NCBI GenBank assembly: GCA_019745555.1
Contig: JAIESX010000035.1
Location: 1-64,000 of the forward strand
DNA length: 64,000 nucleotides
From: Burkholderiaceae bacterium
GTDB lineage: Bacteria > Pseudomonadota > Gammaproteobacteria > Burkholderiales > Burkholderiaceae_C
Direction: 5' to 3'
In this document: positions 1-64,000 of the stretch, piece by piece
Layout of the letters: every line of letters starts with the position of its first letter
Numbering within the stretch: position 1 is the stretch's first letter
Position numbers and translations under genes: made by a program
Notes under the pieces: model-generated
Databases searched by the model: none
Seen by the model: only the letters and a program-made list of their open reading frames with translations
Told to the model about the DNA's origin: nothing

Positions 1-210
1 GTGGCCAGCGTGCTGGCCGAGGCCCGTGACAAGTCACCGGCCCTGATCCAGCCCGAACCCTATGACGATGAACACGGGGTGCGTGTGCTCTGCTATCCGG
101 GCGACCCGCGTCACAGCGTGCGTGAGCGCGCCCTGCCCGGCCCGACCCGCTTGCGCTATGGGCGCAAGCGCTTCGAACCTGAGGACGGGTTTGAAGCCCT
201 GTTCCGCTGA
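1..210 (+). CDS. 3' end of an unrecognised protein (partial)
   Basis: An open frame runs from the window edge to a TGA at 208-210, giving about 69 residues that end in GFEALFR. The GTG at position 1 is simply the first codon in the window, so the true start is probably upstream. The tail is charged and rich in Arg, Pro and Glu, with no membrane segment. I do not recognise the family. It converges with the DUF2798 gene directly downstream. Confidence 0.5.
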   Translation: MASVLAEARDKSPALIQPEPYDDEHGVRVLCYPGDPRHSVRERALPGPTRLRYGRKRFEPEDGFEALFR

Positions 211-211
211 G

Positions 212-454
212 TCAGCGCGCGGCCGGCGTATCCGGCTTGACCAGGCGCTGCACGATACGGCGCGTCAGCGGCGCCACCACGAGCACCAGCGGAAAGGCCA
301 CCGCCCAGGCCGCGACCCAGGCGCTGAGCCAGAAGTGCAGGAAGTCGCCGCCCAGGCCGATAGCCCGGAAGGTGGAAATGCCCGAGACCACGAGGGACAT
401 CAGTCCGGACAGGATGAAGCCGAACAGGACAGGGGCGTAGCGGGCAGGCAGCAT
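212..454 (-). CDS. DUF2798 family small membrane protein
   Basis: An 80-residue protein with two hydrophobic helices (about residues 8-30 and 40-62). The pattern FxLSGLMSLVVSGISTF, followed by WLSAWVAAWAVAFPLVLVVAPLTRR, is that of the DUF2798 family, whose function is unknown. It sits at the far end of the leftward lipid/redox operon with a 37-bp gap to the SnoaL-like gene, so it may be cotranscribed, but this is not certain. Confidence 0.75.
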   Translation of the reverse strand: MLPARYAPVLFGFILSGLMSLVVSGISTFRAIGLGGDFLHFWLSAWVAAWAVAFPLVLVVAPLTRRIVQRLVKPDTPAAR

Positions 455-491
455 AAGGATTCCTCGGACGATCCGGGAATCATAAGACAGC

Positions 492-920
492 TTACGAATT
501 CGCGCGCTTCTTCAACCAGCGCATCAGGCCACCGACCAGGGGCAGCTTTTCGTAGAGCTCCTCGGCCGCGTCCCAGTAGTCGCGATGCGAACGGATGCGG
601 CCATCGGCCGCCAGACGCAGATGCGTGGCGCCACGGATGATCTGCGGCTGGGTGCTTTTGAAGTTGCGGAAGCGGAAATGGAAGTCCCAGCTCAGGAAGA
701 CCTGATCACCCTCGACGATGCGGCCCGTGACCACGAAGCGCGGCTCATGCAGTGCGGTGTACATGTGGGCAAAGATGCTCTGGATGGGCGCAATGCCGCG
801 CACCTCGTTGAACGGGTCCTTGAAATAGGCGTCCTCGGTGTAGAACTGGCTGAAGCGCTGCACGCTCTCTGGTGCCAGGGTTTCGAAGAAGACGACGATT
901 TTCTCGACGGCGTGGCTCAT
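492..920 (-). CDS. SnoaL-like / NTF2-fold protein
   Basis: A 142-residue protein starting MSHAVEKIVVFFE. The body (FYTEDAYFKDPFNEVRG, then a beta-rich half with WDFHFRF and HRDYWDAAEELYEKLP) matches nuclear-transport-factor-2-like SnoaL proteins, which form small cone-shaped folds used by enzymes or binding proteins. The ATG at 920 is preferred over the longer frame, which would run deep into the SDR gene ending 14 bp upstream. NTF2-like members recur in light- or singlet-oxygen-responsive lipid clusters of this type; the substrate here is unknown. Confidence 0.8.
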   Translation of the reverse strand: MSHAVEKIVVFFETLAPESVQRFSQFYTEDAYFKDPFNEVRGIAPIQSIFAHMYTALHEPRFVVTGRIVEGDQVFLSWDFHFRFRNFKSTQPQIIRGATHLRLAADGRIRSHRDYWDAAEELYEKLPLVGGLMRWLKKRANS

Positions 921-933
921 GATGGGTTGAAGA

Positions 934-1740
934 TCAAAGACCGGTGAACTTGCGCACCAGGGGGAAGTAGAGACGGTAGGGCAACAGGCGCATGAACTTG
1001 AGCCAGCGCGTGAAGCGTTTGGGGAAATGCAGCTCGAACTGGCCACGCGCCCAGCCGGCCAGCATCTCGCGCGCCGCAACCTCGGGCGTGATCAGCGCCG
1101 GCATCTTGAAGCGGTTTTGCGCCGTCAGCGGCGTCTCGACGAAACCCGGGTTGACCACGCTCACACCCAGGCCTTGTGCGCTCAGGTCCAGGTACAGCGC
1201 CTCGGCCAGGTTGATGAGCGCCGCCTTGGTCGGCCCGTAGGCCAGGCTCTTGGGCAGGCCACGAAAGCCCGCCACGCTGCTGATCAGGCTCAGGTGCCCG
1301 CCCTGCCCGGCCTCGGCCTGCTGCTGCAGCCGCGGCAGCACGGCATCGAGCAGGTAGAGCGCGCCCACGTAGTTGACCTGCTCGTGGCGCAGCATCTCGT
1401 CCAGGCTGTAATGCTGCGCCCCCAGGGCCTTGTAGTAGCCGGCGCTGTAGACCACCAGATCCAGCGGCCCGCGGGCCGCCACGGCCTCGGTGGCCAGCTG
1501 CAGGGCACGGCGATCCGTCACGTCCAGGGGCAGAGCCACGGCACGCGGCCGTCCCTGGGCATCGGTACCCGGATGGCGGGTTACCCAGTCCTGCAGGCGC
1601 TCGGCCTGGCGCGCCGAGACGAAGACCGTGGCGCCGTGCGCGTGCAGCAGCGAGGCACAGGCCTCGCCGATGCCGCTGGAGGCGCCGACCAGCCAGACGT
1701 TCTTGCCGCTCCAGTCGCGCAGCGGGGGATTCATGGGCAT
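934..1740 (-). CDS. SDR family oxidoreductase
   Basis: A 268-residue classical short-chain dehydrogenase/reductase. The NAD(P)-binding loop GASSGIG lies at residues 19-25, the structural motif SAG (in VYSAGYY) follows, and the catalytic Ser-Tyr-Lys set is visible as SLISSVAG and YGPTK. NPGFVETPLT marks the cofactor-adjacent loop. It lies between the DUF3833 lipoprotein (10-bp gap) and the SnoaL-like gene (13-bp gap), consistent with one operon. The substrate cannot be read from sequence; a lipid or polyketide-like carbonyl is an inference from context. Confidence 0.9.
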   Translation of the reverse strand: MPMNPPLRDWSGKNVWLVGASSGIGEACASLLHAHGATVFVSARQAERLQDWVTRHPGTDAQGRPRAVALPLDVTDRRALQLATEAVAARGPLDLVVYSAGYYKALGAQHYSLDEMLRHEQVNYVGALYLLDAVLPRLQQQAEAGQGGHLSLISSVAGFRGLPKSLAYGPTKAALINLAEALYLDLSAQGLGVSVVNPGFVETPLTAQNRFKMPALITPEVAAREMLAGWARGQFELHFPKRFTRWLKFMRLLPYRLYFPLVRKFTGL

Positions 1741-1750
1741 GGGCAGGTTC

Positions 1751-2311
1751 TCAGCGTTTGGTGAAGGCCAGCGTCACTTCGCCCAGGGTCACGCCCCATT
1801 TGCTCATGGTGGCGCGGTTGAGCATGACGCGCTCGTCCATCTGGTACATCCAGTCCTCGAAATGTACGACGACATTGCGTCCGTCCACGGGCAGGTCCAG
1901 GTCATAGCTCCAGTAGAAGGCGTTGCCGCGCTCCTCGCCCTGCGCCTCGCCCACCACGTCACCCGCAGTACCGGTGTAGCGGCCCTGGCCGCCCTCGCCG
2001 GGGCTGCGCTTGAGCGTCCAGATGCGCTTCTGGGTCGTGCCATCGGAGTAGACGAAGTCCTCGTCGAGCACACCGACCTCGCGGTCGGGCTCGCCGCTCC
2101 AGCTGCACTTCATCACCACGGTGAAGCGCTTGACCACCTTGCCCGAGCGGTTGGTGAACACACCCCAGGCGTCCACGGTGCCGTTGAAATACTTGCGCAG
2201 GTCGAGCACGGGCTTTTCACCCGCGTAGTCGGCAATCTTCGGCGAGGCGCAGCCGGTCAGGCCGGTGGCGCCCAGGGCAGCCGCACCCGTGAGCAACAGA
2301 CGTCGTTTCAT
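1751..2311 (-). CDS. DUF3833 family lipoprotein
   Basis: A 186-residue protein with a signal peptide and lipobox (MKRRLLLTGAAALGATGLTGC; Cys21 would be lipidated). The mature part (FNGTVDAWGVFTNRSGKVVKRF, FYWSYDLDLPVDGRNVVVHFEDWMYQMDERVMLNRA) fits DUF3833, a family of unknown function regularly linked to Cfa/DUF1365 genes. Its ATG overlaps the end of the MFS gene by 4 nt, implying translational coupling. It probably sits in the inner or outer membrane and may bind or shuttle modified lipid; that role is inference. Confidence 0.85.
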   Translation of the reverse strand: MKRRLLLTGAAALGATGLTGCASPKIADYAGEKPVLDLRKYFNGTVDAWGVFTNRSGKVVKRFTVVMKCSWSGEPDREVGVLDEDFVYSDGTTQKRIWTLKRSPGEGGQGRYTGTAGDVVGEAQGEERGNAFYWSYDLDLPVDGRNVVVHFEDWMYQMDERVMLNRATMSKWGVTLGEVTLAFTKR

Positions 2312-3573
2312 GAAGATCCTTTCCGTACGAAGAACTGAAACAGCAGGCCACCCGCGGCGAGCTTGAGCACACAGGGCAGCAGGCAGTAGGCCCAGGTCAG
2401 GGCCTGCAGGGCCTGGGGCTCACGCGTGCCGGGCGCGTAGCCGAAAAAGCCGAGCAGCGGCAAGGCCAGGCCCGCGGCCAGCGCCAGGTTGAGTTTGGTG
2501 GCAAAGGCCCACCAGCCGTAATAGGCCCCCTGCGCACGCCCCAGGTCACCGGCGCGGCCGATCAGGCCGGCCAGCATGGCCCCGGGCATCACCAGGTCTG
2601 CACCGAGCGCGGCGCCAGAGAGCACGCAGATAGCGATGAAGGGCAGGCTGTCACCCGCACCCAGCGTCGCGGCCCAGACGAAGACGGCCACGGCCAGCGC
2701 CATGCCCAGCAACCAGCTGCGTGCCAGCCCCCAGGCGCGCACGGCGCGCAGCCACAGCGGCATGGACAGCGCCGCGGCGAAGAAGTAGCTGCCCAGGAAC
2801 AGCGGCTCCTGCGCGGCCGGAGCCTGCAGGCGATCCTGCACGAAGAAGAGCACCAGCGTAGCCGGCACCGCGCTGGCGATGCCGTTGAGCATGAAGACGG
2901 CCAGCAGACGCCGGAAGGGCCCGCGCTGCCAAGGCAGCCAGACCTGGCCAGATTGCGTCGCATCGGCCGTCGCTGCATGCGCGGGACGCGGCCCGCTGCG
3001 CCAAGCCAGCCAGCCCAGGGCCAGGGCCAGGGTGAACAGCCCCACCATCACCGGCAGACCCAGCGCCACCGGCACCACAGAGGCCAGCAGCACGCCCACC
3101 AGGCCCAGACCCTCACGCCAGGCCACCAGCCGGCTCTGCACCAGGGGCTCGGTCCCGAGCAGCGCGCCCCAGCTCTGGTGGGCCAGGGTGACGGCGCTGA
3201 AGGCCGCATAGGTCAGCACCAGCAGGACCGCAGCAACGACCAGCAGGCCCGCGCCCTCCCGCAGCGGCGGGAAGAAGAGCAGGGCAAAGCCCACGGCCAT
3301 CAGGGCACAGGCCATCCCCGCCCAGGTCAGCAGGGCCCCCGTGGAGCGGCGGAACAAGCGGTCGCTCCAGCGCCCGAGCAGCGGGTCGATCAGGGCGTCA
3401 AGCAGGCGCGTGGCCAGCAGCAGCGCGCCCAGCGTGGCCAGCGGCACGCCGAAGGCGCGCGCGTAATGGTTGGGCAGCAGCACGTAGAGCGGCAGGGCGA
3501 CGAAGGCCAGGGGCAGGCCCATGAGGCCGTAGCGGGCAGCCTGGGTGAGCGTGAGAGCGGCGGCGGAGTTCAC
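2308..3573 (-). CDS. MFS transporter, GPH/MelB-like
   Basis: A 421-residue integral membrane protein with about twelve hydrophobic segments. The N-terminal portion (ALPLYVLLPNHYARAFGVPLATLGALLLATRLLDALIDPLLGRWSDR) has the RLxDAxxDPxxGxxSD signature of the glycoside-pentoside-hexuronide symporter branch (MFS_2). It is flanked by chalcone-isomerase-like and DUF3833 genes within the same operon, so a lipid-related cargo is as plausible as a sugar. The C-terminus (QFFVRKGSS) overlaps the next gene by 4 nt. Confidence 0.85.
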   Translation of the reverse strand: MNSAAALTLTQAARYGLMGLPLAFVALPLYVLLPNHYARAFGVPLATLGALLLATRLLDALIDPLLGRWSDRLFRRSTGALLTWAGMACALMAVGFALLFFPPLREGAGLLVVAAVLLVLTYAAFSAVTLAHQSWGALLGTEPLVQSRLVAWREGLGLVGVLLASVVPVALGLPVMVGLFTLALALGWLAWRSGPRPAHAATADATQSGQVWLPWQRGPFRRLLAVFMLNGIASAVPATLVLFFVQDRLQAPAAQEPLFLGSYFFAAALSMPLWLRAVRAWGLARSWLLGMALAVAVFVWAATLGAGDSLPFIAICVLSGAALGADLVMPGAMLAGLIGRAGDLGRAQGAYYGWWAFATKLNLALAAGLALPLLGFFGYAPGTREPQALQALTWAYCLLPCVLKLAAGGLLFQFFVRKGSS

Positions 3574-3582
3574 AAAGGTCTT

Positions 3583-4167
3583 TCAGCGCATCGGCCCGAG
3601 CAGGGCCGCGCGCAACTTGGGCGCGGGCGTCTGCTCGGACAGCCAGATGCCGAAGAACAGGCGCGCGAACTCCGGATCACGGACCTCGCTCGTGGGCCGG
3701 CCGTTGTAATAGAACTGCGCACCGCGGCCCGGCAGGTGCACGCCCAGCAGCCGGTCACCGGCACGCACATCGGGAAAGGCCGCCACCATGGCCTGCAACC
3801 AGTCCTTCGCCTGCGTCTCGCTGAAGCTGCCGATGCGGCGCATCTCCTCGATGGAGCGTTCGGCGATGTCACGCCCCTTGAAGCTGCGCAGATACTGCAA
3901 CTCCAATGCATGGCGCTGGCGCGCGAAGGCCCCGGGCTCGAAGCCCGGCTCGACCCAGAGGCTGGCCTGGTAGACCTCGAAGCCCCAGTAGGTGTAGGTG
4001 CCGCTGCCGGCAGCACGCAGCTGCGCCAGCGGCGTGATCTCGGCCTGCGCCTGCAAGCCAGCCAGCGCGAGCAGCAGGATTGCTACACTTTTTGTAGCGT
4101 GAACTGCACCACGTCGGTATTGCCCTCGTCGAAGGCCGCTTCGCAGTAGGCGAGATAGAACTCCCAT
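3583..4167 (-). CDS. Chalcone isomerase-like family protein, exported
   Basis: The body (GSGTYTYWGFEVYQASLWVEPGFEPG, LEYL-like RSFKGRDIAERSIEEM, VPV-type GDRLLGVHLPGRGAQFYYNGRPTSEVRDPEFARLFFGIWL) matches the bacterial chalcone-isomerase-like family (CHI fold, fatty-acid-binding relatives). A hydrophobic stretch (SVAILLLALAGLQAQA) looks like a signal peptide. The only in-frame ATG is at 4167, which gives an 85-bp overlap with the upstream methyltransferase gene and places about 27 extra residues before the signal. The real start may be a rare codon nearer the signal peptide. Confidence 0.75.
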   Translation of the reverse strand: MGVLSRLLRSGLRRGQYRRGAVHATKSVAILLLALAGLQAQAEITPLAQLRAAGSGTYTYWGFEVYQASLWVEPGFEPGAFARQRHALELQYLRSFKGRDIAERSIEEMRRIGSFSETQAKDWLQAMVAAFPDVRAGDRLLGVHLPGRGAQFYYNGRPTSEVRDPEFARLFFGIWLSEQTPAPKLRAALLGPMR

Positions 4168-5312
4168 AGACGGATGAACCTTTCATCGAATCCGAGTGGC
4201 AGCACGCGCTCGCGCGCGGCCAGGAACTGGTGGCGCCAGCGGCGCAGGGTTTCGGCGTAATCACGGCCGAAGGCAAATTCATCCACCACCTTCAGCCCAG
4301 CGGCCTCGGCCTGACGACGGAACTCCGCCGGGCAGGGCAGGCAGCCACCGGGGAAGATGTACTGCTGGATGAAATCGGAGGATTGCAGGTAGCGCTCGAA
4401 CAGACGGTCGTCGATCACGATGCTCTGGATGCAGGCGCGACCGCCGCTCTTGAGCAGACTCGCCACGCTCTCGAAGTAGGTGGGCCAGTACTCGCGGCCC
4501 ACAGCCTCGACCATCTCGATCGAGCAGATCGCGTCATAGGGACCATCGGCGATGTCACGATAGTCCTGCAGGCGCAGATCGGCACGCGCGGCGGCCTGCG
4601 GGCCCAGGCGGGCCATGCGCTCGCGGCCCCAGCCCAGCTGCTCGGTGGAAAGCGTCACGCCGGTCAGCGAAGCCTCGAACTCGGTGACCGTCATCTCGGC
4701 CAGCGCGCCCCAGCCGCAGCCGATCTCGAGCACGCGGTCGCCGGGCTGCACCCCGGCCATGCGCAGCGCACGCCGCACCTTGGCCTGCTGGGCCACGACC
4801 ATGTCACCGTCCAGCTGTCCCTCGAAAAGGGCAGACGAGTAGTTCATGGTCTCGTCCAGCCACAGGGTGTAGAAGGCGTTGCCCAGGTCGTAGTGGGCGT
4901 GGATGTTCTTGCGACTGTTGGCCTTGGTGTTGCGGTTGAAGAGATGACGCAGGCGGTAGAGCAGGCCGCCGAGCCAGGTACCGTAGACCACATCTTCCAG
5001 CGCCTCGCGGTTGCGGATGAAGAGGCGCAGCAGCGCAGCCAGATCGGGCGTGGACCACTGCGCGTCACGGTAGCCCTCGGCAAAGCCGATGTCGCCGGAC
5101 TTGAGCGCGGCGCCGAACACGGCCCAGTCGTGCACGGTCAGGCTGGCACGCGGCTCCTCGCCGCGACCGTAGTGCAGCTGGCTGCCATCGGGCAGGTGCA
5201 GGTGCAGGTGCAGGGTGCCGTGGCGCAGGCGTTCGAGCAGGCGCAGCACGCTGCGGGCGGCGGCCGGGGCGCTGCGTGGCAGCACGAGGCGAGGAGCGGT
5301 GGTCGTGTTCAT
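4083..5312 (-). CDS. cfa: Cyclopropane-fatty-acyl-phospholipid synthase family methyltransferase
   Basis: A 409-residue SAM-dependent enzyme of the CFA synthase family. Key motifs are HYDLGNAFY (140-148), the SAM-binding loop VLEIGCGWG (194-202), SIEMVEAVG and the FIQQYIFPGG segment. CFA synthases methylenate unsaturated acyl chains of membrane phospholipids. A close paralogue group (UfaM-type) instead methylates a desaturated chain on the way to furan fatty acids, and the neighbouring FAD enzyme makes that an alternative. It follows DUF1365 after 6 bp in the operon. Confidence 0.9.
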   Translation of the reverse strand: MNTTTAPRLVLPRSAPAAARSVLRLLERLRHGTLHLHLHLPDGSQLHYGRGEEPRASLTVHDWAVFGAALKSGDIGFAEGYRDAQWSTPDLAALLRLFIRNREALEDVVYGTWLGGLLYRLRHLFNRNTKANSRKNIHAHYDLGNAFYTLWLDETMNYSSALFEGQLDGDMVVAQQAKVRRALRMAGVQPGDRVLEIGCGWGALAEMTVTEFEASLTGVTLSTEQLGWGRERMARLGPQAAARADLRLQDYRDIADGPYDAICSIEMVEAVGREYWPTYFESVASLLKSGGRACIQSIVIDDRLFERYLQSSDFIQQYIFPGGCLPCPAEFRRQAEAAGLKVVDEFAFGRDYAETLRRWRHQFLAARERVLPLGFDERFIRLWEFYLAYCEAAFDEGNTDVVQFTLQKV

Positions 5313-5318
5313 GGCGGG

Positions 5319-6107
5319 TCAGGCGGGATGGGAACGGGAGACGAAATCGGCCGGCGGCGCCGGCTTGCGGAAGAAGGGCACACGCTTGAGCCACAGGCGC
5401 AGTGCCTGCCAGTGGATGCGGGCGATCAGTGCCAGCGTCATCAGCGGCTGGCCCAGCAGGGCGCGACGTGCGCTGTGCGCGTCATAGGGACGCAGCACGC
5501 CGCTGACGCTGGTCTGCAGCAGCGCACCGCCGGCGTCGTGCAGATCCACCCGCACGACGGTGTGCGGCGCGCCGTCGTGCAGCGTGCGCATGAAGCGGAA
5601 GGCGTATTCACCCTCGACGCGGCAGAAGGGCGAGACGTGGAAGACCTTGGTCGCGCGCAGCTCCTGGCCGTAGCGCGGGTTCTCCAGCAGGTAGCAGTGG
5701 CGTTCGCCGAAGGTGTTGTTGACCTCGGCCACGATGGCACGCAGGCTGCCATCGGCGCGGTGGCAGTACCAGAAGCTCACGGGCTTGAAGGTGTAGCCCA
5801 GCACGCGAGGGTAGCAGTGCAGCCAGATCTCGCCATCGGCGTCCGTGATGCCGTGCTCAACCAGCAACTCTTCCATCCAGGCCAGCGCGCCGCCCTGCTG
5901 CGGGCCGCGGCCGTCGCCGTGGTCGGCGTCAAAGAAGCTGAGCCAGCCGCGCCGGTTGCGCGCCAGAGCGCCAGCCTCGGCACCCGCCATGCTGCGCAGC
6001 GGCAGCATGAGGAAGAAGGTGGGGTAGGCAAAGGCATGCCGCGCCGGGCGCAGGCGCGTGTGGCGCACCTGGCCGGTCCCGATCAGCGGCACGGCGGGGC
6101 TGCTCAT
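5319..6107 (-). CDS. DUF1365 domain protein
   Basis: A 262-residue protein opening with GQVRHTRLRPARHAFAYPTF, the typical start of DUF1365, followed by DADHGDG, LHCYPRVLGYTFKPVSFWYC and VEVNNTFGERHCYLL-like segments. The biochemical role of DUF1365 is unknown; it almost always sits between an FAD-dependent amine-oxidase-like gene and a cfa-like gene, as here. It overlaps the end of the FAD gene by 4 nt, indicating coupled translation. Confidence 0.9.
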   Translation of the reverse strand: MSSPAVPLIGTGQVRHTRLRPARHAFAYPTFFLMLPLRSMAGAEAGALARNRRGWLSFFDADHGDGRGPQQGGALAWMEELLVEHGITDADGEIWLHCYPRVLGYTFKPVSFWYCHRADGSLRAIVAEVNNTFGERHCYLLENPRYGQELRATKVFHVSPFCRVEGEYAFRFMRTLHDGAPHTVVRVDLHDAGGALLQTSVSGVLRPYDAHSARRALLGQPLMTLALIARIHWQALRLWLKRVPFFRKPAPPADFVSRSHPA

Positions 6108-7405
6108 GCGGCCTGCCTCCAGGCCAGCTCCGACAGCAGGCGCTCGGCCACGGCCAGGCCGGACTTGAGCCCGTCCTCGTGGAAGCCGTAGCCCGTCCAG
6201 GCGCCGCAGTACCAGGTGCGGCGCTCGCCCTGGATGCCGGGCAGTGCCTTCTGGGCCGCAATCGCGCCCAGGTCGAACACCGGGTGTGCATAGTCGTAGT
6301 CGCCCAGTACATGCTCGGGCGCGATCTCGCGCAGCGGATTGAGCGAGACCACCACGGGCTGCTCGAAAGGCAGGGGCTGCAGCTTGTTGATCAGGTAGTG
6401 CAGGCAGACGCGGCTGTGCTCCTGTTCCGTGCTGGCGGCGCGCTCATAGTTCCACGCCGCCCAGGCGCGGGACGATCGGGGCAGCACCGAGGCGTCGGTG
6501 TGCAGCACGGCACGGTTGGACTGGTAGCGCACGGCCCCCAGGATACGCTGCTCGTCGAGCGAGGGCTGGCGCAGCAGGGCCAGGGCCTGGTCGCTGTGTG
6601 TGGCCAGCACCACCTGGTCATAGCGCTCCGCGCCGGCTGCGCTGTAGACGGTGACACCCTGCGCGTCGCGCTCGATGGCCTGCACCGGCGTGGACAGGCG
6701 CTTATCGGCGATGCCCGCCACGATCTTCTCGACATAGCGGCGCGCGCCACCGGCCACGGTCCACCACTGCGGGCGGCCGTTGACCTGGATCAGGCCGTGG
6801 TTGTGACAGAAGCGCACCATGGTGGCCACAGGGAATTCCAGCATCTGCGCCGTCGGGCAGCTCCAGATGCAGGCCATCATGGGCAGGAAGTACCAGTCGC
6901 GGAACTCGGTGCTGAAGCCCTGCTGGTCCAGCCAGCGGCCCAGGGGCAGCTGCAACCGCTCGTCCGCGCCGGCTTCGGCCAGCTCGGTCGCCAGTCGGTT
7001 GAAGCGCAGCACCTCGCGCAGCATGCGCAGGAAGCGCCAGTTGAACAGGTTGCGGCGCTGGGCGAAGACCGTGTTGAGGTCGGCACCGTTCCATTCGATG
7101 CGCCGGCCCGACCCAGCCCCCGCAGCCGCCTGGACCGAGAAAGACATGTCGGTCCTGGCCGTCGGCACGTCCAGCTCGCCAAAGAGGCGGATCAGGTTGG
7201 GGTAGGTCCGCTCGTTGAAGACCAGAAAGCCCGTGTCCACCCCCCAGGTCGTGGGGCCATGGGCTGTGGGCAGGGTCACGTCGACCGTATGCGTGTGGCC
7301 GCCAAAGTAGTCGCCCGCCTCGAAAAGGGTGAGCTCGGCCCGCCCCTGCAGGGCATGGGCCACGGCCAGGCCGGAGATGCCGGAACCAACGATCGCAAGC
7401 TTCAT
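6104..7405 (-). CDS. FAD-dependent amine-oxidase-like oxidoreductase
   Basis: A 433-residue flavoprotein with an N-terminal dinucleotide fold (MKLAIVGSGISGLAVAHAL, GSGISG at 7-12; acidic FEAGDYFGGHTHTV). The C-terminal flavin-contacting part is WYCGAWTGYGFHEDGLKSGLAVAERLL. This is the partner usually found beside DUF1365 and cfa; in alphaproteobacteria related enzymes take part in furan-fatty-acid formation. The ATG at 7405 is chosen because GGAGG lies about 5 bp upstream; the longer frame (from 7429) ignores it. First gene of the leftward operon, about 130 bp from the divergent regulator. Confidence 0.9.
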   Translation of the reverse strand: MKLAIVGSGISGLAVAHALQGRAELTLFEAGDYFGGHTHTVDVTLPTAHGPTTWGVDTGFLVFNERTYPNLIRLFGELDVPTARTDMSFSVQAAAGAGSGRRIEWNGADLNTVFAQRRNLFNWRFLRMLREVLRFNRLATELAEAGADERLQLPLGRWLDQQGFSTEFRDWYFLPMMACIWSCPTAQMLEFPVATMVRFCHNHGLIQVNGRPQWWTVAGGARRYVEKIVAGIADKRLSTPVQAIERDAQGVTVYSAAGAERYDQVVLATHSDQALALLRQPSLDEQRILGAVRYQSNRAVLHTDASVLPRSSRAWAAWNYERAASTEQEHSRVCLHYLINKLQPLPFEQPVVVSLNPLREIAPEHVLGDYDYAHPVFDLGAIAAQKALPGIQGERRTWYCGAWTGYGFHEDGLKSGLAVAERLLSELAWRQAA

Positions 7406-7447
7406 TCGGACCTCCCGCTGCCTGGACAAAAAGTCTGAATATGCATT

Positions 7448-7462
7448 TTTGTCGTGGACAAA
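7448..7462. promoter_or_regulatory. Palindromic operator TTTGTC-N3-GACAAA (copy 1)
   Basis: A perfect inverted repeat, TTTGTC at 7448-7453 and GACAAA at 7457-7462. It lies 43 bp upstream of the FAD oxidoreductase ATG and matches a second copy just ahead of the regulator gene. An extra half-site GACAAA lies at 7425-7430. Probably bound by the divergent MerR/B12 regulator; this is inference. Confidence 0.6.
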
Positions 7463-7470
7463 GTTTCGTT

Positions 7471-7500
7471 ATTTGGATTTTTGTCCGATAAAATCCAAAT
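7471..7500. promoter_or_regulatory. 11-bp perfect inverted repeat, central operator candidate
   Basis: ATTTGGATTTT (7471-7481) and AAAATCCAAAT (7490-7500) are exact reverse complements with an 8-bp spacer that contains TGTC. It lies midway between the divergent genes and between the two TTTGTC-N3-GACAAA palindromes. It may be a regulator site or overlap the divergent promoters. Confidence 0.5.
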
Positions 7501-7510
7501 TAACACATGT

Positions 7511-7525
7511 TTTGTCTTGGACAAA
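7511..7525. promoter_or_regulatory. Palindromic operator TTTGTC-N3-GACAAA (copy 2)
   Basis: TTTGTC (7511-7516) and GACAAA (7520-7525) repeat the first palindrome exactly, with spacer TTG instead of GTG. It ends 8 bp before the regulator ATG at 7534, a position suited to autorepression. A longer in-frame ATG at 7507 would run through this site and is therefore not preferred. Confidence 0.6.
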
Positions 7526-7533
7526 AAAGAAAC

Positions 7534-8487
7534 ATGACCGTGAGCACCCGACAAAGCAGCACCACCCCTCCCGCCCTGCGCGAGGGCGTGGACCTGCCCA
7601 TCGCCGCCGTCGAACGTGACACCGGGCTGTCCAAGGACACCCTGCGGGTCTGGGAGCGGCGCTATGGTTTCCCGCAGCCCGGACGCGATGCCACGGGTGA
7701 GCGGCTCTACCCGGCCGAGCAGGTGGAGCGCCTGCGCGTGATCGCCCGCCTGCTCAACGCGGGCGAGCGCCCGGGCCAGATCGTGGCGCTGCCGCTGGCG
7801 GAGTTGCGGCAACGCCTGCAGGCCAGCATGCCGCTGGGACGCGGCATGGCTCTGGAGCACGAAGCCCTGCTCACCATGCTGCGCCGCTGCGAGATCATGG
7901 ATCTGCGCCGTGCGCTGAACCAGGCGGTGATGCGCCTGGGCCTGGCGCGCTTCATGACCGAGCAACTGGTCCCGCTGACCGTGCACGTGGGTGAGGCCTG
8001 GGTGCGCGGCGAGATCCAGGTCTTCGAGGAGCACATGTACACCGAGAGCGTGGTGGCCGTGCTGCGTGGTGCGCTCGGCGGCTCAGCGGGGCTGCCCAGC
8101 CCGGGCATGCCGCGCGTGCTGCTGGGCACGCTGCCCCACGAGCATCACCTGCTGGGCCTGCTGATGGCTGAGGCCATGCTCTCGCTCGAAGGCTGTGAAT
8201 GCGTGTCCCTGGGGGCCAACACGCCCGTGACCGAGATTGTGCGCGCCGCCCAGGCCAACCGCGCCCAGATCGTGGGCCTGAGCTTCAGCCCGGTCAGCAA
8301 CACCCCGCAACTGCTGCAGAGCCTGCTGGAACTGCGCGCCCAGCTGCCCGCCAACGTGCAACTCTGGGCCGGCGGCAGCCACCCGGCACTGCGCAAGCGC
8401 CTGCCGGCGGGAGTGGTGGCGGTGGACCGCTTGGAACAGATCCCGGAGCTGCTGGCGGTCTGGAAGGCTCAGGCCGAGGCGGCCTGA
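7534..8487 (+). CDS. MerR-family regulator with B12-binding domain, CarH/LitR-like photoreceptor
   Basis: A 317-residue protein. The MerR winged-helix lies at about residues 20-90 (LSKDTLRVWERRYGFPQP), then a four-helix cobalamin-cap domain, then a B12-binding Rossmann domain. Trp156 followed by nine residues and Glu166-His167 is the W-x9-EH signature of adenosylcobalamin photoreceptors (CarH). The cobalt-ligand motif normally D-x-H-x-x-G reads E203-H-H205-L-L-G208, so the histidine is kept and the Asp is Glu. In CarH/LitR proteins darkness keeps a DNA-bound tetramer and light releases it. It is divergent from the lipid/redox operon, its likely target. Start at 7534 rather than 7507 because the latter lies upstream of an operator. 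Confidence 0.88.
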   Translation: MTVSTRQSSTTPPALREGVDLPIAAVERDTGLSKDTLRVWERRYGFPQPGRDATGERLYPAEQVERLRVIARLLNAGERPGQIVALPLAELRQRLQASMPLGRGMALEHEALLTMLRRCEIMDLRRALNQAVMRLGLARFMTEQLVPLTVHVGEAWVRGEIQVFEEHMYTESVVAVLRGALGGSAGLPSPGMPRVLLGTLPHEHHLLGLLMAEAMLSLEGCECVSLGANTPVTEIVRAAQANRAQIVGLSFSPVSNTPQLLQSLLELRAQLPANVQLWAGGSHPALRKRLPAGVVAVDRLEQIPELLAVWKAQAEAA

Positions 8488-8585
8488 AGACCTTCTTCTC
8501 CTTGAGCCGGGTCCGTGCTTGCGTGGCTTTGCCGGGTCTCGCCCCGGCAAGCAAGCGACCCCGGGTGCAGATCAGCAGCAGAAAC

Positions 8586-10607
8586 TCAGAAGGTCAGCTG
8601 AAGGCCAACCTTGAGGCTACGCCCAGGCAAAGGAACACCCCCAGGCCGCGTCTGCGTCAGGATCGACGACGACGAGTAAGCCAGGGTATTGGTCAGATTG
8701 TTCACCCGCGCATACCAGAGCGCCGGCAAGCCCCCCACCCTGTCCCGCAGACTCAAGCCTGCGTTCCACAGCGTGTAACCCTCGGTCGTGCGCTGGCCAT
8801 CCGGCACCCGGTCCTGGCCCGCATAACGGTCCACACCCAGGCGTGCATTCCAGGCCGCGCGGCTCCACTGCAGCGAGGCGCCGACGCGGTGCGGGGCGAT
8901 GCGCGGCAGGGGTTGGCCGGTGCTGGTGTTCTCGGCGCGCACGGTGTCGGCGCGCAGGCCCAGGTCCAGCTTGTGCAGGGTGTCGATCAGGCGCACATTG
9001 CCATTGGCTTCCACACCTGTGAAACGGGCCTGCACCTGGGTGTAGGTGTACTGCGGCGGCGAGGCGGCCAGGTCCGTGCCCTCGAGCGAGATGTAGTTGC
9101 TGAAGCGGTGCTGGAAGAGCTGCACCCTGGCCCGGTGTCCGCCACGCTTCCAGGCCGCGCCAATGTCGACGTTGGCTGAACGCTCCTTGTCCAGGTTGGC
9201 GTTACCGATCTCTTCTGCGTTCGTCGCCACGTGCTCGCCGTTGGCGTAGAGCTCGTAGTGACGCGGCGCGCGCTCGTTGAGCGAGGCGTTGGAGGTCAGC
9301 TGCCACTCGGGCGCCACGTTCCACAAGGCGCCCAGGGCGTAGCTGGCCGGATTGAAGCTGCGCGAGCCCGGCGTGAAGGTGGCATTGCCATCGATACCCA
9401 GGGACTCCACACGCACCGACTCCAGGCGTGCACCGGCGCTGAGCTTGCCCCAGGCCATGCCCAGTTCCTCGTGCACGAAGGCGGCGCTGCTGCGCGTACG
9501 GCTGTTGGGGGCGTAGGCTTCGTCACCGTTGGCCGAGAAGTCGCTGCTGTCGAACTGCAGGCCAACCACGCCGTCGAGCTGGCCGATGCGCGCGTGCCGT
9601 GCTTCCAGGCGCAGATCCTGTCCCCGGGTCTTGAAGCGCGTGCCGGCTTCGCTGCCCTCGAACTCGGTGTGGGCGTAGTCGGTCAGGCTGTACTGGGCCT
9701 TGACGCTCTGGAAGAACGGGCCCAGCTCGCGCAGCTCGCCTTCGAGCGCATAGCGGTTGGAGCGCATGCGGATCGTGACTTCGTCCTCGGCCACGGCGCC
9801 GTAGTTCTTGTCATAAGTGGAAAGCGAGGCCCCGAGGTAGCCGCGGTCGAAGTGCATCGTGCCACCGACGGCACCGCCCCAGGTTTCGCTGGCCGAGTTG
9901 CAGATGCGGCGGTCCGTGGTCGTGACGCCGTTCTTTGTGCAGTCCAGGGCCACGGGCACCGAGACGTCTTCGGTCTTGCGCGACATGGCGTCCACGTGCA
10001 GGGTGTAGCGGTTGGTGCCGGTCTCCAGCACCACGGCACCACCCTGCTCCTTGTTGCCCGTCGCGAAGCCGGCATCCAGACGACCCGAGACGCCGCCCTC
10101 TGCGCCAAACAGCGGCGCACGCGGGATGCGGCCGTCGATCACGTTGACCACGCCGCCCACGGCGCTGCCGCCGTACTGCAGCACACCGGGGCCGCGCAGC
10201 ACCTCGATGCGCTCGATCAGCAGCGGGTCCAGCGCGACCGCGTGGTCCGGGCTCAGGGCCGAGAGGTCCAGGTTGGCGCCACCGTTGTTGAGGATGGTGA
10301 TGCGGTCGCTGTCCAGTCCGCGGATCACAGGACGGCTGGCATTGGGGCCGAAGTAGCTGCTGCTCACACCGGGCAGGCCGTTGAGCGTCTCGCCCAGCGT
10401 GCTCTGGCCACGCTGCAGCAACTCGTCGTTGTTGAGCTGGTCTACGGGCGCGATGAGTTCGCTGGTGCCCAAAGGGTTGGCGGTCACGACCACGGGCGTG
10501 AGCGTGGCGTTGTCCTGCGCCCAGCTGCTGCAGGCCAGCAGGCTGAGGCTGGCGACGGCGCTGAGGCGCAAGAGGCTGGAATGGGAAATCTGGCGTTTGT
10601 TCTTCAT
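8586..10607 (-). CDS. TonB-dependent outer-membrane receptor
   Basis: A 673-residue receptor. The signal peptide (MKNKRQISHSSLLRLSAVASLSLLACSSWAQ) is followed by a plug domain (LGETLNGLPGVSSSYFGPNASRPVIRGLDSDRITILNNG, RIEVLRGPGVLQYGGSAVGGVVNVID) and a 22-stranded-barrel-type C-terminal half ending LPGRSLKVGLQLTF with a terminal Phe. The form resembles ZnuD-like zinc receptors, but siderophore, cobalamin or other metal cargo cannot be excluded. The ATG at 10607 is chosen for its signal peptide; the longer frame from 10667 adds 20 residues ahead of it. Last gene of the metal-uptake set. Confidence 0.88.
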   Translation of the reverse strand: MKNKRQISHSSLLRLSAVASLSLLACSSWAQDNATLTPVVVTANPLGTSELIAPVDQLNNDELLQRGQSTLGETLNGLPGVSSSYFGPNASRPVIRGLDSDRITILNNGGANLDLSALSPDHAVALDPLLIERIEVLRGPGVLQYGGSAVGGVVNVIDGRIPRAPLFGAEGGVSGRLDAGFATGNKEQGGAVVLETGTNRYTLHVDAMSRKTEDVSVPVALDCTKNGVTTTDRRICNSASETWGGAVGGTMHFDRGYLGASLSTYDKNYGAVAEDEVTIRMRSNRYALEGELRELGPFFQSVKAQYSLTDYAHTEFEGSEAGTRFKTRGQDLRLEARHARIGQLDGVVGLQFDSSDFSANGDEAYAPNSRTRSSAAFVHEELGMAWGKLSAGARLESVRVESLGIDGNATFTPGSRSFNPASYALGALWNVAPEWQLTSNASLNERAPRHYELYANGEHVATNAEEIGNANLDKERSANVDIGAAWKRGGHRARVQLFQHRFSNYISLEGTDLAASPPQYTYTQVQARFTGVEANGNVRLIDTLHKLDLGLRADTVRAENTSTGQPLPRIAPHRVGASLQWSRAAWNARLGVDRYAGQDRVPDGQRTTEGYTLWNAGLSLRDRVGGLPALWYARVNNLTNTLAYSSSSILTQTRPGGVPLPGRSLKVGLQLTF

Positions 10608-10679
10608 GTCTGTCTCGTTGAATCGAAAGGCGATACACCGCGGCGCGCAAGCGTCGCGGTGCAACACGGAAGGAAAGAT

Positions 10680-11069
10680 TCAGCGAGACGCCGGCGGCGC
10701 GCGCGCGGCAAAGGCCGCGCAGGGGCGCGGCTGCAGGGCCTGCAGCGCGACCCAGGCGGGCAGCAGCGGCAGGACTGAAGGAATGGCGATGTGAGAGACG
10801 GCCACCGGACCGCCATGGCCCAGCTGGTCGTAGAGACGGCATTCGCTGTCACCGGAGGCGTGCGCCAGCAGTTGGGCCAGCAGGCCATGCGCCTCATGGT
10901 CATGACCGTCGTCTTGCGCAACAGCGGCGGTTGGCCCATGCACGTCATGGGCGTGCAGCACCCCGTGCGCCAGCCCCAGCCACTGGGCCCAGAGCAGGGC
11001 CAGCACGAGCAGCGCCATGCCCGGCAGATGCCGGAGCGCAGGACGGGTCGTAGGCTGAGGGCGGAACAT
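10680..11069 (-). CDS. Small His-rich exported/membrane protein
   Basis: A 129-residue protein with a hydrophobic N-terminal segment (MALLVLALLWAQWLGLAHG) followed by a His/Asp-rich stretch (HAHDVHGP and DDGHDHEAHG) and CRLYDQLGHGG. Another hydrophobic patch follows near residues 95-115. The histidine cluster suggests periplasmic metal binding, and the location between a TonB receptor and a DUF3299 gene supports this. I do not assign a family. Confidence 0.65.
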   Translation of the reverse strand: MFRPQPTTRPALRHLPGMALLVLALLWAQWLGLAHGVLHAHDVHGPTAAVAQDDGHDHEAHGLLAQLLAHASGDSECRLYDQLGHGGPVAVSHIAIPSVLPLLPAWVALQALQPRPCAAFAARAPPASR

Positions 11070-11093
11070 GGGGAAACGCGAGCGAGGGGCGGA

Positions 11094-11612
11094 TTATTTC
11101 ACAGGCACGGCATCGGTGATGCGGTAGTAGAGGCCATAGGGGTCGTCACGCAGCACGGACAGGCGGCCCTGCACCACCACGGGCTCCATGCCGTAGCGGA
11201 TGGGTGTCTTGCTGCGCACCTCGACCATGCTCTCGGGTCCGCCGGGCAGGCAGAAGGAGCAGGTCAGCGGCACCGAGCTCAGCAGGAAGTGCGTCTGCTT
11301 CTCGCCCGGCTCCAGCGGCATCATGAAGCCCTGCACGCGCTGCGGCTTGCCGTCCAGCGCCTGGATCTCGGGCGGGAAGACGGGCAGCACGCGGTTCTTC
11401 TCGATGCGCGTCTTCACGTTCGTGAGGAAGGACCAGGGCAGCACGTCACTGCGTTCCTTGAGCTGAGGGAAGGGGCTGCCCGCGCCGTGCACGCCGGCGC
11501 CACTGCCCGGCGGGCCGCTGGGCACGCCGCCTTCGATCGGCGGGCTCAGCTGAGCCTGGGCCGTGAAGCACAGGGCCAGCAACAGGGAGGAGAGCGCGGC
11601 CTTAGTGCACAT
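11094..11612 (-). CDS. DUF3299 domain exported protein
   Basis: A 172-residue protein with a signal peptide (ALSSLLLALCFTAQAQ). The mature part includes LPWSFLTNVKTRIEKNRVLPVFPPEIQALDGKPQRVQGFMMPLEPGEKQTHFLLSS followed by CSFCLPGGPESMVEV, the pattern of DUF3299, with a CxxC pair in SFCLPGG context. Relatives occur beside FtsX-type ABC permeases in zinc-responsive loci such as Vibrio zrgABCDE. It overlaps the preceding gene by 11 nt. Confidence 0.8.
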   Translation of the reverse strand: MCTKAALSSLLLALCFTAQAQLSPPIEGGVPSGPPGSGAGVHGAGSPFPQLKERSDVLPWSFLTNVKTRIEKNRVLPVFPPEIQALDGKPQRVQGFMMPLEPGEKQTHFLLSSVPLTCSFCLPGGPESMVEVRSKTPIRYGMEPVVVQGRLSVLRDDPYGLYYRITDAVPVK

Positions 11613-11844
11613 GGCGCATCCCGCAGTACTTGCCCAGGGCCAGGCCCTTGCAGGCGGCCTGCAGCTCCTTCTGGCAGACGTCGTATTTCTTGCCGGATTC
11701 GAGGCAGCGCGCGGCGGCTTCGTGCGCCGCGGCCATGGCGCGGTGGCGCTGGATGTCCTCGGCCACGGCCTTGGCGTCGTTCTCGTGGGCCTGCACGGCC
11801 AGCAACGGCAGGGCCAGCAGCACGAAGCTCAACAGTTTCTTCAT
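11602..11844 (-). CDS. Small exported protein with conserved cysteines
   Basis: An 80-residue protein starting MKKLLSFVLLALPLLAVQAHENDA, with cleavage expected after VQA. The mature part is helical and Ala-rich with four Cys (ARCLES, DVCQKE, AACKGL, KYCGMRHVH) and a His-containing tail. The start at 11844 is preferred because GAGGA lies 6 nt upstream; ATGs at 11850 and 11859 are alternatives. Probably periplasmic; function unknown. Confidence 0.65.
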   Translation of the reverse strand: MKKLLSFVLLALPLLAVQAHENDAKAVAEDIQRHRAMAAAHEAAARCLESGKKYDVCQKELQAACKGLALGKYCGMRHVH

Positions 11845-11855
11845 CTTCATTCCTC

Positions 11856-13073
11856 TCATCGTTCATTGAGCAGCGATACCGCGCTGCTGCGATAGGCCGC
11901 CAGCACCGGGAGGGCCGAGGCGAGCGCGGCCACCGTCAGAGCCAGGGCCGGCACCCAGAGTTCCTCGGCCAGCCAGATCAGGCCACGCAGCGGCACGGAT
12001 TGATCGTTCTCCAGCATCCAGCCTAGCAGGGCTGTCAAGCCATGGCCGGCCGCCAGGCCCAGCAACGTGGCCAGCGCGGCCAGCCACAGGGCCTCGGCCA
12101 GCCACAGGGCCTCGGCCAGCAGCAGGCCGGCCACGCGGCGCGGCGGCGCGCCCAGCATGCGCAGCAGGGCCAGGTCGGCACGGCGCTCGCGCACCGCGCT
12201 CCAGAGCGCGATGAACACGCTCAAGCCCGCGGTCAGCAGCAGCACGGCGGCAAAGCCGCGCAGCACATCGGTGCCCACGCCCACCATGCGCAGCAGGCGC
12301 GTGATCTCCAGCGCGGGCGCGGCGGCCTGCATGGAGGTGGCGCTGTTCACATAGCGCGGAAAGGTCACGGCCGCCAGCGGGCTGCGGTAGCGCACCAGGG
12401 CCAGGGTGATTTCGCGCTCGGCCTCCAGCGCCTGGCGCTCGGCCTCGTCCTCGGGTTCGCCCTCGTGCACGCGCCAGACCGACTCGCTGGAGGTCAGCAC
12501 CAGGCGGTCGAGCACGCAGCCGCAGGGCGCAAGCACGCCGCTCACGCGGTAGGGCTCGTCGCCATGTTCCTCGCCACCCGCACCCAGGCCATGGGCGCCG
12601 GCAAACTGGCCGTCCACCGCCAGGCCGGTGCTGCGCGCGACCTGGGCACCGAGCACGGCCTCCATCGGCGCCTGCCACCAGGCGCCTTGCGTCAGTTCGG
12701 CGCCGTAGTGCGCCGGGTAGTCACGCGTGGTGCCGACGATGCGGAAGCCCCGGTAGCTGTCGCCCAGGCTCAGCGGGATGAGCTGGGCCACGCGCGCGTC
12801 CTGCGCCAGCGCCTGCGCCTCGGCCAGCGGGATGTTGCCCGTGGGCACGTCCAGATGGAACACGCCCGAGAGGATGAGCTGCAGCGGGCTGCCCTTGGCA
12901 CCGACCACGGCGTCGATGCCGGCGAGGTCGCGCTCGAAGGCACGGTCGATCTGGGTGCGCACCAGCAGCAGCAAGGTGATGGCGGCCAGGCCCAGACTGA
13001 GCAGCAGCAGGTTGAGCACGGTGGCCAGGGGCCGCGCCCAGAGGTAGCGCCAGGCCAGGGACCCGGTGTTCAT
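11856..13073 (-). CDS. ABC transporter permease, FtsX/MacB-like
   Basis: A 405-residue permease with an N-terminal membrane helix (ATVLNLLLLSLGLAAITLLLLV), a periplasmic domain of about 200 residues, and three C-terminal helices (VLLLTAGLSVFIALWSAVRERRADLALLRMLGAPPRRVAGLLLAEA). The RERRADLALLRMLGA segment is the FtsX/LolC hallmark. This family moves no small solute by itself; it transmits ATPase action to periplasmic partners. It pairs with the ATPase gene by a 4-nt overlap. One repeat within the C-terminal half (LWLAEALWLAEALWLAA) comes from a tandem DNA duplication. Confidence 0.85.
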   Translation of the reverse strand: MNTGSLAWRYLWARPLATVLNLLLLSLGLAAITLLLLVRTQIDRAFERDLAGIDAVVGAKGSPLQLILSGVFHLDVPTGNIPLAEAQALAQDARVAQLIPLSLGDSYRGFRIVGTTRDYPAHYGAELTQGAWWQAPMEAVLGAQVARSTGLAVDGQFAGAHGLGAGGEEHGDEPYRVSGVLAPCGCVLDRLVLTSSESVWRVHEGEPEDEAERQALEAEREITLALVRYRSPLAAVTFPRYVNSATSMQAAAPALEITRLLRMVGVGTDVLRGFAAVLLLTAGLSVFIALWSAVRERRADLALLRMLGAPPRRVAGLLLAEALWLAEALWLAALATLLGLAAGHGLTALLGWMLENDQSVPLRGLIWLAEELWVPALALTVAALASALPVLAAYRSSAVSLLNER

Positions 13074-13726
13074 GCCACGGCCTCCCGTGCCCGATCGAGG
13101 TCCAGCACCTGGGCCTCAGGCAGCGCAGCACGCACGCGCGCGTCATGGGTGGCGATGACCAGCGTGGCGCTGCAGCGCTGCGCACTGGCCTGCAGCAGGG
13201 CCAGGGCATCGCGCGCGGCCTCGTCGTCGAGGCTGGCCGTGGGTTCGTCGGCCAGGATCACTTTGGGTTGCAGCAGCACGGCACGCGCCAGCGCCACGCG
13301 CTGCGCCTGCCCGCCCGAGAGCTGCGCGGGCCGGCGCGCTGCCAGCTCGGCCACGCCCAGCGCCTGGAGGGCCGCGGTGATGGCCGCACGGTCCACGGGC
13401 AGGCCGGCGGCGTAATAGACCAGTTCCAGGTTGCCGGCCACGGTCAGGGCGGCGCTCAGGTGCAGTTTCTGCGGCAGAAAGCCGACATGGCGCGCACGCC
13501 AGGCATCGGCCGGCGCGGGGGCGAGAGCGCCCAGGCACTGGCCGGCCACGATGATCTCGCCCGCGGCCGGCGCCATCAGCGCCGCGGCCAGCGCGAGCCA
13601 GCTGGACTTGCCGCTGCCCGAACGGCCGCGCAGCAGCAGCGTCTCGCCCTGGCCCAGCGCGAGGTCGGGAAAGGCCAGGCGTGCGCCGCCCGGGTACTGG
13701 CAAGCCAGGCCACGCGTCGCAATCAC
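13070..13726 (-). CDS. ABC transporter ATP-binding protein
   Basis: A 218-residue ATPase with Walker A GRSGSGKS (34-41), Q-loop around GFLPQKLHL, signature LSGGQAQRVALARA, Walker B VILADEPT and switch His in ATHDARV. It belongs to the LolD/MacB-type branch that partners FtsX-like permeases. It overlaps the end of msrA and the start of the permease gene by 4 nt each. The unit is probably msrA-ATPase-permease-small protein-DUF3299-His-rich protein-TonB receptor. Confidence 0.9.
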   Translation of the reverse strand: MIATRGLACQYPGGARLAFPDLALGQGETLLLRGRSGSGKSSWLALAAALMAPAAGEIIVAGQCLGALAPAPADAWRARHVGFLPQKLHLSAALTVAGNLELVYYAAGLPVDRAAITAALQALGVAELAARRPAQLSGGQAQRVALARAVLLQPKVILADEPTASLDDEAARDALALLQASAQRCSATLVIATHDARVRAALPEAQVLDLDRAREAVA

Positions 13727-14277
13727 GCCCCGGACTCCGGCTTGAGCAGCTCGGCGAACTGTTTCCTGAACTTGGCCACCTTGGGCCCGACGACGAAGGC
13801 GCAGTAGCCCTGGTTGGGATGCTGCGCGTAATAGTCCTGGTGGTAGGCCTCGGCCGGCCAGTAGCTGGCCAGGGGCAGCACCTCGGTGACGATAGGGGCG
13901 TTGAAGATTGCACCCTGCTCCAGCTCGGCAATCAGCAGGCGGGCTTCCTGCTCCTGGGCCGGCGTCGTGAAATACACGGCGCTGCGGTACTGGGTGCCCA
14001 CGTCATTGCCCTGACGGTTGAGCGTGGTCGGGTCGTGGGTGGCGAAGAAGATGCCAAGAAGCTGGCGCACGCTAACCTGGGCCGGATCGTAGACCAGGCG
14101 CACCACCTCGTTGTGGCCGGTGGTGCCGCTGCAGACCTGCTCGTAGCTGGGACGCTCCACATGACCGTTGCTGTAGCCGCTCTCGACATCGAGCACGCCG
14201 CGCACGCGGTCGAAGACGGCCTCGGTGCACCAGAAGCAGCCCGCCCCTAAAACTATCGATTCAGTTTTCTCGGTCAT
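13723..14277 (-). CDS. msrA: Peptide-methionine (S)-S-oxide reductase, 5' end replaced by a mobile element
   Basis: A 184-residue MsrA. The catalytic motif GCFWCTE sits at residues 13-19, followed by GVLDVESGYSNGHVERPSYEQVCSGTTGHNEVVRLVYDP and HDPTTLNRQGNDVGTQYRSAVYF, all typical. It reduces methionine-S-sulfoxide in proteins. The first 12 codons (MTEKTESIVLGA) lie in the integrated element and the following 20 nt are the attachment repeat. The native 12 codons (MSNDHPILVLGG) are found at 20826-20861. The frame and codon count are exactly preserved, so the enzyme should be functional but driven from element DNA. AAGG lies about 9 bp upstream of the ATG. Confidence 0.93.
   Translation of the reverse strand: MTEKTESIVLGAGCFWCTEAVFDRVRGVLDVESGYSNGHVERPSYEQVCSGTTGHNEVVRLVYDPAQVSVRQLLGIFFATHDPTTLNRQGNDVGTQYRSAVYFTTPAQEQEARLLIAELEQGAIFNAPIVTEVLPLASYWPAEAYHQDYYAQHPNQGYCAFVVGPKVAKFRKQFAELLKPESGA
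14222..14241. repeat. attL: 20-bp direct repeat inside msrA
   Basis: TCGGTGCACCAGAAGCAGCC, identical to 20806-20825. Read on the minus strand it encodes the MsrA active-site motif GCFWCTE. Outside this 20-mer the two ends differ, which defines the attachment core. Confidence 0.92.
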
Positions 14278-14371
14278 GCTTTAGAACCTTGTTTTAATTG
14301 ACGTTTTCAGGAATTTGCACGCGCGGAAGTGAAGCAGTAAAATCACACGAAAGATGAAAAATCACTATTTT

Positions 14372-14389
14372 TTTCACACAATTTCCACA
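14372..14389. repeat. Left-end arm-type repeat (TTTCACA pair)
   Basis: TTTCACACAATTTCCACA at the left end of the element matches the right-end sequence at 20706-20723 in 16 of 18 positions and in the same orientation. Each copy holds two TTTCACA-like units 11 bp apart, one helical turn. This is the pattern of integrase arm-binding sites; binding is inferred. It ends 8 bp before the integrase ATG. Confidence 0.5.
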
Positions 14390-14397
14390 CAAAAAAC

Positions 14398-15708
14398 ATG
14401 GCAGAAGCACCCCAGAAGCCCCCTAAGATGCGAGGCATCCAGCAGCTCAAGCGCAGGCTAAAGGATGGTACGACAGCCCTTCACTACAGGGTACAGATTA
14501 AGCGCAAACGGGACAATTTGCATGTTGACAGGCTTTTTGAGGACTTTGAAGAAGCCAGAGAATTCTATTTAGCTAATCTCTCTAAAACCGGACAAGCAAA
14601 AATCAAATTGCTTGAAGAAATTAAAAAAGAGACAGCAGCAAAATTTATCGCAGACTTTCTAAATAATACATTTGAAATGTTCAGCGAAACTTACATAAAA
14701 GAATACATTGAGCCTCAATATAAGCATTTAGACAAAAATACTGCAAGCGGAAAAGCTAAACTTCGCGGGCTTTCAAATACAAAAAGCTTCTTTAAGACCA
14801 TAAATTCAACACTTATCCAAAAAGTTCAGCCAGGTGAGGACTTATCCGATCCGATGCAACGTTTCGCACTGACAGGAAATTCAATTGTCAGGTTTGGAGA
14901 ACTAAAACCAAATGAGATTAATACTTATATTCTTAATGAATATATTAAAGTTAGACTTCAATCAGTTCAACCGGTAACAGTTGAACGAGAATTACAACAT
15001 ATCTCAAATCTCTTTAGAAAGCTTAAGTTTATGGATATTAGACAAAAAAATATCCGCCTTCCAGAGTTTGATAAAGATTTGATATCAGATAAAATTGCAC
15101 AAAGAAAAAGAAAAAACTTTCGAATTAAAAGCTCAGACTTAGACGCAATCAACAAGGCAATTGAAGATTATTCAAATCCTGAATTAGGCTGGATTGTTTC
15201 TCTCATGCTTAACACAGGAGGACGGAGAGCAGAGGTTTGTTTGCTGACTTGGGAGGATGTAAATGAAGAATCTGGAGAAATTCGGTTTTTCGATACAAAG
15301 AACGGCAAAGAAAGAACCGTTTACATGAGCGATGAAGCAAGGAAAGTTATTGAGAGCGTCCGTGCGAATAATAATAAATATGCTGATAATCGCCTATTCT
15401 CTTATACCGTTTTGGGGTTTGATGGAAGCTTCACAAAAATCATTAAGGATCTTTATGATAAAAAACTTATCAGTGAAAAAATAACATCGCATCGCTTTCG
15501 CAAGGAATGTATTAGCCGCCTAGTGCTGAAAGCAAAAGGAAATTATCTTTTACTTGCTGAAATTCTTGGGGTTTCAAATGTTGAAAACCTTGAAAAGAAA
15601 TTTTCAGGTGTTGCAACTGACAAGCCAGATACGGAGAAAGATATTTTGCGCCAGGTTGGACACTCTAGCTCGAACATCACAAAACAACATTACTTTAGCT
15701 TGAAGTAA
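14398..15708 (+). CDS. int: Tyrosine-type site-specific integrase
   Basis: A 436-residue phage-type integrase. Catalytic residues are recognisable: Arg276 in TGGRRAEV, a Lys in the TKNGKERTVYM hairpin, H365-x-x-R368 (HRFR), His422 (GHSS) and nucleophile Tyr432 (HYFSLK). An N-terminal arm-binding/SAM-like region precedes the catalytic domain. AT-rich codon use differs strongly from the host. Located at the left end, divergent from msrA; it should recombine the 20-bp core within msrA. Confidence 0.93.
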   Translation: MAEAPQKPPKMRGIQQLKRRLKDGTTALHYRVQIKRKRDNLHVDRLFEDFEEAREFYLANLSKTGQAKIKLLEEIKKETAAKFIADFLNNTFEMFSETYIKEYIEPQYKHLDKNTASGKAKLRGLSNTKSFFKTINSTLIQKVQPGEDLSDPMQRFALTGNSIVRFGELKPNEINTYILNEYIKVRLQSVQPVTVERELQHISNLFRKLKFMDIRQKNIRLPEFDKDLISDKIAQRKRKNFRIKSSDLDAINKAIEDYSNPELGWIVSLMLNTGGRRAEVCLLTWEDVNEESGEIRFFDTKNGKERTVYMSDEARKVIESVRANNNKYADNRLFSYTVLGFDGSFTKIIKDLYDKKLISEKITSHRFRKECISRLVLKAKGNYLLLAEILGVSNVENLEKKFSGVATDKPDTEKDILRQVGHSSSNITKQHYFSLK

Positions 15709-15770
15709 AATATCCTACAGAAATATTTTTATGTTATAGTTGCACCGTAAATCATTTTTTATTTCTCAAG

Positions 15771-16340
15771 ATGGCAACTTTCATTGAAGAAGCTCAAGCA
15801 ATTCTCAGCCCTGATGAATTCGCAAAACTCAAGTCTCTTGCAATCAAGGCAAGCAATCTTGAGACTACTACAGATGAAGACGACGAGCTTGCAGAGCTCA
15901 AGAGCAAAGTTCAAAAGGCAGTTTTCCAGCGTGAAAAGCTTAAGAGTTTGCAGTTTTTAGCCACAGGTGGGTTTAGTGTGGCTGATGTTCTTACAGCCAT
16001 GAAAGCAGACGCTAAGGAAGTCAAAAAATGGCTCAAGGGTAAGACCACAGAAGCCACCGAAACAACGAGCTTTGTTGTTGGAATTTTCAACGGCAAGGAT
16101 GGAAAAATCGAGATTCGAAGTAATCTCAAATTTGCAGAGCGTAGCATTGCAACTGAGATTGCCAAAGCTGGTGCAAAGAAGTTCGTTGAGAGTCTTAATG
16201 AAGCTGGCAAGAAGTGGCTTGCAGAGTCTCATAAAGCGACCGTCGGCCCCTATAAAGGCAAGGTCATCCACAATAATATTTCAAAAGTTGCAACGCGTTT
16301 CAAATTTGAAAAAACAGCATTACTCAAGTTAGTTTCATAA
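15771..16340 (+). CDS. Unrecognised protein of the mobile element
   Basis: A 189-residue soluble protein, Lys/Glu/Ala-rich. The N-terminal half looks helical (EEAQAILSPDEFAKLKSLAIKASNLE, then EDDELAELKSKVQKAVFQREKLKSL). A middle segment (FSVADVLTAMKADAKEVKKWLKG) may be a small helix-turn-helix; the C-terminal half is mixed. I do not recognise a family. Candidates include a DNA-binding accessory or recombination-directionality factor, without motif support. It follows the integrase by 62 bp in the same direction. Confidence 0.7.
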   Translation: MATFIEEAQAILSPDEFAKLKSLAIKASNLETTTDEDDELAELKSKVQKAVFQREKLKSLQFLATGGFSVADVLTAMKADAKEVKKWLKGKTTEATETTSFVVGIFNGKDGKIEIRSNLKFAERSIATEIAKAGAKKFVESLNEAGKKWLAESHKATVGPYKGKVIHNNISKVATRFKFEKTALLKLVS

Positions 16341-16364
16341 TTAAATTTCAACTATTAAATAAAA

Positions 16365-16385
16365 AAGCCACCGACAACGTGGCTT
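16365..16385. terminator. Bidirectional hairpin between convergent genes
   Basis: AAGCCAC (16365-16371) pairs with GTGGCTT (16379-16385) across a 7-nt loop. A-run on the left and AAATTTTT on the right let it act as a factor-independent terminator in both directions. Confidence 0.75.
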
Positions 16386-16405
16386 AAATTTTTAAATTAT
16401 TCTAT

Positions 16406-17284
16406 CTACAGCACGAGCGCAGACTTTTTCGTGTCCTTGGAGTTCGACTTGCGTCGTCCTCGAAGGATTTTGTCCAGCTCTCCAGCAATCAAGTTACCGC
16501 CTGCGCTGGCTAGTTTAGTGATAGCAGTCTCCAGCTCCGTCTCACTGGTTCCTGCTGTTACCCAGCCTGACATGATCGTCTTGCTTAGTGGCGTCTCCAA
16601 GAGGCGAAATCCTTTCGGAGCCAGCCTATTAGCAATAGATTCCACAGTCAGCTGCGCTGACTTCCCCTCCTCGTTCTTTGAACTTCGGACGGGGTGAATG
16701 GCGCTTATAGCGCCAGAGGGGGAAGTACCTTCCCCCTTATCAGTACTTTCAAGCTTTCGCTTGCCTACAGTATTGAGATGATGAAGATATTGTTTGTATT
16801 GAACTGAATCAGTACTGATAGCAAAGGGATCAAACTCATCCGAGTCAAAATCCACGCGGGTTTCCAGAGGATCGGCATCTGGAGCTTGCTGACACTCCTC
16901 CAGAATCTCCTGTAAAGACGCGGGTTCTGGCGCTTTCACTTCGTCCACATCATTCATGGGTGAGAAGGGAAGCCGAAGCTTCAGGGAATCGTTTTCAAAC
17001 TTGACCTGGGCAACCAAGCCCATGTTTTCCAGCTTCTCTATGAGGTAGCGGGCCTTGTTCCTATCGTATATTTCTGCGGGTGCTGTATTGCGTTTTGGAC
17101 GCGAAACAATTTGCCCCAGCTTCTCGTAGTTTAGTTTTTGATTACGATAACCGCCGACTTGTCCGGTCTTGAAGTTGGCAAGCTTCTTCAATATTAAATA
17201 CATAGTGATCTCGGCAAAGCTTGCCTTGGTCATCAATGCTTCGTACTCTGCCATGTTGAGGGAAATGTATGCTTGTTTTTTCAT
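16406..17284 (-). CDS. Winged-helix-like protein, possible replication/mobilization accessory
   Basis: A 292-residue protein beginning MKKQAYISLNMAEYEALMTKASFAEITMYLILKKLANFKTG. The first 125 residues resemble a winged-helix domain of plasmid replication-type proteins (KLNYEKLGQIVSRPKR, then ARYLIEKLENMGLVAQVKFEN). The rest is acidic and probably flexible, with a second small domain near the C-terminus (LTVESIANRLAPKGFRLLETPLSKTIMSGW). The ATG at 17284 follows GGAGG; a TTG at 17302 is an alternative. It lies 14 bp downstream of the relaxase gene. The replication role is a guess. Confidence 0.65.
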   Translation of the reverse strand: MKKQAYISLNMAEYEALMTKASFAEITMYLILKKLANFKTGQVGGYRNQKLNYEKLGQIVSRPKRNTAPAEIYDRNKARYLIEKLENMGLVAQVKFENDSLKLRLPFSPMNDVDEVKAPEPASLQEILEECQQAPDADPLETRVDFDSDEFDPFAISTDSVQYKQYLHHLNTVGKRKLESTDKGEGTSPSGAISAIHPVRSSKNEEGKSAQLTVESIANRLAPKGFRLLETPLSKTIMSGWVTAGTSETELETAITKLASAGGNLIAGELDKILRGRRKSNSKDTKKSALVL

Positions 17285-17298
17285 TATGTTTTCCTCCC

Positions 17299-18564
17299 TC
17301 AAACCTTCAGCTTCGTGGCTGGTGACTTCACGCCGTTTTCCTCGGGCGTTCCTGCGAGCTTTTGACTGACTTTGCTGGTTGGCTTGACACCAGCCATGGC
17401 AATGATTTCCATCGCCCTTGCAGAGGGCTCGTAGCCCGTGATTTCTTCAGGCTTGTAGGCTCCAGTGAGGACTGCTTGGATAAATACGCGCTCTTTGAAC
17501 TCATCACTTCCAGAGAGATGAATTCCTGGCCACTCCTTCGCTTTTGCCAGACGGAGCATTGCATTAATTTCCTCTGCTGAGCCTGTCATGGCTTTCATTT
17601 GAGAGCCATAGTCCCACACTGCTCCAGGATGAAAGTCCAGCTCTAAACACACGCCGATCTCCGTGTTGGCACGTGCAATGCTGACGAACTCATCCTCAAA
17701 GAGCTGCTGCAACATCTCCAGATATTTTTTTGTGAAGATGTCTTTGTTCTGCTCAGCCTTGTCCTGAGCATCTGTGCTCATTGGCATGGAGATGAACATA
17801 GGCTTGTGACCCATGAGGTCCTGCCAGGTACGTTCCTGAGTCTGTTGGTCTAATTTAATATTGTTTTCATTCATGATTGCCTCCTGTGTAGTTGTTTGAA
17901 TGATTTGTATGGCGGGCACAGGCAAACCTCTTGCCTGCATCGCCTTACTCTGTGGACCGATGTGCCGTCCTGGCAAGCGGTCAATTCCTTGGGCTTCAAG
18001 TGTTCGATGGTCTATCGAGCACTTGGCTCCTGCAACTTTTAATCTGCGGTTGGTGTGGCTCGCCCACTCGGACCGCCACTTCTCCAGCATTTCCTTGCTG
18101 TTCCAGTACCGATTCTTTTTGCCAAACCCTGCGTTATTAATATCGCGTGTAGTGAGCAAGATGTGAGCGTGTGGATTGCCTGGCTTGTCGTGAATGCAGA
18201 CATCGGCAACCATTCCCTGCTTGACGAACTGAGTTGTTATAAATCGATCAAGCAGGATTTCCCGCTGTTTGTGTGAAAGCTCCAGGGGTAGGGCAACCTC
18301 GATCTCCCGAGCGATCTGGGCGTCCTTCCTGACCTCGGATTTCTCTGCGTTATTCCAGAGAGCTTGTCTGTAATGAACCCATGCAGGAGAGCTGGCAGGC
18401 GCAAAAATCTGGCGAAAAATTACTTCGCGTTTTCTGGTGTAGTCAAAGACCAAACCAGTGCGCTCGTCAACGATCTTCTGTCCTGCACGATAGGCAGAGG
18501 CAGCAGTTGCACTGCGTCCTTGTGCACGTGAGATGACCTTTGCATTCAAGTGATATATCGCCAT
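17299..18564 (-). CDS. mobA: MobA/MobL family relaxase
   Basis: A 421-residue MobQ-type relaxase. The N-terminus MAIYHLNAKVISRAQGRSATAASAYRAG closely resembles RSF1010 MobA, with the candidate nucleophilic Tyr in SAYRAG. Motif III is clear (CIHDKPGNPHAHILLTTR). The second half lacks a primase and is of unclear function. It would nick oriT and pilot single-stranded element DNA through a helper secretion system. ATG at 18564 has a strong AAAGGAGG upstream; the longer frame to 18612 runs into oriT. Confidence 0.9.
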   Translation of the reverse strand: MAIYHLNAKVISRAQGRSATAASAYRAGQKIVDERTGLVFDYTRKREVIFRQIFAPASSPAWVHYRQALWNNAEKSEVRKDAQIAREIEVALPLELSHKQREILLDRFITTQFVKQGMVADVCIHDKPGNPHAHILLTTRDINNAGFGKKNRYWNSKEMLEKWRSEWASHTNRRLKVAGAKCSIDHRTLEAQGIDRLPGRHIGPQSKAMQARGLPVPAIQIIQTTTQEAIMNENNIKLDQQTQERTWQDLMGHKPMFISMPMSTDAQDKAEQNKDIFTKKYLEMLQQLFEDEFVSIARANTEIGVCLELDFHPGAVWDYGSQMKAMTGSAEEINAMLRLAKAKEWPGIHLSGSDEFKERVFIQAVLTGAYKPEEITGYEPSARAMEIIAMAGVKPTSKVSQKLAGTPEENGVKSPATKLKV

Positions 18565-18610
18565 TGCCTCCCCTCCTTTCTTCCTCTGCTTCCCCTTTGG
18601 GAAGTTGCAC

Positions 18611-18639
18611 ACGTTGCTTGCAACGTATAAGTGCGCCCT
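18611..18639. other. oriT: oriT of RSF1010/MobQ type
   Basis: A perfect 7-bp inverted repeat (ACGTTGC 18611-18617, GCAACGT 18620-18626) is followed two bases later by TAAGTGCGCCCT (18628-18639). That dodecamer is the conserved nick region of RSF1010/R1162-type origins, where cleavage falls after TAAGTGCG. It lies between the relaxase and the divergent TraD-like gene, as in classic mob regions. Confidence 0.88.
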
Positions 18640-18661
18640 TCGTTCCTTCGGTTTGCTGGAC

Positions 18662-18732
18662 TTGACTCAGTAGATATTTCTGCTAGTTATTAATTGAGTT
18701 ATCAGAAATTTCTGAAAAGTCAAATAACTAGC
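18662..18732. promoter_or_regulatory. Nested inverted repeats upstream of traD-like gene
   Basis: GCTAGTTATT (18682-18691) and AATAACTAGC (18723-18732) are perfect 10-bp inverted repeats. They enclose a 12-bp palindrome CAGAAATTTCTG (18703-18714), and TTGACT (18662-18667) pairs with AGTCAA (18718-18723). A strong AGGAGG follows at about 18739. Likely a controlled promoter for the mob genes or an oriT accessory site. Confidence 0.5.
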
Positions 18733-18749
18733 AAAAACAGGAGGAACTT

Positions 18750-19001
18750 ATGAGCAAGGTGAAGCAGGAAACGATTGAGAAGATGCAACAGCAGAAGGCC
18801 AGGTTGGACGCAAGGATCCAGCAGTTGAGGAACAGACAAACGAGAGAGGAACGAAAAAAAGACACCCGCAGGAAGATCCTTGCGGGTGCCTATTTCATCA
18901 AGCTAATGGGGGGTGACTTAGCTATGGTTGCTAAGCAGATGGATGATGCCGGGCTCCTTCGTTCTGAGGATGCAGCTCTTTTTTCGCAAAGGAAGTCCTG
19001 A
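18750..19001 (+). CDS. TraD/MobC-like mobilization accessory protein
   Basis: An 83-residue basic, coiled-coil-prone protein (IEKMQQQKARLDARIQQLRNRQTREERKKDTRRKILAGAYFI). The RKKDTRRKILAGA segment is the signature of the short conjugal transfer protein TraD family found beside MobA/MobL relaxases. It probably binds DNA at oriT or helps the relaxase. A strong ribosome site lies upstream, and the gene is divergent from the relaxase across oriT. Confidence 0.8.
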   Translation: MSKVKQETIEKMQQQKARLDARIQQLRNRQTREERKKDTRRKILAGAYFIKLMGGDLAMVAKQMDDAGLLRSEDAALFSQRKS

Positions 19002-19028
19002 TCAATTTAAATTTTTATATTTAAAATA

Positions 19029-19787
19029 TTAATTATTAAATCTAAAACTTCCAAATCTTAAGATTCCTTCAGCATTTTTTAAGAACATTGCACTATCGGT
19101 TACATTTATGTTAATTATTTTTCTATTAGTTGTTTTTTCCATAAATGCAGATGGAACAGAGAAAACAATCTCTCCATATTGAAAAGCCCTGTTTACTCGA
19201 AATTCCTCTAATCTCTGAGCGGTGCCTACATCAGTTCTGAATAAATTACTCCATTGATAGTTAGTCAAATCGGCAAATATTCTTTGTCCGTTTAGATTGT
19301 AAAAACCCATAGGAGGCGCTTTAATTCCACTTAAGACATAGACTACCTCAGTGATGTACTCCCTGGGATCAACTGATTTGATATAGCCAGCCGTTCTAAT
19401 ATAGAACTTTTTAGCAGTCTTTATTTTTTCAAATCTACTTACTGCAATAGGTTTGTATTTTTCAATTACCCGAATTCTGTTAAACGAATTTGATAAATAC
19501 TGGCTATCATTTCCGTTTTCGTTAATGAATTCATTTATAGCACACCCCTCCCACTGCTCATCAGTTAAATTAATTCCGGATTTGGAATGGAATAGAAACT
19601 CCATGTCACAATCATATGTGGGCGAGCGTCCATTTTTAAATTTGAATCCCTCTAATATGCCGACTCTTAGATGGATTACTTCATCACCAGTACCTTGAAT
19701 AGATCTACTACCTCCCCACTCAAGCTCCTGACTTGACGCAAAGAAGGAAAGTGAAAATAAAAAAATTGAGTAGAATATTTTATTCAT
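19029..19787 (-). CDS. Exported protein of unknown function, element cargo
   Basis: A 252-residue protein with a signal peptide (MNKIFYSIFLFSLSFFASSQ). The mature part is beta-rich, with two Cys that could form a disulfide (PTYDCDME and WEGCAINEF). No family recognised. Very AT-rich codon use. The ATG at 19787 directly precedes the signal; a TTG at 19802 is an alternative. It lies 22 bp downstream of the lipoprotein gene, so the two probably form a cargo operon. Confidence 0.7.
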   Translation of the reverse strand: MNKIFYSIFLFSLSFFASSQELEWGGSRSIQGTGDEVIHLRVGILEGFKFKNGRSPTYDCDMEFLFHSKSGINLTDEQWEGCAINEFINENGNDSQYLSNSFNRIRVIEKYKPIAVSRFEKIKTAKKFYIRTAGYIKSVDPREYITEVVYVLSGIKAPPMGFYNLNGQRIFADLTNYQWSNLFRTDVGTAQRLEEFRVNRAFQYGEIVFSVPSAFMEKTTNRKIININVTDSAMFLKNAEGILRFGSFRFNN

Positions 19788-19809
19788 AATAGTATTTATC
19801 AATTAAAAA

Positions 19810-20586
19810 TTAATATTCGTGGATTACGTTACCTTTATCATCCAACAAACTAATCTTTACAATTTCAGCTGTAATTAGAGGAGATTTTTTTGTCATTCTT
19901 CTGCCACCGTGGAGCTCATAATCGACATCTTCTAGCCCACTTCCAGCAACATAAAAATAAAGTTTTGCCGTAAAGTTTCCGTTTGTTTTCGATCGCAATG
20001 CTTCTATTTTTCTTGCAACTTCTTCATTCTTTACTTCCATTACCGTAAATTGATCGTCATTATTAAACGCCAATCTAATGCCTGTGCCATCATTTCCGCT
20101 GAAAAATGCTCTGCCACTATAAGAGTTTCTCCCAGGAAATGTTTTGCTTAGAAATGACTTCTTTTCAAAATCGTACTTCTCGATTTGATATCCAATCATT
20201 TCATAATAGTAGCGAATCTCTTTTGCCGCAGAGATTTCGGCATCAATTTTAGACTTCAGATTGTTTAGTCTGTCTTTTTTCTTGAATTCGTCAGTTTCCG
20301 AATGAAAAGTTTTGTCTATTGCGCCGACTAGTTTTTCATATTCAATCTCAACCCCGGGAAATGAGTAATATATGAATCCCGCCTTCTCAAATCTTTTATA
20401 GTTTTCGTAAGGAAAACTTTTATCAGCCTTAGGTAGTGCAGACTTAGGGGCACTCTGGGCCGGAGAGATAGCGCCTTTATCAGCGTCTTTCTTGCTATCA
20501 AGTGAGGCCTTGTCGCTTTCTTTCGAACATCCAGCAAGAACCAAAGAAGTTATTGCAACCGCAAAAAGCTTTCTAACGTGACGCAT
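19810..20586 (-). CDS. Lipoprotein of unknown function, element cargo
   Basis: A 258-residue lipoprotein with signal and lipobox (VRKLFAVAITSLVLAGCSKES). A low-complexity Lys/Ser/Ala linker follows, then a domain containing YENYKRFEKAGFIYYSF, ETDEFKKKDRLNNLKSKIDAEISAAKEIRYYYEM and a beta-rich C-terminal half. I do not recognise the domain. GGAGG precedes tandem ATGs at 20589 and 20586; the second has better spacing. With the next gene it forms a two-gene envelope cargo; an exclusion, stress or surface role is possible but unsupported. Confidence 0.7.
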   Translation of the reverse strand: MRHVRKLFAVAITSLVLAGCSKESDKASLDSKKDADKGAISPAQSAPKSALPKADKSFPYENYKRFEKAGFIYYSFPGVEIEYEKLVGAIDKTFHSETDEFKKKDRLNNLKSKIDAEISAAKEIRYYYEMIGYQIEKYDFEKKSFLSKTFPGRNSYSGRAFFSGNDGTGIRLAFNNDDQFTVMEVKNEEVARKIEALRSKTNGNFTAKLYFYVAGSGLEDVDYELHGGRRMTKKSPLITAEIVKISLLDDKGNVIHEY

Positions 20587-20589
20587 CAT

Positions 20590-20805
20590 TCCTCCGTTCG
20601 TAATATGAAATACCCTAAGGGCTTATCCACGGACAATTTTGTGGACATTTACTGTAACGAGCGAAGATTGGTTTCGTTTTTCGGGTAAACCCGCGGCCAA
20701 ATTTATTTCACATAATTTTCACATTTTTCGTGAAGCACTTCATTAAGAAAAACTAATTTTCTTATAAATCATATACTTAGAAGCATATTGAAAAAATCTA
20801 CAATT
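20590..20805. other. Non-coding right end of the element
   Basis: About 216 bp without a convincing gene. It should hold the cargo promoter and integrase-binding sites. A short inverted repeat (TCCAC... with GTGGA around 20626-20643) and the arm-type repeat at 20706-20723 are visible. Confidence 0.6.
20706..20723. repeat. Right-end arm-type repeat (TTTCACA pair)
   Basis: TTTCACATAATTTTCACA matches the left-end copy (14372-14389) at 16 of 18 positions, with the same 11-bp internal periodicity. Its position about 80 bp from attR suits an integrase arm site. Confidence 0.5.
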
Positions 20806-20861
20806 TCGGTGCACCAGAAGCAGCCGCCACCGAGAACCAGGATGGGATGATCGTTGGACAT
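20769..20861 (-). pseudogene. msrA: Displaced native msrA 5' fragment
   Basis: On the minus strand from ATG at 20861 the frame reads MSNDHPILVLGG then GCFWCTE, which is a normal MsrA N-terminus in host-like GC-rich sequence. After the 20-bp repeat it runs into element DNA and stops at TGA (20769-20771), leaving a 30-residue remnant. Its 12 codons before the repeat equal in number those now supplied by the element. Excision would rejoin it to the body of msrA. Confidence 0.92.
20806..20825. repeat. attR: 20-bp direct repeat
   Basis: TCGGTGCACCAGAAGCAGCC, identical to attL at 14222-14241. The flanking bases on the chromosome side (GCCACCGAGAACC) continue the native msrA coding sequence; on the element side the sequence is AT-rich. 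Confidence 0.92.
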
Positions 20862-20917
20862 GATGGGCCAGCCGGGAAGGGGGACCCGCATCTTAGAGCC
20901 TGCCTGCGATCCCGGCC

Positions 20918-20948
20918 TTTACTGCGGCTTTACTGCGGCTTTACGGCC
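20918..20948. repeat. Short tandem repeat TTTACTGCGGC
   Basis: Two exact 11-bp copies (20918-20928, 20929-20939) and a degenerate third (TTTACGGCC). They lie in the former msrA/tetR intergenic region. No role is assigned. Confidence 0.6.
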
Positions 20949-20989
20949 TGGCCTCAAGATAGCGGCTTGACGCCCACCGGGGCGGCGAA

Positions 20990-21019
20990 TTACATTACTA
21001 ACCCGTCAGTCATTAAAAT
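20990..21019 (+). promoter_or_regulatory. Promoter and candidate operator of tetR-RND operon
   Basis: A sigma70-like pair, TTACAT (20990-20995) and TAAAAT (21014-21019), has an 18-bp spacer. Within the spacer ACTAACCCGTCAGT (20997-21010) is an imperfect palindrome (5 of 6 arm pairs), a likely TetR autorepression site. The tetR ATG is at 21029. Confidence 0.45.
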
Positions 21020-21028
21020 ACAGCCGCC

Positions 21029-21712
21029 ATGATCGGCAAGATCTTTTCCAACAACTGCCCCCGGCGCGAGCGACGCAAGGAAGCCCGCCCGGGCGAGCTG
21101 CTGGCTGCGGCGCTGGAGCTGTTCGTCGAAAAAGGCTATGCCGCGACGCGCTCGGAAGAAGTGGCGCGCCGCGCCGGTGTCTCCAAGGGCACGCTGTTCC
21201 TCTACTTCGCGACCAAGGAAGAGCTGTTCAAGGCCGTGGTGCGCGAGAACATCGCCGGCCGCTTCGCCGAGTGGAACACCGAGTTCGAGACCTTCGAGGG
21301 CAGCACGCCCGAGATGCTGCGCTACGCCCTGGTGATGTGGTGGGAGCGCATCGGCAAGACACCGGCCGCGGGCATCACCAAGCTCATGATGAGCGAGGCG
21401 GTCAATTTCCCAGAGCTCGCGGCCTTCTACCAGCAGGAGGTCATCGAGCCCGGGCACGAGCTGATCCGCCGCATCCTGCAGCGCGGTGTGGACCGCGGCG
21501 AGTTCCGCCCCATGGACATGGAGCACGCCATCTTTGCCGTGCTCGCGCCCATGATCTTCCTCATGTCCTGGAAACATTCCTTCGGTGCCTGCGTGAGCAG
21601 CGCCACCCTGCTGGATCCCGAACGCTATCTGGAACAGCAGGCCCAGATCCTGCTGCACGGCCTGTGCAGCCCGGACACGGCCGGTAAGGCCACGTCGCAA
21701 GGAAAGACTTGA
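21029..21712 (+). CDS. TetR/AcrR family regulator
   Basis: A 227-residue repressor. The N-terminal HTH is clear (LLAAALELFVEKGYAATRSEEVARRAGVSKGTLFLYFATKEELFKAVV, about residues 20-70). The C-terminal domain is helical and would bind ligand. It lies 4 bp ahead of the RND adaptor gene and is cotranscribed with it, so it most likely represses this efflux operon and is induced by pump substrates. Confidence 0.9.
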   Translation: MIGKIFSNNCPRRERRKEARPGELLAAALELFVEKGYAATRSEEVARRAGVSKGTLFLYFATKEELFKAVVRENIAGRFAEWNTEFETFEGSTPEMLRYALVMWWERIGKTPAAGITKLMMSEAVNFPELAAFYQQEVIEPGHELIRRILQRGVDRGEFRPMDMEHAIFAVLAPMIFLMSWKHSFGACVSSATLLDPERYLEQQAQILLHGLCSPDTAGKATSQGKT

Positions 21713-21716
21713 ACCC

Positions 21717-22844
21717 ATGAAACGCTGGATCACCTGGGGCCTGGGCGCCCTGATCGTCGTGCTGCTGGCCGCGGGCGTGCTGCGCGCCATGGGGGCGCGC
21801 AAGGCGCAGCAAGCGGCGCTGGCCGAGCAGACGGCGCGCAGCGCGCAAACGGTGGTCGAACTCGCGCCCGCCGATGTGCTGGTGCTGCAGCCGCAGGAGC
21901 TGCTGCGCGGCCTGCCCGTCTCGGGCACGCTCAAGGCCGCCAACTCGGCCTACGTCAAGGCCCGCGTGCCGGGTGAACTGCAGGGTCTCTCCGCACGCGA
22001 GGGCGATGCGGTGCAGGCCGGGCAGGTGATCGCGCGCATCGACCCGGCCGAGTACGAGGCCCGTCTGCGCCAGGCCCAGCTGCAGGCCGACGCGGCCAAG
22101 GCGCAGATCGACATCGCCCAGCGCCAGTACGACAACAACAAGGCCCTGGTGGACCAGGGTTTCATCTCCAGGACCGCGCTGGACACCTCGCTGGCCAACC
22201 TCAACGCCGCGCGCGCCAGCTACGAAGCCGCCATGGCCGCTGCCGACGTGGCACGCAAGAGCGCGGCCGACACCGTGCTGCGCGCACCCATGGCGGGTTT
22301 CGTCTCGCAACGCCTGGCCCAGCCCGGCGAGCGCGTGGCGATCGATACGCGTATCGTCGAGATCGTGGACCTGAGCCGCATGGAGATCGAGGCCGCGCTC
22401 AGTGCCGCCGATTCGGTGGGCGTACGCGTGGGCCAGCGCGCCGAGCTCAAGGTCGAAGGCCATGCCCAACCCGTGCCCGCACGCGTGGCGCGCATCAACC
22501 CCAGCACCCAGGCCGGCAGCCGCAGCGTGCTGGTCTATCTGCAGCTGCAGAGCGTGCCGGGCCTGCGCCAGGGGCTCTTCGTGCAGGGCACGCTGGGCAC
22601 CGAGAAGCTCAGGACCCTGGCCGTGCCGCTGGAAGCCGTGCGCAGCGACAAGCCCCAGCCCTATCTGCAACTGGTCGATGGCAACCAGGTGCGCCATGTC
22701 AGCGTGAGCCTGGGTCTGCGCGGCCGCGTGGCCGACCAGGAACTGGTGGCGGTCAGCGGCCTGCCCGAGGGCAGCCGCGTGCTGGCCGGCAGTGTGGGCC
22801 CGCTGCGCGAAGGCACACAAGTGAGGTTGAGCGCTCAGCGTTGA
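21717..22844 (+). CDS. RND efflux periplasmic adaptor (membrane fusion protein)
   Basis: A 375-residue HlyD/AcrA-type adaptor. It has an N-terminal membrane anchor (WGLGALIVVLLAAGVLRAMG), a lipoyl half-motif (VKARVPGELQGLSAREGDAVQAGQVIARID), a coiled-coil hairpin (ARLRQAQLQADAAKAQIDIAQRQYDNNKALVDQGFISRTALD) and a second lipoyl half (ADTVLRAPMAGFVSQRLAQPGERV), then beta-barrel and membrane-proximal domains. It bridges the inner-membrane pump encoded next to an outer-membrane channel, possibly the TolC-like protein 4 kb downstream. Confidence 0.92.
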   Translation: MKRWITWGLGALIVVLLAAGVLRAMGARKAQQAALAEQTARSAQTVVELAPADVLVLQPQELLRGLPVSGTLKAANSAYVKARVPGELQGLSAREGDAVQAGQVIARIDPAEYEARLRQAQLQADAAKAQIDIAQRQYDNNKALVDQGFISRTALDTSLANLNAARASYEAAMAAADVARKSAADTVLRAPMAGFVSQRLAQPGERVAIDTRIVEIVDLSRMEIEAALSAADSVGVRVGQRAELKVEGHAQPVPARVARINPSTQAGSRSVLVYLQLQSVPGLRQGLFVQGTLGTEKLRTLAVPLEAVRSDKPQPYLQLVDGNQVRHVSVSLGLRGRVADQELVAVSGLPEGSRVLAGSVGPLREGTQVRLSAQR

Positions 22845-22908
22845 GCGCTCAGCGCAAACACCCGGCCCCGGCCCCCGCTCGACTCTTAACACTCACCGCC
22901 CAAGCCCC

Positions 22909-25900
22909 ATGTGGTTCACCCGCGTCAGCCTCCAGAACCCGGTCTTTGCCACCATGGTCATGCTGGCCTTCGTGGTGCTGGGGCTCTTCTCCTACCAGCG
23001 CCTGCAGGTCGACCAGTTCCCCAACGTGGACTTTCCCGTGGTGGTGGTCAGCACCAGCTACCCTGGCGCCTCGCCCGAGATCGTGGAGAGCGAGGTCACC
23101 AAGAAGATCGAGGAAGGCGTCAACTCCATCGCAGGCATCAACGCCCTGACCTCGCGCAGCTACGAGAACCAGTCGCTGGTGATCATCGAATTCCAGCTGC
23201 ACATCGACGGCCGCAAGGCGGCCGAGGACGTGCGCGAGAAGGTGGCGTCCATCCGCCCGAACCTGCGCGACGAGGTGGAAGAGCCGCGCGTGCTGCGCTT
23301 CGACCCGGCCAGCCGCGCGATCTGGTCGCTGGCCGTGCTGCCCGACAACAGCGCCGGCAAGGCGCCGAGCGCGGTGGAACTCACGAGCTGGGCCGACCAG
23401 GTGCTCAAGAAACGGCTGGAGAACGTGCGCGGCGTGGGTGCCGTGAACCTGGTGGGCGCCACCAAGCGCGAGATCAACATCTACCTGCGACCCGAGGCAC
23501 TGGAGGCCTATGGCATCACGCCCGAGCAGGTGGCCAATGCGGTGCGCACGGAGAACCAGGACCTCCCGCTGGGCGCCATCCGCTCCAGCAGCCAGGAGCT
23601 GGCGGTGCAGATCGACGCGCGCATGCAGCGCCCCGAGGATTTCAACCGCATCATCGTGGCGCGCAAGGGCAGCACGCCGATCCGCCTGGCCCAGGTGGCC
23701 ACGGTGCAGGACGGCCCGCAGGAGATCGAGACCCTGGCGCTCTACGACGGCACGCGCACCCTGCTGCTGTCGGTGCAGAAGGCGCAGGACGAAAACACGA
23801 TCGCGGTGATCGACGGCCTCACGCGCACCGTGACCGAGATGCAGAACCAGCTGCCGCCGGGCGTGCGGCTCGAAGCCATCCAGGACGGCTCGCGGCCGAT
23901 CCGCGTGGCGGTGGACAACGTGCGCCGCACCTTGATCGAGGGCGCCATCCTCACGGTGCTCATCGTCTTCCTGTTCCTGAACTCCTGGCGCTCCACCGTC
24001 ATCACGGGGCTGACGCTGCCGATCGCCTTGATCGGTACCTTCCTCTTCATGCACTGGTTCGGCTTCACGATCAACATGATCACGTTGATGGCGCTGTCGC
24101 TCTGCGTGGGCCTGCTGATCGACGACGCCATCGTGGTACGCGAAAACATCGTGCGTCATGTGCAGATGGGCAAGGACCCGTACAAGGCCTCGCTCGACGG
24201 CACGCAGGAGATCGGCCTGGCCGTGCTGGCTACCACCTTCTCCATCGTGGCCGTGTTCCTGCCCATCGGCTTCATGGGCGGCATCATCGGAAAATTCTTC
24301 CACGAGTTCGGCATCACCATCGTGGCGGCGGTGCTGATCTCGATGTTCGTGAGCTTCACGCTCGACCCCATGCTCTCGTCGGTCTGGCACGACCCGAGCA
24401 TCCACGCACACGGCAAGAAGATCACGCCTGTGACCTTCTACGACCGGACCATCGGCCGCGTCACGGCCTGGTTCGAACAGGCGACCGACCGCCTGGCGGA
24501 CTTCTACCAGGCCATCCTGCGCTGGTCACTGGTGCACAAGCTGGCGACCCTGGGCATCGCCCTGGCCATCTTCGTGCTCAGCATCTTCATGGTGCCGCTG
24601 CTGGGTACCGAGTTCGTGCCCAAGGCCGATTTTTCCGAGACCAGCATCAACTTCTACACGCCCGTGGGCTCGTCCATCGAGGCCACCGAGGCCAAGGCGC
24701 GCCAGGTGCAGGACATCCTGCGCGAATTCCCCGAGGTGCGCTATTCGCTGGCCACGATCAACACCGGCAATGCGCTGGGCAAGAACTACGCCAGTGTCTA
24801 TGTGCGCCTGATCGACCGCAAGGAGCGGACACGCAATGTGGACCAGATCTCGGCCGAGCTGCGCGAGCGGCTGGCGCGCGTGCCGGGCATGACGGTAACG
24901 CACGCCGGCCTGCTGGACGCCGTGGGCGGGCAGAAGCAGATCGAGTTCTCGCTGCAGGGCAGCGACCTGCAGGAGCTGGAACGGCTCAGCCAGCTGGTGA
25001 TGGAGAAGGTCCGTGACATCCCGGGTCTGGTGGACCTGGATTCCAGCGTCAAGCCGGGCAAGCCCACGATCGCGGTGCAGGTCAACCGCGAGGCAGCCTC
25101 CGACCTTGGCCTGGGCGTGAACCAGATCGCCACCTCGCTGCGCACCCTGATCGCCGGCCAGACCGTGGGCAACTGGCGCGCCAGCGACGACCAGACCTAT
25201 GACGTCAACGTACGCCTGGCGCCCGAGGCGCGCCACAGCATGGCCGACCTGGAACGCCTGCCCTTCGCGCTGGGCAGCAACAGCGACGGCAGCTCGCGCG
25301 TGATCCGCCTCAACCAGGTCGCGCGCCTGGCACCCGACACGGGCTCCAACCAGATCAACCGGCGCGACCTGATGCGCGAGGTGGCCATCACCGCCAACGT
25401 CTACAACCGCTCAGCCGGCGAAATCTCGGCCGACATCCGCAAGGCGCTGGACAGCGTGGCCTTCCCGCCGGGTTACCGCTACCAGTTCGGCGGCTCGACC
25501 AAGAACATGCAGGAATCCTTCGGCTATGCACTCTCGGCGCTGGCCATGGCCATCATCTTCATCTACATGATCCTGGCCAGCCAGTTCAAGAGCTTCCTGC
25601 AGCCCATCGCGCTCATGACCTCGCTGCCCATGACGCTGATCGGCGTGGTGCTGGCCCTGCTGATGTTCCGCTCCACCCTGTCCATGTTCTCCATCATCGG
25701 CGTGGTGATGCTCATGGGCCTGGTGACCAAGAACGCCATCCTGCTGGTGGACTTCGCGATCCGCGCCCGCGAGGACGGCATGGAGCGCGCCGAGGCCCTG
25801 CTGATGGCCGCCAAGGTGCGGCTGCGCCCCATCCTCATGACCACGCTGGCCATGATCTTCGGCATGGTGCCGCTGGCCTTCGCCCTGACCGAGGGCTCGG

Positions 25901-26043
25901 AGCAGCGCGCACCCATGGGCCAGGCCGTGATCGGCGGCGTCATCACCTCCTCTTTGCTGACACTGGTGGTGGTGCCCGTGGTCTACTGCTACATGGACGA
26001 CCTGGGCCGCTGGATGGCCCGGCGCTGGCACGGCGGGAAATGA
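22909..26043 (+). CDS. RND efflux pump, inner-membrane transporter
   Basis: A 1044-residue HAE1-type RND protein ([57 protein letters not shown]). Twelve membrane helices and two large periplasmic loops are evident. The proton-relay Asp pair is in [13 protein letters not shown], and the second half has [14 protein letters not shown]. Closest in form to MdtB/MexF-like pumps; substrates cannot be read. It follows the adaptor after 64 bp. Confidence 0.93.
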
Positions 26044-26095
26044 ACGCCAAGTAAAATTTTCCAGGACCCCCTAAAATACCCCGTGGAGTATATAA

Positions 26096-26761
26096 ATGAA
26101 CTTTGAACAAGCCCGTTTCAACATGATCGAGCAGCAGATCCGCCCCTGGAACGTGCTCGACGGCGAGATCCTGGATCTGCTCTCGCAGGTACGCCGCGAA
26201 GCCTTCGTGCCCGTGGCCCACCAGTCGCTGGCCTTCGCCGACCTGGAGCTGCCCCTGCGTGGCAACGGCGAGAACGGGCAGTGCATGCTCGCACCCAAGG
26301 TCGAGGCCCGCATGCTGCAGGACCTGGCCGTGCAGAAGCACGAGAAGGTGCTGGAGATCGGCACCGGCTCGGGCTATATGGCCGCCCTGCTGGCCCAACG
26401 CGCCCAGCGCGTGATCACGCTGGAGATCGACGCTGAACTGGCCAACCTGGCGCGCGGCAACCTCTCCAAGGCGGGCATCACCAATGTGGATGTGCGCCAG
26501 GCCGACGGTGCCAAGGGCATCCCGGCAGACGGCCCCTTCGACGTCATCGTGCTCAGCGGCTCGGTGGCCGAAGTGCCGCACAAGCTGCTCGAGCAGCTCA
26601 AGACCGGTGGCCGCCTGATGGCCATCGTCGGCGACGCGCCCGTGATGCGCGCCACGCTGATCACGCGCACCAGCGCCGTCGAGTACCTGAGCACCCAGGG
26701 CTGGGACACGCTGGCACCGCGCCTGCTGAACTTCCCGGAGCATCCCCGCTTCAGTTTCTGA
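26096..26761 (+). CDS. pcm: Protein-L-isoaspartate O-methyltransferase family
   Basis: A 221-residue protein with MIEQQIRPWNVLD at the N-terminus, PLRGNGENGQCMLAPKVEARMLQDL and the SAM motif VLEIGTGSGYMAALLAQ. The family repairs isoaspartyl residues in damaged proteins. This subtype, immediately upstream of rhodanese and tolC genes in Burkholderiales, is shorter at its C-terminus than E. coli Pcm and may have another substrate. The rhodanese gene follows after 21 bp. Confidence 0.85.
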   Translation: MNFEQARFNMIEQQIRPWNVLDGEILDLLSQVRREAFVPVAHQSLAFADLELPLRGNGENGQCMLAPKVEARMLQDLAVQKHEKVLEIGTGSGYMAALLAQRAQRVITLEIDAELANLARGNLSKAGITNVDVRQADGAKGIPADGPFDVIVLSGSVAEVPHKLLEQLKTGGRLMAIVGDAPVMRATLITRTSAVEYLSTQGWDTLAPRLLNFPEHPRFSF

Positions 26762-26782
26762 GCCATCCGACAGGAGCGCATC

Positions 26783-27127
26783 ATGATCGACCATGTCCAC
26801 CCCGGTGACCTCGAGGCCTGGATCCGCAAGGTCCAGGCCCACGGGCGCCCGCTCGTGCTTGACGTGCGCGAGCCCCAGGAGCTGCAGCAGGCCAGCCTGC
26901 GGCCCGCCGATGACTACGACCTGGTGCACATCCCGATGGCCGCGATCCCGCCACGCCTGAACGAGCTGGACCCGAGCCGACCCGTGGCCTGCCTGTGCCA
27001 CCACGGCGGCCGCAGCGCGCGCGTGGCCGAGTTCCTGCAACACCAGGGTTTCGGCCATGTGGCCAACATCAGCGGCGGCATCAACGCCTGGTCTGTCCAG
27101 CGCGATCCCTCCGTCCCCCGCTACTGA
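26783..27127 (+). CDS. Rhodanese-like domain protein
   Basis: A 114-residue single-domain rhodanese. The active-site loop CHHGGRSARVAEFL has the expected Cys followed by basic/Gly residues, and LVLDVREPQELQQASL marks the N-terminal half. Such proteins carry persulfide sulfur for transfer or detoxification; the specific partner is unknown. It lies between pcm and tolC in the same direction. Confidence 0.88.
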   Translation: MIDHVHPGDLEAWIRKVQAHGRPLVLDVREPQELQQASLRPADDYDLVHIPMAAIPPRLNELDPSRPVACLCHHGGRSARVAEFLQHQGFGHVANISGGINAWSVQRDPSVPRY

Positions 27128-27166
27128 ACACCGGCACGACTTTCCTGCCCTCCCGGAGTACCCCTC

Positions 27167-28519
27167 ATGAAGTCCTTTCGTCTGCTGCCCATGACCCTGG
27201 CCATCGGCGCCGCCTTGGCCCTGCCCGCGCAGGCGCAAAGCCTGCAGGAACTCTACGAGGCAGCACGCGGCCACGACGCGGCCTACCAGGCGGCGCGCGC
27301 GCAGTACGAAGCCAACCTCCACAAGGCCGACCAGGCCAAGGCCGCCCTGCTGCCGACCGTGAACTTCACGGCCGGCGCCTCCACCTCCAGCCTGCGCACC
27401 GAACAGGGCAGCGGCACCAGCACGCGTGATTTCGACAACCGCAACGTGGGCATCAACGCCAGCCAGCCCCTGTACCGCCCCAACAACCTGGCCAGCTACC
27501 AGCAGGGCACGCGCCAGGCCGAGCTGGCCGAGGCCCAGCTGCTGGCGGCCGAGCAGGACCTGATCGTGCGCGTGAGCCAGGCCTACTTCGACGTGCTGGC
27601 CTCGCAGGACAGCCTGACCTTCGTGCAGGCGCAGAAGACCGCGGTGGCCGAACAGCTGGCTTCGGCGCGGCGCAACTTCGAGGTCGGCACCGCCACCATC
27701 ACCGACACCCGCGAGGCCCAGGCCCGCTACGACCTGGTGATCGCCCAGGAGATCGCGGCCGAGAACGACCTGCGGGTGAAGAAGCTCGCACTGGACCAGC
27801 TCGTGGGCAAGCCCGACGCCCGCCCCCATCCCCTGACCCCGGCCGCCACCCTGCCCGGTCTGCTGCCCGAGGATGTCAACACCTGGGTGCAGCAGGGCCA
27901 GGAGCAGCACCCGGCCATCCGCCAGGCGCGCATCGCGCTGGAGATTGCGGACCTGGAAACCGACAAGGCCTCGGCCGGCCACAAGCCCACGCTGGACCTC
28001 AACGCCAGCCACACCATCAACCGCAACATCGGCGGCACGGCCTTCTTCCCGACGGACTCCAAGACCTACAACACCACGGTGGGCGTGCAGTTCAACCTGC
28101 CGCTGTTCGCGGGCTTCGCCACCCAGAACCGCCTGCGCGAGACCCTGGCGCTCGAAGAGAAGGCCCGTGCCGATCTGGAGAACGCCCAGCGCAGTGTGGC
28201 CCAGGGTACGCGCTCGGCCTATTTCGGGGTGGTCTCGGGCCTGGGCCAGGTCAAGGCACTCGAAGCCGCCGAGGCCTCGAGCCAGAGCGCGCTGGACGCC
28301 AACAAGCTCGGCTACCAGGTCGGTGTGCGTATCAACATCGACGTGCTGAACTCTCAAAGCCAGCTCTACCAGACCAAGCGCGATCTGGCCAAGGCGCGCT
28401 ACGACGTGCTGGTGGGCGGCCTCAGGCTGCGCCAGGCCAATGGCACGCTCAAGAGCGAGGACCTGCAGGGCGTCAACGCCCTGCTCGCACCAGCTCCCGC
28501 ACCGGCACCGGCGAAGTAA
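27167..28519 (+). CDS. tolC: TolC family outer-membrane channel
   Basis: A 450-residue outer-membrane efflux protein. Signal peptide MKSFRLLPMTLAIGAALALPAQAQ; the two OEP repeats are recognisable (SLQELYEAARGHDAAYQAARAQYEANLHKADQAKAALLPTV and the second copy around LETDKASAGHKPTLDLNASHTINRNIGG), with long amphipathic helices. It would form the exit duct for RND pumps or type I secretion, including possibly the RND pump upstream. It ends 1 bp before the convergent waaA stop. Confidence 0.9.
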   Translation: MKSFRLLPMTLAIGAALALPAQAQSLQELYEAARGHDAAYQAARAQYEANLHKADQAKAALLPTVNFTAGASTSSLRTEQGSGTSTRDFDNRNVGINASQPLYRPNNLASYQQGTRQAELAEAQLLAAEQDLIVRVSQAYFDVLASQDSLTFVQAQKTAVAEQLASARRNFEVGTATITDTREAQARYDLVIAQEIAAENDLRVKKLALDQLVGKPDARPHPLTPAATLPGLLPEDVNTWVQQGQEQHPAIRQARIALEIADLETDKASAGHKPTLDLNASHTINRNIGGTAFFPTDSKTYNTTVGVQFNLPLFAGFATQNRLRETLALEEKARADLENAQRSVAQGTRSAYFGVVSGLGQVKALEAAEASSQSALDANKLGYQVGVRINIDVLNSQSQLYQTKRDLAKARYDVLVGGLRLRQANGTLKSEDLQGVNALLAPAPAPAPAK

Positions 28520-29794
28520 TCAATCCAGATAGGCTGCAAGTGCTTCGCGCGTGCGCGCGGCGGCCCCGCGATGCGCCTTGGCAAAGCGCTCAGCGGCGCG
28601 GGCCATGGCCTGCTGCCGGCCGGGTTCGCGCAGCAGGGCCAGCACGCCGGTCACGGCCGCCGTCATGTCGGCGCAGCGCTGAGCCGCGCCGGCGTCCAGC
28701 GCCAGGCTGGCCGCCTCGTCGAAGTTGTAGGTATGCGGCCCCATGAAGACCGGGCAGCCGCAGGCCGCCGCCTCGATCAGGTTCTGTCCGCCCAGGGGCG
28801 CAAAGCTGCCGCCCAGCAAGGCTGCATCGCTGAGGCCGTAGTACAGCGCCATCTCGCCCAGGGAATCGCCCAGCCAGACATCGGCGGACTGCTCCACCAG
28901 CGTGGGCTGCGCACCCCATAGGCTGCGCCGCGCCAGGCTCCAGCCCGCGGCCTCGATCAGCTGCGCCACGTCGTCGAAACGCTGCGGGTGGCGCGGCACG
29001 ATGAGCCACTGCACCGCACGCGCTGCCTCGCCGGCGACCTGCAGGGCGTCGAGCAACATCTGCTCCTCGCCTTCGCGCGCGCTCGCGAACATCACGACGG
29101 GCCGACCCAGCGCCGCGCGCCAGGCCTGGCCGCGTGCCAGCAGGGTCGCGTCGGGGGTGGCATCGAACTTGAGGTTGCCGTAGACGGCCTGCACCGGCGC
29201 ATCGAGCTGGCGCAGGCGCTCGGCATCGTCCGCGGTCTGGGCCCAGACCGCAGTCAGGCTGCGGTAGGTCGGCCGCGAGAGCCAGACGATGCGCAGCGCC
29301 TGGCGCAGGGATTTCTCGGACAGGCGCGCATTTGCAAGCACCAGGGGCACGCCGGCCGCCGCGCACGCTGCGGCCAGATTGGGCCAGACCTCGGTCTCCA
29401 TCAGGATGCCCAGGCGCGGACGGAAATGCACCAGGAAGCGCTGCACGGCCTCGGGCGTGTCCCAGGGCTGCCAGACCTGCAGATCGCCTGCACGCAGGAG
29501 CCCGGCGCCTTCGGCGCGCCCCGTGGCCGTGCCATGCGTGAGCAGCAGGCGGTAGCCGGGCCACTGCGTGCGCAACTCATCGAGCAGCACGGCTGCGGCG
29601 CGCGTCTCGCCCAGCGAGACCGCATGGACCCAGAGTGTGCGTCCGTCGGCCGGCAGCGCGGGCATGTCGTAGTGTCCGAAGCGCTCATCCACCGCCTGCA
29701 GATAACCAGGCTCGGCCCGGCCGCGCCGAGCGAGCTTGCGCCGCAGCAGCGGCTGCACGGCGCGCACGAGCAGGGAGTAGAGGGCGCGCACCAT
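28520..29794 (-). CDS. waaA: 3-deoxy-D-manno-octulosonic acid (Kdo) transferase
   Basis: A 424-residue GT30 glycosyltransferase. An N-terminal anchor (MVRALYSLLVRAVQPLLRRKLARRG) is followed by LWVHAVSLGETRAAAVLLDELR, TGRAEGAG, METEVWPNLAAACAAAGVPLVLANARLSEKS and the C-terminal GGSFAPLGGQNLIEAAACGCPVFMGPHTYNF motif. It transfers Kdo to lipid A precursor at the inner membrane. The ATG at 29794 overlaps the waaC stop by one base; the longer frame to 30181 is a shadow of waaC. Confidence 0.94.
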   Translation of the reverse strand: MVRALYSLLVRAVQPLLRRKLARRGRAEPGYLQAVDERFGHYDMPALPADGRTLWVHAVSLGETRAAAVLLDELRTQWPGYRLLLTHGTATGRAEGAGLLRAGDLQVWQPWDTPEAVQRFLVHFRPRLGILMETEVWPNLAAACAAAGVPLVLANARLSEKSLRQALRIVWLSRPTYRSLTAVWAQTADDAERLRQLDAPVQAVYGNLKFDATPDATLLARGQAWRAALGRPVVMFASAREGEEQMLLDALQVAGEAARAVQWLIVPRHPQRFDDVAQLIEAAGWSLARRSLWGAQPTLVEQSADVWLGDSLGEMALYYGLSDAALLGGSFAPLGGQNLIEAAACGCPVFMGPHTYNFDEAASLALDAGAAQRCADMTAAVTGVLALLREPGRQQAMARAAERFAKAHRGAAARTREALAAYLD

Positions 29795-30804
29795 CAGCTG
29801 GCCCGCCCCGTGACGGCCAGCCAGGCCTGGCAGACGGCCTCGACCGTGGGCGTGGGCTGCGCGTAGACGCAGCGCTGGCGCGCGCGGTCCACGGGCCCCG
29901 TGCGCCAGGCAGTGTCGAAGTTGTAGATCTGCACATGCGGCAGGTCGAGCGCCACGGCAATGTGGCTCAGGCCGCTGTCCACGCCGATCACACCGGCACA
30001 GCCGGCCAGTGCATCGGTCAGGGCATCGAGGGCCAGACGCGGCCAGACCACGGCATGCGGCATGGCGCGGGCCATGGCCTCGCTGCGCGCCTGCTCTTCG
30101 TCGGTGCCGTGCAGCAGGGCCACGTCGTACCCCGCAGCGTCGAGCCACTTCGCCAGCGCAACCCATTGCGCGGCCGGCCATTGCTTGTCGGCACGCGAGG
30201 TGCCGTGCACCAGGGCCACGCTGGGCCGGGCCGTGAGCGTGCCCAGGGCCACCCGCTCGTGGCCGGCCTGCGGATGCAGACCGTAGATCTCGTCAGCGGG
30301 CAGCGCGTAGCCCAGGGCACCGGCGCAGAGTAGACGCGAGCGCTGCACCGCATGCACATGCGGTTCGATGCGCAGCGCCACGTCGGCCACCCAGCGCGTG
30401 GGCGCCTCGTAGCCCGAGCCTTCGGTGCGGTTGGCCAGGGCATAGCGCTTGCCCCCTGGCGCGAGACGCACGAGCCAGGCCACGAGCGCCGATTTCGTCA
30501 GGCCCTGCAGATCGATCACCGCGTCGTAGGCCTCGGCCTGCAGTTCGGTCTTGAATGTCTTCCATTGCGTCCGCGTGGCCACTGCGAACGGCGCCTTGCG
30601 CCAGCGCCGCAGCTCGCAGGGGATCACGCGACGCACCCCCTCGCAGCGCTGTACCAGCGGCGCGAAACCTTTTTCGACCACCCAGTCGATGTTCGCCTGC
30701 GGAAAGGCGCGGCGGATGTCCTGCACCGCCGGCATGGCGTGCACGACGTCACCGAGCGAGGAGAGCTTGACGATCAGGATGTTCAAGCGCGCGGTCCGTT
30801 CCAT
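29794..30804 (-). CDS. waaC: Lipopolysaccharide heptosyltransferase I
   Basis: A 336-residue GT9 enzyme starting MERTARLNILIVKLSSLGDVVHAMPAVQDIRRAFP, the hallmark of WaaC. Further motifs are VIDLQGLTKSALVAWLV, LVHGTSRADKQWP and the nucleotide-sugar site GVIGVDSGLSHIAVALDLPHVQIY. It adds the first heptose to Kdo2-lipid A. It lies 1 bp after the phosphomannomutase gene and overlaps waaA, forming a three-gene LPS unit. Confidence 0.93.
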   Translation of the reverse strand: MERTARLNILIVKLSSLGDVVHAMPAVQDIRRAFPQANIDWVVEKGFAPLVQRCEGVRRVIPCELRRWRKAPFAVATRTQWKTFKTELQAEAYDAVIDLQGLTKSALVAWLVRLAPGGKRYALANRTEGSGYEAPTRWVADVALRIEPHVHAVQRSRLLCAGALGYALPADEIYGLHPQAGHERVALGTLTARPSVALVHGTSRADKQWPAAQWVALAKWLDAAGYDVALLHGTDEEQARSEAMARAMPHAVVWPRLALDALTDALAGCAGVIGVDSGLSHIAVALDLPHVQIYNFDTAWRTGPVDRARQRCVYAQPTPTVEAVCQAWLAVTGRAS

Positions 30805-30805
30805 C

Positions 30806-32188
30806 TCAATGCGCCGCCGCCGCAAAGGACGCGTCGGGCTTGACGCTGCGAAGCAGGGCCAGCATCTCGCCTTCGATGCGCTGCAGGGCTTGTGGCGTAT
30901 GGCCTTCGAAGCGCAACACGAGCACGGGCGTGGTGTTGGAGGCACGGATCAGGCCGAAGCCGTCGGGCCAGTCCACACGCACACCGTCGATGGTATTGAT
31001 GGTGGCTGGCGCGGCAAAGCTGGCCCGCTGCTGCAAGGCGGCCACCACGCGGTGGGGCTCACCCTCGACACAGGGGACGTTGAGCTCGGGCGTGGAATGG
31101 CTGGTGGGCAGGGCGTTGAGCACGGCCCCCACATCGGCCGAGCGGCTCAGGATCTCGAGCAGGCGGCAGGCCGAGTAGGTGGCATCGTCGAAGCCGTACC
31201 AGCGCTCCTTGAAGAAGATGTGGCCGCTCATCTCGCCACCCAGCGGGGCATCGATCTCCTTCATCCGGGCCTTGATCAGCGAGTGGCCAGTTTTGTACAT
31301 CAGGGGCTGGCCGCCCGCGGCCTCGATGGCCGGCGCGAGACGTTGCGAACATTTGACGTCGTAGACGACGGTGCCACCTGGCACGCGGCTCAGCACGTCC
31401 TGTGCGAACAGCATGATCTGGCGGTCGGGGAAGATGTTCTGCCCGTCCCGGGTCACGATGCCCAGTCGATCGCCGTCGCCGTCGAAAGCCAGGCCCAGCT
31501 CGGCGTCGCTGCTCTGCAGGGTCCGGATCAGATCACGCAGATTCTCGGGCTTGCTCGGATCCGGGTGGTGGTTGGGGAAGGTACCGTCGACCTCGCTGTA
31601 GAGCTCGATCACCTCGCAGCCCAGCGCGCGCAGGATGGCGGGCGCCGAGGCACCGGCCACGCCATTGCCCGAATCGACCACGATCTTCATGCGACGCGCC
31701 AGCTTGACGTCGCCGACGATGCGATCGCGATAGGGCGCGTAGACGTTGAGGTTCGTCACCTGGCCGCCCTCGCGCAGTTGCCAGGACTCGGCCTCCATGG
31801 TCTGACGCAGGCCCTGGATCTCCTCGCCATAGATGGCGCGACCGGCCAGCACCATCTTGAAGCCGTTGTAGTCGGCCGGGTTGTGGCTGCCCGTGACCTG
31901 GATGCCACTGCCGCAGACCGTGCTGGCCGCGAAGTAGAGCATGGGCGTGGTGACCATGCCCAGGTCGGTGACCTCCATGCCCGTGGCCACGAGGCCGCGG
32001 ATCAGGGCCGCGCTGAGGGCCGGGCCGCTGAGGCGCCCGTCGCGGCCCACGGCGACGCGTGTTTCACCAGCCTGGCGCGCAGCCGTGCCGAAGGCCCGGC
32101 CCAGGGCTTCGGCCACGGCTTCGTTGAGGGTGGACGGCACGATGCCGCGGATGTCGTAGGCCTTGAAGATCGAGGCAGAAACTTGCAT
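30806..32188 (-). CDS. manB: Phosphomannomutase/phosphoglucomutase
   Basis: A 460-residue alpha-D-phosphohexomutase. It starts MQVSASIFKAYDIRGIVPSTLNEAVAEALGRAFG; the phosphoserine loop is GIQVTGSHNPADYNGFK, the metal-binding loop LAFDGDGDRLGIV, and the sugar-binding loop GGEMSGHIFF. AlgC-like enzymes make mannose-1-P and glucose-1-P for LPS and exopolysaccharide. First gene of the manB-waaC-waaA unit. The ORF continues to 32431 but 32188 matches the family start. Confidence 0.92.
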   Translation of the reverse strand: MQVSASIFKAYDIRGIVPSTLNEAVAEALGRAFGTAARQAGETRVAVGRDGRLSGPALSAALIRGLVATGMEVTDLGMVTTPMLYFAASTVCGSGIQVTGSHNPADYNGFKMVLAGRAIYGEEIQGLRQTMEAESWQLREGGQVTNLNVYAPYRDRIVGDVKLARRMKIVVDSGNGVAGASAPAILRALGCEVIELYSEVDGTFPNHHPDPSKPENLRDLIRTLQSSDAELGLAFDGDGDRLGIVTRDGQNIFPDRQIMLFAQDVLSRVPGGTVVYDVKCSQRLAPAIEAAGGQPLMYKTGHSLIKARMKEIDAPLGGEMSGHIFFKERWYGFDDATYSACRLLEILSRSADVGAVLNALPTSHSTPELNVPCVEGEPHRVVAALQQRASFAAPATINTIDGVRVDWPDGFGLIRASNTTPVLVLRFEGHTPQALQRIEGEMLALLRSVKPDASFAAAAH

Positions 32189-32285
32189 GAGTGGGGGCTC
32201 GCAGGAGGCTGAAATCCGGCCCGCGGTGCGCGGGGTCGCCCATTGTAGGCGGGGCTCCGTGACGCGCGGATAATTGGACTTGCAG

Positions 32286-32447
32286 ATGAACTCCGCCCGC
32301 AAGACCAAACTCAAGCTCAAGCAGCATCCGCCGCGCAACCCGCTCGTGGTGCCGGCGCTGCAGCGCAAGGCGGGCTCGCATCGCAAATCGAAGAAGAGCG
32401 AACGCCAGGCCCAGCAGCGCGCCCTGCGCAAGGATCTGGACGCCTAG
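32286..32447 (+). CDS. 53-residue very basic conserved-looking small protein
   Basis: A short frame, MNSARKTKLKLKQHPPRNPLVV... ending ALRKDLDA, encodes a protein in which about 30% of residues are Lys or Arg. It is divergent from manB and overlaps the convergent GIDE gene by 4 nt at its stop. Codon use suits the host, and small basic proteins of this kind recur in Burkholderiales as hypotheticals. A nucleic-acid or ribosome-binding role is possible, not shown. Confidence 0.6.
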   Translation: MNSARKTKLKLKQHPPRNPLVVPALQRKAGSHRKSKKSERQAQQRALRKDLDA

Positions 32448-33355
32448 AACGCGGCAGGCTGGCGCCACCACCAGGCCAGCCAGCCCAGGGCCGCGAAAAA
32501 GACAAACAGCTGCCCCAGCGCCATCCAGAGGAAACGCCGCGCCAGCTTGTCCGGTTCGTGGTTGCTGATCAGGTAGAGGCTGGACGGCGCGCCCTCGACC
32601 AGGTGCAGTTCGGGCTGGCGCAGCAGCTCACGGTGGCGTTTCTCGACCTCGCCACGCGCCAGGCGCCGCGCCAGCTCCCATTCACGATCATCGACCTGGC
32701 CGTCGTGGTTGAGGTCGAAACGCCTCAGCAGGCCGCCCTGGTCCCGCTTCCACTCGGCCAGCAGGTCGCGCACATCGGCGCCAGCATCCAGGCCCTGGTG
32801 CGGATGGCGTGTCACGAAATGGCCCAGCACATAGATCTCGTCCTGCTGCCGCAAGGTCCATTCGACGTAGCGGTAGTCGCCGCTGCTCCAGCGCCGGCAA
32901 TGGCGCGTCACGATCTCGGCGCCATCCGGGTCCACCAGGCATTGCCCGCTGCCATCGTCGAGCACAAAGCTGGCCTGGCTCTGCCCCTGCTCCACGAGCT
33001 CCCATTTGTCGTTGTCGGTCCGGTGCTCGACTTGGTAGCGATACCAGAGGCAGGACGCACCGCTCAGCGGCGACTGCAGGGGGTTGAGGTCCAGCGGACG
33101 CCCGATGCCATGCAGTTCCACATAGCCCTGGGCCGCGCTGGCGATGCGCGAGGTCGGCGTGCCCGTGATGGCACGCCGGCGGCGCAGGGCCAGCACCCAG
33201 CCCATCAGGGCCAGCAAGGCCGCGCCGGCCAGCACACCGAGCCAGGCCTCGCGCTGCCCGGTGTGGAAGCCCAGGGCCAGCAGCATGAACTGCACAAAGG
33301 CGATGCCCGCGTGCAGCGAACCCAGCCCGCGACCGAACGAGATGTGCCAGCTCAT
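32444..33355 (-). CDS. GIDE-domain membrane protein with EF-hand
   Basis: A 303-residue protein. Two N-terminal helices (FMLLALGFHTG region and AGAALLALMGWVLALRRRR) precede a GIDE/E3-ligase-like domain (AQGYVELHGIGRPLDLNPLQSPLSGASCLWYRYQVEH, SFVLDDGSGQCLVDPDGAEIV). At about residues 212-223 a canonical EF-hand loop D-L-N-H-D-G-Q-V-D-D-R-E is visible. A C-terminal helix (FLWMALGQLFVFFAALGWLAWWW) ends the protein. GIDE proteins in bacteria are often adjacent to lemA, as here; function unknown. Confidence 0.8.
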   Translation of the reverse strand: MSWHISFGRGLGSLHAGIAFVQFMLLALGFHTGQREAWLGVLAGAALLALMGWVLALRRRRAITGTPTSRIASAAQGYVELHGIGRPLDLNPLQSPLSGASCLWYRYQVEHRTDNDKWELVEQGQSQASFVLDDGSGQCLVDPDGAEIVTRHCRRWSSGDYRYVEWTLRQQDEIYVLGHFVTRHPHQGLDAGADVRDLLAEWKRDQGGLLRRFDLNHDGQVDDREWELARRLARGEVEKRHRELLRQPELHLVEGAPSSLYLISNHEPDKLARRFLWMALGQLFVFFAALGWLAWWWRQPAAF

Positions 33356-33377
33356 GGCCGCCCGCGACGGCTGGCGC

Positions 33378-33953
33378 TCAGCTGTTGAAAAGCTGACGCA
33401 CGTCCACGTCGGCCTTCTCGTGGTCGGCGAATTCGAGCAAAGGGTGGTGCGGGAAGCGGAAGAGGCGCGCGACCAGGGTGTCGGGGAAGGAGTCCACGCG
33501 CACGTTGTTGAGGTTGACCGACTCGTTGTAGAGCTCGCGCCGGTCCGAGATCAGGCTCTCGAGCGAGCTGATGCGCTGCTGCAGCTGCATGAAGTGCTCG
33601 TTGGCCTTGAGCTCGGGGTAGGCCTCGGCCACGGCGAAGATCTGGCCCAGGCCCATGCGCAGCGCGCCTTCGGCGCGGCTGAGCGCCGGTACATCGTGCG
33701 CCTCGCGTGCGCTCTGCACCCGGCTGCGCGCCTCGATCACGGCCTGCAGCGTAGCCTGCTCGAACTGCTTGTACTGCTTGCAGACCTCCACCAGCTTGGG
33801 CAGCTCGTCATGGCGCTGCTTGAGCGCCACGTCGATATTGACCCAGGCCTTGGCCACGTTGTGCTTGAGCTGCACCAGGCCGTTGTAGAGCATGATCACG
33901 TAGATCACGACGACCACCACCACACCCCAGAAGATCGCGGAACCGATGGACAT
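33378..33953 (-). CDS. LemA family protein
   Basis: A 191-residue protein with an N-terminal membrane helix (IFWGVVVVVVIYVIMLYNGLVQLKHNVAKAWVNIDVALKQRHDELPKLVEVCK), the LemA signature, then a long helical bundle ending in a YNESVNLNNVRVDSFPDTLVARLFRF segment. LemA proteins are helical periplasmic or cytoplasm-facing membrane proteins of unclear function. The ATG at 33953 follows AAGGAGGG. The GIDE gene follows after 22 bp. Confidence 0.9.
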   Translation of the reverse strand: MSIGSAIFWGVVVVVVIYVIMLYNGLVQLKHNVAKAWVNIDVALKQRHDELPKLVEVCKQYKQFEQATLQAVIEARSRVQSAREAHDVPALSRAEGALRMGLGQIFAVAEAYPELKANEHFMQLQQRISSLESLISDRRELYNESVNLNNVRVDSFPDTLVARLFRFPHHPLLEFADHEKADVDVRQLFNS

Positions 33954-34022
33954 GCAAGCCCTCCTTGAGTTACGGAGGGCCATCATAAGAGCCGGTCGCC
34001 ACAGCGCAGCTGCGGGCATGAA

Positions 34023-34057
34023 AAAAAGGGACAGGCCTGCCGGCACTGTCCCTTTTT
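34023..34057. terminator. Factor-independent terminator after ahpF
   Basis: AAAAAGGGACAG (34023-34034) pairs with CTGTCCCTTTTT (34046-34057), an A-run then GC stem then T-run. It lies 16 bp past the ahpF stop and upstream of lemA, so it mainly ends the ahpCF transcript on the minus strand. Confidence 0.85.
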
Positions 34058-34073
34058 GACGACGTTGCGCTGC

Positions 34074-35651
34074 TTACGCTGCGACGGCCTCGTCCACCGG
34101 CGTGCGGATCAGGTGGTCGAAGGCGCTGAGCGCAGCCTTGGCCCCTTCACCCGCGGCGATCACGATCTGCTTGTAAGGCACGGTCGTGCAGTCCCCGGCA
34201 GCGAACACGCCCGGCACATTGGTGTGGCCCTTGGCGTCGACCACGATCTCGCCGTAGCGGCTGAGCTCCACCGTTCCCTTGAGCCACTCGGTGTTGGGCA
34301 CCAGGCCGATCTGCACGAACACGCCTTCGAGTTCGATGTGTTTCGTCTCGCCGCTCACACGGTCCTTGTAGCCCAGGCCGTTGACCTTGCTGCCGTCGCC
34401 CGTGATCTCGGTGGTCTGGGCATTGACGTGGATGGTGACGTTGGGCAGGCTCTTGAGCTTGCTCACGAGCACGGCGTCGGCCTTGAGCTGGTCGGCGAAC
34501 TCGATCAGGGTCACGTGCTGCACAACGCCGGCCAGGTCGATGGCCGCTTCGACGCCCGAGTTGCCGCCGCCGATCACGGCCACGCGCTTGCCCTTGAAGA
34601 GCGGGCCGTCACAGTGCGGGCAGTAGGCCACACCCTTGTTCTTGTACTCCTGCTCGCCGGGCACATTGACGTTGCGCCACCGTGCGCCGGTGGACAGGAT
34701 GACGCTGCGCGCCGCCAGCACACCGCCGTTGGCCATCTGCACGCGCACCAGACCGCCGGCCTCCTCGGCCGGAATCAGCTTGTCGGCGCGCTGCAGGTTC
34801 ATGATGTCCACCTCATAGTGGCGCACCTGCTGCTCCAGGGCTGCCGCGAAGGCCGGGCCGTTGGTCTCGAGCACGGAGATGTAGTTCTCGATGGCCATGG
34901 TGTCGTTGACCTGGCCGCCGAAACGCTCGGCCGCCACGCCCACGCGGATGCCCTTGCGCGCCGCGTACACGGCCGCTGCCGCGCCGGCCGGGCCGCCGCC
35001 GACGATGAGCACATCGTAGGGGTCCTTGGCGGAGAGCTTGGCAGCTTCACGCTCGTCGGACTTCACATCGAGCTTGGCCACGATCTCTTCCACCAGCATG
35101 CGGCCCGAGCCGAAGACCTGACCGTTGAGCCAGGCCATGGGCACGGCCATGACCTGGCGTGCGTCCACCTCGGCCTGGTTGAGGCCCCCGTCAATGATGG
35201 TGGTCTTGACGCGCGGGTTGAGGATGGCCATGAGGCTGGTCGCCTGCACCACGTCCGGGCAGTTGTGGCAGCTCAGGGACATGTAGACCTCGAAGTGGTA
35301 GTCGCCATCGAGGGCCTTGATCTGCTCGATCACATCCGCTTCCACCTTGGGCGGATGGCCACCGGTCCACAGCAGGGCCAGCACCAGGGAGGTGAACTCG
35401 TGGCCCAGGGGAATGGCGGCGAAACGCACGCCCGTGGTTTCGCCCTCGCGGGCGATCACGAAGGAGGGCTTGCGTGCATCGGTGCCGCTTTCATCAAAGC
35501 TCACCTGGTCCGAGAGGTTGGCGATCTCCTGCAGCAGCTCGCGCAGCTCGGCGGACTTCTCGCCGCCATCGAGCGAGGCGATCAGGCGGATCGGGCGCTG
35601 CAGCTTGCCCAGGTAGGCCTGGAGCTGGGATTTGAGGGTGTCGTCAAGCAT
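34074..35651 (-). CDS. ahpF: Alkyl hydroperoxide reductase subunit F
   Basis: A 525-residue flavoprotein disulfide reductase. The N-terminal two-Trx domain contains the redox pair SCHNCPDV; the FAD domain has [15 protein letters not shown]; the second redox pair is in [11 protein letters not shown]-binding [12 protein letters not shown] follows. It recycles AhpC with NADH. Length is close to E. coli AhpF (about 520). The ATG at 35651 is preferred; longer frames extend into non-coding DNA. Downstream of ahpC with a 118-bp gap. Confidence 0.95.
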
Positions 35652-35769
35652 GGGGTACTCCTTGAAACTCGGGCGGGCAGGCAATGCCGCCGCGGGATGG
35701 GCCGCGGCCCTCGTGGGGCCGCAGCCCATCGGACTGCGGAACTGTCAGGGGTCTGACGTGACGCGGGAC

Positions 35770-36333
35770 TTAAATCTTGCCGACCAGGTCCAGCGAGGGG
35801 GTCAGGGTCTTGGCGCCTTCGTTCCACTTGGCCGGGCACACCTGACCGGGGTTGGCGGCGGTGTACTGCGCGGCCTTGAGCTTGCGCAGGGTTTCCTTGA
35901 CGTCGCGGGCGATCTCGTTGCTGTGGATTTCAGCGGTCTTGATCACGCCATCGGGGTTGATCACGAAGGTACCGCGCAGGGCCAGGCCTTCTTCGGGGAT
36001 GTGCACGCCGAAGGCGTTGGTCAGCTGGTGGGTGGGGTCACCGACCAGGGGGAACTTGGCCTTGCCCACGGCGGGCGAGGTCTCGTGCCACACCTTGTGC
36101 GAGAAGTGAGTGTCGGTCGTGACGATGTAGACCTCGGTGCCGGTCTTCTGGAACTCGGCGTAGTTGTCAGCGGCGTCCTCGATCTCCGTCGGGCAGTTGA
36201 AGGTGAAGGCGGCCGGCATGAAAATCAGCACGGACCACTTGCCCTTGAGGGAAGCCTCGGTCACTTCGATGAACTTGCCGTTGTGGAAAGCGGTGGTCTT
36301 GAAGGGCTGGACCTGGGTGTTGATCAGGGACAT
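35770..36333 (-). CDS. ahpC: Alkyl hydroperoxide reductase subunit C (peroxiredoxin)
   Basis: A 187-residue typical 2-Cys peroxiredoxin. Peroxidatic Cys is in FTFNCPTEIED and resolving Cys in PGQVCPAKW near the C-terminus. MSLINTQVQPFKTTAFHNGKF is the usual start, preceded by a CAGGAG ribosome site. It detoxifies hydrogen peroxide and organic peroxides and is reduced by AhpF encoded next. Confidence 0.96.
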   Translation of the reverse strand: MSLINTQVQPFKTTAFHNGKFIEVTEASLKGKWSVLIFMPAAFTFNCPTEIEDAADNYAEFQKTGTEVYIVTTDTHFSHKVWHETSPAVGKAKFPLVGDPTHQLTNAFGVHIPEEGLALRGTFVINPDGVIKTAEIHSNEIARDVKETLRKLKAAQYTAANPGQVCPAKWNEGAKTLTPSLDLVGKI

Positions 36334-36439
36334 GGTGAACTCCTGGGATGGTTGAAGGGAAACAGAGAAAACAAACGGTTTCTTGGAACCGATGGCGTGA
36401 TTGTAGCTTTTATCTATTCATATTTGCTTTGCGATTTAT

Positions 36440-36465
36440 CAATACTAAGTATAGGTAATCTTTAT
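36440..36465 (-). promoter_or_regulatory. Candidate OxyR site upstream of ahpC
   Basis: On the minus strand ATAA-N7-CTAT-N7-ATTG has the spacing of the OxyR pattern ATAG-N7-CTAT-N7-ATAG-N7-CTAT, with one full and two three-of-four matches. The fourth block does not match. About 110 bp upstream of ahpC. Weak; stated as a candidate only. Confidence 0.3.
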
Positions 36466-36605
36466 TGCGGCGCACAAATATCGGGCGTCGCAAGAGTGAA
36501 AGTCCGGTTATTGCACCGCAAAAGCGCGACTGATGCATGACAGCGTCGGCTGACCTGACGGCGTTCGCGGTGGAACATAGACCCACGCGGCCACAATACG
36601 GGCCC

Positions 36606-37373
36606 ATGTTCGTCCTCGCCAAGCTGCTCGACTTCGTGACCCAGCCCCTGGCCTGGGTTGTCCTGCTGCTCCTGCTGGGCCTGCTGCTGCCCAAGCGCTG
36701 GCAGCGCAGCGGCCGGACCTTGCTCTGGAGCGCACTGACCGTGCTGCTGCTGCAGGGCTGGGAGCCGCTGCCCGACGCCGTGCTGCGCAGCCTGGAGCGC
36801 CAGTACCCCGGGCCTGCCCAGCCCGACCTGAGCCGCTACGCCGGTGTCATCGTGCTCGGTGGCGCCACCGAGGCGTCCTACGTCTGGGAAGGGCACACGC
36901 AACCGGCGCTCAACCATGCCGCAGAGCGCCTGACCGCTGCCCTGCCACTGATGCAGCAGGCGCCGCAGCTGCGCCTGCTCTACACCGGCGGCGTGGGCGG
37001 CCTGCGCGGCGAGGGGCTGACCGAGGCCGAACGCGCACGCCGCTTCTACGTCGGCCTGGGCTTGCCGCCGGAACGGCTGCTGCTCGAGGATGCCGCACGC
37101 ACCACCTACGAGAACGCGGTGCTCAGCGCCGCCCTGCCCGGCGTGGACCCGACCCGGCCCTGGTTGCTGCTGACCTCGGCCTGGCACATGCCGCGCTCCA
37201 TGGCGGTCTTCGAAAAAGCGGGCTGGAACGTCACGCCCTGGCCGGCTGACTACCGCGCGGGCCTGGCCACGCCCTGGACCGAATACTCCCTGGCCCAGGG
37301 CGCGGCCAAGTGGCACACCGCGCTGCACGAGCTGCTGGGGCTCTGGGTCTATCGGCTCACCGGACGGGCCTGA
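36606..37373 (+). CDS. YdcF/ElyC family (DUF218) membrane protein
   Basis: A 255-residue protein with two N-terminal helices (PLAWVVLLLLLGLLLPKRW and RTLLWSALTVLLLQGWE). The DUF218 domain follows: VIVLGGATEAS, LRLLYTGGVGG, LLEDAARTTYENAVLSAALP and PWLLLTSAWHMPRSMAVFEKAGWNVTPWPADY. ElyC, a relative, affects cell-wall lipid carrier metabolism in E. coli. The ATG at 36606 places the membrane helices at the N-terminus; an in-frame ATG at 36537 would add a hydrophilic leader. Confidence 0.87.
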   Translation: MFVLAKLLDFVTQPLAWVVLLLLLGLLLPKRWQRSGRTLLWSALTVLLLQGWEPLPDAVLRSLERQYPGPAQPDLSRYAGVIVLGGATEASYVWEGHTQPALNHAAERLTAALPLMQQAPQLRLLYTGGVGGLRGEGLTEAERARRFYVGLGLPPERLLLEDAARTTYENAVLSAALPGVDPTRPWLLLTSAWHMPRSMAVFEKAGWNVTPWPADYRAGLATPWTEYSLAQGAAKWHTALHELLGLWVYRLTGRA

Positions 37374-37446
37374 TACAGATGGCGACAGAACGGTACGGGA
37401 CCGCTGCGGGCCGCCCTCTATACTTGCCCCGACGCCTGCTGCATCG

Positions 37447-39054
37447 ATGTCCATCTCCCCCGAAGTCCTCCGCAAACGCGCTGACGCCCTGAGCGCCAGC
37501 TGGCACACGTTTGCCGCAGCACCGGGCAGCGACCTGCTGCTGGAGTTCGCCGTGTCGATCTCCAGCTTCACCGAGTTCCTGCACGGCCAGGGCCTGTCGG
37601 GACTGCACCAGATCTCGCGCAGCCTGGAGCAGCAGGTGCTGGCGCTGTTCGAGAGCAGTGCCGCCACGGCGGTAGCGCCGGGCACGCTGGCCGAGCTCGG
37701 CGCGCGCCTGCAGGAGCTGGTCCAGCGGGTCAGCGACTACATTGAATCGCAGCACCAGCCGGTGGTCGAGCGTCGCGCCCGTCCCGAACAGCCCGCCGCG
37801 CTGGAAGCCGGCCCCCGCCACCGGGTCTGGCTCTTCGGCAGCAGCGGTGCCAGCTGGCAGGCGCTGGTCCTGCAGCTGAGTTACTTCAACATCGACGCCG
37901 AATTCCACCAGATCCGCCACCTGCCTCCGCAGGCCGAGGAGCCGGCCATCGTGCTGCTCAACGCAAGCGGCCTGACCACACCGCAGAACAGCGAGCAGAT
38001 CGGCCTGCTGCGCGCCCGTTTTGCCGCGGCCACCCTGCTGGTCCACGAACTCGCCAGCGACTTCGACAGCCAGCTGGCCGCGCTCACCGCCGGCGCCGAT
38101 TACTGCTTCCCCGCCGGCACGGCCCAGCCCCTGATCCTCGCGCGCCTGATCGAGCTGTGCAGCGGCAAGGCCGAGGAGCCCTACCGCGCCCTGGTGGTGG
38201 AGGACTCGATCACCGCGAGCAAGTCCATCGAACGCACCCTGGCCATGTGCGGCATCGAGACGCAGGTCATCGCCAAGCCGCACGACGTGCTGGCACGCCT
38301 GGCGCAGTTCCAGCCCGACCTCATCCTCATGGACATGTTCATGCCCGGCTGCACAGGCGTGGAGGCCGCGCGCGTCATCCGCCAGCACCCGGAGTTCCTC
38401 TCCATCCCCATCGTCTACCTCTCGGGCGATGCCAATGTGCCCATGCAGGTCGAGGCGCTACGCCTGGGCGGCGATCACTTTCTCACCAAGCCCTACAACC
38501 CGGTCATCCTCAACGCCGTGGTGCAGAGCAAGATCGAGCGCTACCGCACCTTGCGCCGCGCCATGCAGCGCGACAGCCTCACGGGCCTCTACAACCACAG
38601 CACGTCCAAGGAAAAACTGGCCACCGCGCTGCAGCAGGCCCGGGCCGGCGGTCAGCCGCTGGCCGTGGCCATGGTCGACATCGACCACTTCAAGAAGATC
38701 AACGACAGCTACGGCCACCCCATGGGCGACCAGGTGATCCGCAACCTGGGCTGGTTCCTCAGCCAGCGCCTGCGCCGCACCGACCTGATCGGCCGCTACG
38801 GCGGCGAGGAGTTCCTCGTGGTGCTGCCCGGGGCCGATGCCGGCCAGGCCGCGGAGGTACTGGACCGCATCCGGCAGGACTTCGGCCGCATCAAGCACCC
38901 CTGGCAGGAGACCTGGTGCACCGCCACCCTGTCGATCGGCGTGTCCATGCTGCAGGACGGCAGCAGTGCCGAGACCCTGATCAACCAGGCCGACGAGGCG
39001 CTCTACGCGGCCAAACGCGGCGGCCGCGACCGCACCGTCACGGCGCCGGCCTGA
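37447..39054 (+). CDS. Diguanylate cyclase with degenerate and intact receiver domains
   Basis: A 535-residue protein. Residues 1-110 are helical and may be Hpt-like. A receiver-like domain at about 125-235 lacks the phospho-Asp. A true receiver follows (LVVEDSITASKS, LILMDMFMPG, FLTKPYN). The C-terminal GGDEF domain has GGEEF at 452-456 and an inhibitory-site RxxD (RRTD) five residues ahead, so it should make cyclic-di-GMP under product control. Its end overlaps the convergent CorC-like gene by 17 nt. Confidence 0.9.
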   Translation: MSISPEVLRKRADALSASWHTFAAAPGSDLLLEFAVSISSFTEFLHGQGLSGLHQISRSLEQQVLALFESSAATAVAPGTLAELGARLQELVQRVSDYIESQHQPVVERRARPEQPAALEAGPRHRVWLFGSSGASWQALVLQLSYFNIDAEFHQIRHLPPQAEEPAIVLLNASGLTTPQNSEQIGLLRARFAAATLLVHELASDFDSQLAALTAGADYCFPAGTAQPLILARLIELCSGKAEEPYRALVVEDSITASKSIERTLAMCGIETQVIAKPHDVLARLAQFQPDLILMDMFMPGCTGVEAARVIRQHPEFLSIPIVYLSGDANVPMQVEALRLGGDHFLTKPYNPVILNAVVQSKIERYRTLRRAMQRDSLTGLYNHSTSKEKLATALQQARAGGQPLAVAMVDIDHFKKINDSYGHPMGDQVIRNLGWFLSQRLRRTDLIGRYGGEEFLVVLPGADAGQAAEVLDRIRQDFGRIKHPWQETWCTATLSIGVSMLQDGSSAETLINQADEALYAAKRGGRDRTVTAPA

Positions 39055-40357
39055 GCGCCGCGGCCTGCAGGGGCCGGGCCAGCACCTTGTCGATGCGCCG
39101 GCCATCGAGGTCCACCACCTCGAACTCCCAGCCCGCACAGACGATCTTCTCGCCCGTGCGCGGCAGATGGCCGCTGACAGCCAGCAGCAGCCCCGCCACT
39201 GTGTTGTAGCGGCCCTTGTCCTCGTCGGGCAGTTCGCGGATGTCGAGCCGGCTCTTGAGTTCGTCCACGGGGATGGTGCCGTCGAGCAGCCACGAGCCGT
39301 CATCACGCTCCGTGGCCCAGGCGTCGATCTGGGCCACGGGCTGCAACTCGCCGGTGATGGCCTCCAGCAGATCGCCCGGGGTCAGCAGGCCCTGCACGAC
39401 GCCGTATTCGTCGACCACGAAGACCATGCGCCCGGACCTCTCCCGAAACTGCTCCAGCAGCTCCATGCCCGAGAGCGTTTCAGGCACGAAGACCGCTGGC
39501 AACACGTGGGCCTCGATGCTGCCCTCGGCGTCAGCGCCCAGGCCCAGCAGCTGGCCCACGCTGATCAGGCCCAGCACCTCGTCAAGCGAGCCGCGGCAGA
39601 CCGGGTACCAGGAGTGCGCGCCGGCCTGTCCGGCCCGGCCCACATGCTGCAGGCACTGCGCCACGCTCAGCGAGGCGTCCAGCCAGTCGATGTCGGCCCG
39701 AGGCACCATGAGCGAGGTCAGCGGCCGGTCGTCGAGGCGGAACACATTGCGCACCATCTGGTGCTCCTGATGTTCGATCACGCCCGCGTCCACGCCCTCC
39801 TCCAGGCTGTGCCGGATCTCCTCCTCGGTCATCGGGCGCTCCACATCGGTCGGGATGCGCAGCAGCGTCAGCACCCCTTGTGTGGTGGCCGACAGCAGCT
39901 TGACGAAGGGTTTGGCCGCGATGGCCAGCCAGGCCATGGGCCGCGACATCCAGCGCGCCACGGGCTCGGGGTAGAGCTGGCCGATGCGCTTGGGCACGAG
40001 CTCGCCGAAGATGATGGTGATGAAGGTGATGATGGTCACCACCAGGGCCGTGGCCGTGATGGCCGCAGCGCCTTCGCTCAGGCCCAGCTGCATGCCCAGC
40101 AGCCAGGCGGCCAAATCATCGCTGAAAGCGGCCTCGCCCACGATACCGTTGAGCACGCCAATGGAGGTGATGCCGACCTGGATGGTGGAGAGGAACTGGT
40201 TGGGCTTGTCCATCAGTTCCAGCGCCTTCTGCGCCCCACCGTCGCCGCCTTCGGCCATGGCCAGCAGACGCGACTTGCGGCTGGCCGCGAGGGCCAGTTC
40301 GGACATGGCGAACAGGCCGTTGAGAAAGATCAGCAGCGCGATCAGCAGGAAATCCAT
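39038..40357 (-). CDS. HlyC/CorC family (CNNM-like) membrane protein
   Basis: A 439-residue protein. The DUF21 membrane domain spans about residues 1-190 (MDFLLIALLIFLNGLFAMSELALAASRKSRL, TALVVTIITFITIIFGELVPKRIGQLYPE). A CBS pair follows (VPRADIDWLDASLS, VVDEYGVVQGLLTPGDLLEAI), then a C-terminal CorC_HlyC domain (TVAGLLLAVSGHLPRTGEKIVCAGWEFEVVDLDGRRIDKV). The family includes magnesium/cobalt exporters. The start at 40357 is preferred to 40495 because the membrane helix begins there. Confidence 0.9.
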   Translation of the reverse strand: MDFLLIALLIFLNGLFAMSELALAASRKSRLLAMAEGGDGGAQKALELMDKPNQFLSTIQVGITSIGVLNGIVGEAAFSDDLAAWLLGMQLGLSEGAAAITATALVVTIITFITIIFGELVPKRIGQLYPEPVARWMSRPMAWLAIAAKPFVKLLSATTQGVLTLLRIPTDVERPMTEEEIRHSLEEGVDAGVIEHQEHQMVRNVFRLDDRPLTSLMVPRADIDWLDASLSVAQCLQHVGRAGQAGAHSWYPVCRGSLDEVLGLISVGQLLGLGADAEGSIEAHVLPAVFVPETLSGMELLEQFRERSGRMVFVVDEYGVVQGLLTPGDLLEAITGELQPVAQIDAWATERDDGSWLLDGTIPVDELKSRLDIRELPDEDKGRYNTVAGLLLAVSGHLPRTGEKIVCAGWEFEVVDLDGRRIDKVLARPLQAAALRPAP

Positions 40358-40424
40358 GAGGGCCGGAAAGTGGTGAACACCCTGGGACTTTACCCCGAGC
40401 GCCTGTACACGGTCTCTGTGCCCC

Positions 40425-43028
40425 TCAGGGCCGGCCCGGCACCGTGTCCGACCAGCCCTTGCCGGCGCTCTCAGGGCTCGCCGGCACCGTCGCATCCCAG
40501 GCCGCCTTGGGCAGCATCGCCGCGCAGTCCCTCAGCGCCTGGGCCAGCTCCGCACCACTCGTGTAACGCTGCCCGGGTGCCTTGGCCAGTGCCCGTGCAA
40601 GGATGGCCACCAGACAGGGCGGCAGGTCCGCGCGCACGCTGAGAATGTCTACCGGCGCCTCGTTGGCGATGCGGTACATGAGCTGGGCCATGGAGTCGCC
40701 GTCGAAAGGCAACCGCCCGCAGGCCAGCTGGTAGAGCGTGACCCCCAGCGAGAACAGGTCCGAGCGGCCGTCGACCTTGTGGCCGGCCAGCTGCTCGGGC
40801 GACATATAGGAGGGCGTACCCAGCACCATGCCGGTCCTGGTCTTGTTGGCGTCGGTCAGGCGCGCGATACCGAAGTCGGCCACCTTGACGGTGTCGGATT
40901 CGGGGTCGTACATGATGTTGCCCGGCTTGATGTCGCGGTGCACCACGTTCTGCCGGTGCGCATAGTCCAACGCGTCGGCCACGCGCGCCACGATGCCCAT
41001 GACCACCGGCAGGGGCAGCAGCGCACCAGACTTGACATAGGGCACGAGGTCGCGGCCCTTGAGGAACTCCATGGCGATGTAGGCCAGGTCGTGCTCCTCG
41101 CCCGCGTCGTACATGGTCACGATGTTCGGATGGTTCAGACGGCCGGCCGACTCGGCCTCGGCGAAGAAGCGCTGCTTGACCTCGGCCAGGATGTCCAGAT
41201 CGAACTCCTGTGCCAGCGCCAGCGTCTTGATCGCCACCTGGCGGCCGATCTTGGGGTCGCGCCCCAGGTAGACCGTGCCCATGGCCCCCTTGCCCAGCTC
41301 CTTCTCCACCTCGTAGCGACCCAGCATGGGCTTGGCCACGCCGGGCCGGTCCAGCACCAGGGTGCTGTCGTTGCCACGCGCACTGCCCCCGAGGATGACC
41401 GTCTCGGCCATGGCCTTGTTCTGCGCCAGGCGTTCCTCGAGGTCGCGGAACTTGCGCTTGTAGTCAGCCATGTAGCGGAACACCGACTCGGCCTTGTTGA
41501 ACTGGCGCTTGCGCTCGAAATCCAGGCCCAGGTTGTACATGAGCTCCATCATGCTGTCGTCCATGGGCACCTTGCGGAACTTCTCGAAGGCCATGTCCAG
41601 CGCGCCCTGTCCCTGGAAGGCCAGGCCCAGCATGCGGTTGCTCTCGGCCGACTCGGCCTGCGACTTTTCCTTGTGCTCCTCGGTCACGAGGAAGCGCTTG
41701 GTGGTCAGCAGCAGATGGCCCAGCAGCAGCAGGGTCACGGGCAGCATCAGCGGCAGCCACAGGGCCTGCGTGCGCATGAGCGCGAAATGTGCACCGACCA
41801 GCAGCACGAAGAGCGTCCCCGTGACCAGCGCGCCCTGCGCGGCCCGCAGACGCGGCAGCAGCAGGATGAGGTAGAGCGCCACCGCCACGAAGACGCCCAG
41901 CTGCGCCAGCGTCGCCCAGGACGGCGAGACGAAGTAGTGGCCCTGCAGGATGCTGGAAACCGTGTGCGCCAGCGTCAGCACCGAAGGCATGCTCGACGAC
42001 ACAGGCGTGACCTGCAGCGTGCCCACCCCCGCGGCCGAAACACCGATGAGCACGATCTTGTCCCGGTACTTGGCCGCGGGGATCTTGCCGCTGAGCACGT
42101 CGTAGAAGGAGTCCACGGCAAAAGGCGGGCGGCCCTGGCTGTCCGGGTAGAAGTAACTCTGCATGCGCAGCGAGGTATCGGTCGTGATTGCCAGCTTGCC
42201 CAGCTGCACCGCACCGGGCTGCACGCGGATGTCGTCCACGCCCAGGTTGAGGCTGCGCGCGGCCAGCATCAGCGAAAGCGAGGGGTAGAGCTCACCGTGG
42301 TAGTCCATGGCCAGCGGTTCGCTGCGCACCGCGCCGTCCACATCGCGTGAGAAGTTCAGGTGGCCCAGGGCCTGGGCCTGGCTGCCCAGCGCCGCGATGG
42401 GCATGAGCACCCCCTGCGAGAGGTCGGGCTGCACACCGGCACCGACGGGCACGCCACCCAGGCGATTACGCTGCACGAAGTCGGGCAGGGGCTGGTCCGG
42501 CTTGCCCTGGGGTTCGCCAGGCTCGAAGTACAGCGAAAGCAGAACATTGCGCGCCCGGCCCAGGCTGTCGGCCAGCTTGCGGTCGTTGTCCAGGTTCTGC
42601 GTGGCCTCGTCCAGCAGGGCGTCGAGGCGGTCCAGCTCGGCCCCCTTGACGCTGCGGCGCAAGCCTGAGTCCTCGAGCCAGGCACGGACCTGGCGGATAT
42701 AGTCCAGCCCCGCATCCACCTGCGGCTCGGAGAACAGCACCGTGTGGCCGATCACCTTGGGCTGCCCGGCCGCCAGCGTGTCGATCATGCGCGCATGGAT
42801 CTCGCGCGGCCAGGGCCAGCGGCCCAGGTTGGCAATGCTCGTGTCGTCGATGGCGATGATGGCGATCCGGTCGCTGGGCGCGTGCTCCGTGGCGCGTACG
42901 CCCAGGTCATAGGCCTTGCGCTCCAGGCTCTGCATGAGATCGCTGCCCGCGGCCAGCAGGAGCACCAGGGCCACGGCCAGGCCAACCAGCCAGTCCTTCT
43001 GCCACCACGCGTTTCGTTTCATTGTCAT
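40425..43028 (-). CDS. CHASE2-domain serine/threonine protein kinase
   Basis: An 867-residue receptor-like kinase. An N-terminal helix, then an extracytoplasmic CHASE2 sensor (IAIIAIDDTSIANLGRWPWPREIHARMIDTLAAGQPKVIG), then three membrane helices around residues 370-450. A Hanks-type kinase starts near 569 (YEVEKELGKGAMGTVYLGRD, AIKTL), with HRDIKPGN near 695 and VADFGIARLTD. It should phosphorylate proteins in response to an unknown periplasmic signal. Two ATGs (43028, 43022) are equally good. Confidence 0.92.
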   Translation of the reverse strand: MTMKRNAWWQKDWLVGLAVALVLLLAAGSDLMQSLERKAYDLGVRATEHAPSDRIAIIAIDDTSIANLGRWPWPREIHARMIDTLAAGQPKVIGHTVLFSEPQVDAGLDYIRQVRAWLEDSGLRRSVKGAELDRLDALLDEATQNLDNDRKLADSLGRARNVLLSLYFEPGEPQGKPDQPLPDFVQRNRLGGVPVGAGVQPDLSQGVLMPIAALGSQAQALGHLNFSRDVDGAVRSEPLAMDYHGELYPSLSLMLAARSLNLGVDDIRVQPGAVQLGKLAITTDTSLRMQSYFYPDSQGRPPFAVDSFYDVLSGKIPAAKYRDKIVLIGVSAAGVGTLQVTPVSSSMPSVLTLAHTVSSILQGHYFVSPSWATLAQLGVFVAVALYLILLLPRLRAAQGALVTGTLFVLLVGAHFALMRTQALWLPLMLPVTLLLLGHLLLTTKRFLVTEEHKEKSQAESAESNRMLGLAFQGQGALDMAFEKFRKVPMDDSMMELMYNLGLDFERKRQFNKAESVFRYMADYKRKFRDLEERLAQNKAMAETVILGGSARGNDSTLVLDRPGVAKPMLGRYEVEKELGKGAMGTVYLGRDPKIGRQVAIKTLALAQEFDLDILAEVKQRFFAEAESAGRLNHPNIVTMYDAGEEHDLAYIAMEFLKGRDLVPYVKSGALLPLPVVMGIVARVADALDYAHRQNVVHRDIKPGNIMYDPESDTVKVADFGIARLTDANKTRTGMVLGTPSYMSPEQLAGHKVDGRSDLFSLGVTLYQLACGRLPFDGDSMAQLMYRIANEAPVDILSVRADLPPCLVAILARALAKAPGQRYTSGAELAQALRDCAAMLPKAAWDATVPASPESAGKGWSDTVPGRP

Positions 43029-43128
43029 CCCCGGGTCTGCGCCGCCGGCCAGTCTAATCCAGGGCGCGGGCGGCGCCCAGCACAGGCATACGGAATGCGA
43101 GAATCGCTGTCACTCCCCCGAGACACCC

Positions 43129-43974
43129 ATGGCTCACTACCTCATCGGCGACGTGCAGGGCTGCAACGACGCACTGCAACGCCTGCTCGACACCCTGGCT
43201 TTTTCCCCCAGCCGCGACACGCTGTGGCTGCTGGGTGACCTGGTCAACCGCGGCCCGGACTCGGCCGGTGTGCTGCGCCGGCTCATGGGCTATGGCGACG
43301 CGGCGCGCTGCCTGCTCGGCAACCACGACCTGCACCTGCTGGCCGTGGCCCATGGCGTGCGCCCGCCCCACCGCAGCGACACCGTGGCCGACATCCTGCA
43401 CGCCCCGGACCGCGCGGCCCTGCTGGACTGGCTGCGCCGTCAGTCCCTCGCGCTGCGCCACGCGCAGGCGGGCGAGGAGATCCTGATGGTGCACGCCGGT
43501 GTGCTGCCGGCCTGGGATGCTTCAAAAACGATAGCGCTGGCCGGCGAGCTGGAAACCGTGTTGTGCGGTCCGGCCCTGCCCGATTTCCTGCGGAGCATGT
43601 ACGGCAACGAACCCGCCGCCTGGGACGATGGCCTGCAAGGCGATGCCCGGCTGCGCGTCATCGTCAATGCGCTGACCCGCCTGCGCTTCTGTACGGACGA
43701 CGGAACCATGGAGTTCACCACCAAGGAAGGCGCGGGTGCTGCACCGCCGGGCTACCGGCCCTGGTTCGAGGTGCCGGGCCGGCGCACAGCCGGCGTCACC
43801 GTGGCCTTCGGCCACTGGTCCACGCTGGGCCGGTTGGCGCGCAAGGATGTGCTGGCCCTGGACACGGGCTGCGTCTGGGGCGGCTGCCTCACGGCGCTGC
43901 GCCTGGTGGGCCCCGGCGCGCATGAGCGCATCGAAGTGAAATGCGAAGCCGCGCAGACCCCGGGCACCCCCTGA
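43129..43974 (+). CDS. apaH: Symmetrical bis(5'-nucleosyl)-tetraphosphatase
   Basis: A 281-residue metallophosphoesterase. The metal ligands are seen in MAHYLIGDVQGC, WLLGDLVNRGPDS and LLGNHDLHLLA, and in MVHAGVLPAW and FGHWSTLG. ApaH cleaves Ap4A into two ADP and removes Np4 caps on RNA. The upstream extension of the open frame (to 42916) overlaps the divergent kinase and is ignored. Confidence 0.94.
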   Translation: MAHYLIGDVQGCNDALQRLLDTLAFSPSRDTLWLLGDLVNRGPDSAGVLRRLMGYGDAARCLLGNHDLHLLAVAHGVRPPHRSDTVADILHAPDRAALLDWLRRQSLALRHAQAGEEILMVHAGVLPAWDASKTIALAGELETVLCGPALPDFLRSMYGNEPAAWDDGLQGDARLRVIVNALTRLRFCTDDGTMEFTTKEGAGAAPPGYRPWFEVPGRRTAGVTVAFGHWSTLGRLARKDVLALDTGCVWGGCLTALRLVGPGAHERIEVKCEAAQTPGTP

Positions 43975-43982
43975 AAGAGCGA

Positions 43983-43999
43983 GGGCCCCGACGGGGCCC
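43983..43999. terminator. GC hairpin between apaH and rhlE
   Basis: GGGCCCC (43983-43989) pairs with GGGGCCC (43993-43999) across a 3-nt loop in a convergent intergenic gap. There is no T-run, so factor-independent termination is doubtful. Confidence 0.4.
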
Positions 44000-44007
44000 C
44001 TGGCTTC

Positions 44008-45462
44008 TTACTCGGACTTGAACAGCGCCGCAACCTTGCGCTTGGGCTTGATGTTGGCCGAGACCACACGGCCAGCCGGCTTGGCCACCACTTCCCAGGG
44101 CGCAGGCTCAGCCACTTCCGCCGGCGCCTCGTAGGGCTGGTTGAAGAAGGGATCGGCCGGCTTGACCGGCACGGGGCGCGGTGTGTCACGCGGCGCCGTG
44201 CGACGCTCGCGGCGCTCGCCGCTGCGCTCCTCGTTCTGCTCGTACAGGCGCCGGCCTTCGTTGAAGCGGCCCTGGCGGCGGATGTCCGGCTTGTCCTCGT
44301 CGTACTCGACAGCCTCGATCTCGATCTTGGTCTTGATCAGCTTCTCGATGTCGGCGACCAGACGCGTGTCCTTGGGTGCAACGAAGCTCACGGCCAGACC
44401 CGAGGCGCCGGCACGGCCGGTGCGGCCGATGCGGTGCACATAGTCTTCGGCGTTGAAGGGGATGTCGAAGTTGAACACCGCCGGCACGTCCTTGATGTCC
44501 AGGCCGCGCGCGGCCACATCGGTGCAGACCAGCAGATCGACTTCGCCCTTCTTGAAGGCGTCGAGCGCCTTGAGGCGCTCGTCCTGGCTCTTGTCGCCGT
44601 GCAGGGCCGTGGTCTTGAGGCCTTCACGCTCCAGCGAACGCGCCAGCCGGGCGCAGCCCAGCTTGCTGTTCACGAAGACGAAGGCCTGCTTCATGCCGCG
44701 CTGGCGCAGGATCTGGTGCAGGGCATGGCGTTTGTCGTCATCGCCCACGCTGTAGAAATGCTGCTCCACGGTCGAGGCCGTGGCATTGGAACGCGCGACC
44801 TCGATGGTCACCGGGTCCTGCAGATAGCTCGACGCCAGGCGCTTGATCTCGGGCGAGAAGGTGGCGCTGAACAAAAGGGTCGTGCGCTGCTTGGGCAGGT
44901 AGCTCAGGATGCGCTGCAGGTCCGGCAGGAAGCCGATGTCCAGCATCCGGTCGGCCTCGTCCAGCACCACGTACTCGACTTGGTTGAGCACAGCGTTCTT
45001 GGCCTCGATGTGATCCAGCAGGCGACCCGGCGTGGCCACCAGCACCTCGACCCCCTTCTTGAGCTCGGCGGTCTGCGGCTTCATGTCCATGCCGCCGAAG
45101 ACCACCGCGCTGCGCAGATTGGTGTACTTGGCGTAGAGCTTGACCTGCTGGGCCACCTGGTCGGCCAGTTCGCGCGTGGGCAGCAGCACCAGGGCACGCA
45201 CCGGGTGGCGTGCCGGGGAGGTGGAAGCGTTTTCGTGTTTGAGCAGGCGCTGCAGCAGGGGCAGCGAGAAGGCGGCCGTCTTGCCGGTGCCCGTCTGGGC
45301 CGCGCCCATCACGTCCTTGCCCGTCAGCACCACGGGAATGGCCTGGGCCTGGATGGGCGTCATGAACTCGTAGCCCATCTCGGCCACGGCACGCCGCAGG
45401 GGCTCGGCAAGGGTCAGGTCCGCATAACGCTGGGGCAGGGCTTCGGGGGAATCAGGGGTCAT
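44008..45462 (-). CDS. rhlE: DEAD-box ATP-dependent RNA helicase
   Basis: A 484-residue helicase. Q motif region (FMTPIQAQAIPVVL), Walker A AQTGTGKT, PTRELADQV, DEAD, SAT, and C-terminal ARGLDIKDV and HRIGRTGRAG are all present. The C-terminal 110 residues are Arg/Glu/Pro-rich and would bind RNA. RhlE-type helicases act in ribosome assembly and RNA turnover, often in cold. Assignment to RhlE rather than another DEAD subgroup is from overall form. Confidence 0.9.
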   Translation of the reverse strand: MTPDSPEALPQRYADLTLAEPLRRAVAEMGYEFMTPIQAQAIPVVLTGKDVMGAAQTGTGKTAAFSLPLLQRLLKHENASTSPARHPVRALVLLPTRELADQVAQQVKLYAKYTNLRSAVVFGGMDMKPQTAELKKGVEVLVATPGRLLDHIEAKNAVLNQVEYVVLDEADRMLDIGFLPDLQRILSYLPKQRTTLLFSATFSPEIKRLASSYLQDPVTIEVARSNATASTVEQHFYSVGDDDKRHALHQILRQRGMKQAFVFVNSKLGCARLARSLEREGLKTTALHGDKSQDERLKALDAFKKGEVDLLVCTDVAARGLDIKDVPAVFNFDIPFNAEDYVHRIGRTGRAGASGLAVSFVAPKDTRLVADIEKLIKTKIEIEAVEYDEDKPDIRRQGRFNEGRRLYEQNEERSGERRERRTAPRDTPRPVPVKPADPFFNQPYEAPAEVAEPAPWEVVAKPAGRVVSANIKPKRKVAALFKSE

Positions 45463-45620
45463 CAGGTCTTCGGTAGTGGGCCGTCGACGCGACGGCTGCG
45501 CAGGATGTCCGGGCGCCAGACCCGGACGGCGGATTGCTCAAATTTTGGGCAGACCCGTATTATCCCTGATATCCACCCTCAGGGCCGGGCTGACCCAGAG
45601 CCCCGCTACAGTGCCGGCAT

Positions 45621-46541
45621 ATGTCCGACGACACCCTGCTCAGCCCGGCCCAGACCGCGGCCCGCCTGCCCTACCCCGACCTGGCCCGCGAGATCGCCGC
45701 CCTGCTGGCCGACCCCGCTGTGCAGGTGCCCCCGCGCCTGGTCCAGCCCCTGCCCGGTGGCGGCAGCCTCTTCGTCATGCCGGCGCACGACGCGTGCGTG
45801 GCCATCACCAAGCTCATCAGCTACACCCCGGCCAACGCCGGCACGGGCCGGCCCGCCATCCAGGGCGATGTGGTGGTCTTCGACATCGCTAGCGGCGCGC
45901 GCCGCCTCGTGCTCGACGGCCCCACGGTCACGGCGCGGCGCACGGCTGCGGTCTCGCTGCTGGCAGCGCAGACGCTGGCGCCGAACCCGCAAGGTCCCCT
46001 GCTCATCGTCGGGGCCGGTGTGCAGGGCCGATCGCACCTGGAGGCGTTTGCAGTCGGCCTGGGCCTGCGGGACGTGAAGATCGCCTCGCGCAGTGCCGCC
46101 AGCGCCCAGGCCCTGGCCGATCACGCGCGAACGCTGGGCCTGGAGGCCGAAGTGATCACCGACCCCGACGCTGCACTGGCCGATTGCCCGCTGGTCGTCA
46201 CCTGCACCCCGGCCAGCGGCGTGGTGCTGCGCGCCGCCCCGCGACCCGACGCTTTCATCGCCGCCGTGGGCGCCTTCACGCCACGCATGGTGGAACTGGC
46301 GCCCGAACTCTGCCGCGAATTCGCAGCTCGGGGCACGATCGTGGTGGACACGCGTGATGCCGACCACGAAGCCGGCGACCTGCTGCAGGCCGGGCTGGAT
46401 GTGTCCCAGTTCATCGCCTTGCAGGACACACTGCGCACAAAGAAAAACCGGCCAGGATTGACATCCGGGCCGGTTCTGTTCAAGAGCTGCGGCTGGGCCG
46501 GCTGGGACCTGGCCGCGGCGCGGCTGGCCCTGCTTGACTGA
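45621..46541 (+). CDS. Ornithine cyclodeaminase / delta-1-pyrroline-2-carboxylate reductase family
   Basis: A 306-residue mu-crystallin-fold enzyme. The NAD(P) loop is LIVGAGVQGRSHLEAF, preceded by LDGPTVTARRTAA, and Asp/Arg positions in VVDTRDADHEAGDLLQAG are typical. Short-form members reduce delta-1-pyrroline-2-carboxylate or delta-1-piperideine-2-carboxylate to proline or pipecolate. Its neighbour is dcd (convergent), which does not help decide. Substrate not settled. Confidence 0.85.
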   Translation: MSDDTLLSPAQTAARLPYPDLAREIAALLADPAVQVPPRLVQPLPGGGSLFVMPAHDACVAITKLISYTPANAGTGRPAIQGDVVVFDIASGARRLVLDGPTVTARRTAAVSLLAAQTLAPNPQGPLLIVGAGVQGRSHLEAFAVGLGLRDVKIASRSAASAQALADHARTLGLEAEVITDPDAALADCPLVVTCTPASGVVLRAAPRPDAFIAAVGAFTPRMVELAPELCREFAARGTIVVDTRDADHEAGDLLQAGLDVSQFIALQDTLRTKKNRPGLTSGPVLFKSCGWAGWDLAAARLALLD

Positions 46542-46545
46542 GGCT

Positions 46546-47115
46546 TCAGGTCTTCGGCAGCGTCACCCCGTGCTGCCCCTGGTACTTGCCACCCCGGTCC
46601 TTGTAGCTGGTCTCGCAGACCTCGTCACTCTCGAAGAACAGCACCTGGGCGCAGCCCTCGCCCGCGTAGATCTTGGCCGGCAGGGGCGTGGTGTTGGAGA
46701 ACTCCAGCGTCACATAGCCTTCCCACTCGGGCTCAAAGGGCGTGACGTTGACGATGATGCCGCAGCGCGCATAAGTGCTCTTGCCCAGGCAGATGGTCAG
46801 CACATTCCGCGGGATGCGGAAGTACTCCACCGTGCGCGCCAGCGCGAAGCTGTTGGGCGGGATGATGCAGACGTCGCTCTCGATGTCCACGAAGCTCTTT
46901 TCGTCGAAGTTCTTCGGGTCCACCACGGTGCTGTGGATGTTGGTGAAGACCTTGAACTCGCGCGCGCAGCGGATGTCGTAGCCGTAGCTGCTGGTGCCGT
47001 AGCTCACGATCTTGTGGCCGTCGGGCGCATGGCGCACCTGGCCTGGCTCGAAGGGCTCGATCATGCCGTGCTGCTCGGCCATGCGGCGGATCCATTTGTC
47101 GCTCTTGATGCTCAT
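46546..47115 (-). CDS. dcd: dCTP deaminase
   Basis: A 189-residue trimeric dUTPase-fold enzyme starting [82 protein letters not shown] and the C-terminal [19 protein letters not shown] are diagnostic. It deaminates dCTP to dUTP for thymidylate synthesis. Single gene; a 51-bp gap to the LysR gene. Confidence 0.96.
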
Positions 47116-47166
47116 GGTGTTTTCCTGGGAATCGGGGGATTGTAGGGAGTCGTCCGGGACAGCCGT

Positions 47167-48075
47167 TCACGGCGTCGAAAACAGCTCCACCAGGGTCTCG
47201 CGCAACCAGCGGTTGGCCGGATCGGCCTCGAAACGGCGGCTCCAGTGCAGCGAGACCGTGAAGTCGCGCAGCGGGAAGGCCGGCTCGATCAGGGTGTAGC
47301 CGCCACCCGCCGCAAAACCCTGGGCAATGTTGCGCGGCATCACCACGGCCAGGTCGGTCGCGCCAACGATGGCCGGCAGCACCATGAAGTGCTCGGCGGT
47401 GAGGCGGATGCGGTCTTCGAGCTTGAGCAGCTGCAGGATGCGCAGCGTGTCCGAGTGCGTGCGCCCGGCCACGAACTCCAGCTCGTGCAGGGCCTCAAGC
47501 AGGGCCTTGTCCTTGCGCCGCTTCGCCGCGGCGGCAAAGGGGTGGCCGGCGCGCAGCATGACGATGTAGCGGTCCTGCAGCAGCTGCACGCGCTGCGTGT
47601 CCTTGACCGTGGGCAGGAAGCCGAAGGCGAAATCGATCTGCCCGCTGTCGAGTGCGTCGGCAATCGACACCGCCGGCACCGGCAGGGTCTCGATGCGCAC
47701 CCCCGGCGCGCGCTCGCGCAGGGCCACCATGAGATCGGGCAGGAAGCGGCCCTCGCCGATGTCGCTCATGTGGATGCGGAAGGTCTTGTTCGAGGCCGGC
47801 GGGTCGAACTGCGCCGCCTCGCCCAGGGCCTGCTCCAGCGTGACCAGGGCGCTGCGCACGGCTGGCGCCAGGCGCTCGGCCCGTGGCGTGGGCTGCACGC
47901 CCGCCCCGGCACGCACGAACAGCGGGTCCTTGAGCAGCAGGCGCAGCCGCGTCAGGCCCTGGCTCACGGCGGGCTGGGTCAGGTCCAGCAGCTCGGCCGC
48001 ACGACCCACCTTGCGCACGCGGTAGACGGCATCGAACACGCGCAGCAAATTCAGGTCGAGGTCCTTGATATTCAT
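47167..48075 (-). CDS. LysR-family regulator
   Basis: A 302-residue LTTR. The HTH is at about residues 1-60 (LNLLRVFDAVYRVRKVGRAAELLDLTQPAVSQGLTRLRLLLKDPLFVRAGAGVQPTPRAE), followed by a substrate-binding domain (RIHMSDIGEGRFLPDLMVAL). It diverges from iorA across 88 bp containing a dyad, so it probably controls the iorAB-Bug genes; the inducer would be an aromatic or keto acid, by inference. Confidence 0.88.
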   Translation of the reverse strand: MNIKDLDLNLLRVFDAVYRVRKVGRAAELLDLTQPAVSQGLTRLRLLLKDPLFVRAGAGVQPTPRAERLAPAVRSALVTLEQALGEAAQFDPPASNKTFRIHMSDIGEGRFLPDLMVALRERAPGVRIETLPVPAVSIADALDSGQIDFAFGFLPTVKDTQRVQLLQDRYIVMLRAGHPFAAAAKRRKDKALLEALHELEFVAGRTHSDTLRILQLLKLEDRIRLTAEHFMVLPAIVGATDLAVVMPRNIAQGFAAGGGYTLIEPAFPLRDFTVSLHWSRRFEADPANRWLRETLVELFSTP

Positions 48076-48081
48076 ATTTCT

Positions 48082-48103
48082 AATAATTGATAGTCACATT
48101 ATT
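48082..48103. promoter_or_regulatory. Dyad in LysR/iorA intergenic region
   Basis: AATAAT (48082-48087) and ATTATT (48098-48103) are exact inverted repeats 10 bp apart in an AT-rich stretch between the divergent genes. A typical size for a LysR recognition site. iorA begins at a GTG at 48164, preceded by GGAGA. Confidence 0.45.
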
Positions 48104-48163
48104 TTATTGATTAATGAGACTGATCACCTGACACTCGTCGGCTGATCCAACGGAGACAAGCAA

Positions 48164-50317
48164 GTGGAAGTTTCATTCAGCCAGGAGATCAAGTCCCTGG
48201 CACTCGGTCAGGGCCAGACCTTTCATGGCGAAGGCATCCTGGCCATCACCAAGGCCCTGCTGCAATCGGGCGTGTCCTACGTCGGCGGCTACCAGGGCGC
48301 ACCGGTCTCGCACCTGCTCGACGTCATGGTGCAGGCCAAGGGCTATATGGACGAGCTCGGCGTGCACGTCGAGGCCTGTTCCAACGAAGCCTCGGCCGCG
48401 GCCATGCTGGGCGCCTCCATCCACTACCCGCTGCGCGGCGCCGTGACCTGGAAGTCCATCGTCGGCACCAACGTCGCAGCGGACGCACTGTCCAACCTGG
48501 CCTCGCCGGGTGTGACGGGCGGTGTGCTCATCGTCGTGGGCGAGGACTACGGCGAGGGCGCCAGCGTGATCCAGGAGCGCACCCATGCCTACGCGCTCAA
48601 GTCCGGCATGGTGCTGCTCGACCCGCGCCCCGACCTGCAGTGCATGGTGGACACGGTGGAACACGGCTTCGCGCTCTCCGAGGCGTCGAACATGCCCGCC
48701 ATCCTGGAACTGCGCATCCGCGCCTGCCATGTGCGTGGCAGCTTTGCCGCCCGCGACAACCGCGCGCCCAGGATCTCCACGCGCGCGCTGATGGAAGAGC
48801 CCGCCGCCTTCAACTACGAGCGCCTGGCCCACCCGCCCGTGACTTTCCGGCACGAGAAGCTCAAGATCGAGCAGCGCCTGCCGGCCGCACGCGCCTATGT
48901 GCGTGAGCACAAGCTCAACGAGCTCTTTGCCGGCAAGCACAGCGACCTGGGCATCGTGGTGCAGGGCGGGCTCTACAACACCCTGATCCGCACGCTGCAG
49001 CAGTTCGGCCTGGCCGACGCCTTCGGCCAGACCGACATCCCGCTGCTGGTGCTCAACGTGACCTACCCCCTGGTGCCCGAAGAGCTCACCGAGTTCTGCG
49101 TGGGCAAGCGCGCCGTGCTCATGGTCGAGGAAGGCCAGCCCGAGTACATCGAGCAGGAACTGGCCACGATGCTGCGCCGTGCCGACATCCAGACCCCGCT
49201 GCACGGCAAGGACATGCTGTCGGCCGCGGGCGAGTACTCGGCGGAGGTCATGGCCGGCGGCCTGGAGAAGTTCCTGCGCCAGTACCGCAGCGAGCTGCTG
49301 CCCACCACCGTGCCCGAGTGGCTGACCGGCAACCACGAGCGCCGCGCGGCGATTGCCAAGGACCTGGGCCAGCCGCTGCCGGCGCGCCCGCCGGGCATGT
49401 GCATCGGCTGCCCCGAGCGCCCGGTGTTCTCCGCGCTCAAGATCGCGCAGCAGCAGGTGGGCGACGTGCACGTGGCCGGTGACATCGGCTGCCACGCGCT
49501 CGCCACCTTCGAGCCCTTCTCCTTCGGCCACTCCATCCTGGGCTACGGCATGTCCCTGGCCAGCCGCGCCGGTGTCTCGCCCATGATGAATCGCCGCGTG
49601 CTCTCCGTGATGGGCGACGGCGGCTTCTGGCACAACGGCCTGCTGACCGGCGTGCAGAGCGCGCTCTTCAACGGCGACGACGCCGTGCTGCTGATCTTCA
49701 AGAACGGCTACACCTCGGCCACGGGCACGCAGGACATCATCTCCACGCCCGGCAACGAAGCCAAGGAAGACGCCACCGACAAGCGCGCCAGCGTGGTCCA
49801 CACCAACCAGACCATCGAAAGCACGCTCAAGGGCCTGGGCGTGCAGTGGCTGCGCACCGTCACGACCTACGAGGTCGAGAACGTGCGCAAGACCCTGGTG
49901 GACGCCTTCACCTCCGACTTCAACGGCCTCAAGGTCATCGTGGCCGAAGGCGAGTGCCAGCTGGAGCGACAGCGCCGCATCAAGCCCTGGCTGTCCAGCC
50001 TGCTCAAGCAGGGCAAGCGCGTGGAGCGCGTGAAGTACGGTGTGGACGAAGACGTCTGCAACGGCGACCACGCCTGCATCCGCCTGTCCGGCTGCCCCAC
50101 GCTCACGCTCAAGGACAACCCGGACCCGCTCAAGGTCGACCCCGTGGCCACGGTGATCGACGGCTGCGTGGGCTGCGGCCTGTGCGGCGCCAATGCGCAC
50201 GCGGCCACGCTCTGCCCCTCCTTCTACCGCGCCGAAGTGGTGCAGAACCCCAAGTGGCACGAGCGCCTGCTCGCCGGCCTGCGCCGTTCGGTCGTGCGCG
50301 TGCTGCAACCCGCCTGA
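48164..50317 (+). CDS. iorA: Indolepyruvate ferredoxin oxidoreductase, alpha-type subunit
   Basis: A 717-residue ThDP enzyme subunit. The pyrimidine-binding half starts GQTFHGEGILAITKALLQSGVSYVGGYQGAPVSHLLD. The ThDP domain shows MGDGGFWHNG and a C-terminal ferredoxin-like part has Cys clusters (CNGDHACIRLSGCPTL; CVGCGLCGANAHAATLC). IOR decarboxylates aryl-pyruvates to aryl-acetyl-CoA with ferredoxin reduction. GTG start with GGAGA upstream. iorB follows after 15 bp. Confidence 0.88.
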   Translation: MEVSFSQEIKSLALGQGQTFHGEGILAITKALLQSGVSYVGGYQGAPVSHLLDVMVQAKGYMDELGVHVEACSNEASAAAMLGASIHYPLRGAVTWKSIVGTNVAADALSNLASPGVTGGVLIVVGEDYGEGASVIQERTHAYALKSGMVLLDPRPDLQCMVDTVEHGFALSEASNMPAILELRIRACHVRGSFAARDNRAPRISTRALMEEPAAFNYERLAHPPVTFRHEKLKIEQRLPAARAYVREHKLNELFAGKHSDLGIVVQGGLYNTLIRTLQQFGLADAFGQTDIPLLVLNVTYPLVPEELTEFCVGKRAVLMVEEGQPEYIEQELATMLRRADIQTPLHGKDMLSAAGEYSAEVMAGGLEKFLRQYRSELLPTTVPEWLTGNHERRAAIAKDLGQPLPARPPGMCIGCPERPVFSALKIAQQQVGDVHVAGDIGCHALATFEPFSFGHSILGYGMSLASRAGVSPMMNRRVLSVMGDGGFWHNGLLTGVQSALFNGDDAVLLIFKNGYTSATGTQDIISTPGNEAKEDATDKRASVVHTNQTIESTLKGLGVQWLRTVTTYEVENVRKTLVDAFTSDFNGLKVIVAEGECQLERQRRIKPWLSSLLKQGKRVERVKYGVDEDVCNGDHACIRLSGCPTLTLKDNPDPLKVDPVATVIDGCVGCGLCGANAHAATLCPSFYRAEVVQNPKWHERLLAGLRRSVVRVLQPA

Positions 50318-50332
50318 TACCAACACAAGAAC

Positions 50333-51943
50333 ATGACCCGACAACAACCCATTTCCCTGCTGGTCTGCGCCCTCGGTGGCGAAGGTGGCGGCGTGCTCAC
50401 CGAGTGGCTGGTCGAGACCGCGCGCCACGCGGGCTACCCCGTGCAGGCCACCTCCATCCCCGGCGTGGCGCAGCGCACCGGCGCCACCACCTACTACCTC
50501 GAGTTCTTCCCCGTGCCGCATAGCGAGCTAGGCGGCAAGCGCCCCGTGCTCGGCCTCTATCCGGTGCCGGGCCGGCTCGACGCCCTGCTCTCCAGCGAGC
50601 TGCTGGAGACGGTGCGGCAGATCAGCCTGGGCCACGCCAGCCGCGAACGCACGCTGGTGCTGACCTCGTCGGCGCGCGCGCTGACCACCATGGAAAAGAT
50701 GCAGATGGGCGACGGCCGTCGCGACACCCAGGGGCTGATGCAGCTCGTGGCCGCGCACAGCCACAGCCACCACATCGTGGACATGGCCGAGCTCACGCGT
50801 CAGGCCGGCACCATCGTCAGCGCCGTCATGCTGGGCTGCATCGCCGCCAGCGGCCTGCTGCCCATGAAGCGTGAGGACTATGAACACATACTGCAGGACG
50901 GCAGCGGCAGCGCCAAGGCCAGCCTGCGCGGCTTCGCCCTGGGCTACGAGGCCGTGCAGGCCCAGCGCACGCAGGCGCAGTACATCGAGCAGGTGCTGAC
51001 CGCCCCCCGGGCCCAGGCCGTCGCGCCTGCGGACAAGGTGCCAGCCCTGGCTGCCGACGTGGCCCAGGCATTCCCCTCCGTGCTGCACGAGCTCATCGCC
51101 CTGGGCCATGCCCGCCTGGTCGAGTACCAGGGCGCCGCCTATGCCCGCCTCTACATCGAGCGCCTGCAGCGCGTGCTGCAGGCCGAGCGCACCAGCGACC
51201 CGCAGGGTACGCGCGGCTGGGCCGTGACGCGCGAGATGGCGCGCTGGCTCGCGCTGTGGATGGCCTTCGACGACATCATCCGCGTGGCCGACCTCAAGAG
51301 TCGCGCCAGCCGCTGGCAGCGCGTGATCGGCGAGGTCAAGGCCGGCGATGACGACCTGCTCAAGCTCTACGACCACTTCAAGCCCGGCGTGCCCGAGTTC
51401 GCGGCCCTGCTGCCGCAAGGCCCGGCCAACCGCCTGCTGGCCTGGGACCGCAAGCGCGTGCTGGCTGGCAAGACGCCCTGGGCGCTGCCGCTGAAGATCG
51501 GCACGCATTCAATCCTGGGCATGGTCGCGCTGCGCGGCCTGGCCTCGTTCCGCTGGCTGCGCCCGCACGGCAGCCGTTACGCTACCGAGCAGCAGCTGAT
51601 CGGCCAGTGGCTCGATGCCGTGGTGACCGGCACCGCCCGCCACTGGGCCACAGGGCACGAGATCGCGCTCTGCGGCCGCCTGATCAAGGGCTATGGCAGC
51701 ACCAACGAACGCGGCAAGGACAACCTGCTGCACGTGGTGCAGCACCTGGCCCCGGCCACGCATTTCTCCGACGATGCAGCGCGCGCAACGGCCATCGCCG
51801 CCGCACGCACCGCCGCGCTCGCCGATGATGCCGGCAAGGCGCTGGACCAGACTCTGGTACAACACGGTGTCCCCGCGCGGCCCATCAAGCCGCAGCCCAT
51901 CCGCTGGGTGCGCAAGCCGCACCTCAAGAACAAAACCACTTGA
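50333..51943 (+). CDS. iorB: Indolepyruvate oxidoreductase subunit beta family, long form
   Basis: A 536-residue protein. Its first 190 residues match the gamma-domain-type IorB (SLLVCALGGEGGGVLTEWLVETARHAGYPVQATSIPGVAQRTGATTYYLEF). The remaining 340 residues (LHELIALGHARLVEYQGAAYARLYIERL and after) form an extra helical DUF6537-like region, making this much longer than archaeal IorB (about 200). Together with IorA it should act on 2-oxo acids from aromatic amino acids. Confidence 0.85.
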   Translation: MTRQQPISLLVCALGGEGGGVLTEWLVETARHAGYPVQATSIPGVAQRTGATTYYLEFFPVPHSELGGKRPVLGLYPVPGRLDALLSSELLETVRQISLGHASRERTLVLTSSARALTTMEKMQMGDGRRDTQGLMQLVAAHSHSHHIVDMAELTRQAGTIVSAVMLGCIAASGLLPMKREDYEHILQDGSGSAKASLRGFALGYEAVQAQRTQAQYIEQVLTAPRAQAVAPADKVPALAADVAQAFPSVLHELIALGHARLVEYQGAAYARLYIERLQRVLQAERTSDPQGTRGWAVTREMARWLALWMAFDDIIRVADLKSRASRWQRVIGEVKAGDDDLLKLYDHFKPGVPEFAALLPQGPANRLLAWDRKRVLAGKTPWALPLKIGTHSILGMVALRGLASFRWLRPHGSRYATEQQLIGQWLDAVVTGTARHWATGHEIALCGRLIKGYGSTNERGKDNLLHVVQHLAPATHFSDDAARATAIAAARTAALADDAGKALDQTLVQHGVPARPIKPQPIRWVRKPHLKNKTT

Positions 51944-51966
51944 CCCACAGAGAGAAGGAGACTCCC

Positions 51967-52962
51967 ATGACATTCAAGCTTTCCTCCCACGTGCTGCGAC
52001 GCACCGCGCTCGGTGCCCTGGTAGCCGCCGCCGGCCTGCTGCCCATGGCACAGGCCCAGGCGCAGGCCTACCCGACCAAGCCCGTCAAGGTCATCGTGAG
52101 CTTCCCGCCCGGCGGCGTGGCCGACGTGCTGGCCCGACTGGTGGCCGCCCCGCTGCAGGATGCACTGGGCCAGCCCGTGGTGGTCGAGAACCGCGCCGGC
52201 TCGGGCGGCAACATCGGCGGTGATGCCGTGGCCAAGTCCCCGGCCGACGGCTACACCCTGCTGATGAGCTCGGGTGGCACGGTCTCGGTGAACCCGCACA
52301 TCTACGCCAGGATGCCCTTCGACCCGACCAAGGACATCACGCCCGTGGCGTCGGTGGCGCGTGTGGCCGTCTTCCTGGTGACCCGTAACAACCTGCCCGT
52401 GAACAACGCCCAGGAATTCGTCGCCTACATGAAGGCCAACCCGGGCAAGCTGTCCTACGGCTCGCCGGGCAACGGCAGCTCGCCGCACCTGGCCGGTGAG
52501 ATGTTCAAGAGCATGAGCAACACCTTTGCCGTGCATGTGCCCTACCGCGGCGCCGCTCCTGCGCTCAACGACCTGCTGGCGGGCCAGATCGACTACGCTT
52601 TCGACCCGGGCATCGGCCTGACCCACGTACGCGCCGGTCGCCTCAAGCTGCTGGCCGTGGGCAGCCCCAAGCGCTCGGCCCAGTTCCCGGACGTTCCCAC
52701 GGTCGAGGAAGCCGGCCTCAAGGGTTTTGACGCCGACTCCTACTTCGGTTTCTATGCCCCGGCCGGTACGCCCGCCGCGGTCATCACCCGCCTGAACACC
52801 GAGATCAACAAGATCCTCAATACCCAGACCATCAAGGACCGTATCGCTGCGCTGGGCGGCGAAGCCGCACCCATGAGCCCGCAGGGCTTCGCCGCGCGTG
52901 CCGCCGAGGACTCCAAGCGTTTTGGCGCCCTGATCCGCGAGCGCAAGATCACGGCGGACTGA
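51967..52962 (+). CDS. Bug/TctC-family periplasmic solute-binding protein
   Basis: A 331-residue protein with a signal peptide (LGALVAAAGLLPMAQAQAQA) and the Bug fold: YPTKPVKVIVSFPPGGVADVLARLVA, VVVENRAGSGGNIGGDAVAKSPADGYTLLM, LSYGSPGNGSSPHLAGEMF, HVPYRGAAPALNDLLAGQIDYAF. Bug proteins bind carboxylates or amino-acid-derived acids for tripartite tricarboxylate transporters; no membrane components are nearby. It follows iorB by 23 bp and probably delivers a substrate of that pathway. Confidence 0.92.
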   Translation: MTFKLSSHVLRRTALGALVAAAGLLPMAQAQAQAYPTKPVKVIVSFPPGGVADVLARLVAAPLQDALGQPVVVENRAGSGGNIGGDAVAKSPADGYTLLMSSGGTVSVNPHIYARMPFDPTKDITPVASVARVAVFLVTRNNLPVNNAQEFVAYMKANPGKLSYGSPGNGSSPHLAGEMFKSMSNTFAVHVPYRGAAPALNDLLAGQIDYAFDPGIGLTHVRAGRLKLLAVGSPKRSAQFPDVPTVEEAGLKGFDADSYFGFYAPAGTPAAVITRLNTEINKILNTQTIKDRIAALGGEAAPMSPQGFAARAAEDSKRFGALIRERKITAD

Positions 52963-52978
52963 TCCCCTGGACCTGACC

Positions 52979-53007
52979 AGCCCCTGCATGCGTGCAGGGG
53001 CTTTTTT
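52979..53007 (+). terminator. Factor-independent terminator after the Bug gene
   Basis: AGCCCCTGCA (52979-52988) pairs with TGCAGGGGCT (52993-53002), followed by T6. It ends the iorAB-Bug transcript 9 bp before the thioesterase ATG. Confidence 0.9.
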
Positions 53008-53016
53008 GTGCATCCC

Positions 53017-53463
53017 ATGAGCGACACCACCACCCCCCGCACCATCGTCTACACCCAGCGCGTCGAGTTCGGCGACTGCGACCCTGCGCGCATCGTCTGG
53101 TTTCCCAACTTCTTCCGCTGGATCGACGCGGCCTCACGCCACTTCTTCATCCAGTGCGGCGTACCGCCCTGGAACGAGACCGAGAAGGCCACGGGCCTGA
53201 TCGGCACGCCGCTGGTCGACACGCACGCGCGCTTCGTCAAGACCGCGAGCTACGGCGACACGCTGCAGATCCACGTACATGTGGCCGAGTGGCGCGACAA
53301 GAGCTTCGTACAGCGCTACCAGATCAAGCGCGAGAACCAGGACGGCTCGGTGGACCTGATCATGGAGTGCGACGAGGTGCGCATCTTCGCGGCCCACCGT
53401 GAGGACGGCAAGGGCATACGCGCCATCCCCATCCCGACCGACATCAAGGCCTTGTGCGCATGA
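53017..53463 (+). CDS. Acyl-CoA thioesterase, 4-hydroxybenzoyl-CoA type
   Basis: A 148-residue hotdog-fold protein. YTQRVEFGDCDPARIVWFPNFFRWIDAASRHFF is the catalytic-Asp region of the 4HBT branch, and LVDTHARFVKTASYGDTLQIHV the hotdog strand. It would hydrolyse aryl- or acyl-CoA. Adjacency to iorAB (which yield aryl-acetyl-CoA) is suggestive, but a terminator lies between. ATG at 53017 chosen over the GTG at 53008 within the terminator tail. Confidence 0.88.
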   Translation: MSDTTTPRTIVYTQRVEFGDCDPARIVWFPNFFRWIDAASRHFFIQCGVPPWNETEKATGLIGTPLVDTHARFVKTASYGDTLQIHVHVAEWRDKSFVQRYQIKRENQDGSVDLIMECDEVRIFAAHREDGKGIRAIPIPTDIKALCA

Positions 53464-53492
53464 AAAAAACCGCCCCTCCGGGCGGTTTTTTT
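53464..53492. terminator. Bidirectional terminator between thioesterase and sugE
   Basis: AAAAAACCGCCC (53464-53475) pairs with GGGCGGTTTTTT (53480-53491) across CTCC, followed by more T. It serves both convergent genes. Confidence 0.9.
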
Positions 53493-53508
53493 CATGGGTG
53501 ATGCGTCC

Positions 53509-53823
53509 TCAGGCGGTGAGCTTGAGCCCGACGATGCCCGCGAGGATGAGCCCGACGCAGACCAGGCGCGCGACCGTCGCCGGCTCACCGAAGAGCACGA
53601 TGCCCAGGATCACGGTGCCCAGCGCACCGATGCCGGTCCAGACGGCGTAGGCCGTGCCCACGGGCAGGGTCCGCATGGCCAGCCCCAGCAGGCCGACACT
53701 GAGCACCATCGCCGTCACCGTGCCCACACTCGGCCACAAACGCGTGAAACCTTCGGTGTATTTCAGACCGATCGCCCAGCCGATCTCGAACAGACCGGCC
53801 ACCACCAGGATCATCCAGGCCAT
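53509..53823 (-). CDS. sugE: SugE/Gdx small multidrug resistance transporter (guanidinium exporter)
   Basis: A 104-residue four-helix SMR protein. The sequence [32 protein letters not shown] keeps the functional Glu13 and the [14 protein letters not shown] feature of the SugE subgroup, with [28 protein letters not shown] in helix 3. SugE-type SMRs export guanidinium in a proton-coupled way. The guanidine-II riboswitch upstream supports this strongly. ATG at 53823 has GGGGAG upstream. Confidence 0.93.
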
Positions 53824-53841
53824 GACATTTCTCCCCACGGG

Positions 53842-53888
53842 TCCAGGCCGTCCTGGAAAGATTGGATCACCGGCAGGGCCGTCCCTGC
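53842..53888 (-). promoter_or_regulatory. Guanidine-II (mini-ykkC) riboswitch
   Basis: Read on the minus strand there are two hairpins: GCAGGG-ACGG-CCCTGC (53888-53873) and TCCAGG-ACGG-CCTGGA (53857-53842), separated by 15 nt. Both have ACGG tetraloops, the ACGR loops that define class II guanidine riboswitches. The second hairpin ends 18 nt before the sugE ATG, next to its ribosome site, so guanidine binding should expose translation. Confidence 0.92.
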
Positions 53889-54015
53889 GGCGGGCCTCTG
53901 AAATTTGAAGCAGAAGGCCGACGCCAGTGTAGGTCGCCGGAGCCAAGGTGGCAGGGCAGCCCGTCAGTCCCCCCGCATCTTTTGGGTGGTAGGCACGCCA
54001 CAGGGCGTGCAGCGC

Positions 54016-54648
54016 TCAGACCCCGGCCAGCGCGCGCAGGCCGCCCGGGTCCGTCACCTGCAGCAGGCGACCCGTACCGCTGATCAGACTGCGTTCACGC
54101 AACTGGCGCAGCACGCGCGACAGGGTCTCGGGGGCAATGCCGAGTTGCGCCGCGATCAGGCGCTTGCGCTGCTCCAGCGGCACGGCCAGCGCGCCCTTGT
54201 CGCCCGGTTTGGCATGACGCAGCAACCATTCGGCGCAACGCGCCTCGGCGTCCTTGGCCAGGCGGCTCACGGCCAGTTCGGTCTGGTGCCGGTGGGCGGC
54301 AGCCACATCGTGCAGCACATTGCGCGCGGCCGCAGGCAGGACCGCGAGCGACTGTCGAAAGCGCGCCTGTGGAATGCGGCGCAGCACCACCTCGGTCTCG
54401 GCCACAGCGTCCACGGCAATGGGCAAGCCCAGCACCGCGGCCGTGGCCTCGAGCCAGAAGGGCCCCTGCACTTCGCCCAGCTGGTGGGCCAGCGCCTCGC
54501 CCTCGAGCAGGCCCAGCGCCACCCGGCCCGATTCCACATGCAGCACGGCGCTGGGCGTGCTGCCACGCTTGAGCAGCACCGTGCCCGCCGCCACACGGCG
54601 GCGTTCGGCCTGGGGGTCCATGGATTGCAGCGACAGCATGGCCGCCAC
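54016..54648 (-). CDS. Crp/Fnr-family regulator
   Basis: A 210-residue protein with an N-terminal cNMP-like beta-roll (VAAGTVLLKRGSTPSAVLHVESGRVALGLLEGEALAHQLGEVQGPFWLEAT) and a C-terminal HTH (RKRLIAAQLGIAPETLSRVLRQLRERSLI). It lacks the N-terminal Cys cluster of FNR, so it is not an iron-sulfur O2 sensor of that kind. The signal is unknown. It lies upstream of sugE in the same direction but is separated by the riboswitch leader. Confidence 0.85.
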   Translation of the reverse strand: MAAMLSLQSMDPQAERRRVAAGTVLLKRGSTPSAVLHVESGRVALGLLEGEALAHQLGEVQGPFWLEATAAVLGLPIAVDAVAETEVVLRRIPQARFRQSLAVLPAAARNVLHDVAAAHRHQTELAVSRLAKDAEARCAEWLLRHAKPGDKGALAVPLEQRKRLIAAQLGIAPETLSRVLRQLRERSLISGTGRLLQVTDPGGLRALAGV

Positions 54649-54716
54649 TTTGCCGCCACGGCGCGGCCCGGGCCTTGAGCCACATCAAAGACCGCGCAGG
54701 AAGACCGGCTGGCGCC

Positions 54717-56033
54717 CTAGAGAATCAGCAGGGCCCGGAAATCGTTCACGTTGGTGTGGGTGGGCCCGGTGACGACCAGATCACCCAGGGGCTGGAAATA
54801 GCCGTAGGCGTCGTTGTGATCCAGATGACGCTCGACCTTGAGGCCCAGGGCCTGGGCGCGCGCCAGCGTGCCGGGCTCGACCCAGGCGCCGGCGTTCTCC
54901 TCCATGCCGTCGATGCCGTCGGTGTCGGCCGCCAGGCCCCAGACGCCGGGCTGGCCCTGCAGGCCCAGTGCGAGGCCCAGGCAGAACTCGCCGGCACGAC
55001 CGCCCTTGCCGCGCGGCGCGTCGGCCGGATGCGGGCGCACCGTCACCGTGGTCTCGCCGCCGCTGAGGATGACGCAGGGCCGAGCAAAAGGCTGGCCCTG
55101 CCGGGCCACGGCGCGCGCCAGCGCCGCGTGGACCTTGCCAACTTCGCGCGATTCGCCTTCCATCTCGTCGCTGAGAACGTAGGCATTCAGGCCAACCGCG
55201 CGCGCGGCCTCGGCCGCGGCTTCGAGCGACTGCTGCGGCGTGGCCATCATGTGCACGGTCTGGCCCGCGAAGACCGGGCTGCCGGGCTTGGGCGTTTCCA
55301 GTTCACCGCGCTCCAGCGCCGCGAGCACCGGGACCGGCACCTCGATGCGGTAGCGCCGCAGGATGGCCAGCGCATCGGCGCAGGTGGTGGCGTCGGGCAC
55401 GGTCGGGCCGCTGGCGATGACCGAGGGATCGTCGCCCGGTACGTCGCTGATGGTCAGCGTGACCACGCGGGCCGGCGCACAGGCCGCGGCCAGGCGCCCA
55501 CCCTTGATGCGCGAGAGGTGCTTGCGCACGCAGTTCATCTCGCCGATGTTGGCGCCGCTGTTGAGCAGCTCCTTGTTGATGCGCTGCTTGTCAGCCAGCG
55601 TCAGCCCCTCGGCCGGCAAGGTGAGCAGGGCCGAGCCGCCGCCCGAAATCAGGCAGAGCACGAGGTCGTCTGCCGTGAGCCCCTGCACCAGCTGCAGGAT
55701 GCGCTGCGAGGCCGCCAGGCCCGCTGCATCGGGAACGGGATGCGAGGCCTCGACCACCTCGATGCGCTGCGGCAAGCCGGCCGGTCGCGGCGGCGTATGG
55801 TGGTAGCGCGTGACCACCAGGCCCGAGAGCGGCTTGTCGGCCGGCCACAGCGCCTCGACGGCCTGGGCCATGGCACCGCCTGCCTTGCCGGCACCGATGA
55901 CGATGGTGCGGCCCTTGGGCGGCGCGGGCAGATACGGCGCGGTGTTGTGCAGCGGCAGGGCGCGGCGCACCGCGGCCTGGTAGAGGTGCATGAGAAAGGC
56001 GCGTGGTTCGGTGCGGGGGTCGGGGGTGCTCAT
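54717..56033 (-). CDS. ttuD: Glycerate 2-kinase (MOFRL / hydroxypyruvate-reductase-annotated family)
   Basis: A 438-residue protein with the N-terminal GK-II domain (RTIVIGAGKAGGAMAQAVEALWP, LCLISGGGSALLTLPAEGLTLADKQRINKELLNSGANIGEMNCVRKHLSRIKGGRLAAA) and the C-terminal MOFRL domain (CVILSGGETTVTVR, LAADTDGIDGMEENAGAWV). It phosphorylates glycerate to 2-phosphoglycerate; older annotation calls it hydroxypyruvate reductase TtuD. It completes the glyoxylate-to-glycolysis route encoded by gcl-hyi-glxR 2-5 kb away. Confidence 0.9.
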   Translation of the reverse strand: MSTPDPRTEPRAFLMHLYQAAVRRALPLHNTAPYLPAPPKGRTIVIGAGKAGGAMAQAVEALWPADKPLSGLVVTRYHHTPPRPAGLPQRIEVVEASHPVPDAAGLAASQRILQLVQGLTADDLVLCLISGGGSALLTLPAEGLTLADKQRINKELLNSGANIGEMNCVRKHLSRIKGGRLAAACAPARVVTLTISDVPGDDPSVIASGPTVPDATTCADALAILRRYRIEVPVPVLAALERGELETPKPGSPVFAGQTVHMMATPQQSLEAAAEAARAVGLNAYVLSDEMEGESREVGKVHAALARAVARQGQPFARPCVILSGGETTVTVRPHPADAPRGKGGRAGEFCLGLALGLQGQPGVWGLAADTDGIDGMEENAGAWVEPGTLARAQALGLKVERHLDHNDAYGYFQPLGDLVVTGPTHTNVNDFRALLIL

Positions 56034-56275
56034 TGTTCTGTGTCACTCGGTTCGGTCGTCTCCGGCTTGCATTGTGACCTCGTAACCCGGCCGTAACCCA
56101 GCCTGGCCTTCAGGCCCGGCCCGCCATCGGGTGTTGCGCCATGCGCACACCGCCCGGACCCAGGCCCGCAAAATGCCTGCAGCGGATGCACATGAACAGG
56201 GCGAAAACCGCCGTTTGTGGCACAGTAAGCAAATGTTTCCGGGCTGCACGCCAGCCCTGCGTTGTTCTGTCTGCC

Positions 56276-56860
56276 ATGAAATCGATCCTGTCCCCCCGCT
56301 CACTGCTGTCGCTGTCCCTGGTCCTGCTGCTTGGCCTGCTGGCCGGCTGCGCCAGTTCCCCGCCGCCAGCCGCCAGCGTGCCGGCGCCGGCGCCCGTGGC
56401 CATGACCCCGCAGCCCAAGCCCGAGCCTCCCATGGGCCCGCCCTCGGGCGCGCTCACCGCCCTGGACTACCGTCTGGACGCCGCCTACCACCTCTACGGC
56501 AAGAACAACGGGCGCATCTATCAAGGCGTGATGCCGCATTTCCTCTACGCCATCGGTGTGCTCGAAGTGCAGGTGGACCCGCGCGGCAATCTGCTGGCAC
56601 TGAACTGGATGCGCGCGCCCGACCACGCCCCCGAGGTCATCGCCGAGATCGAACGCACCGTGCGCCAGGCCGCACCCTTCCCCGCCCCGGTGCAACTGGG
56701 AAGCGCGAGCTATATCGAGACCTGGCTCTGGGACGCCAGCGGCAACTTCCAGTTGCACACCTTGAGCGAAGGCCAGGGCCCCAAGGGCCAGCCACGCCGC
56801 GCCATGCCCGCTCCCCGCGGCATCCGCCTGGTGTCGGCGCCTGGCGCCACCGCCCGCTGA
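56276..56860 (+). CDS. Lipoprotein with TonB-like C-terminal domain
   Basis: A 194-residue protein with a lipobox signal (LSLVLLLGLLAGCASS). A Pro/Ala-rich linker follows, then a TonB_C-like segment (FLYAIGVLEVQVDPRGNLLALNWMRAPDHAPEVIAEIERTVRQAAPFPAP). It is lipid-anchored, without the usual TonB helix, so energy transduction is unlikely. The start at 56276 gives a proper signal; the longer frame begins in the divergent region. Confidence 0.75.
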   Translation: MKSILSPRSLLSLSLVLLLGLLAGCASSPPPAASVPAPAPVAMTPQPKPEPPMGPPSGALTALDYRLDAAYHLYGKNNGRIYQGVMPHFLYAIGVLEVQVDPRGNLLALNWMRAPDHAPEVIAEIERTVRQAAPFPAPVQLGSASYIETWLWDASGNFQLHTLSEGQGPKGQPRRAMPAPRGIRLVSAPGATAR

Positions 56861-56864
56861 GCGA

Positions 56865-57779
56865 TCACGCCTTCGGCAGATCGTCCCACCACTGCGGCCC
56901 CAGCCGCGACTGCAGATAGGCGATGAAAGCCAGCACCTTGCCCGGCACCAGCTTCGGGCTGGGAAACACCGCGTGAATCTCCTGCTCGGGCAGGGTGTGG
57001 CCGCGCAACACCTCCACCACATGGCCTGACTTGAGCGAATCGCTGGCCACATAGTGCGGCATGGCGGCAATGCCGTACCCGTTGCGCGCCGCCGCCAGCA
57101 CGGCCGAGAGGTTGTTCGAACGCAGCCGCCCGGCCACGGGCACGGTCAGCGTCTCACCCCTGGGCGTGGTCATGCGCCAGACATCGTCACCCAGCACACT
57201 GCTGTAGATCAGGGCGGGATGCCGGCTCAGGTCCGCAGCCTGCTTCGGCGTGCCGTGCTTGCGCAGGTACTTGGGGGAGGCCACCATGAGCCAGGGGTTG
57301 ACGCCCAGGAAGCGCGCGCCCAGCGTGGAGTCGGCCAGCTTGCCCATGCGGATGGCCAGGTCGATGCCGTTGGCCACGAGGTCGGTGTAGCGGTCTTCGA
57401 AACTCAGATCCAGCTGCACCTGCGGGTGCTTGGCCATGAACTCCAGCGCCAGCGGCGTGACCACGCGCCGCCCGAAGGCCACCGAGGTCCCGATGCGCAG
57501 CAGGCCCTGGGCCTGGGTCTGGCGCAGACGCACGATGTTGTCGGCCTCCTCCGCCTCGCGCACGATGACCTTGCACTTTTCGTAGTAGAGCGCTCCCGAC
57601 TCGGTGACGCTGACGCCGCGCGTGTTGCGATTGAGCAGGCGAACCTTGAGCCGCTCCTCGATGGCCGCGACCAGCTTGGTCACCGTGGGCTGGGTGACGG
57701 AAAACTCCTTTGCAGCCTTGGAAAAACTGCCCGTCTCCACCACCCGCACAAACACCTGCATCGCCTGCAAACGGTCCAT
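56865..57779 (-). CDS. LysR-family regulator of the glyoxylate genes
   Basis: A 304-residue LTTR (MDRLQAMQVFVRVVETGSFSKAAKEFSVTQPTVTKLVAAIEERLKVRLLNRNTRGVSVTESG) of the CrgA/PA0477-like branch with a substrate domain. It diverges from gcl across 120 bp containing a perfect dyad. Control of gcl-hyi-glxR is the natural inference. Confidence 0.88.
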   Translation of the reverse strand: MDRLQAMQVFVRVVETGSFSKAAKEFSVTQPTVTKLVAAIEERLKVRLLNRNTRGVSVTESGALYYEKCKVIVREAEEADNIVRLRQTQAQGLLRIGTSVAFGRRVVTPLALEFMAKHPQVQLDLSFEDRYTDLVANGIDLAIRMGKLADSTLGARFLGVNPWLMVASPKYLRKHGTPKQAADLSRHPALIYSSVLGDDVWRMTTPRGETLTVPVAGRLRSNNLSAVLAAARNGYGIAAMPHYVASDSLKSGHVVEVLRGHTLPEQEIHAVFPSPKLVPGKVLAFIAYLQSRLGPQWWDDLPKA

Positions 57780-57794
57780 CGTCTCCGCCTTATT

Positions 57795-57811
57795 TATTCC
57801 ACCAAGGAATA
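57795..57811. promoter_or_regulatory. LysR-type dyad in gcl promoter region
   Basis: TATTCC (57795-57800) and GGAATA (57806-57811) form a perfect inverted repeat with a 5-bp spacer, 16 bp from the LysR start codon. A probable LTTR recognition site for both directions. Confidence 0.5.
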
Positions 57812-57899
57812 GATGTTATGGACTCCAGCCGTCTTCCGCAAGAGGGCCGGTCTTCCTACAGTCCATCCCATCGCTTTTGATATTTTGAGGAGTTCCACC

Positions 57900-59690
57900 A
57901 TGGCCAAAATGAAAGCCGTCGAAGCCGCCGTCCGCGTGATGGAGAAGGAAGGCATCACCCAGGCCTTCGGCGTTCCGGGCGCCGCCATCAACCCGATGTA
58001 CGCTGCGCTGCGCCAGACCGGCGGCATCAGCCACGTGCTGGCCCGCCACGTCGAAGGCGCCTCTCACATGGCCGAGGGCTACACCCGCGCCAAGGCGGGC
58101 AATATCGGTGTCTGCATCGGCACCTCGGGCCCCGCCGGCACCGACATGATCACCGGCCTCTACTCCGCCCAGGCCGACTCGATCCCGATCCTCTGCATCA
58201 CTGGCCAGGCCCCGCGCGCCCGCCTTTACAAGGAAGACTTCCAGGCCGTGGACATCGAGTCCATCGCCAAACCGGTCACCAAGTGGGCCGTCACCGTGCG
58301 CGAGCCGGCGCTGGTGCCGCGCGCCTTCCAGCAGGCCTTCCACCTGATGCGCTCGGGCCGTCCGGGCCCCGTGCTGATCGACCTGCCCTTCGACGTGCAG
58401 ATGGCCGAGATCGAGTTCGACATCGACACCTACGAGCCGCTGCCGGTCTACAAGCCGGCCGCGACGCGCAAGCAGATCGAGAAGGCCCTGGACATGCTGC
58501 AGGCCGCCGACAAGCCGCTGATCGTGGCCGGTGGCGGCATCATCAACGCCGACGCCTCGGACCTGCTGGTCGAGTTCGCCGAACTCACGGGCGTGCCCGT
58601 CATCCCCACGCTCATGGGCTGGGGCACCATCTCCGATGATCACCCGCTGATGGCCGGCATGTGCGGCCTGCAGACCAGCCACCGCTACGGCAACGCCACG
58701 ATGCTCGCGAGCGACTTCGTGCTCGGCATCGGCAACCGCTGGGCCAACCGTCACACCGGCAGCACCGAGGTCTACTGCAAGGGCCGCAAGTTCGTGCACG
58801 TGGACATTGAGCCCACGCAGATCGGCCGGGTCTTCATGCCCGACTTCGGCATCGTCTCCGATGCCAAGGCCGCGCTGCAGCTCTTCGTCGAGGTGGCGCG
58901 CGAGCGCAAGGCGGCTGGCAAGCTCAAGGACCGTTCCGACTGGGCTTTCCGCTGCGCCGAGCGCAAGCGCCTGATGCACCGCAAGACCCACTACACCGAG
59001 ACACCGATCAAGCCCATGCGCGTGTACGAGGAGATGAACAAGGTCTTCCCGCGCGACACCATCTACGTCACGACCATCGGCCTGAGCCAGATCGCCGGTG
59101 CGCAGTTCCTCAACGTCTACGGCCCGCGCCAGTGGATCAACTGCGGCCAGGCCGGCCCCCTGGGCTGGACCATTCCGGCCGCGCTGGGCGTGGTGGCCGC
59201 CGACCCGACGCGCACCGTGGTCGGCCTGTCCGGCGACTACGACTTCCAGTTCCTGATCGAGGAGCTGGCCGTGGGTGCGCAGTTCCGCCTGCCCTATGTG
59301 CAGGTGCTGGTGAACAACAGCTACCTCGGCCTGATCCGCCAGGCCCAGCGCAACTTCGACATGGACTACTGCGTGCAGCTGGCCTTCGACAACCAGAACG
59401 TCGACGACCCCGCACTCAAGGGCTATGGTGTCGACCACCAGGCGGTGGTCCAGGGCCTGGGTTGCAAGAGCCTGCGCGTGACCGATCCGGAGAAGATCGA
59501 ATCGGCCATGAAGGAGGCTCAGGCCATGGCGCAGAAGTACCGCGTGCCGGTCGTGGTGGAAGTGATCCTGGAGAAGGTGACCAATATCGCCATGGGCGTC
59601 GAGATCGACAAGATCAACGAGTTCGAGGAGATCGACTGCCGTCACCCCGAGGGTCGTCAGGGCCTGGAACTGGCCGGACTGCTGGAGTAA
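57900..59690 (+). CDS. gcl: Glyoxylate carboligase (tartronate-semialdehyde synthase)
   Basis: A 596-residue ThDP enzyme. [16 protein letters not shown] carries the Val in place of the usual catalytic Glu that is specific to Gcl. Further: [58 protein letters not shown] and the ThDP site [39 protein letters not shown]. It joins two glyoxylates to tartronate semialdehyde plus CO2. ATG at 57900 after GAGGAG. Confidence 0.95.
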
Positions 59691-59713
59691 TCCGCCACAA
59701 TAGCAAGCCCTTT

Positions 59714-59752
59714 GGGCCTGTTCGCACCAAGTTCTCAGGTGCGAACAGGCCC
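59714..59752. repeat. 15-bp perfect hairpin between gcl and hyi
   Basis: GGGCCTGTTCGCACC (59714-59728) and GGTGCGAACAGGCCC (59738-59752) are exact inverted repeats with a 9-nt loop. No T-run follows. It lies 22 bp before the hyi ATG and could act as an mRNA stability element, attenuator or processing site. Confidence 0.8.
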
Positions 59753-59774
59753 TCCATCATCGGAGACTGACAAG

Positions 59775-60554
59775 ATGCCCAAATTCGCTGCCAACCTGAC
59801 CATGCTGTTCAACGAAGTGCCCTTTCTGGAGCGTTTCGCGGCAGCCAAGGCGGCCGGCTTCGAGGCGGTGGAATACCTGTTCCCCTACCCTTATGACAAG
59901 AACGAACTGGCCGGGTTGCTCAAGACCCATGGTCTGAAGCAGGTGCTGCACAACCTGCCCGCCGGCAACTGGGACGCGGGCGAGCGCGGCATCGCCTGCC
60001 ACCCGGACCGCGTGGAAGAGTTCCGCGCCGGCGTGGACCAGGCCATCGCCTATGCCACCGCCCTCGGTTGCCCCCAGGTCAACTGCCTGGCCGGCAAGGT
60101 GCCCGCGGGGGTGAGCCCGGCGCAGGCCCAGGCCACCTTCGTGAGCAACCTGAAATACGCCGCGGACAAGCTCAAGGCCGCTGGCCTCAAGCTGCTGATC
60201 GAACCCATCAACAGCTATGACATTCCCGGCTTCTTCCTCAACACCACGGCCCAGGCCCTGGCCGTGCTGGACGCCGTGGGCAGCGACAACCTGTACATCC
60301 AGTACGACATTTACCACGCCCAGCGCATGGAAGGCGAACTGGCTGCGACAGTGCAGAAGCATCTGGCCCGCATCGCCCACATCCAGCTCGCGGACAACCC
60401 GGGGCGCAACGAGCCGGGCACAGGTGAAATCAACTATGCTTTCCTCTTCCGCCACCTCGATGCGATCGGCTACACCGGCTGGATCGGCTGCGAGTACAAG
60501 CCACGCACCACCACGAGCGATGGCCTGGGCTGGATCAAGGCATTGACCAAGTAA
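59775..60554 (+). CDS. hyi: Hydroxypyruvate isomerase
   Basis: A 259-residue TIM-barrel protein starting MPKFAANLTMLFNEVPFLERFAAAKAAGFEAVEYLFPYPY, as in Hyi. Active-site Glu residues lie in LLIEPINSYDIPGFFLN and in GCEYKPRTTTSDGLGWIK; DIYHAQRMEGEL and HIQLADNPGRNEPGTGEINY are conserved. It interconverts hydroxypyruvate and tartronate semialdehyde. The gene lies between gcl and glxR. Confidence 0.95.
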   Translation: MPKFAANLTMLFNEVPFLERFAAAKAAGFEAVEYLFPYPYDKNELAGLLKTHGLKQVLHNLPAGNWDAGERGIACHPDRVEEFRAGVDQAIAYATALGCPQVNCLAGKVPAGVSPAQAQATFVSNLKYAADKLKAAGLKLLIEPINSYDIPGFFLNTTAQALAVLDAVGSDNLYIQYDIYHAQRMEGELAATVQKHLARIAHIQLADNPGRNEPGTGEINYAFLFRHLDAIGYTGWIGCEYKPRTTTSDGLGWIKALTK

Positions 60555-60575
60555 GAGACTGAACTGAGTAGAGAC

Positions 60576-61484
60576 ATGACCAAATCCGGACTGAAACTGG
60601 GCTTCATCGGCCTGGGCATCATGGGCAACCCCATGGCCCTGAACCTCATCAAGGGCGGCCACGTGCTGTTCGTCAACACGCGCAGCAAGGTGCCGCAGGA
60701 GCTGGTGGATGCCGGCGCCACCGTCTGCACCACGCCCGCCGGCGTGGCCGAGCGCGCCGACATCATCTTCACCATGGTGCCCGACACCCCTGATGTGGAG
60801 AAGGTGCTGTTCGGCGAGAACGGCGTGGCCCAGGGGCTCAAGGGCGCCAAGGGCAAGGTCGTGGTGGACATGAGCTCCATCGATCCGATGGCCACCAAGG
60901 ACTTTGCGAAAAAGATCAACGCCCTGGGCTGCGACTATGTGGACGCGCCCGTCTCCGGCGGTGAAGTCGGCGCCAAGGCCGCTTCGCTGACCATCATGGT
61001 CGGCGCCGACGAGGCCGTGTTCGAGCGCGTCAAGCCGCTGTTCGAGCTCATGGGCAAGAACATCACCCTGATCGGTGGCAACGGCGCGGGCCAGACCTGC
61101 AAGGTGGCCAACCAGATCATCGTGGCGCTCAACATCGCTGCGGTCAGCGAAGCCCTGGTCTTCGCCTCCAAGGCCGGCGCCGATCCGGCCAAGGTGCGCC
61201 AGGCCCTGATGGGTGGCTTCGCCTCCTCGCGCATCCTCGAAGTGCACGGCGAGCGCATGGTCAAGCGCACCTTCAACCCGGGCTTCCGCATCGCACTGCA
61301 CCAGAAGGATCTGAACCTGGCACTGCAAGGCGCCAAGACGCTCAAGATGGCGCTGCCGCAGACGGCCAATGCGGCCCAGCTGATGTCGGCCTGCGCCGCC
61401 CTGGGCCACGACCAGGCCGATCACTCGGCCCTGGTCAAGGCCATCGAGGCCCTGGCCAACCACAAGGTCGCGCCCGACGCCTGA
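60576..61484 (+). CDS. glxR: 2-hydroxy-3-oxopropionate (tartronate semialdehyde) reductase
   Basis: A 302-residue beta-hydroxyacid dehydrogenase. LGFIGLGIMGNPMALNLIKGGH is the NAD(H)-binding start, DAPVSGGEVGAKAASLTIMVGAD the substrate loop, and GNGAGQTCKVANQIIVALN carries the catalytic Lys. It reduces tartronate semialdehyde to glycerate, which glycerate 2-kinase then phosphorylates. It follows hyi by 21 bp. Confidence 0.94.
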   Translation: MTKSGLKLGFIGLGIMGNPMALNLIKGGHVLFVNTRSKVPQELVDAGATVCTTPAGVAERADIIFTMVPDTPDVEKVLFGENGVAQGLKGAKGKVVVDMSSIDPMATKDFAKKINALGCDYVDAPVSGGEVGAKAASLTIMVGADEAVFERVKPLFELMGKNITLIGGNGAGQTCKVANQIIVALNIAAVSEALVFASKAGADPAKVRQALMGGFASSRILEVHGERMVKRTFNPGFRIALHQKDLNLALQGAKTLKMALPQTANAAQLMSACAALGHDQADHSALVKAIEALANHKVAPDA

Positions 61485-61594
61485 GTCCCTGCTGCTTTCC
61501 ACGGCGGCCCTGGCGCGCTCCCGTGCCGGGGCCGCTTGCCTTGGCGAGCTGCCTCGCTATCATCGGGGCCACCAAAGGAGAAGGGACGGGGCGC

Positions 61595-63358
61595 ATGCCT
61601 CTGTACGACGACGATCTTTCCAACACCCGGGCGCTGGTCGTCGACGGCAACCCCACGTCGCGCGCCATCCTGGTCAACCAGCTGCGCGAGTTTGGCGTGG
61701 GCTCGGTCGAGCAGGCCACGCGCGCCATCGATGCGCGCAAGGTCCTGGAGTTCAAGGCCTTCGACATCGTGCTGTGCGAGCAGTACTTCCAGCCGGGAAC
61801 CCCGACGGGCCAGGACCTGCTCGACGATCTGCGCCGCAACCAGCTGCTGCCTTTCGCCACCGTCTTCATCATGGTCACGGGCGAGGCCACCTATGCCAAG
61901 GTCGCCGAGGCCGCCGAGTCCGCGCTCGACGGTTACCTGATCAAGCCCCACACGGCCTCCGGCCTGGCCGAGCGCCTGCACCTGGCGCGCCAGCGCAAGG
62001 CCGCGCTGGCCGACATCTTTGGCGCCATCGAGGCCGAGGACTATGAACGCGGCGCGCGGCTGTGCCTGCAGCGCTTCGAGGCCCGGGCGCCCTTCTGGCT
62101 GTACGCCGCGCGCATCGGCGCCGAGCTGCTGATGCGCATCGAGCGCTACGACGAGGCGCAGAAGCTCTACGAGGCGGTGATCGCCGCCAAGACCCTGCCC
62201 TGGGCCAAGCTGGGCGTGGCCCGCTCGCAACTCGACAAGGGCGAGCCGATGCGTGCGATCAGCACGCTGGAAAACCTGATCGGCGATGAGCCGCGCTATG
62301 CCGACGCCTACGACGTGCTGGGCCGCGCGCAGTTCGAGCTGGGCAACCACGAGCAGACGCTGGCCGCCTACAAGATGGCCTGCGCTGTCACGCCCTACTC
62401 CATCACCCGGCTGCAAAACCTGGGCCATATGTGCTTTTACAGCGGCGAGCGCGCCGAGGCCGAGAAGATCCTGGGGCAGTGCGCGCGCCTGGGCCTGGAC
62501 TCCAAGATGTTCGACCCGCAAACCCTGGTGCTGCTGGCCTTCACACGGCTGGAGGCTCAGGACCGCAAGGGCCTGCAGCATTGCCGCGACGATTTCGTCA
62601 AGCTCATCGACCGCGACGAGAAGAACCCGCGCCTGCAGCGCCTGGCCACCACCGTGGACACGCTCATCCTCATCCTGGACCGCCAGTTCGCACGCGCCGT
62701 CGAGGCCGTGCGTACCCAGGCCGGCAAGGTCAAGGCACCGGACTTCCATGCCGAATCCGCCACCAACCTCATCGCGCTCATGGCCCAGCTGGCCAACAAG
62801 GCCATCGAACTTGATGACGTCGAACCCGCAGTGGACGCCATGGGCATGCGCTTTTCCACCGGCCGCTCCATGAACGAGCTGCTGGCCGGCGCGGCCGGCG
62901 TGCACCCGCCCTATGCCGAACGCCTGCGCGTGGCCGGCAGCCACGTGCTCAAGCTGGCCGAGACGGCCCTGACCCTGAGCCTGGGCGGCGACCCCTCGGG
63001 GGCCGTGCGCGACCTGCTGGCCCATGGCAACCAGACCCTCAACGCCAAGCTCATCGAGACCGCGCGCCTGGTGCTGCAACGCTACGAAGGCCGCATTCCC
63101 GAGGCGCTCGAGTTCGAAGCCGCGGTGCAGGAATGGCGCCAGCAGTACGGCAATCCCAGCCTGCGGCCGGCGTTGACCGAACAGGGCCGCGCCGCCGGTG
63201 CGCTGAACCTGCGAGCACCGGCCAAGACCGATGGCTCGCCCGCTGCCATCTTTGCGGCGGCCGAAGCCATGCACCAGGTGGCCGTGGCCATCGCCACCGA
63301 GTCACCGCCACCAGAGACCGACGGCAACCAGAGCCATCCCGAGGCGGCAGACGGCTAG
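61595..63358 (+). CDS. Receiver-like domain with TPR repeats
   Basis: A 587-residue protein. An N-terminal receiver-like domain (TRALVVDGNPTSRAILVNQLREFG, AFDIVLCEQYF, DGYLIKPHT) keeps the conserved Lys, but the phosphate-accepting Asp is replaced by Glu (DIVLCE). From about residue 140 a tetratricopeptide array continues to near residue 400 (RYDEAQKLYEAVIAAKTLPWAKLGVARSQLDKGEPMRAISTLENLI and more). A tail of about 60 residues is low-complexity. Perhaps a phosphomimetic adaptor; function unknown. Confidence 0.8.
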   Translation: MPLYDDDLSNTRALVVDGNPTSRAILVNQLREFGVGSVEQATRAIDARKVLEFKAFDIVLCEQYFQPGTPTGQDLLDDLRRNQLLPFATVFIMVTGEATYAKVAEAAESALDGYLIKPHTASGLAERLHLARQRKAALADIFGAIEAEDYERGARLCLQRFEARAPFWLYAARIGAELLMRIERYDEAQKLYEAVIAAKTLPWAKLGVARSQLDKGEPMRAISTLENLIGDEPRYADAYDVLGRAQFELGNHEQTLAAYKMACAVTPYSITRLQNLGHMCFYSGERAEAEKILGQCARLGLDSKMFDPQTLVLLAFTRLEAQDRKGLQHCRDDFVKLIDRDEKNPRLQRLATTVDTLILILDRQFARAVEAVRTQAGKVKAPDFHAESATNLIALMAQLANKAIELDDVEPAVDAMGMRFSTGRSMNELLAGAAGVHPPYAERLRVAGSHVLKLAETALTLSLGGDPSGAVRDLLAHGNQTLNAKLIETARLVLQRYEGRIPEALEFEAAVQEWRQQYGNPSLRPALTEQGRAAGALNLRAPAKTDGSPAAIFAAAEAMHQVAVAIATESPPPETDGNQSHPEAADG

Positions 63359-63371
63359 AATCGAGCCCTTC

Positions 63372-63459
63372 GGAGGTGTGGCAGAGTGGTCGATTGCACC
63401 GGTCTTGAAAACCGGCAACGGGCAACCGTTCGTGAGTTCGAATCTCACCGCCTCCGCCA
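63372..63459 (+). tRNA. tRNA-Ser (UGA anticodon)
   Basis: An 88-nt class II tRNA. GGAGGTG pairs with CGCCTCC; the anticodon stem-loop is CCGGT-CTTGAAA-ACCGG with anticodon TGA; a long variable arm (CAACGGGCAACCGTT) is typical of tRNA-Ser; the T-loop is GTGAG-TTCGAAT-CTCAC. The 3' CCA is encoded. Confidence 0.95.
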
Positions 63460-63471
63460 GCATGCGCTCGC

Positions 63472-63858
63472 TCAGTGCATCGGCCCCTCGGCCCAGTGCG
63501 CATAGGCGAAGTTGCAGACAAAGGGCCCGCGGATTTCATGCCCGGCACGCTGGCGCTCGAAGGCCTGCCGGAACGCCGCATCCAGGTCACCCAGCGCCTT
63601 GGCGCTCTCGTAGAGCGCCTCGACATCGACCAGCACGCGCTCCCCGCTGTTCTCCACGAACACCACCAGACGCCGGCGTGACTTCGCCACCGCCATGTAG
63701 AACTCGGCGGGCGCGCCCGAGATGCTGCCCGCATGAAGCGCCTCGTGAACGGCGAATTTTTCCTGCAGGCTGAGCTTGAACTTGTCGTCGGGATCGAGGC
63801 TCTCGACATCCTCGACCACCATTGCACGTGCCACTTCGGCAAGATTCTGGTTGGGCAT
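63472..63858 (-). CDS. Conserved hypothetical soluble protein
   Basis: A 128-residue acidic protein, MPNQNLAEVARAMVVEDVESLDPDDKFKLSLQEKFAVHEALHAGS, then SRRRLVVFVENSGERVLVDVEALYESAKALGDLDAAFRQAFERQ. No family recognised. The ATG at 63858 has GGAGA upstream; a longer frame begins at 63927. Downstream of tRNA-Ser in convergent orientation. Confidence 0.65.
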   Translation of the reverse strand: MPNQNLAEVARAMVVEDVESLDPDDKFKLSLQEKFAVHEALHAGSISGAPAEFYMAVAKSRRRLVVFVENSGERVLVDVEALYESAKALGDLDAAFRQAFERQRAGHEIRGPFVCNFAYAHWAEGPMH

Positions 63859-63929
63859 ATCAGGTCTCCTTCCGGCGCGGGAGATGGGGCTGCCAGGGCC
63901 GGTTTCAAGAGGCGGTCGGCGCCGCAACC

Positions 63930-64000
63930 TCAGACCGGCACCGCGCGTTGTGAGCGCACACCCCGCAGGAAGGCCGAGAGCTCTTCCGGCGGCATGGGCC
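63930..64000 (-). CDS. 3' end of a probable EAL-domain protein (partial)
   Basis: The minus strand reads PMPPEELSAFLRGVRSQRAVPV then TGA (63930-63932), with its 5' part beyond the window. The PMPPEE...FL pattern recalls the C-terminus of EAL-type cyclic-di-GMP phosphodiesterases. Too short for certainty. Confidence 0.45.
   Translation of the reverse strand, partial: PMPPEELSAFLRGVRSQRAVPV

What the first reader, a model, noticed from the sequence alone, without database searches (positions are those of the whole stretch)
14222..20825. 6.6-kb integrative mobilizable element that targets the active-site codons of msrA
A tyrosine integrase, MobQ relaxase, oriT and TraD-like gene sit in an AT-rich block bounded by a 20-bp direct repeat (TCGGTGCACCAGAAGCAGCC) that encodes MsrA GCFWCTE. 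Using a catalytic motif as attachment core exploits the most conserved DNA in the gene and suggests a wide host range. Elements that enter the 5' end of coding genes are known (SXT in prfC), but I know of none in msrA with this gene set.
Basis: partly seen in the sequence, partly recalled or inferred. Interest (0 to 1): 0.92.

Follow-up and report, generated by a model that had tools for sequence, protein, structure and literature searches.

The report
Mobile element capping the msrA gene
A 6.6-kb piece of mobile DNA has inserted itself into the active-site codons of a bacterial repair gene (msrA) and supplies a replacement beginning for the gene, and relatives of its insertion enzyme, carrying quite different cargo, do the same in other bacteria.

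Summary
An exact 20-bp repeat (14222-14241, 20806-20825) bounds an AT-rich element with a tyrosine integrase, MOBQ relaxase and MOBQ-type oriT. It lies in the GCFWCTE codons of msrA. The gene now starts with 12 element-encoded residues (MTEKTESIVLGA); the host's own start (MSNDHPILVLGG) is stranded beyond the right repeat. The joined flanks align to an uninterrupted same-genus locus over 2000 bp at 93.1%. In an order-wide sample, 3 of 4 other genomes with homologous integrases (E<=1e-20) carry them beside msrA; two show both ends, the same codons and their own replacement start. Payloads differ: MOBQ here, a TrwC relaxase in Gallionella, filamentous-phage genes plus MobC/relaxase in G120. Against exclusivity, 4 of 8 distinct integrases found are not at msrA, including two Janthinobacterium ones 71-73% identical to G120's. 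Re-capping is known (SXT/prfC, IMEVchUSA3/dusA), and a Lactobacillus prophage att site covering the msrA 5' end is in print. Excision, transfer and msrA expression were not testable. Real element; new target and integrase lineage for a known principle.

The parts
14222..14241 (-). attL core: 20-bp repeat = codons GCFWCTE of msrA (msrA sense GGCTGCTTCTGGTGCACCGA)
20806..20825 (-). attR core: second copy of the 20-bp repeat
13723..14277 (-). msrA as it now stands: host body (13723-14241) plus element-encoded 5' end
   Evidence: PF01625 E 3.1e-65; TIGR00401 195.5 bits, cut-off 108.1
14242..14277 (-). element-supplied msrA cap: start codon and 12 codons in all, MTEKTESIVLGA
   Evidence: differs from the N-terminus of the same-genus msrA genes
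20826..20861 (-). displaced original host msrA 5' end, MSNDHPILVLGG
   Evidence: identical to the msrA start of same-genus loci L021 and L022
14372..14392 (+). putative arm-type integrase sites, left arm (TTTCACACAATTTCCACACAA)
   Evidence: best left/right 20-mer 3 mismatches, not reached in 40 shuffles of the right arm
20706..20723 (+). putative arm-type integrase sites, right arm (TTTCACATAATTTTCACA)
14398..15708 (+). tyrosine integrase, divergent from msrA
   Evidence: PF00589 E 1.6e-16; phrog_1 E 2.3e-32; alignment to two msrA-linked homologues
15771..16340 (+). 189-aa protein of unknown function downstream of int
   Evidence: no family above cut-off; no plasmid match; low-confidence model
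16406..17302 (-). 298-aa protein of unknown function, overlapping the relaxase 3' end by 4 bases
   Evidence: weak phrog_13103 match E 6.3e-4; no plasmid match; model mean pLDDT 39.1
17299..18612 (-). MOBQ relaxase (MobA/MobL domain plus LPD7); start probably near 18564
   Evidence: PF03389 E 7.1e-71, PF18821 E 1.1e-11; NF041496 255.9 bits
18611..18639 (+). oriT: palindrome ACGTTGCTTGCAACGT (18611-18626) followed by the MOBQ nic consensus TAAGTGCGCCCT (18628-18639)
   Evidence: consensus as printed in PMC3832669; hairpin
18677..18737 (.). 15-bp inverted repeat pair between oriT and the small ORF, possible operator or promoter region
   Evidence: I11
18750..19001 (+). 83-aa small protein, possible mobilization accessory
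   Evidence: only sub-threshold matches: DUF3847 E 0.0019, TraD E 0.032, phrog_24342 of unknown function E 2.4e-4; no plasmid match
19029..19802 (-). 257-aa cargo protein, unknown
   Evidence: no family match
19810..20589 (-). 259-aa lipoprotein-like cargo protein (DUF4852-like)
   Evidence: sub-threshold DUF4852 E 0.0032; weak phrog_478 (recombination directionality factor) match over residues 8-38 only, E 0.0037; 23.8% identity to an annotated DUF4852 protein on a Cupriavidus plasmid

Best explanation
It is a 6.6-kb integrative mobilizable element inserted by its tyrosine integrase into the msrA 5' end. Shown from sequence: the attachment site is the msrA active-site region; across three elements the bases shared by both copies narrow to TTCTGG[T/G]GC (codons Phe-Trp-Cys/Gly); the element brings its own in-frame msrA start, so the gene is re-capped rather than broken, and the host's original start is left at the far end. 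Inferred: the integrase crosses attP with attB inside those bases, binding arm-type repeats on both sides; msrA is now transcribed from the divergent int-msrA region of the element; excision restores attB; the circle is nicked at oriT by its MOBQ relaxase and leaves through a helper's conjugation apparatus. The int gene plus cap behaves as a module that relatives share while their payloads differ.
For: Exact repeat at a GC boundary. The joined flanks align end to end to same-genus G1280 (L021), 93.1% over 2000 columns with one gap, and without gaps over the 200-bp junction at 94.5%; msrA there begins with the displaced peptide. Of 26 genus genomes searched only the window's own has this integrase. 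Three of 4 other integrase genomes at E<=1e-20 are at msrA; G120 and G251 both have duplicated cores in the same codons and their own caps. For G251, 6 of 11 msrA loci from same-genus genomes align on both sides of the joined junction in order. MOBQ relaxase above cut-off, oriT consensus. Arm repeats at both ends: not reached in 40 shuffles for the window and G251, reached in 2 of 40 for G120.
Against: No excised circle, transfer or expression data exist here. The only sigma-70-like site found in 14200-14420 faces int, not msrA, so the replacement msrA promoter is unproven. No convincing excision factor: one weak directionality-factor match (E 0.0037) lies on the signal region of the lipoprotein-like ORF. 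For G120 none of 3 family relatives aligned on the displaced side, and 5 of 11 G251-genus msrA loci did not align on both sides. G077's integrase has 3 in-frame stops and its second end lies beyond the contig. Close relatives of the integrase in Janthinobacterium use a different site, and 4 of 8 distinct integrases found are not at msrA.
Confidence: 0.88

Rival explanations
1. A decayed, immobile island: once mobile, now fixed at msrA.
For: Single copy, seen in 1 of 26 genus genomes; several ORFs of unknown function; no convincing excision factor.
Against: Integrase and relaxase frames and the oriT consensus are intact, the 20-bp core copies are identical and the cap is in frame.
Confidence: 0.15
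2. The linkage to msrA is incidental: the integrase family has loose specificity and often lands in gene 5' ends.
For: Janthinobacterium relatives (71-73% identical to G120's) use a site spanning the ribosome-binding site and start codon of another small gene (read); G056 is beside tRNA-Val; 4 of the 8 distinct integrases found (window, G120, G251, G077 against G056, G772 and two Janthinobacterium) are not at msrA.
Against: The four msrA-linked integrases are diverged (five of six pairs 33-36% identical, the sixth 48%), yet share the target gene, and three share the same codons and a self-encoded cap. In the tree they stand with the Janthinobacterium pair nested beside G120 (94/96 for the whole group, short of the program's star; the window's row is a long branch and its place is unsure).
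Confidence: 0.1
3. Not mobile by conjugation: a phage satellite or inovirus relative that keeps a relaxase as a replication nickase.
For: The G120 element with a homologous integrase carries filamentous-phage genes.
Against: Pfam on nine proteins of the window (seven of them the element's) and PHROGs on six of the element's seven ORFs gave no credible phage structural gene (two holin matches at E 0.02-0.04 lie inside the integrase), and there is a MOBQ oriT with a MOBQ relaxase.
Confidence: 0.06

Closest known systems
dusA-specific integrative elements (IMEVchUSA3; PMC8409611, passages read)
   Same: Insert in the 5' end of a conserved gene and supply a new N-terminus; mobilizable; a new promoter was shown there by lacZ fusion.
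   Different: Target is dusA; SGI1-like gene set mobilizable by IncC plasmids. Here the target is msrA, with a MOBQ relaxase; the integrases were not compared.
SXT in prfC (as cited in PMC8409611)
   Different: SXT is a self-transmissible ICE; this element has no type IV secretion family above cut-off among its seven ORFs.
Prophage PhiM247 of Lactobacillus crispatus (PMC10763512, passages read)
   Same: Its attB/attL includes 96 nt of the msrA 5' end; attP differs from attB by 15 changes and a deletion, so it too may carry its own cap (my inference).
   Different: A 42.5-kb siphovirus of a Firmicute; the crossover codons are not stated in the passages I read; its integrase was not compared directly.
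MOBQ mobilizable plasmids (RSF1010 archetype; PMC3832669, passage read)
   Same: MOBQ relaxase and oriT consensus.
   Different: Those replicate as plasmids; this is integrated. Among the 5000 best plasmid records (a limit of the search) relaxase identity is below 60%.

Membership tests
Integrative mobilizable element (IME) | encodes its own integrase | tested here: met
   PF00589 E 1.6e-16
Integrative mobilizable element (IME) | discrete insertion with direct repeats and an empty site in relatives | tested here: met
Integrative mobilizable element (IME) | relaxase and/or oriT | tested here: met
Integrative mobilizable element (IME) | no complete conjugation apparatus of its own | tested here: met
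   no VirB4 or other secretion family above cut-off among its seven main ORFs (one sub-threshold TraD match, E 0.032)
Integrative mobilizable element (IME) | excision as a circle and helper-dependent transfer | not testable with these tools
   needs cells
MOBQ relaxase family | score above the curated MobQ cut-off | tested here: met
   255.9 against 200 bits
MOBQ relaxase family | MOBQ oriT consensus near the relaxase gene | tested here: met
   TAAGTGCGCCCT at 18628-18639; consensus
Elements that replace the 5' end of their target gene (dusA/prfC type) | target ORF restored in frame with a new N-terminus | tested here: met
Elements that replace the 5' end of their target gene (dusA/prfC type) | element supplies a working promoter for the target | tested here: inconclusive
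   no sigma-70-like site facing msrA found
Elements that replace the 5' end of their target gene (dusA/prfC type) | integrase of the dusA or prfC integrase families | not tested
   those integrase sequences were not fetched
Integrative conjugative element (ICE) | own type IV secretion system | tested here: not met
   none above cut-off among the ORFs

The most novel reading that the evidence does not exclude
A tyrosine-integrase lineage in this order uses the catalytic codons of msrA as its main attachment site, and its int-plus-cap cassette is a shared integration platform adopted by unrelated payloads (MOBQ and TrwC-type mobilizable elements, and a filamentous-phage-like element with its own mobilization genes). 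Because the new msrA start lies beside int and the arm sites, the host's methionine-sulfoxide repair gene comes under the element's control while it is integrated.
Probability: 0.35. Interest if true: 0.68.

Novelty: new variant of a known kind. Interest (0 to 1): 0.52.

Why it matters
It adds msrA's active-site codons to the protein-gene 5' ends used as attachment sites by mobilizable elements, with a clear logic: the codons are highly conserved, lie only about 12 codons from the start, and let an element re-cap the gene instead of killing it. It shows one integrase lineage at two msrA paralogue types (GCFWC and GCFWG) while its payload changes completely, and it puts an oxidative-damage repair gene under a mobile element's upstream region, which can be tested directly.

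Tried and rejected
Rejected: chance repeat (0 in 100 shuffles; empty site); msrA as cargo of the element (its body matches same-genus msrA at up to 97%); ICE (no secretion family above cut-off).

Led nowhere: viral-contig scans with A1, P0001, a DNA pattern, A3 and A2 gave no confirmed relative; phages gave no match for the window integrase and 24 records for G120's, none covering 80% of it; in plasmids none of 171 records covered 80% of the window integrase. Plasmid searches with three ORFs gave nothing. Structure models of two unknown ORFs were too poor to use (mean pLDDT 39.1 and 54.5), so no fold search was run. A re-draw of the order (389 genomes) gave G251, G120, G077 and G056 again and nothing new. 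The 189-aa protein and its positional counterpart in G120 are not similar.

Literature: six searches asked about msrA or methionine sulfoxide reductase as a target. They list 10 distinct papers; I read passages of 6 (PMC10763512, PMC8115907, PMC6209633, PMC10269605, PMC9854640, PMC5529391) and none of the other 4 (PMC11464305, PMC9699202, PMC5839586, PMC12724294). In those passages only PMC10763512 (att site over the msrA 5' end) and PMC8115907 (Streptococcus pyogenes prophages between yesN and msrA) describe integration at or beside msrA; no mobilizable element there. Four further searches were on other points. Passages only were read of PMC8409611, PMC3832669, PMC10333310, PMC10011098, PMC11389934, PMC5704250, PMC5357655, PMC4701971 and PMC6035254; the last four hold no 'msr' or 'methionine sulfoxide' in the main text.
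Full report
Observation. The 20-mer is present exactly twice, at the stated coordinates, with no chance expectation, and the DNA between is AT-rich. Reading the - strand, the left copy is part of an intact msrA frame (13723-14277; PF01625; TIGR00401) and encodes GCFWCTE. That the cysteine of GCFW is the catalytic one is established knowledge of MsrA, recalled and not tested here; the protein matches 30 distinct PDB sequences, all named methionine sulfoxide reductases.

What the ends show. At the left end the gene reads MTEKTESIVLGA-GCFWCTE; beyond the right copy, in the same frame, lies MSNDHPILVLGG-GCFWCTE, cut off by element DNA. Same-genus loci L021 and L022 have msrA starting MSNDHPILVLGG. 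I joined the window's flanks in a script: they align to L021 (G1280) from end to end, 2000 columns at 93.1% with one gap, and over the 200-bp junction at 94.5% without gaps. So the host gene's first 12 codons were displaced and replaced by 12 element codons. None of the 29 relatives' msrA loci tested (L021-L049, about 3.5 kb each) has this integrase, and only 1 of 26 genus genomes, the window's own, has it anywhere at E<=1e-25.

Gene content. Integrase; a 189-aa and a 298-aa protein of unknown function; a MOBQ relaxase above the curated cut-off; an oriT with the printed MOBQ consensus and a neighbouring palindrome that folds (z -2.13; 7 of 200 shuffles fold as well); an 83-aa ORF whose 'TraD' likeness is sub-threshold (E 0.032); two cargo ORFs, one lipoprotein-like. 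No secretion family passes its cut-off. Against the PDB the integrase matches three chains: XerA, HP1 integrase and a XerC-like recombinase.

Relatives. In 399 genomes of the order, 5 match at E<=1e-20 including the window's own. Of the 4 others, 3 (G251, G120, G077) have msrA beside the integrase and 1 (G056) does not; G056 is beside a tRNA-Val gene. G077's integrase is broken by three stops. Samples of 398 genomes from the phylum and 369 from the class added none at msrA. Among 158 genomes of G251's family one further partial match (G772) is not at msrA within its 3.6-kb locus. One pattern scan of genome contigs gave 3 loci: the G251 locus, a Gallionella metagenome assembly, and two Janthinobacterium. 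In all, 4 of 8 distinct integrases are at msrA.

Same codons, own caps, other payloads. In G120 the core copies are 11.8 kb apart, in G251 10.35 kb. Reading up to GCFW, each has an element cap (MENQQVKKLETITLGG; MPNNQHSIAYLSG) and a displaced host start (MSNQLATATLAG; MNTNQTAVAYLAG). The bases shared between both copies in all three elements narrow to TTCTGG[T/G]GC. TTCTGG is present in 38 of the 43 msrA loci I held, the window's exact 20-mer in 11 of 43 (the loci were found with a pattern that already demands GCFW codons). G251 targets the GCFWG paralogue. For G251, 6 of 11 msrA loci from same-genus genomes align on both sides of the joined junction in order, 2 on the msrA side only and 3, of another msrA type, not at all; for G120 none of 3 family relatives align on the displaced side. 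G120's element carries filamentous-phage genes (GPA-type replication protein, a virion structural protein, a minor head protein, a Zot-domain protein, a secretin matching protein IV of M13) and MobC plus a relaxase; whether this is one element or a phage nested in another I cannot tell. G251's has a TrwC relaxase (MOBF by recalled classification), a protein with a prepilin methylation motif, a DNA methylase and a helix-turn-helix protein with a sub-threshold BsaWI-nuclease match.

Against exclusivity. The Janthinobacterium integrases are 71-73% identical to G120's. No msrA lies in their 8-kb loci and the msrA genes of those genomes are on other contigs. Their repeat (ATGGTTGTTTCCTGATTTTCAAA in L018; 15 matching bases in L019) lies elsewhere, apparently covering the ribosome-binding site and start codon of a small gene (my reading), near a gene I recognise by eye as rpoH. 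In an eight-row tree (two broken rows included) the msrA and Janthinobacterium group stands apart from G056 and G772 (94/96, short of the program's star), with the Janthinobacterium pair nested beside G120 (100/100); the window's own row is a long branch of unsure place. I read this as a change of target, but with so few rows it is an inference. A resemblance of the Janthinobacterium repeat to the first bases of the msrA core (GGYTGYTTC) was noticed after the fact and not tested.

Mechanism. Repeats near both ends look like arm-type integrase sites: TTTCACAYAATTTYCACA in the window, ATTCACCAA in G251, TTGMCAAA in G120. The best left/right 20-mer was not reached in 40 shuffles for the window and G251 and was reached in 2 of 40 for G120. 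The left arm lies between int and the new msrA start, so integrase binding could affect both genes' promoters; this is untested. The one sigma-70-like site found there faces int. A directionality factor was not found beyond one weak match on a lipoprotein signal region (E 0.0037).

Known work. The 5'-end re-capping principle is in print for dusA and prfC (PMC8409611, passages), and 5'-end insertions by streptococcal ICEs are reported in ftsK, rbgA and ebfC (PMC4701971, passages). msrA itself is in print as an attachment region for a Lactobacillus prophage (PMC10763512, passages). Six searches on msrA as a target gave no integrative mobilizable element there in the listings or in the 6 of 10 listed papers whose passages I read; most subscription papers are not in that library.

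Verdict. Observation confirmed; interpretation partly supported: right about the element and target, too strong on host range and on novelty of the target.

Noticed in passing
L013:4054-12964 (G120 element): Filamentous-phage structural and replication genes lie with MobC and a relaxase between one pair of msrA att cores, with a single integrase: either a mobilizable inovirus or a nested element.
   Followed up: partly
L018:9170-15620 and L019:4030-7100: Janthinobacterium elements with near relatives of the G120 integrase have a repeat that appears to span the ribosome-binding site and start codon of a small gene; the L012/L019 integrase has Ser where the others have the first Arg of the GxRRxE motif and may be inactive.
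   Followed up: partly
L015:9353-11411 (G251 element): DNA methylase next to a helix-turn-helix protein with a sub-threshold BsaWI restriction-nuclease match: a possible restriction-modification cargo.
   Followed up: no
window:14398-15708 and homologues: The integrases have an ILGxxNV stretch where XerA has ILGHASV, then an extra segment of roughly 25 residues before the GH...Y end: a possible hallmark of this integrase family.
   Followed up: no
window:19810-20589: Lipoprotein-like cargo distantly related to a DUF4852 protein on a Cupriavidus plasmid and to hypothetical proteins on Burkholderia, Paraburkholderia and Pseudomonas plasmids (6 records).
   Followed up: no
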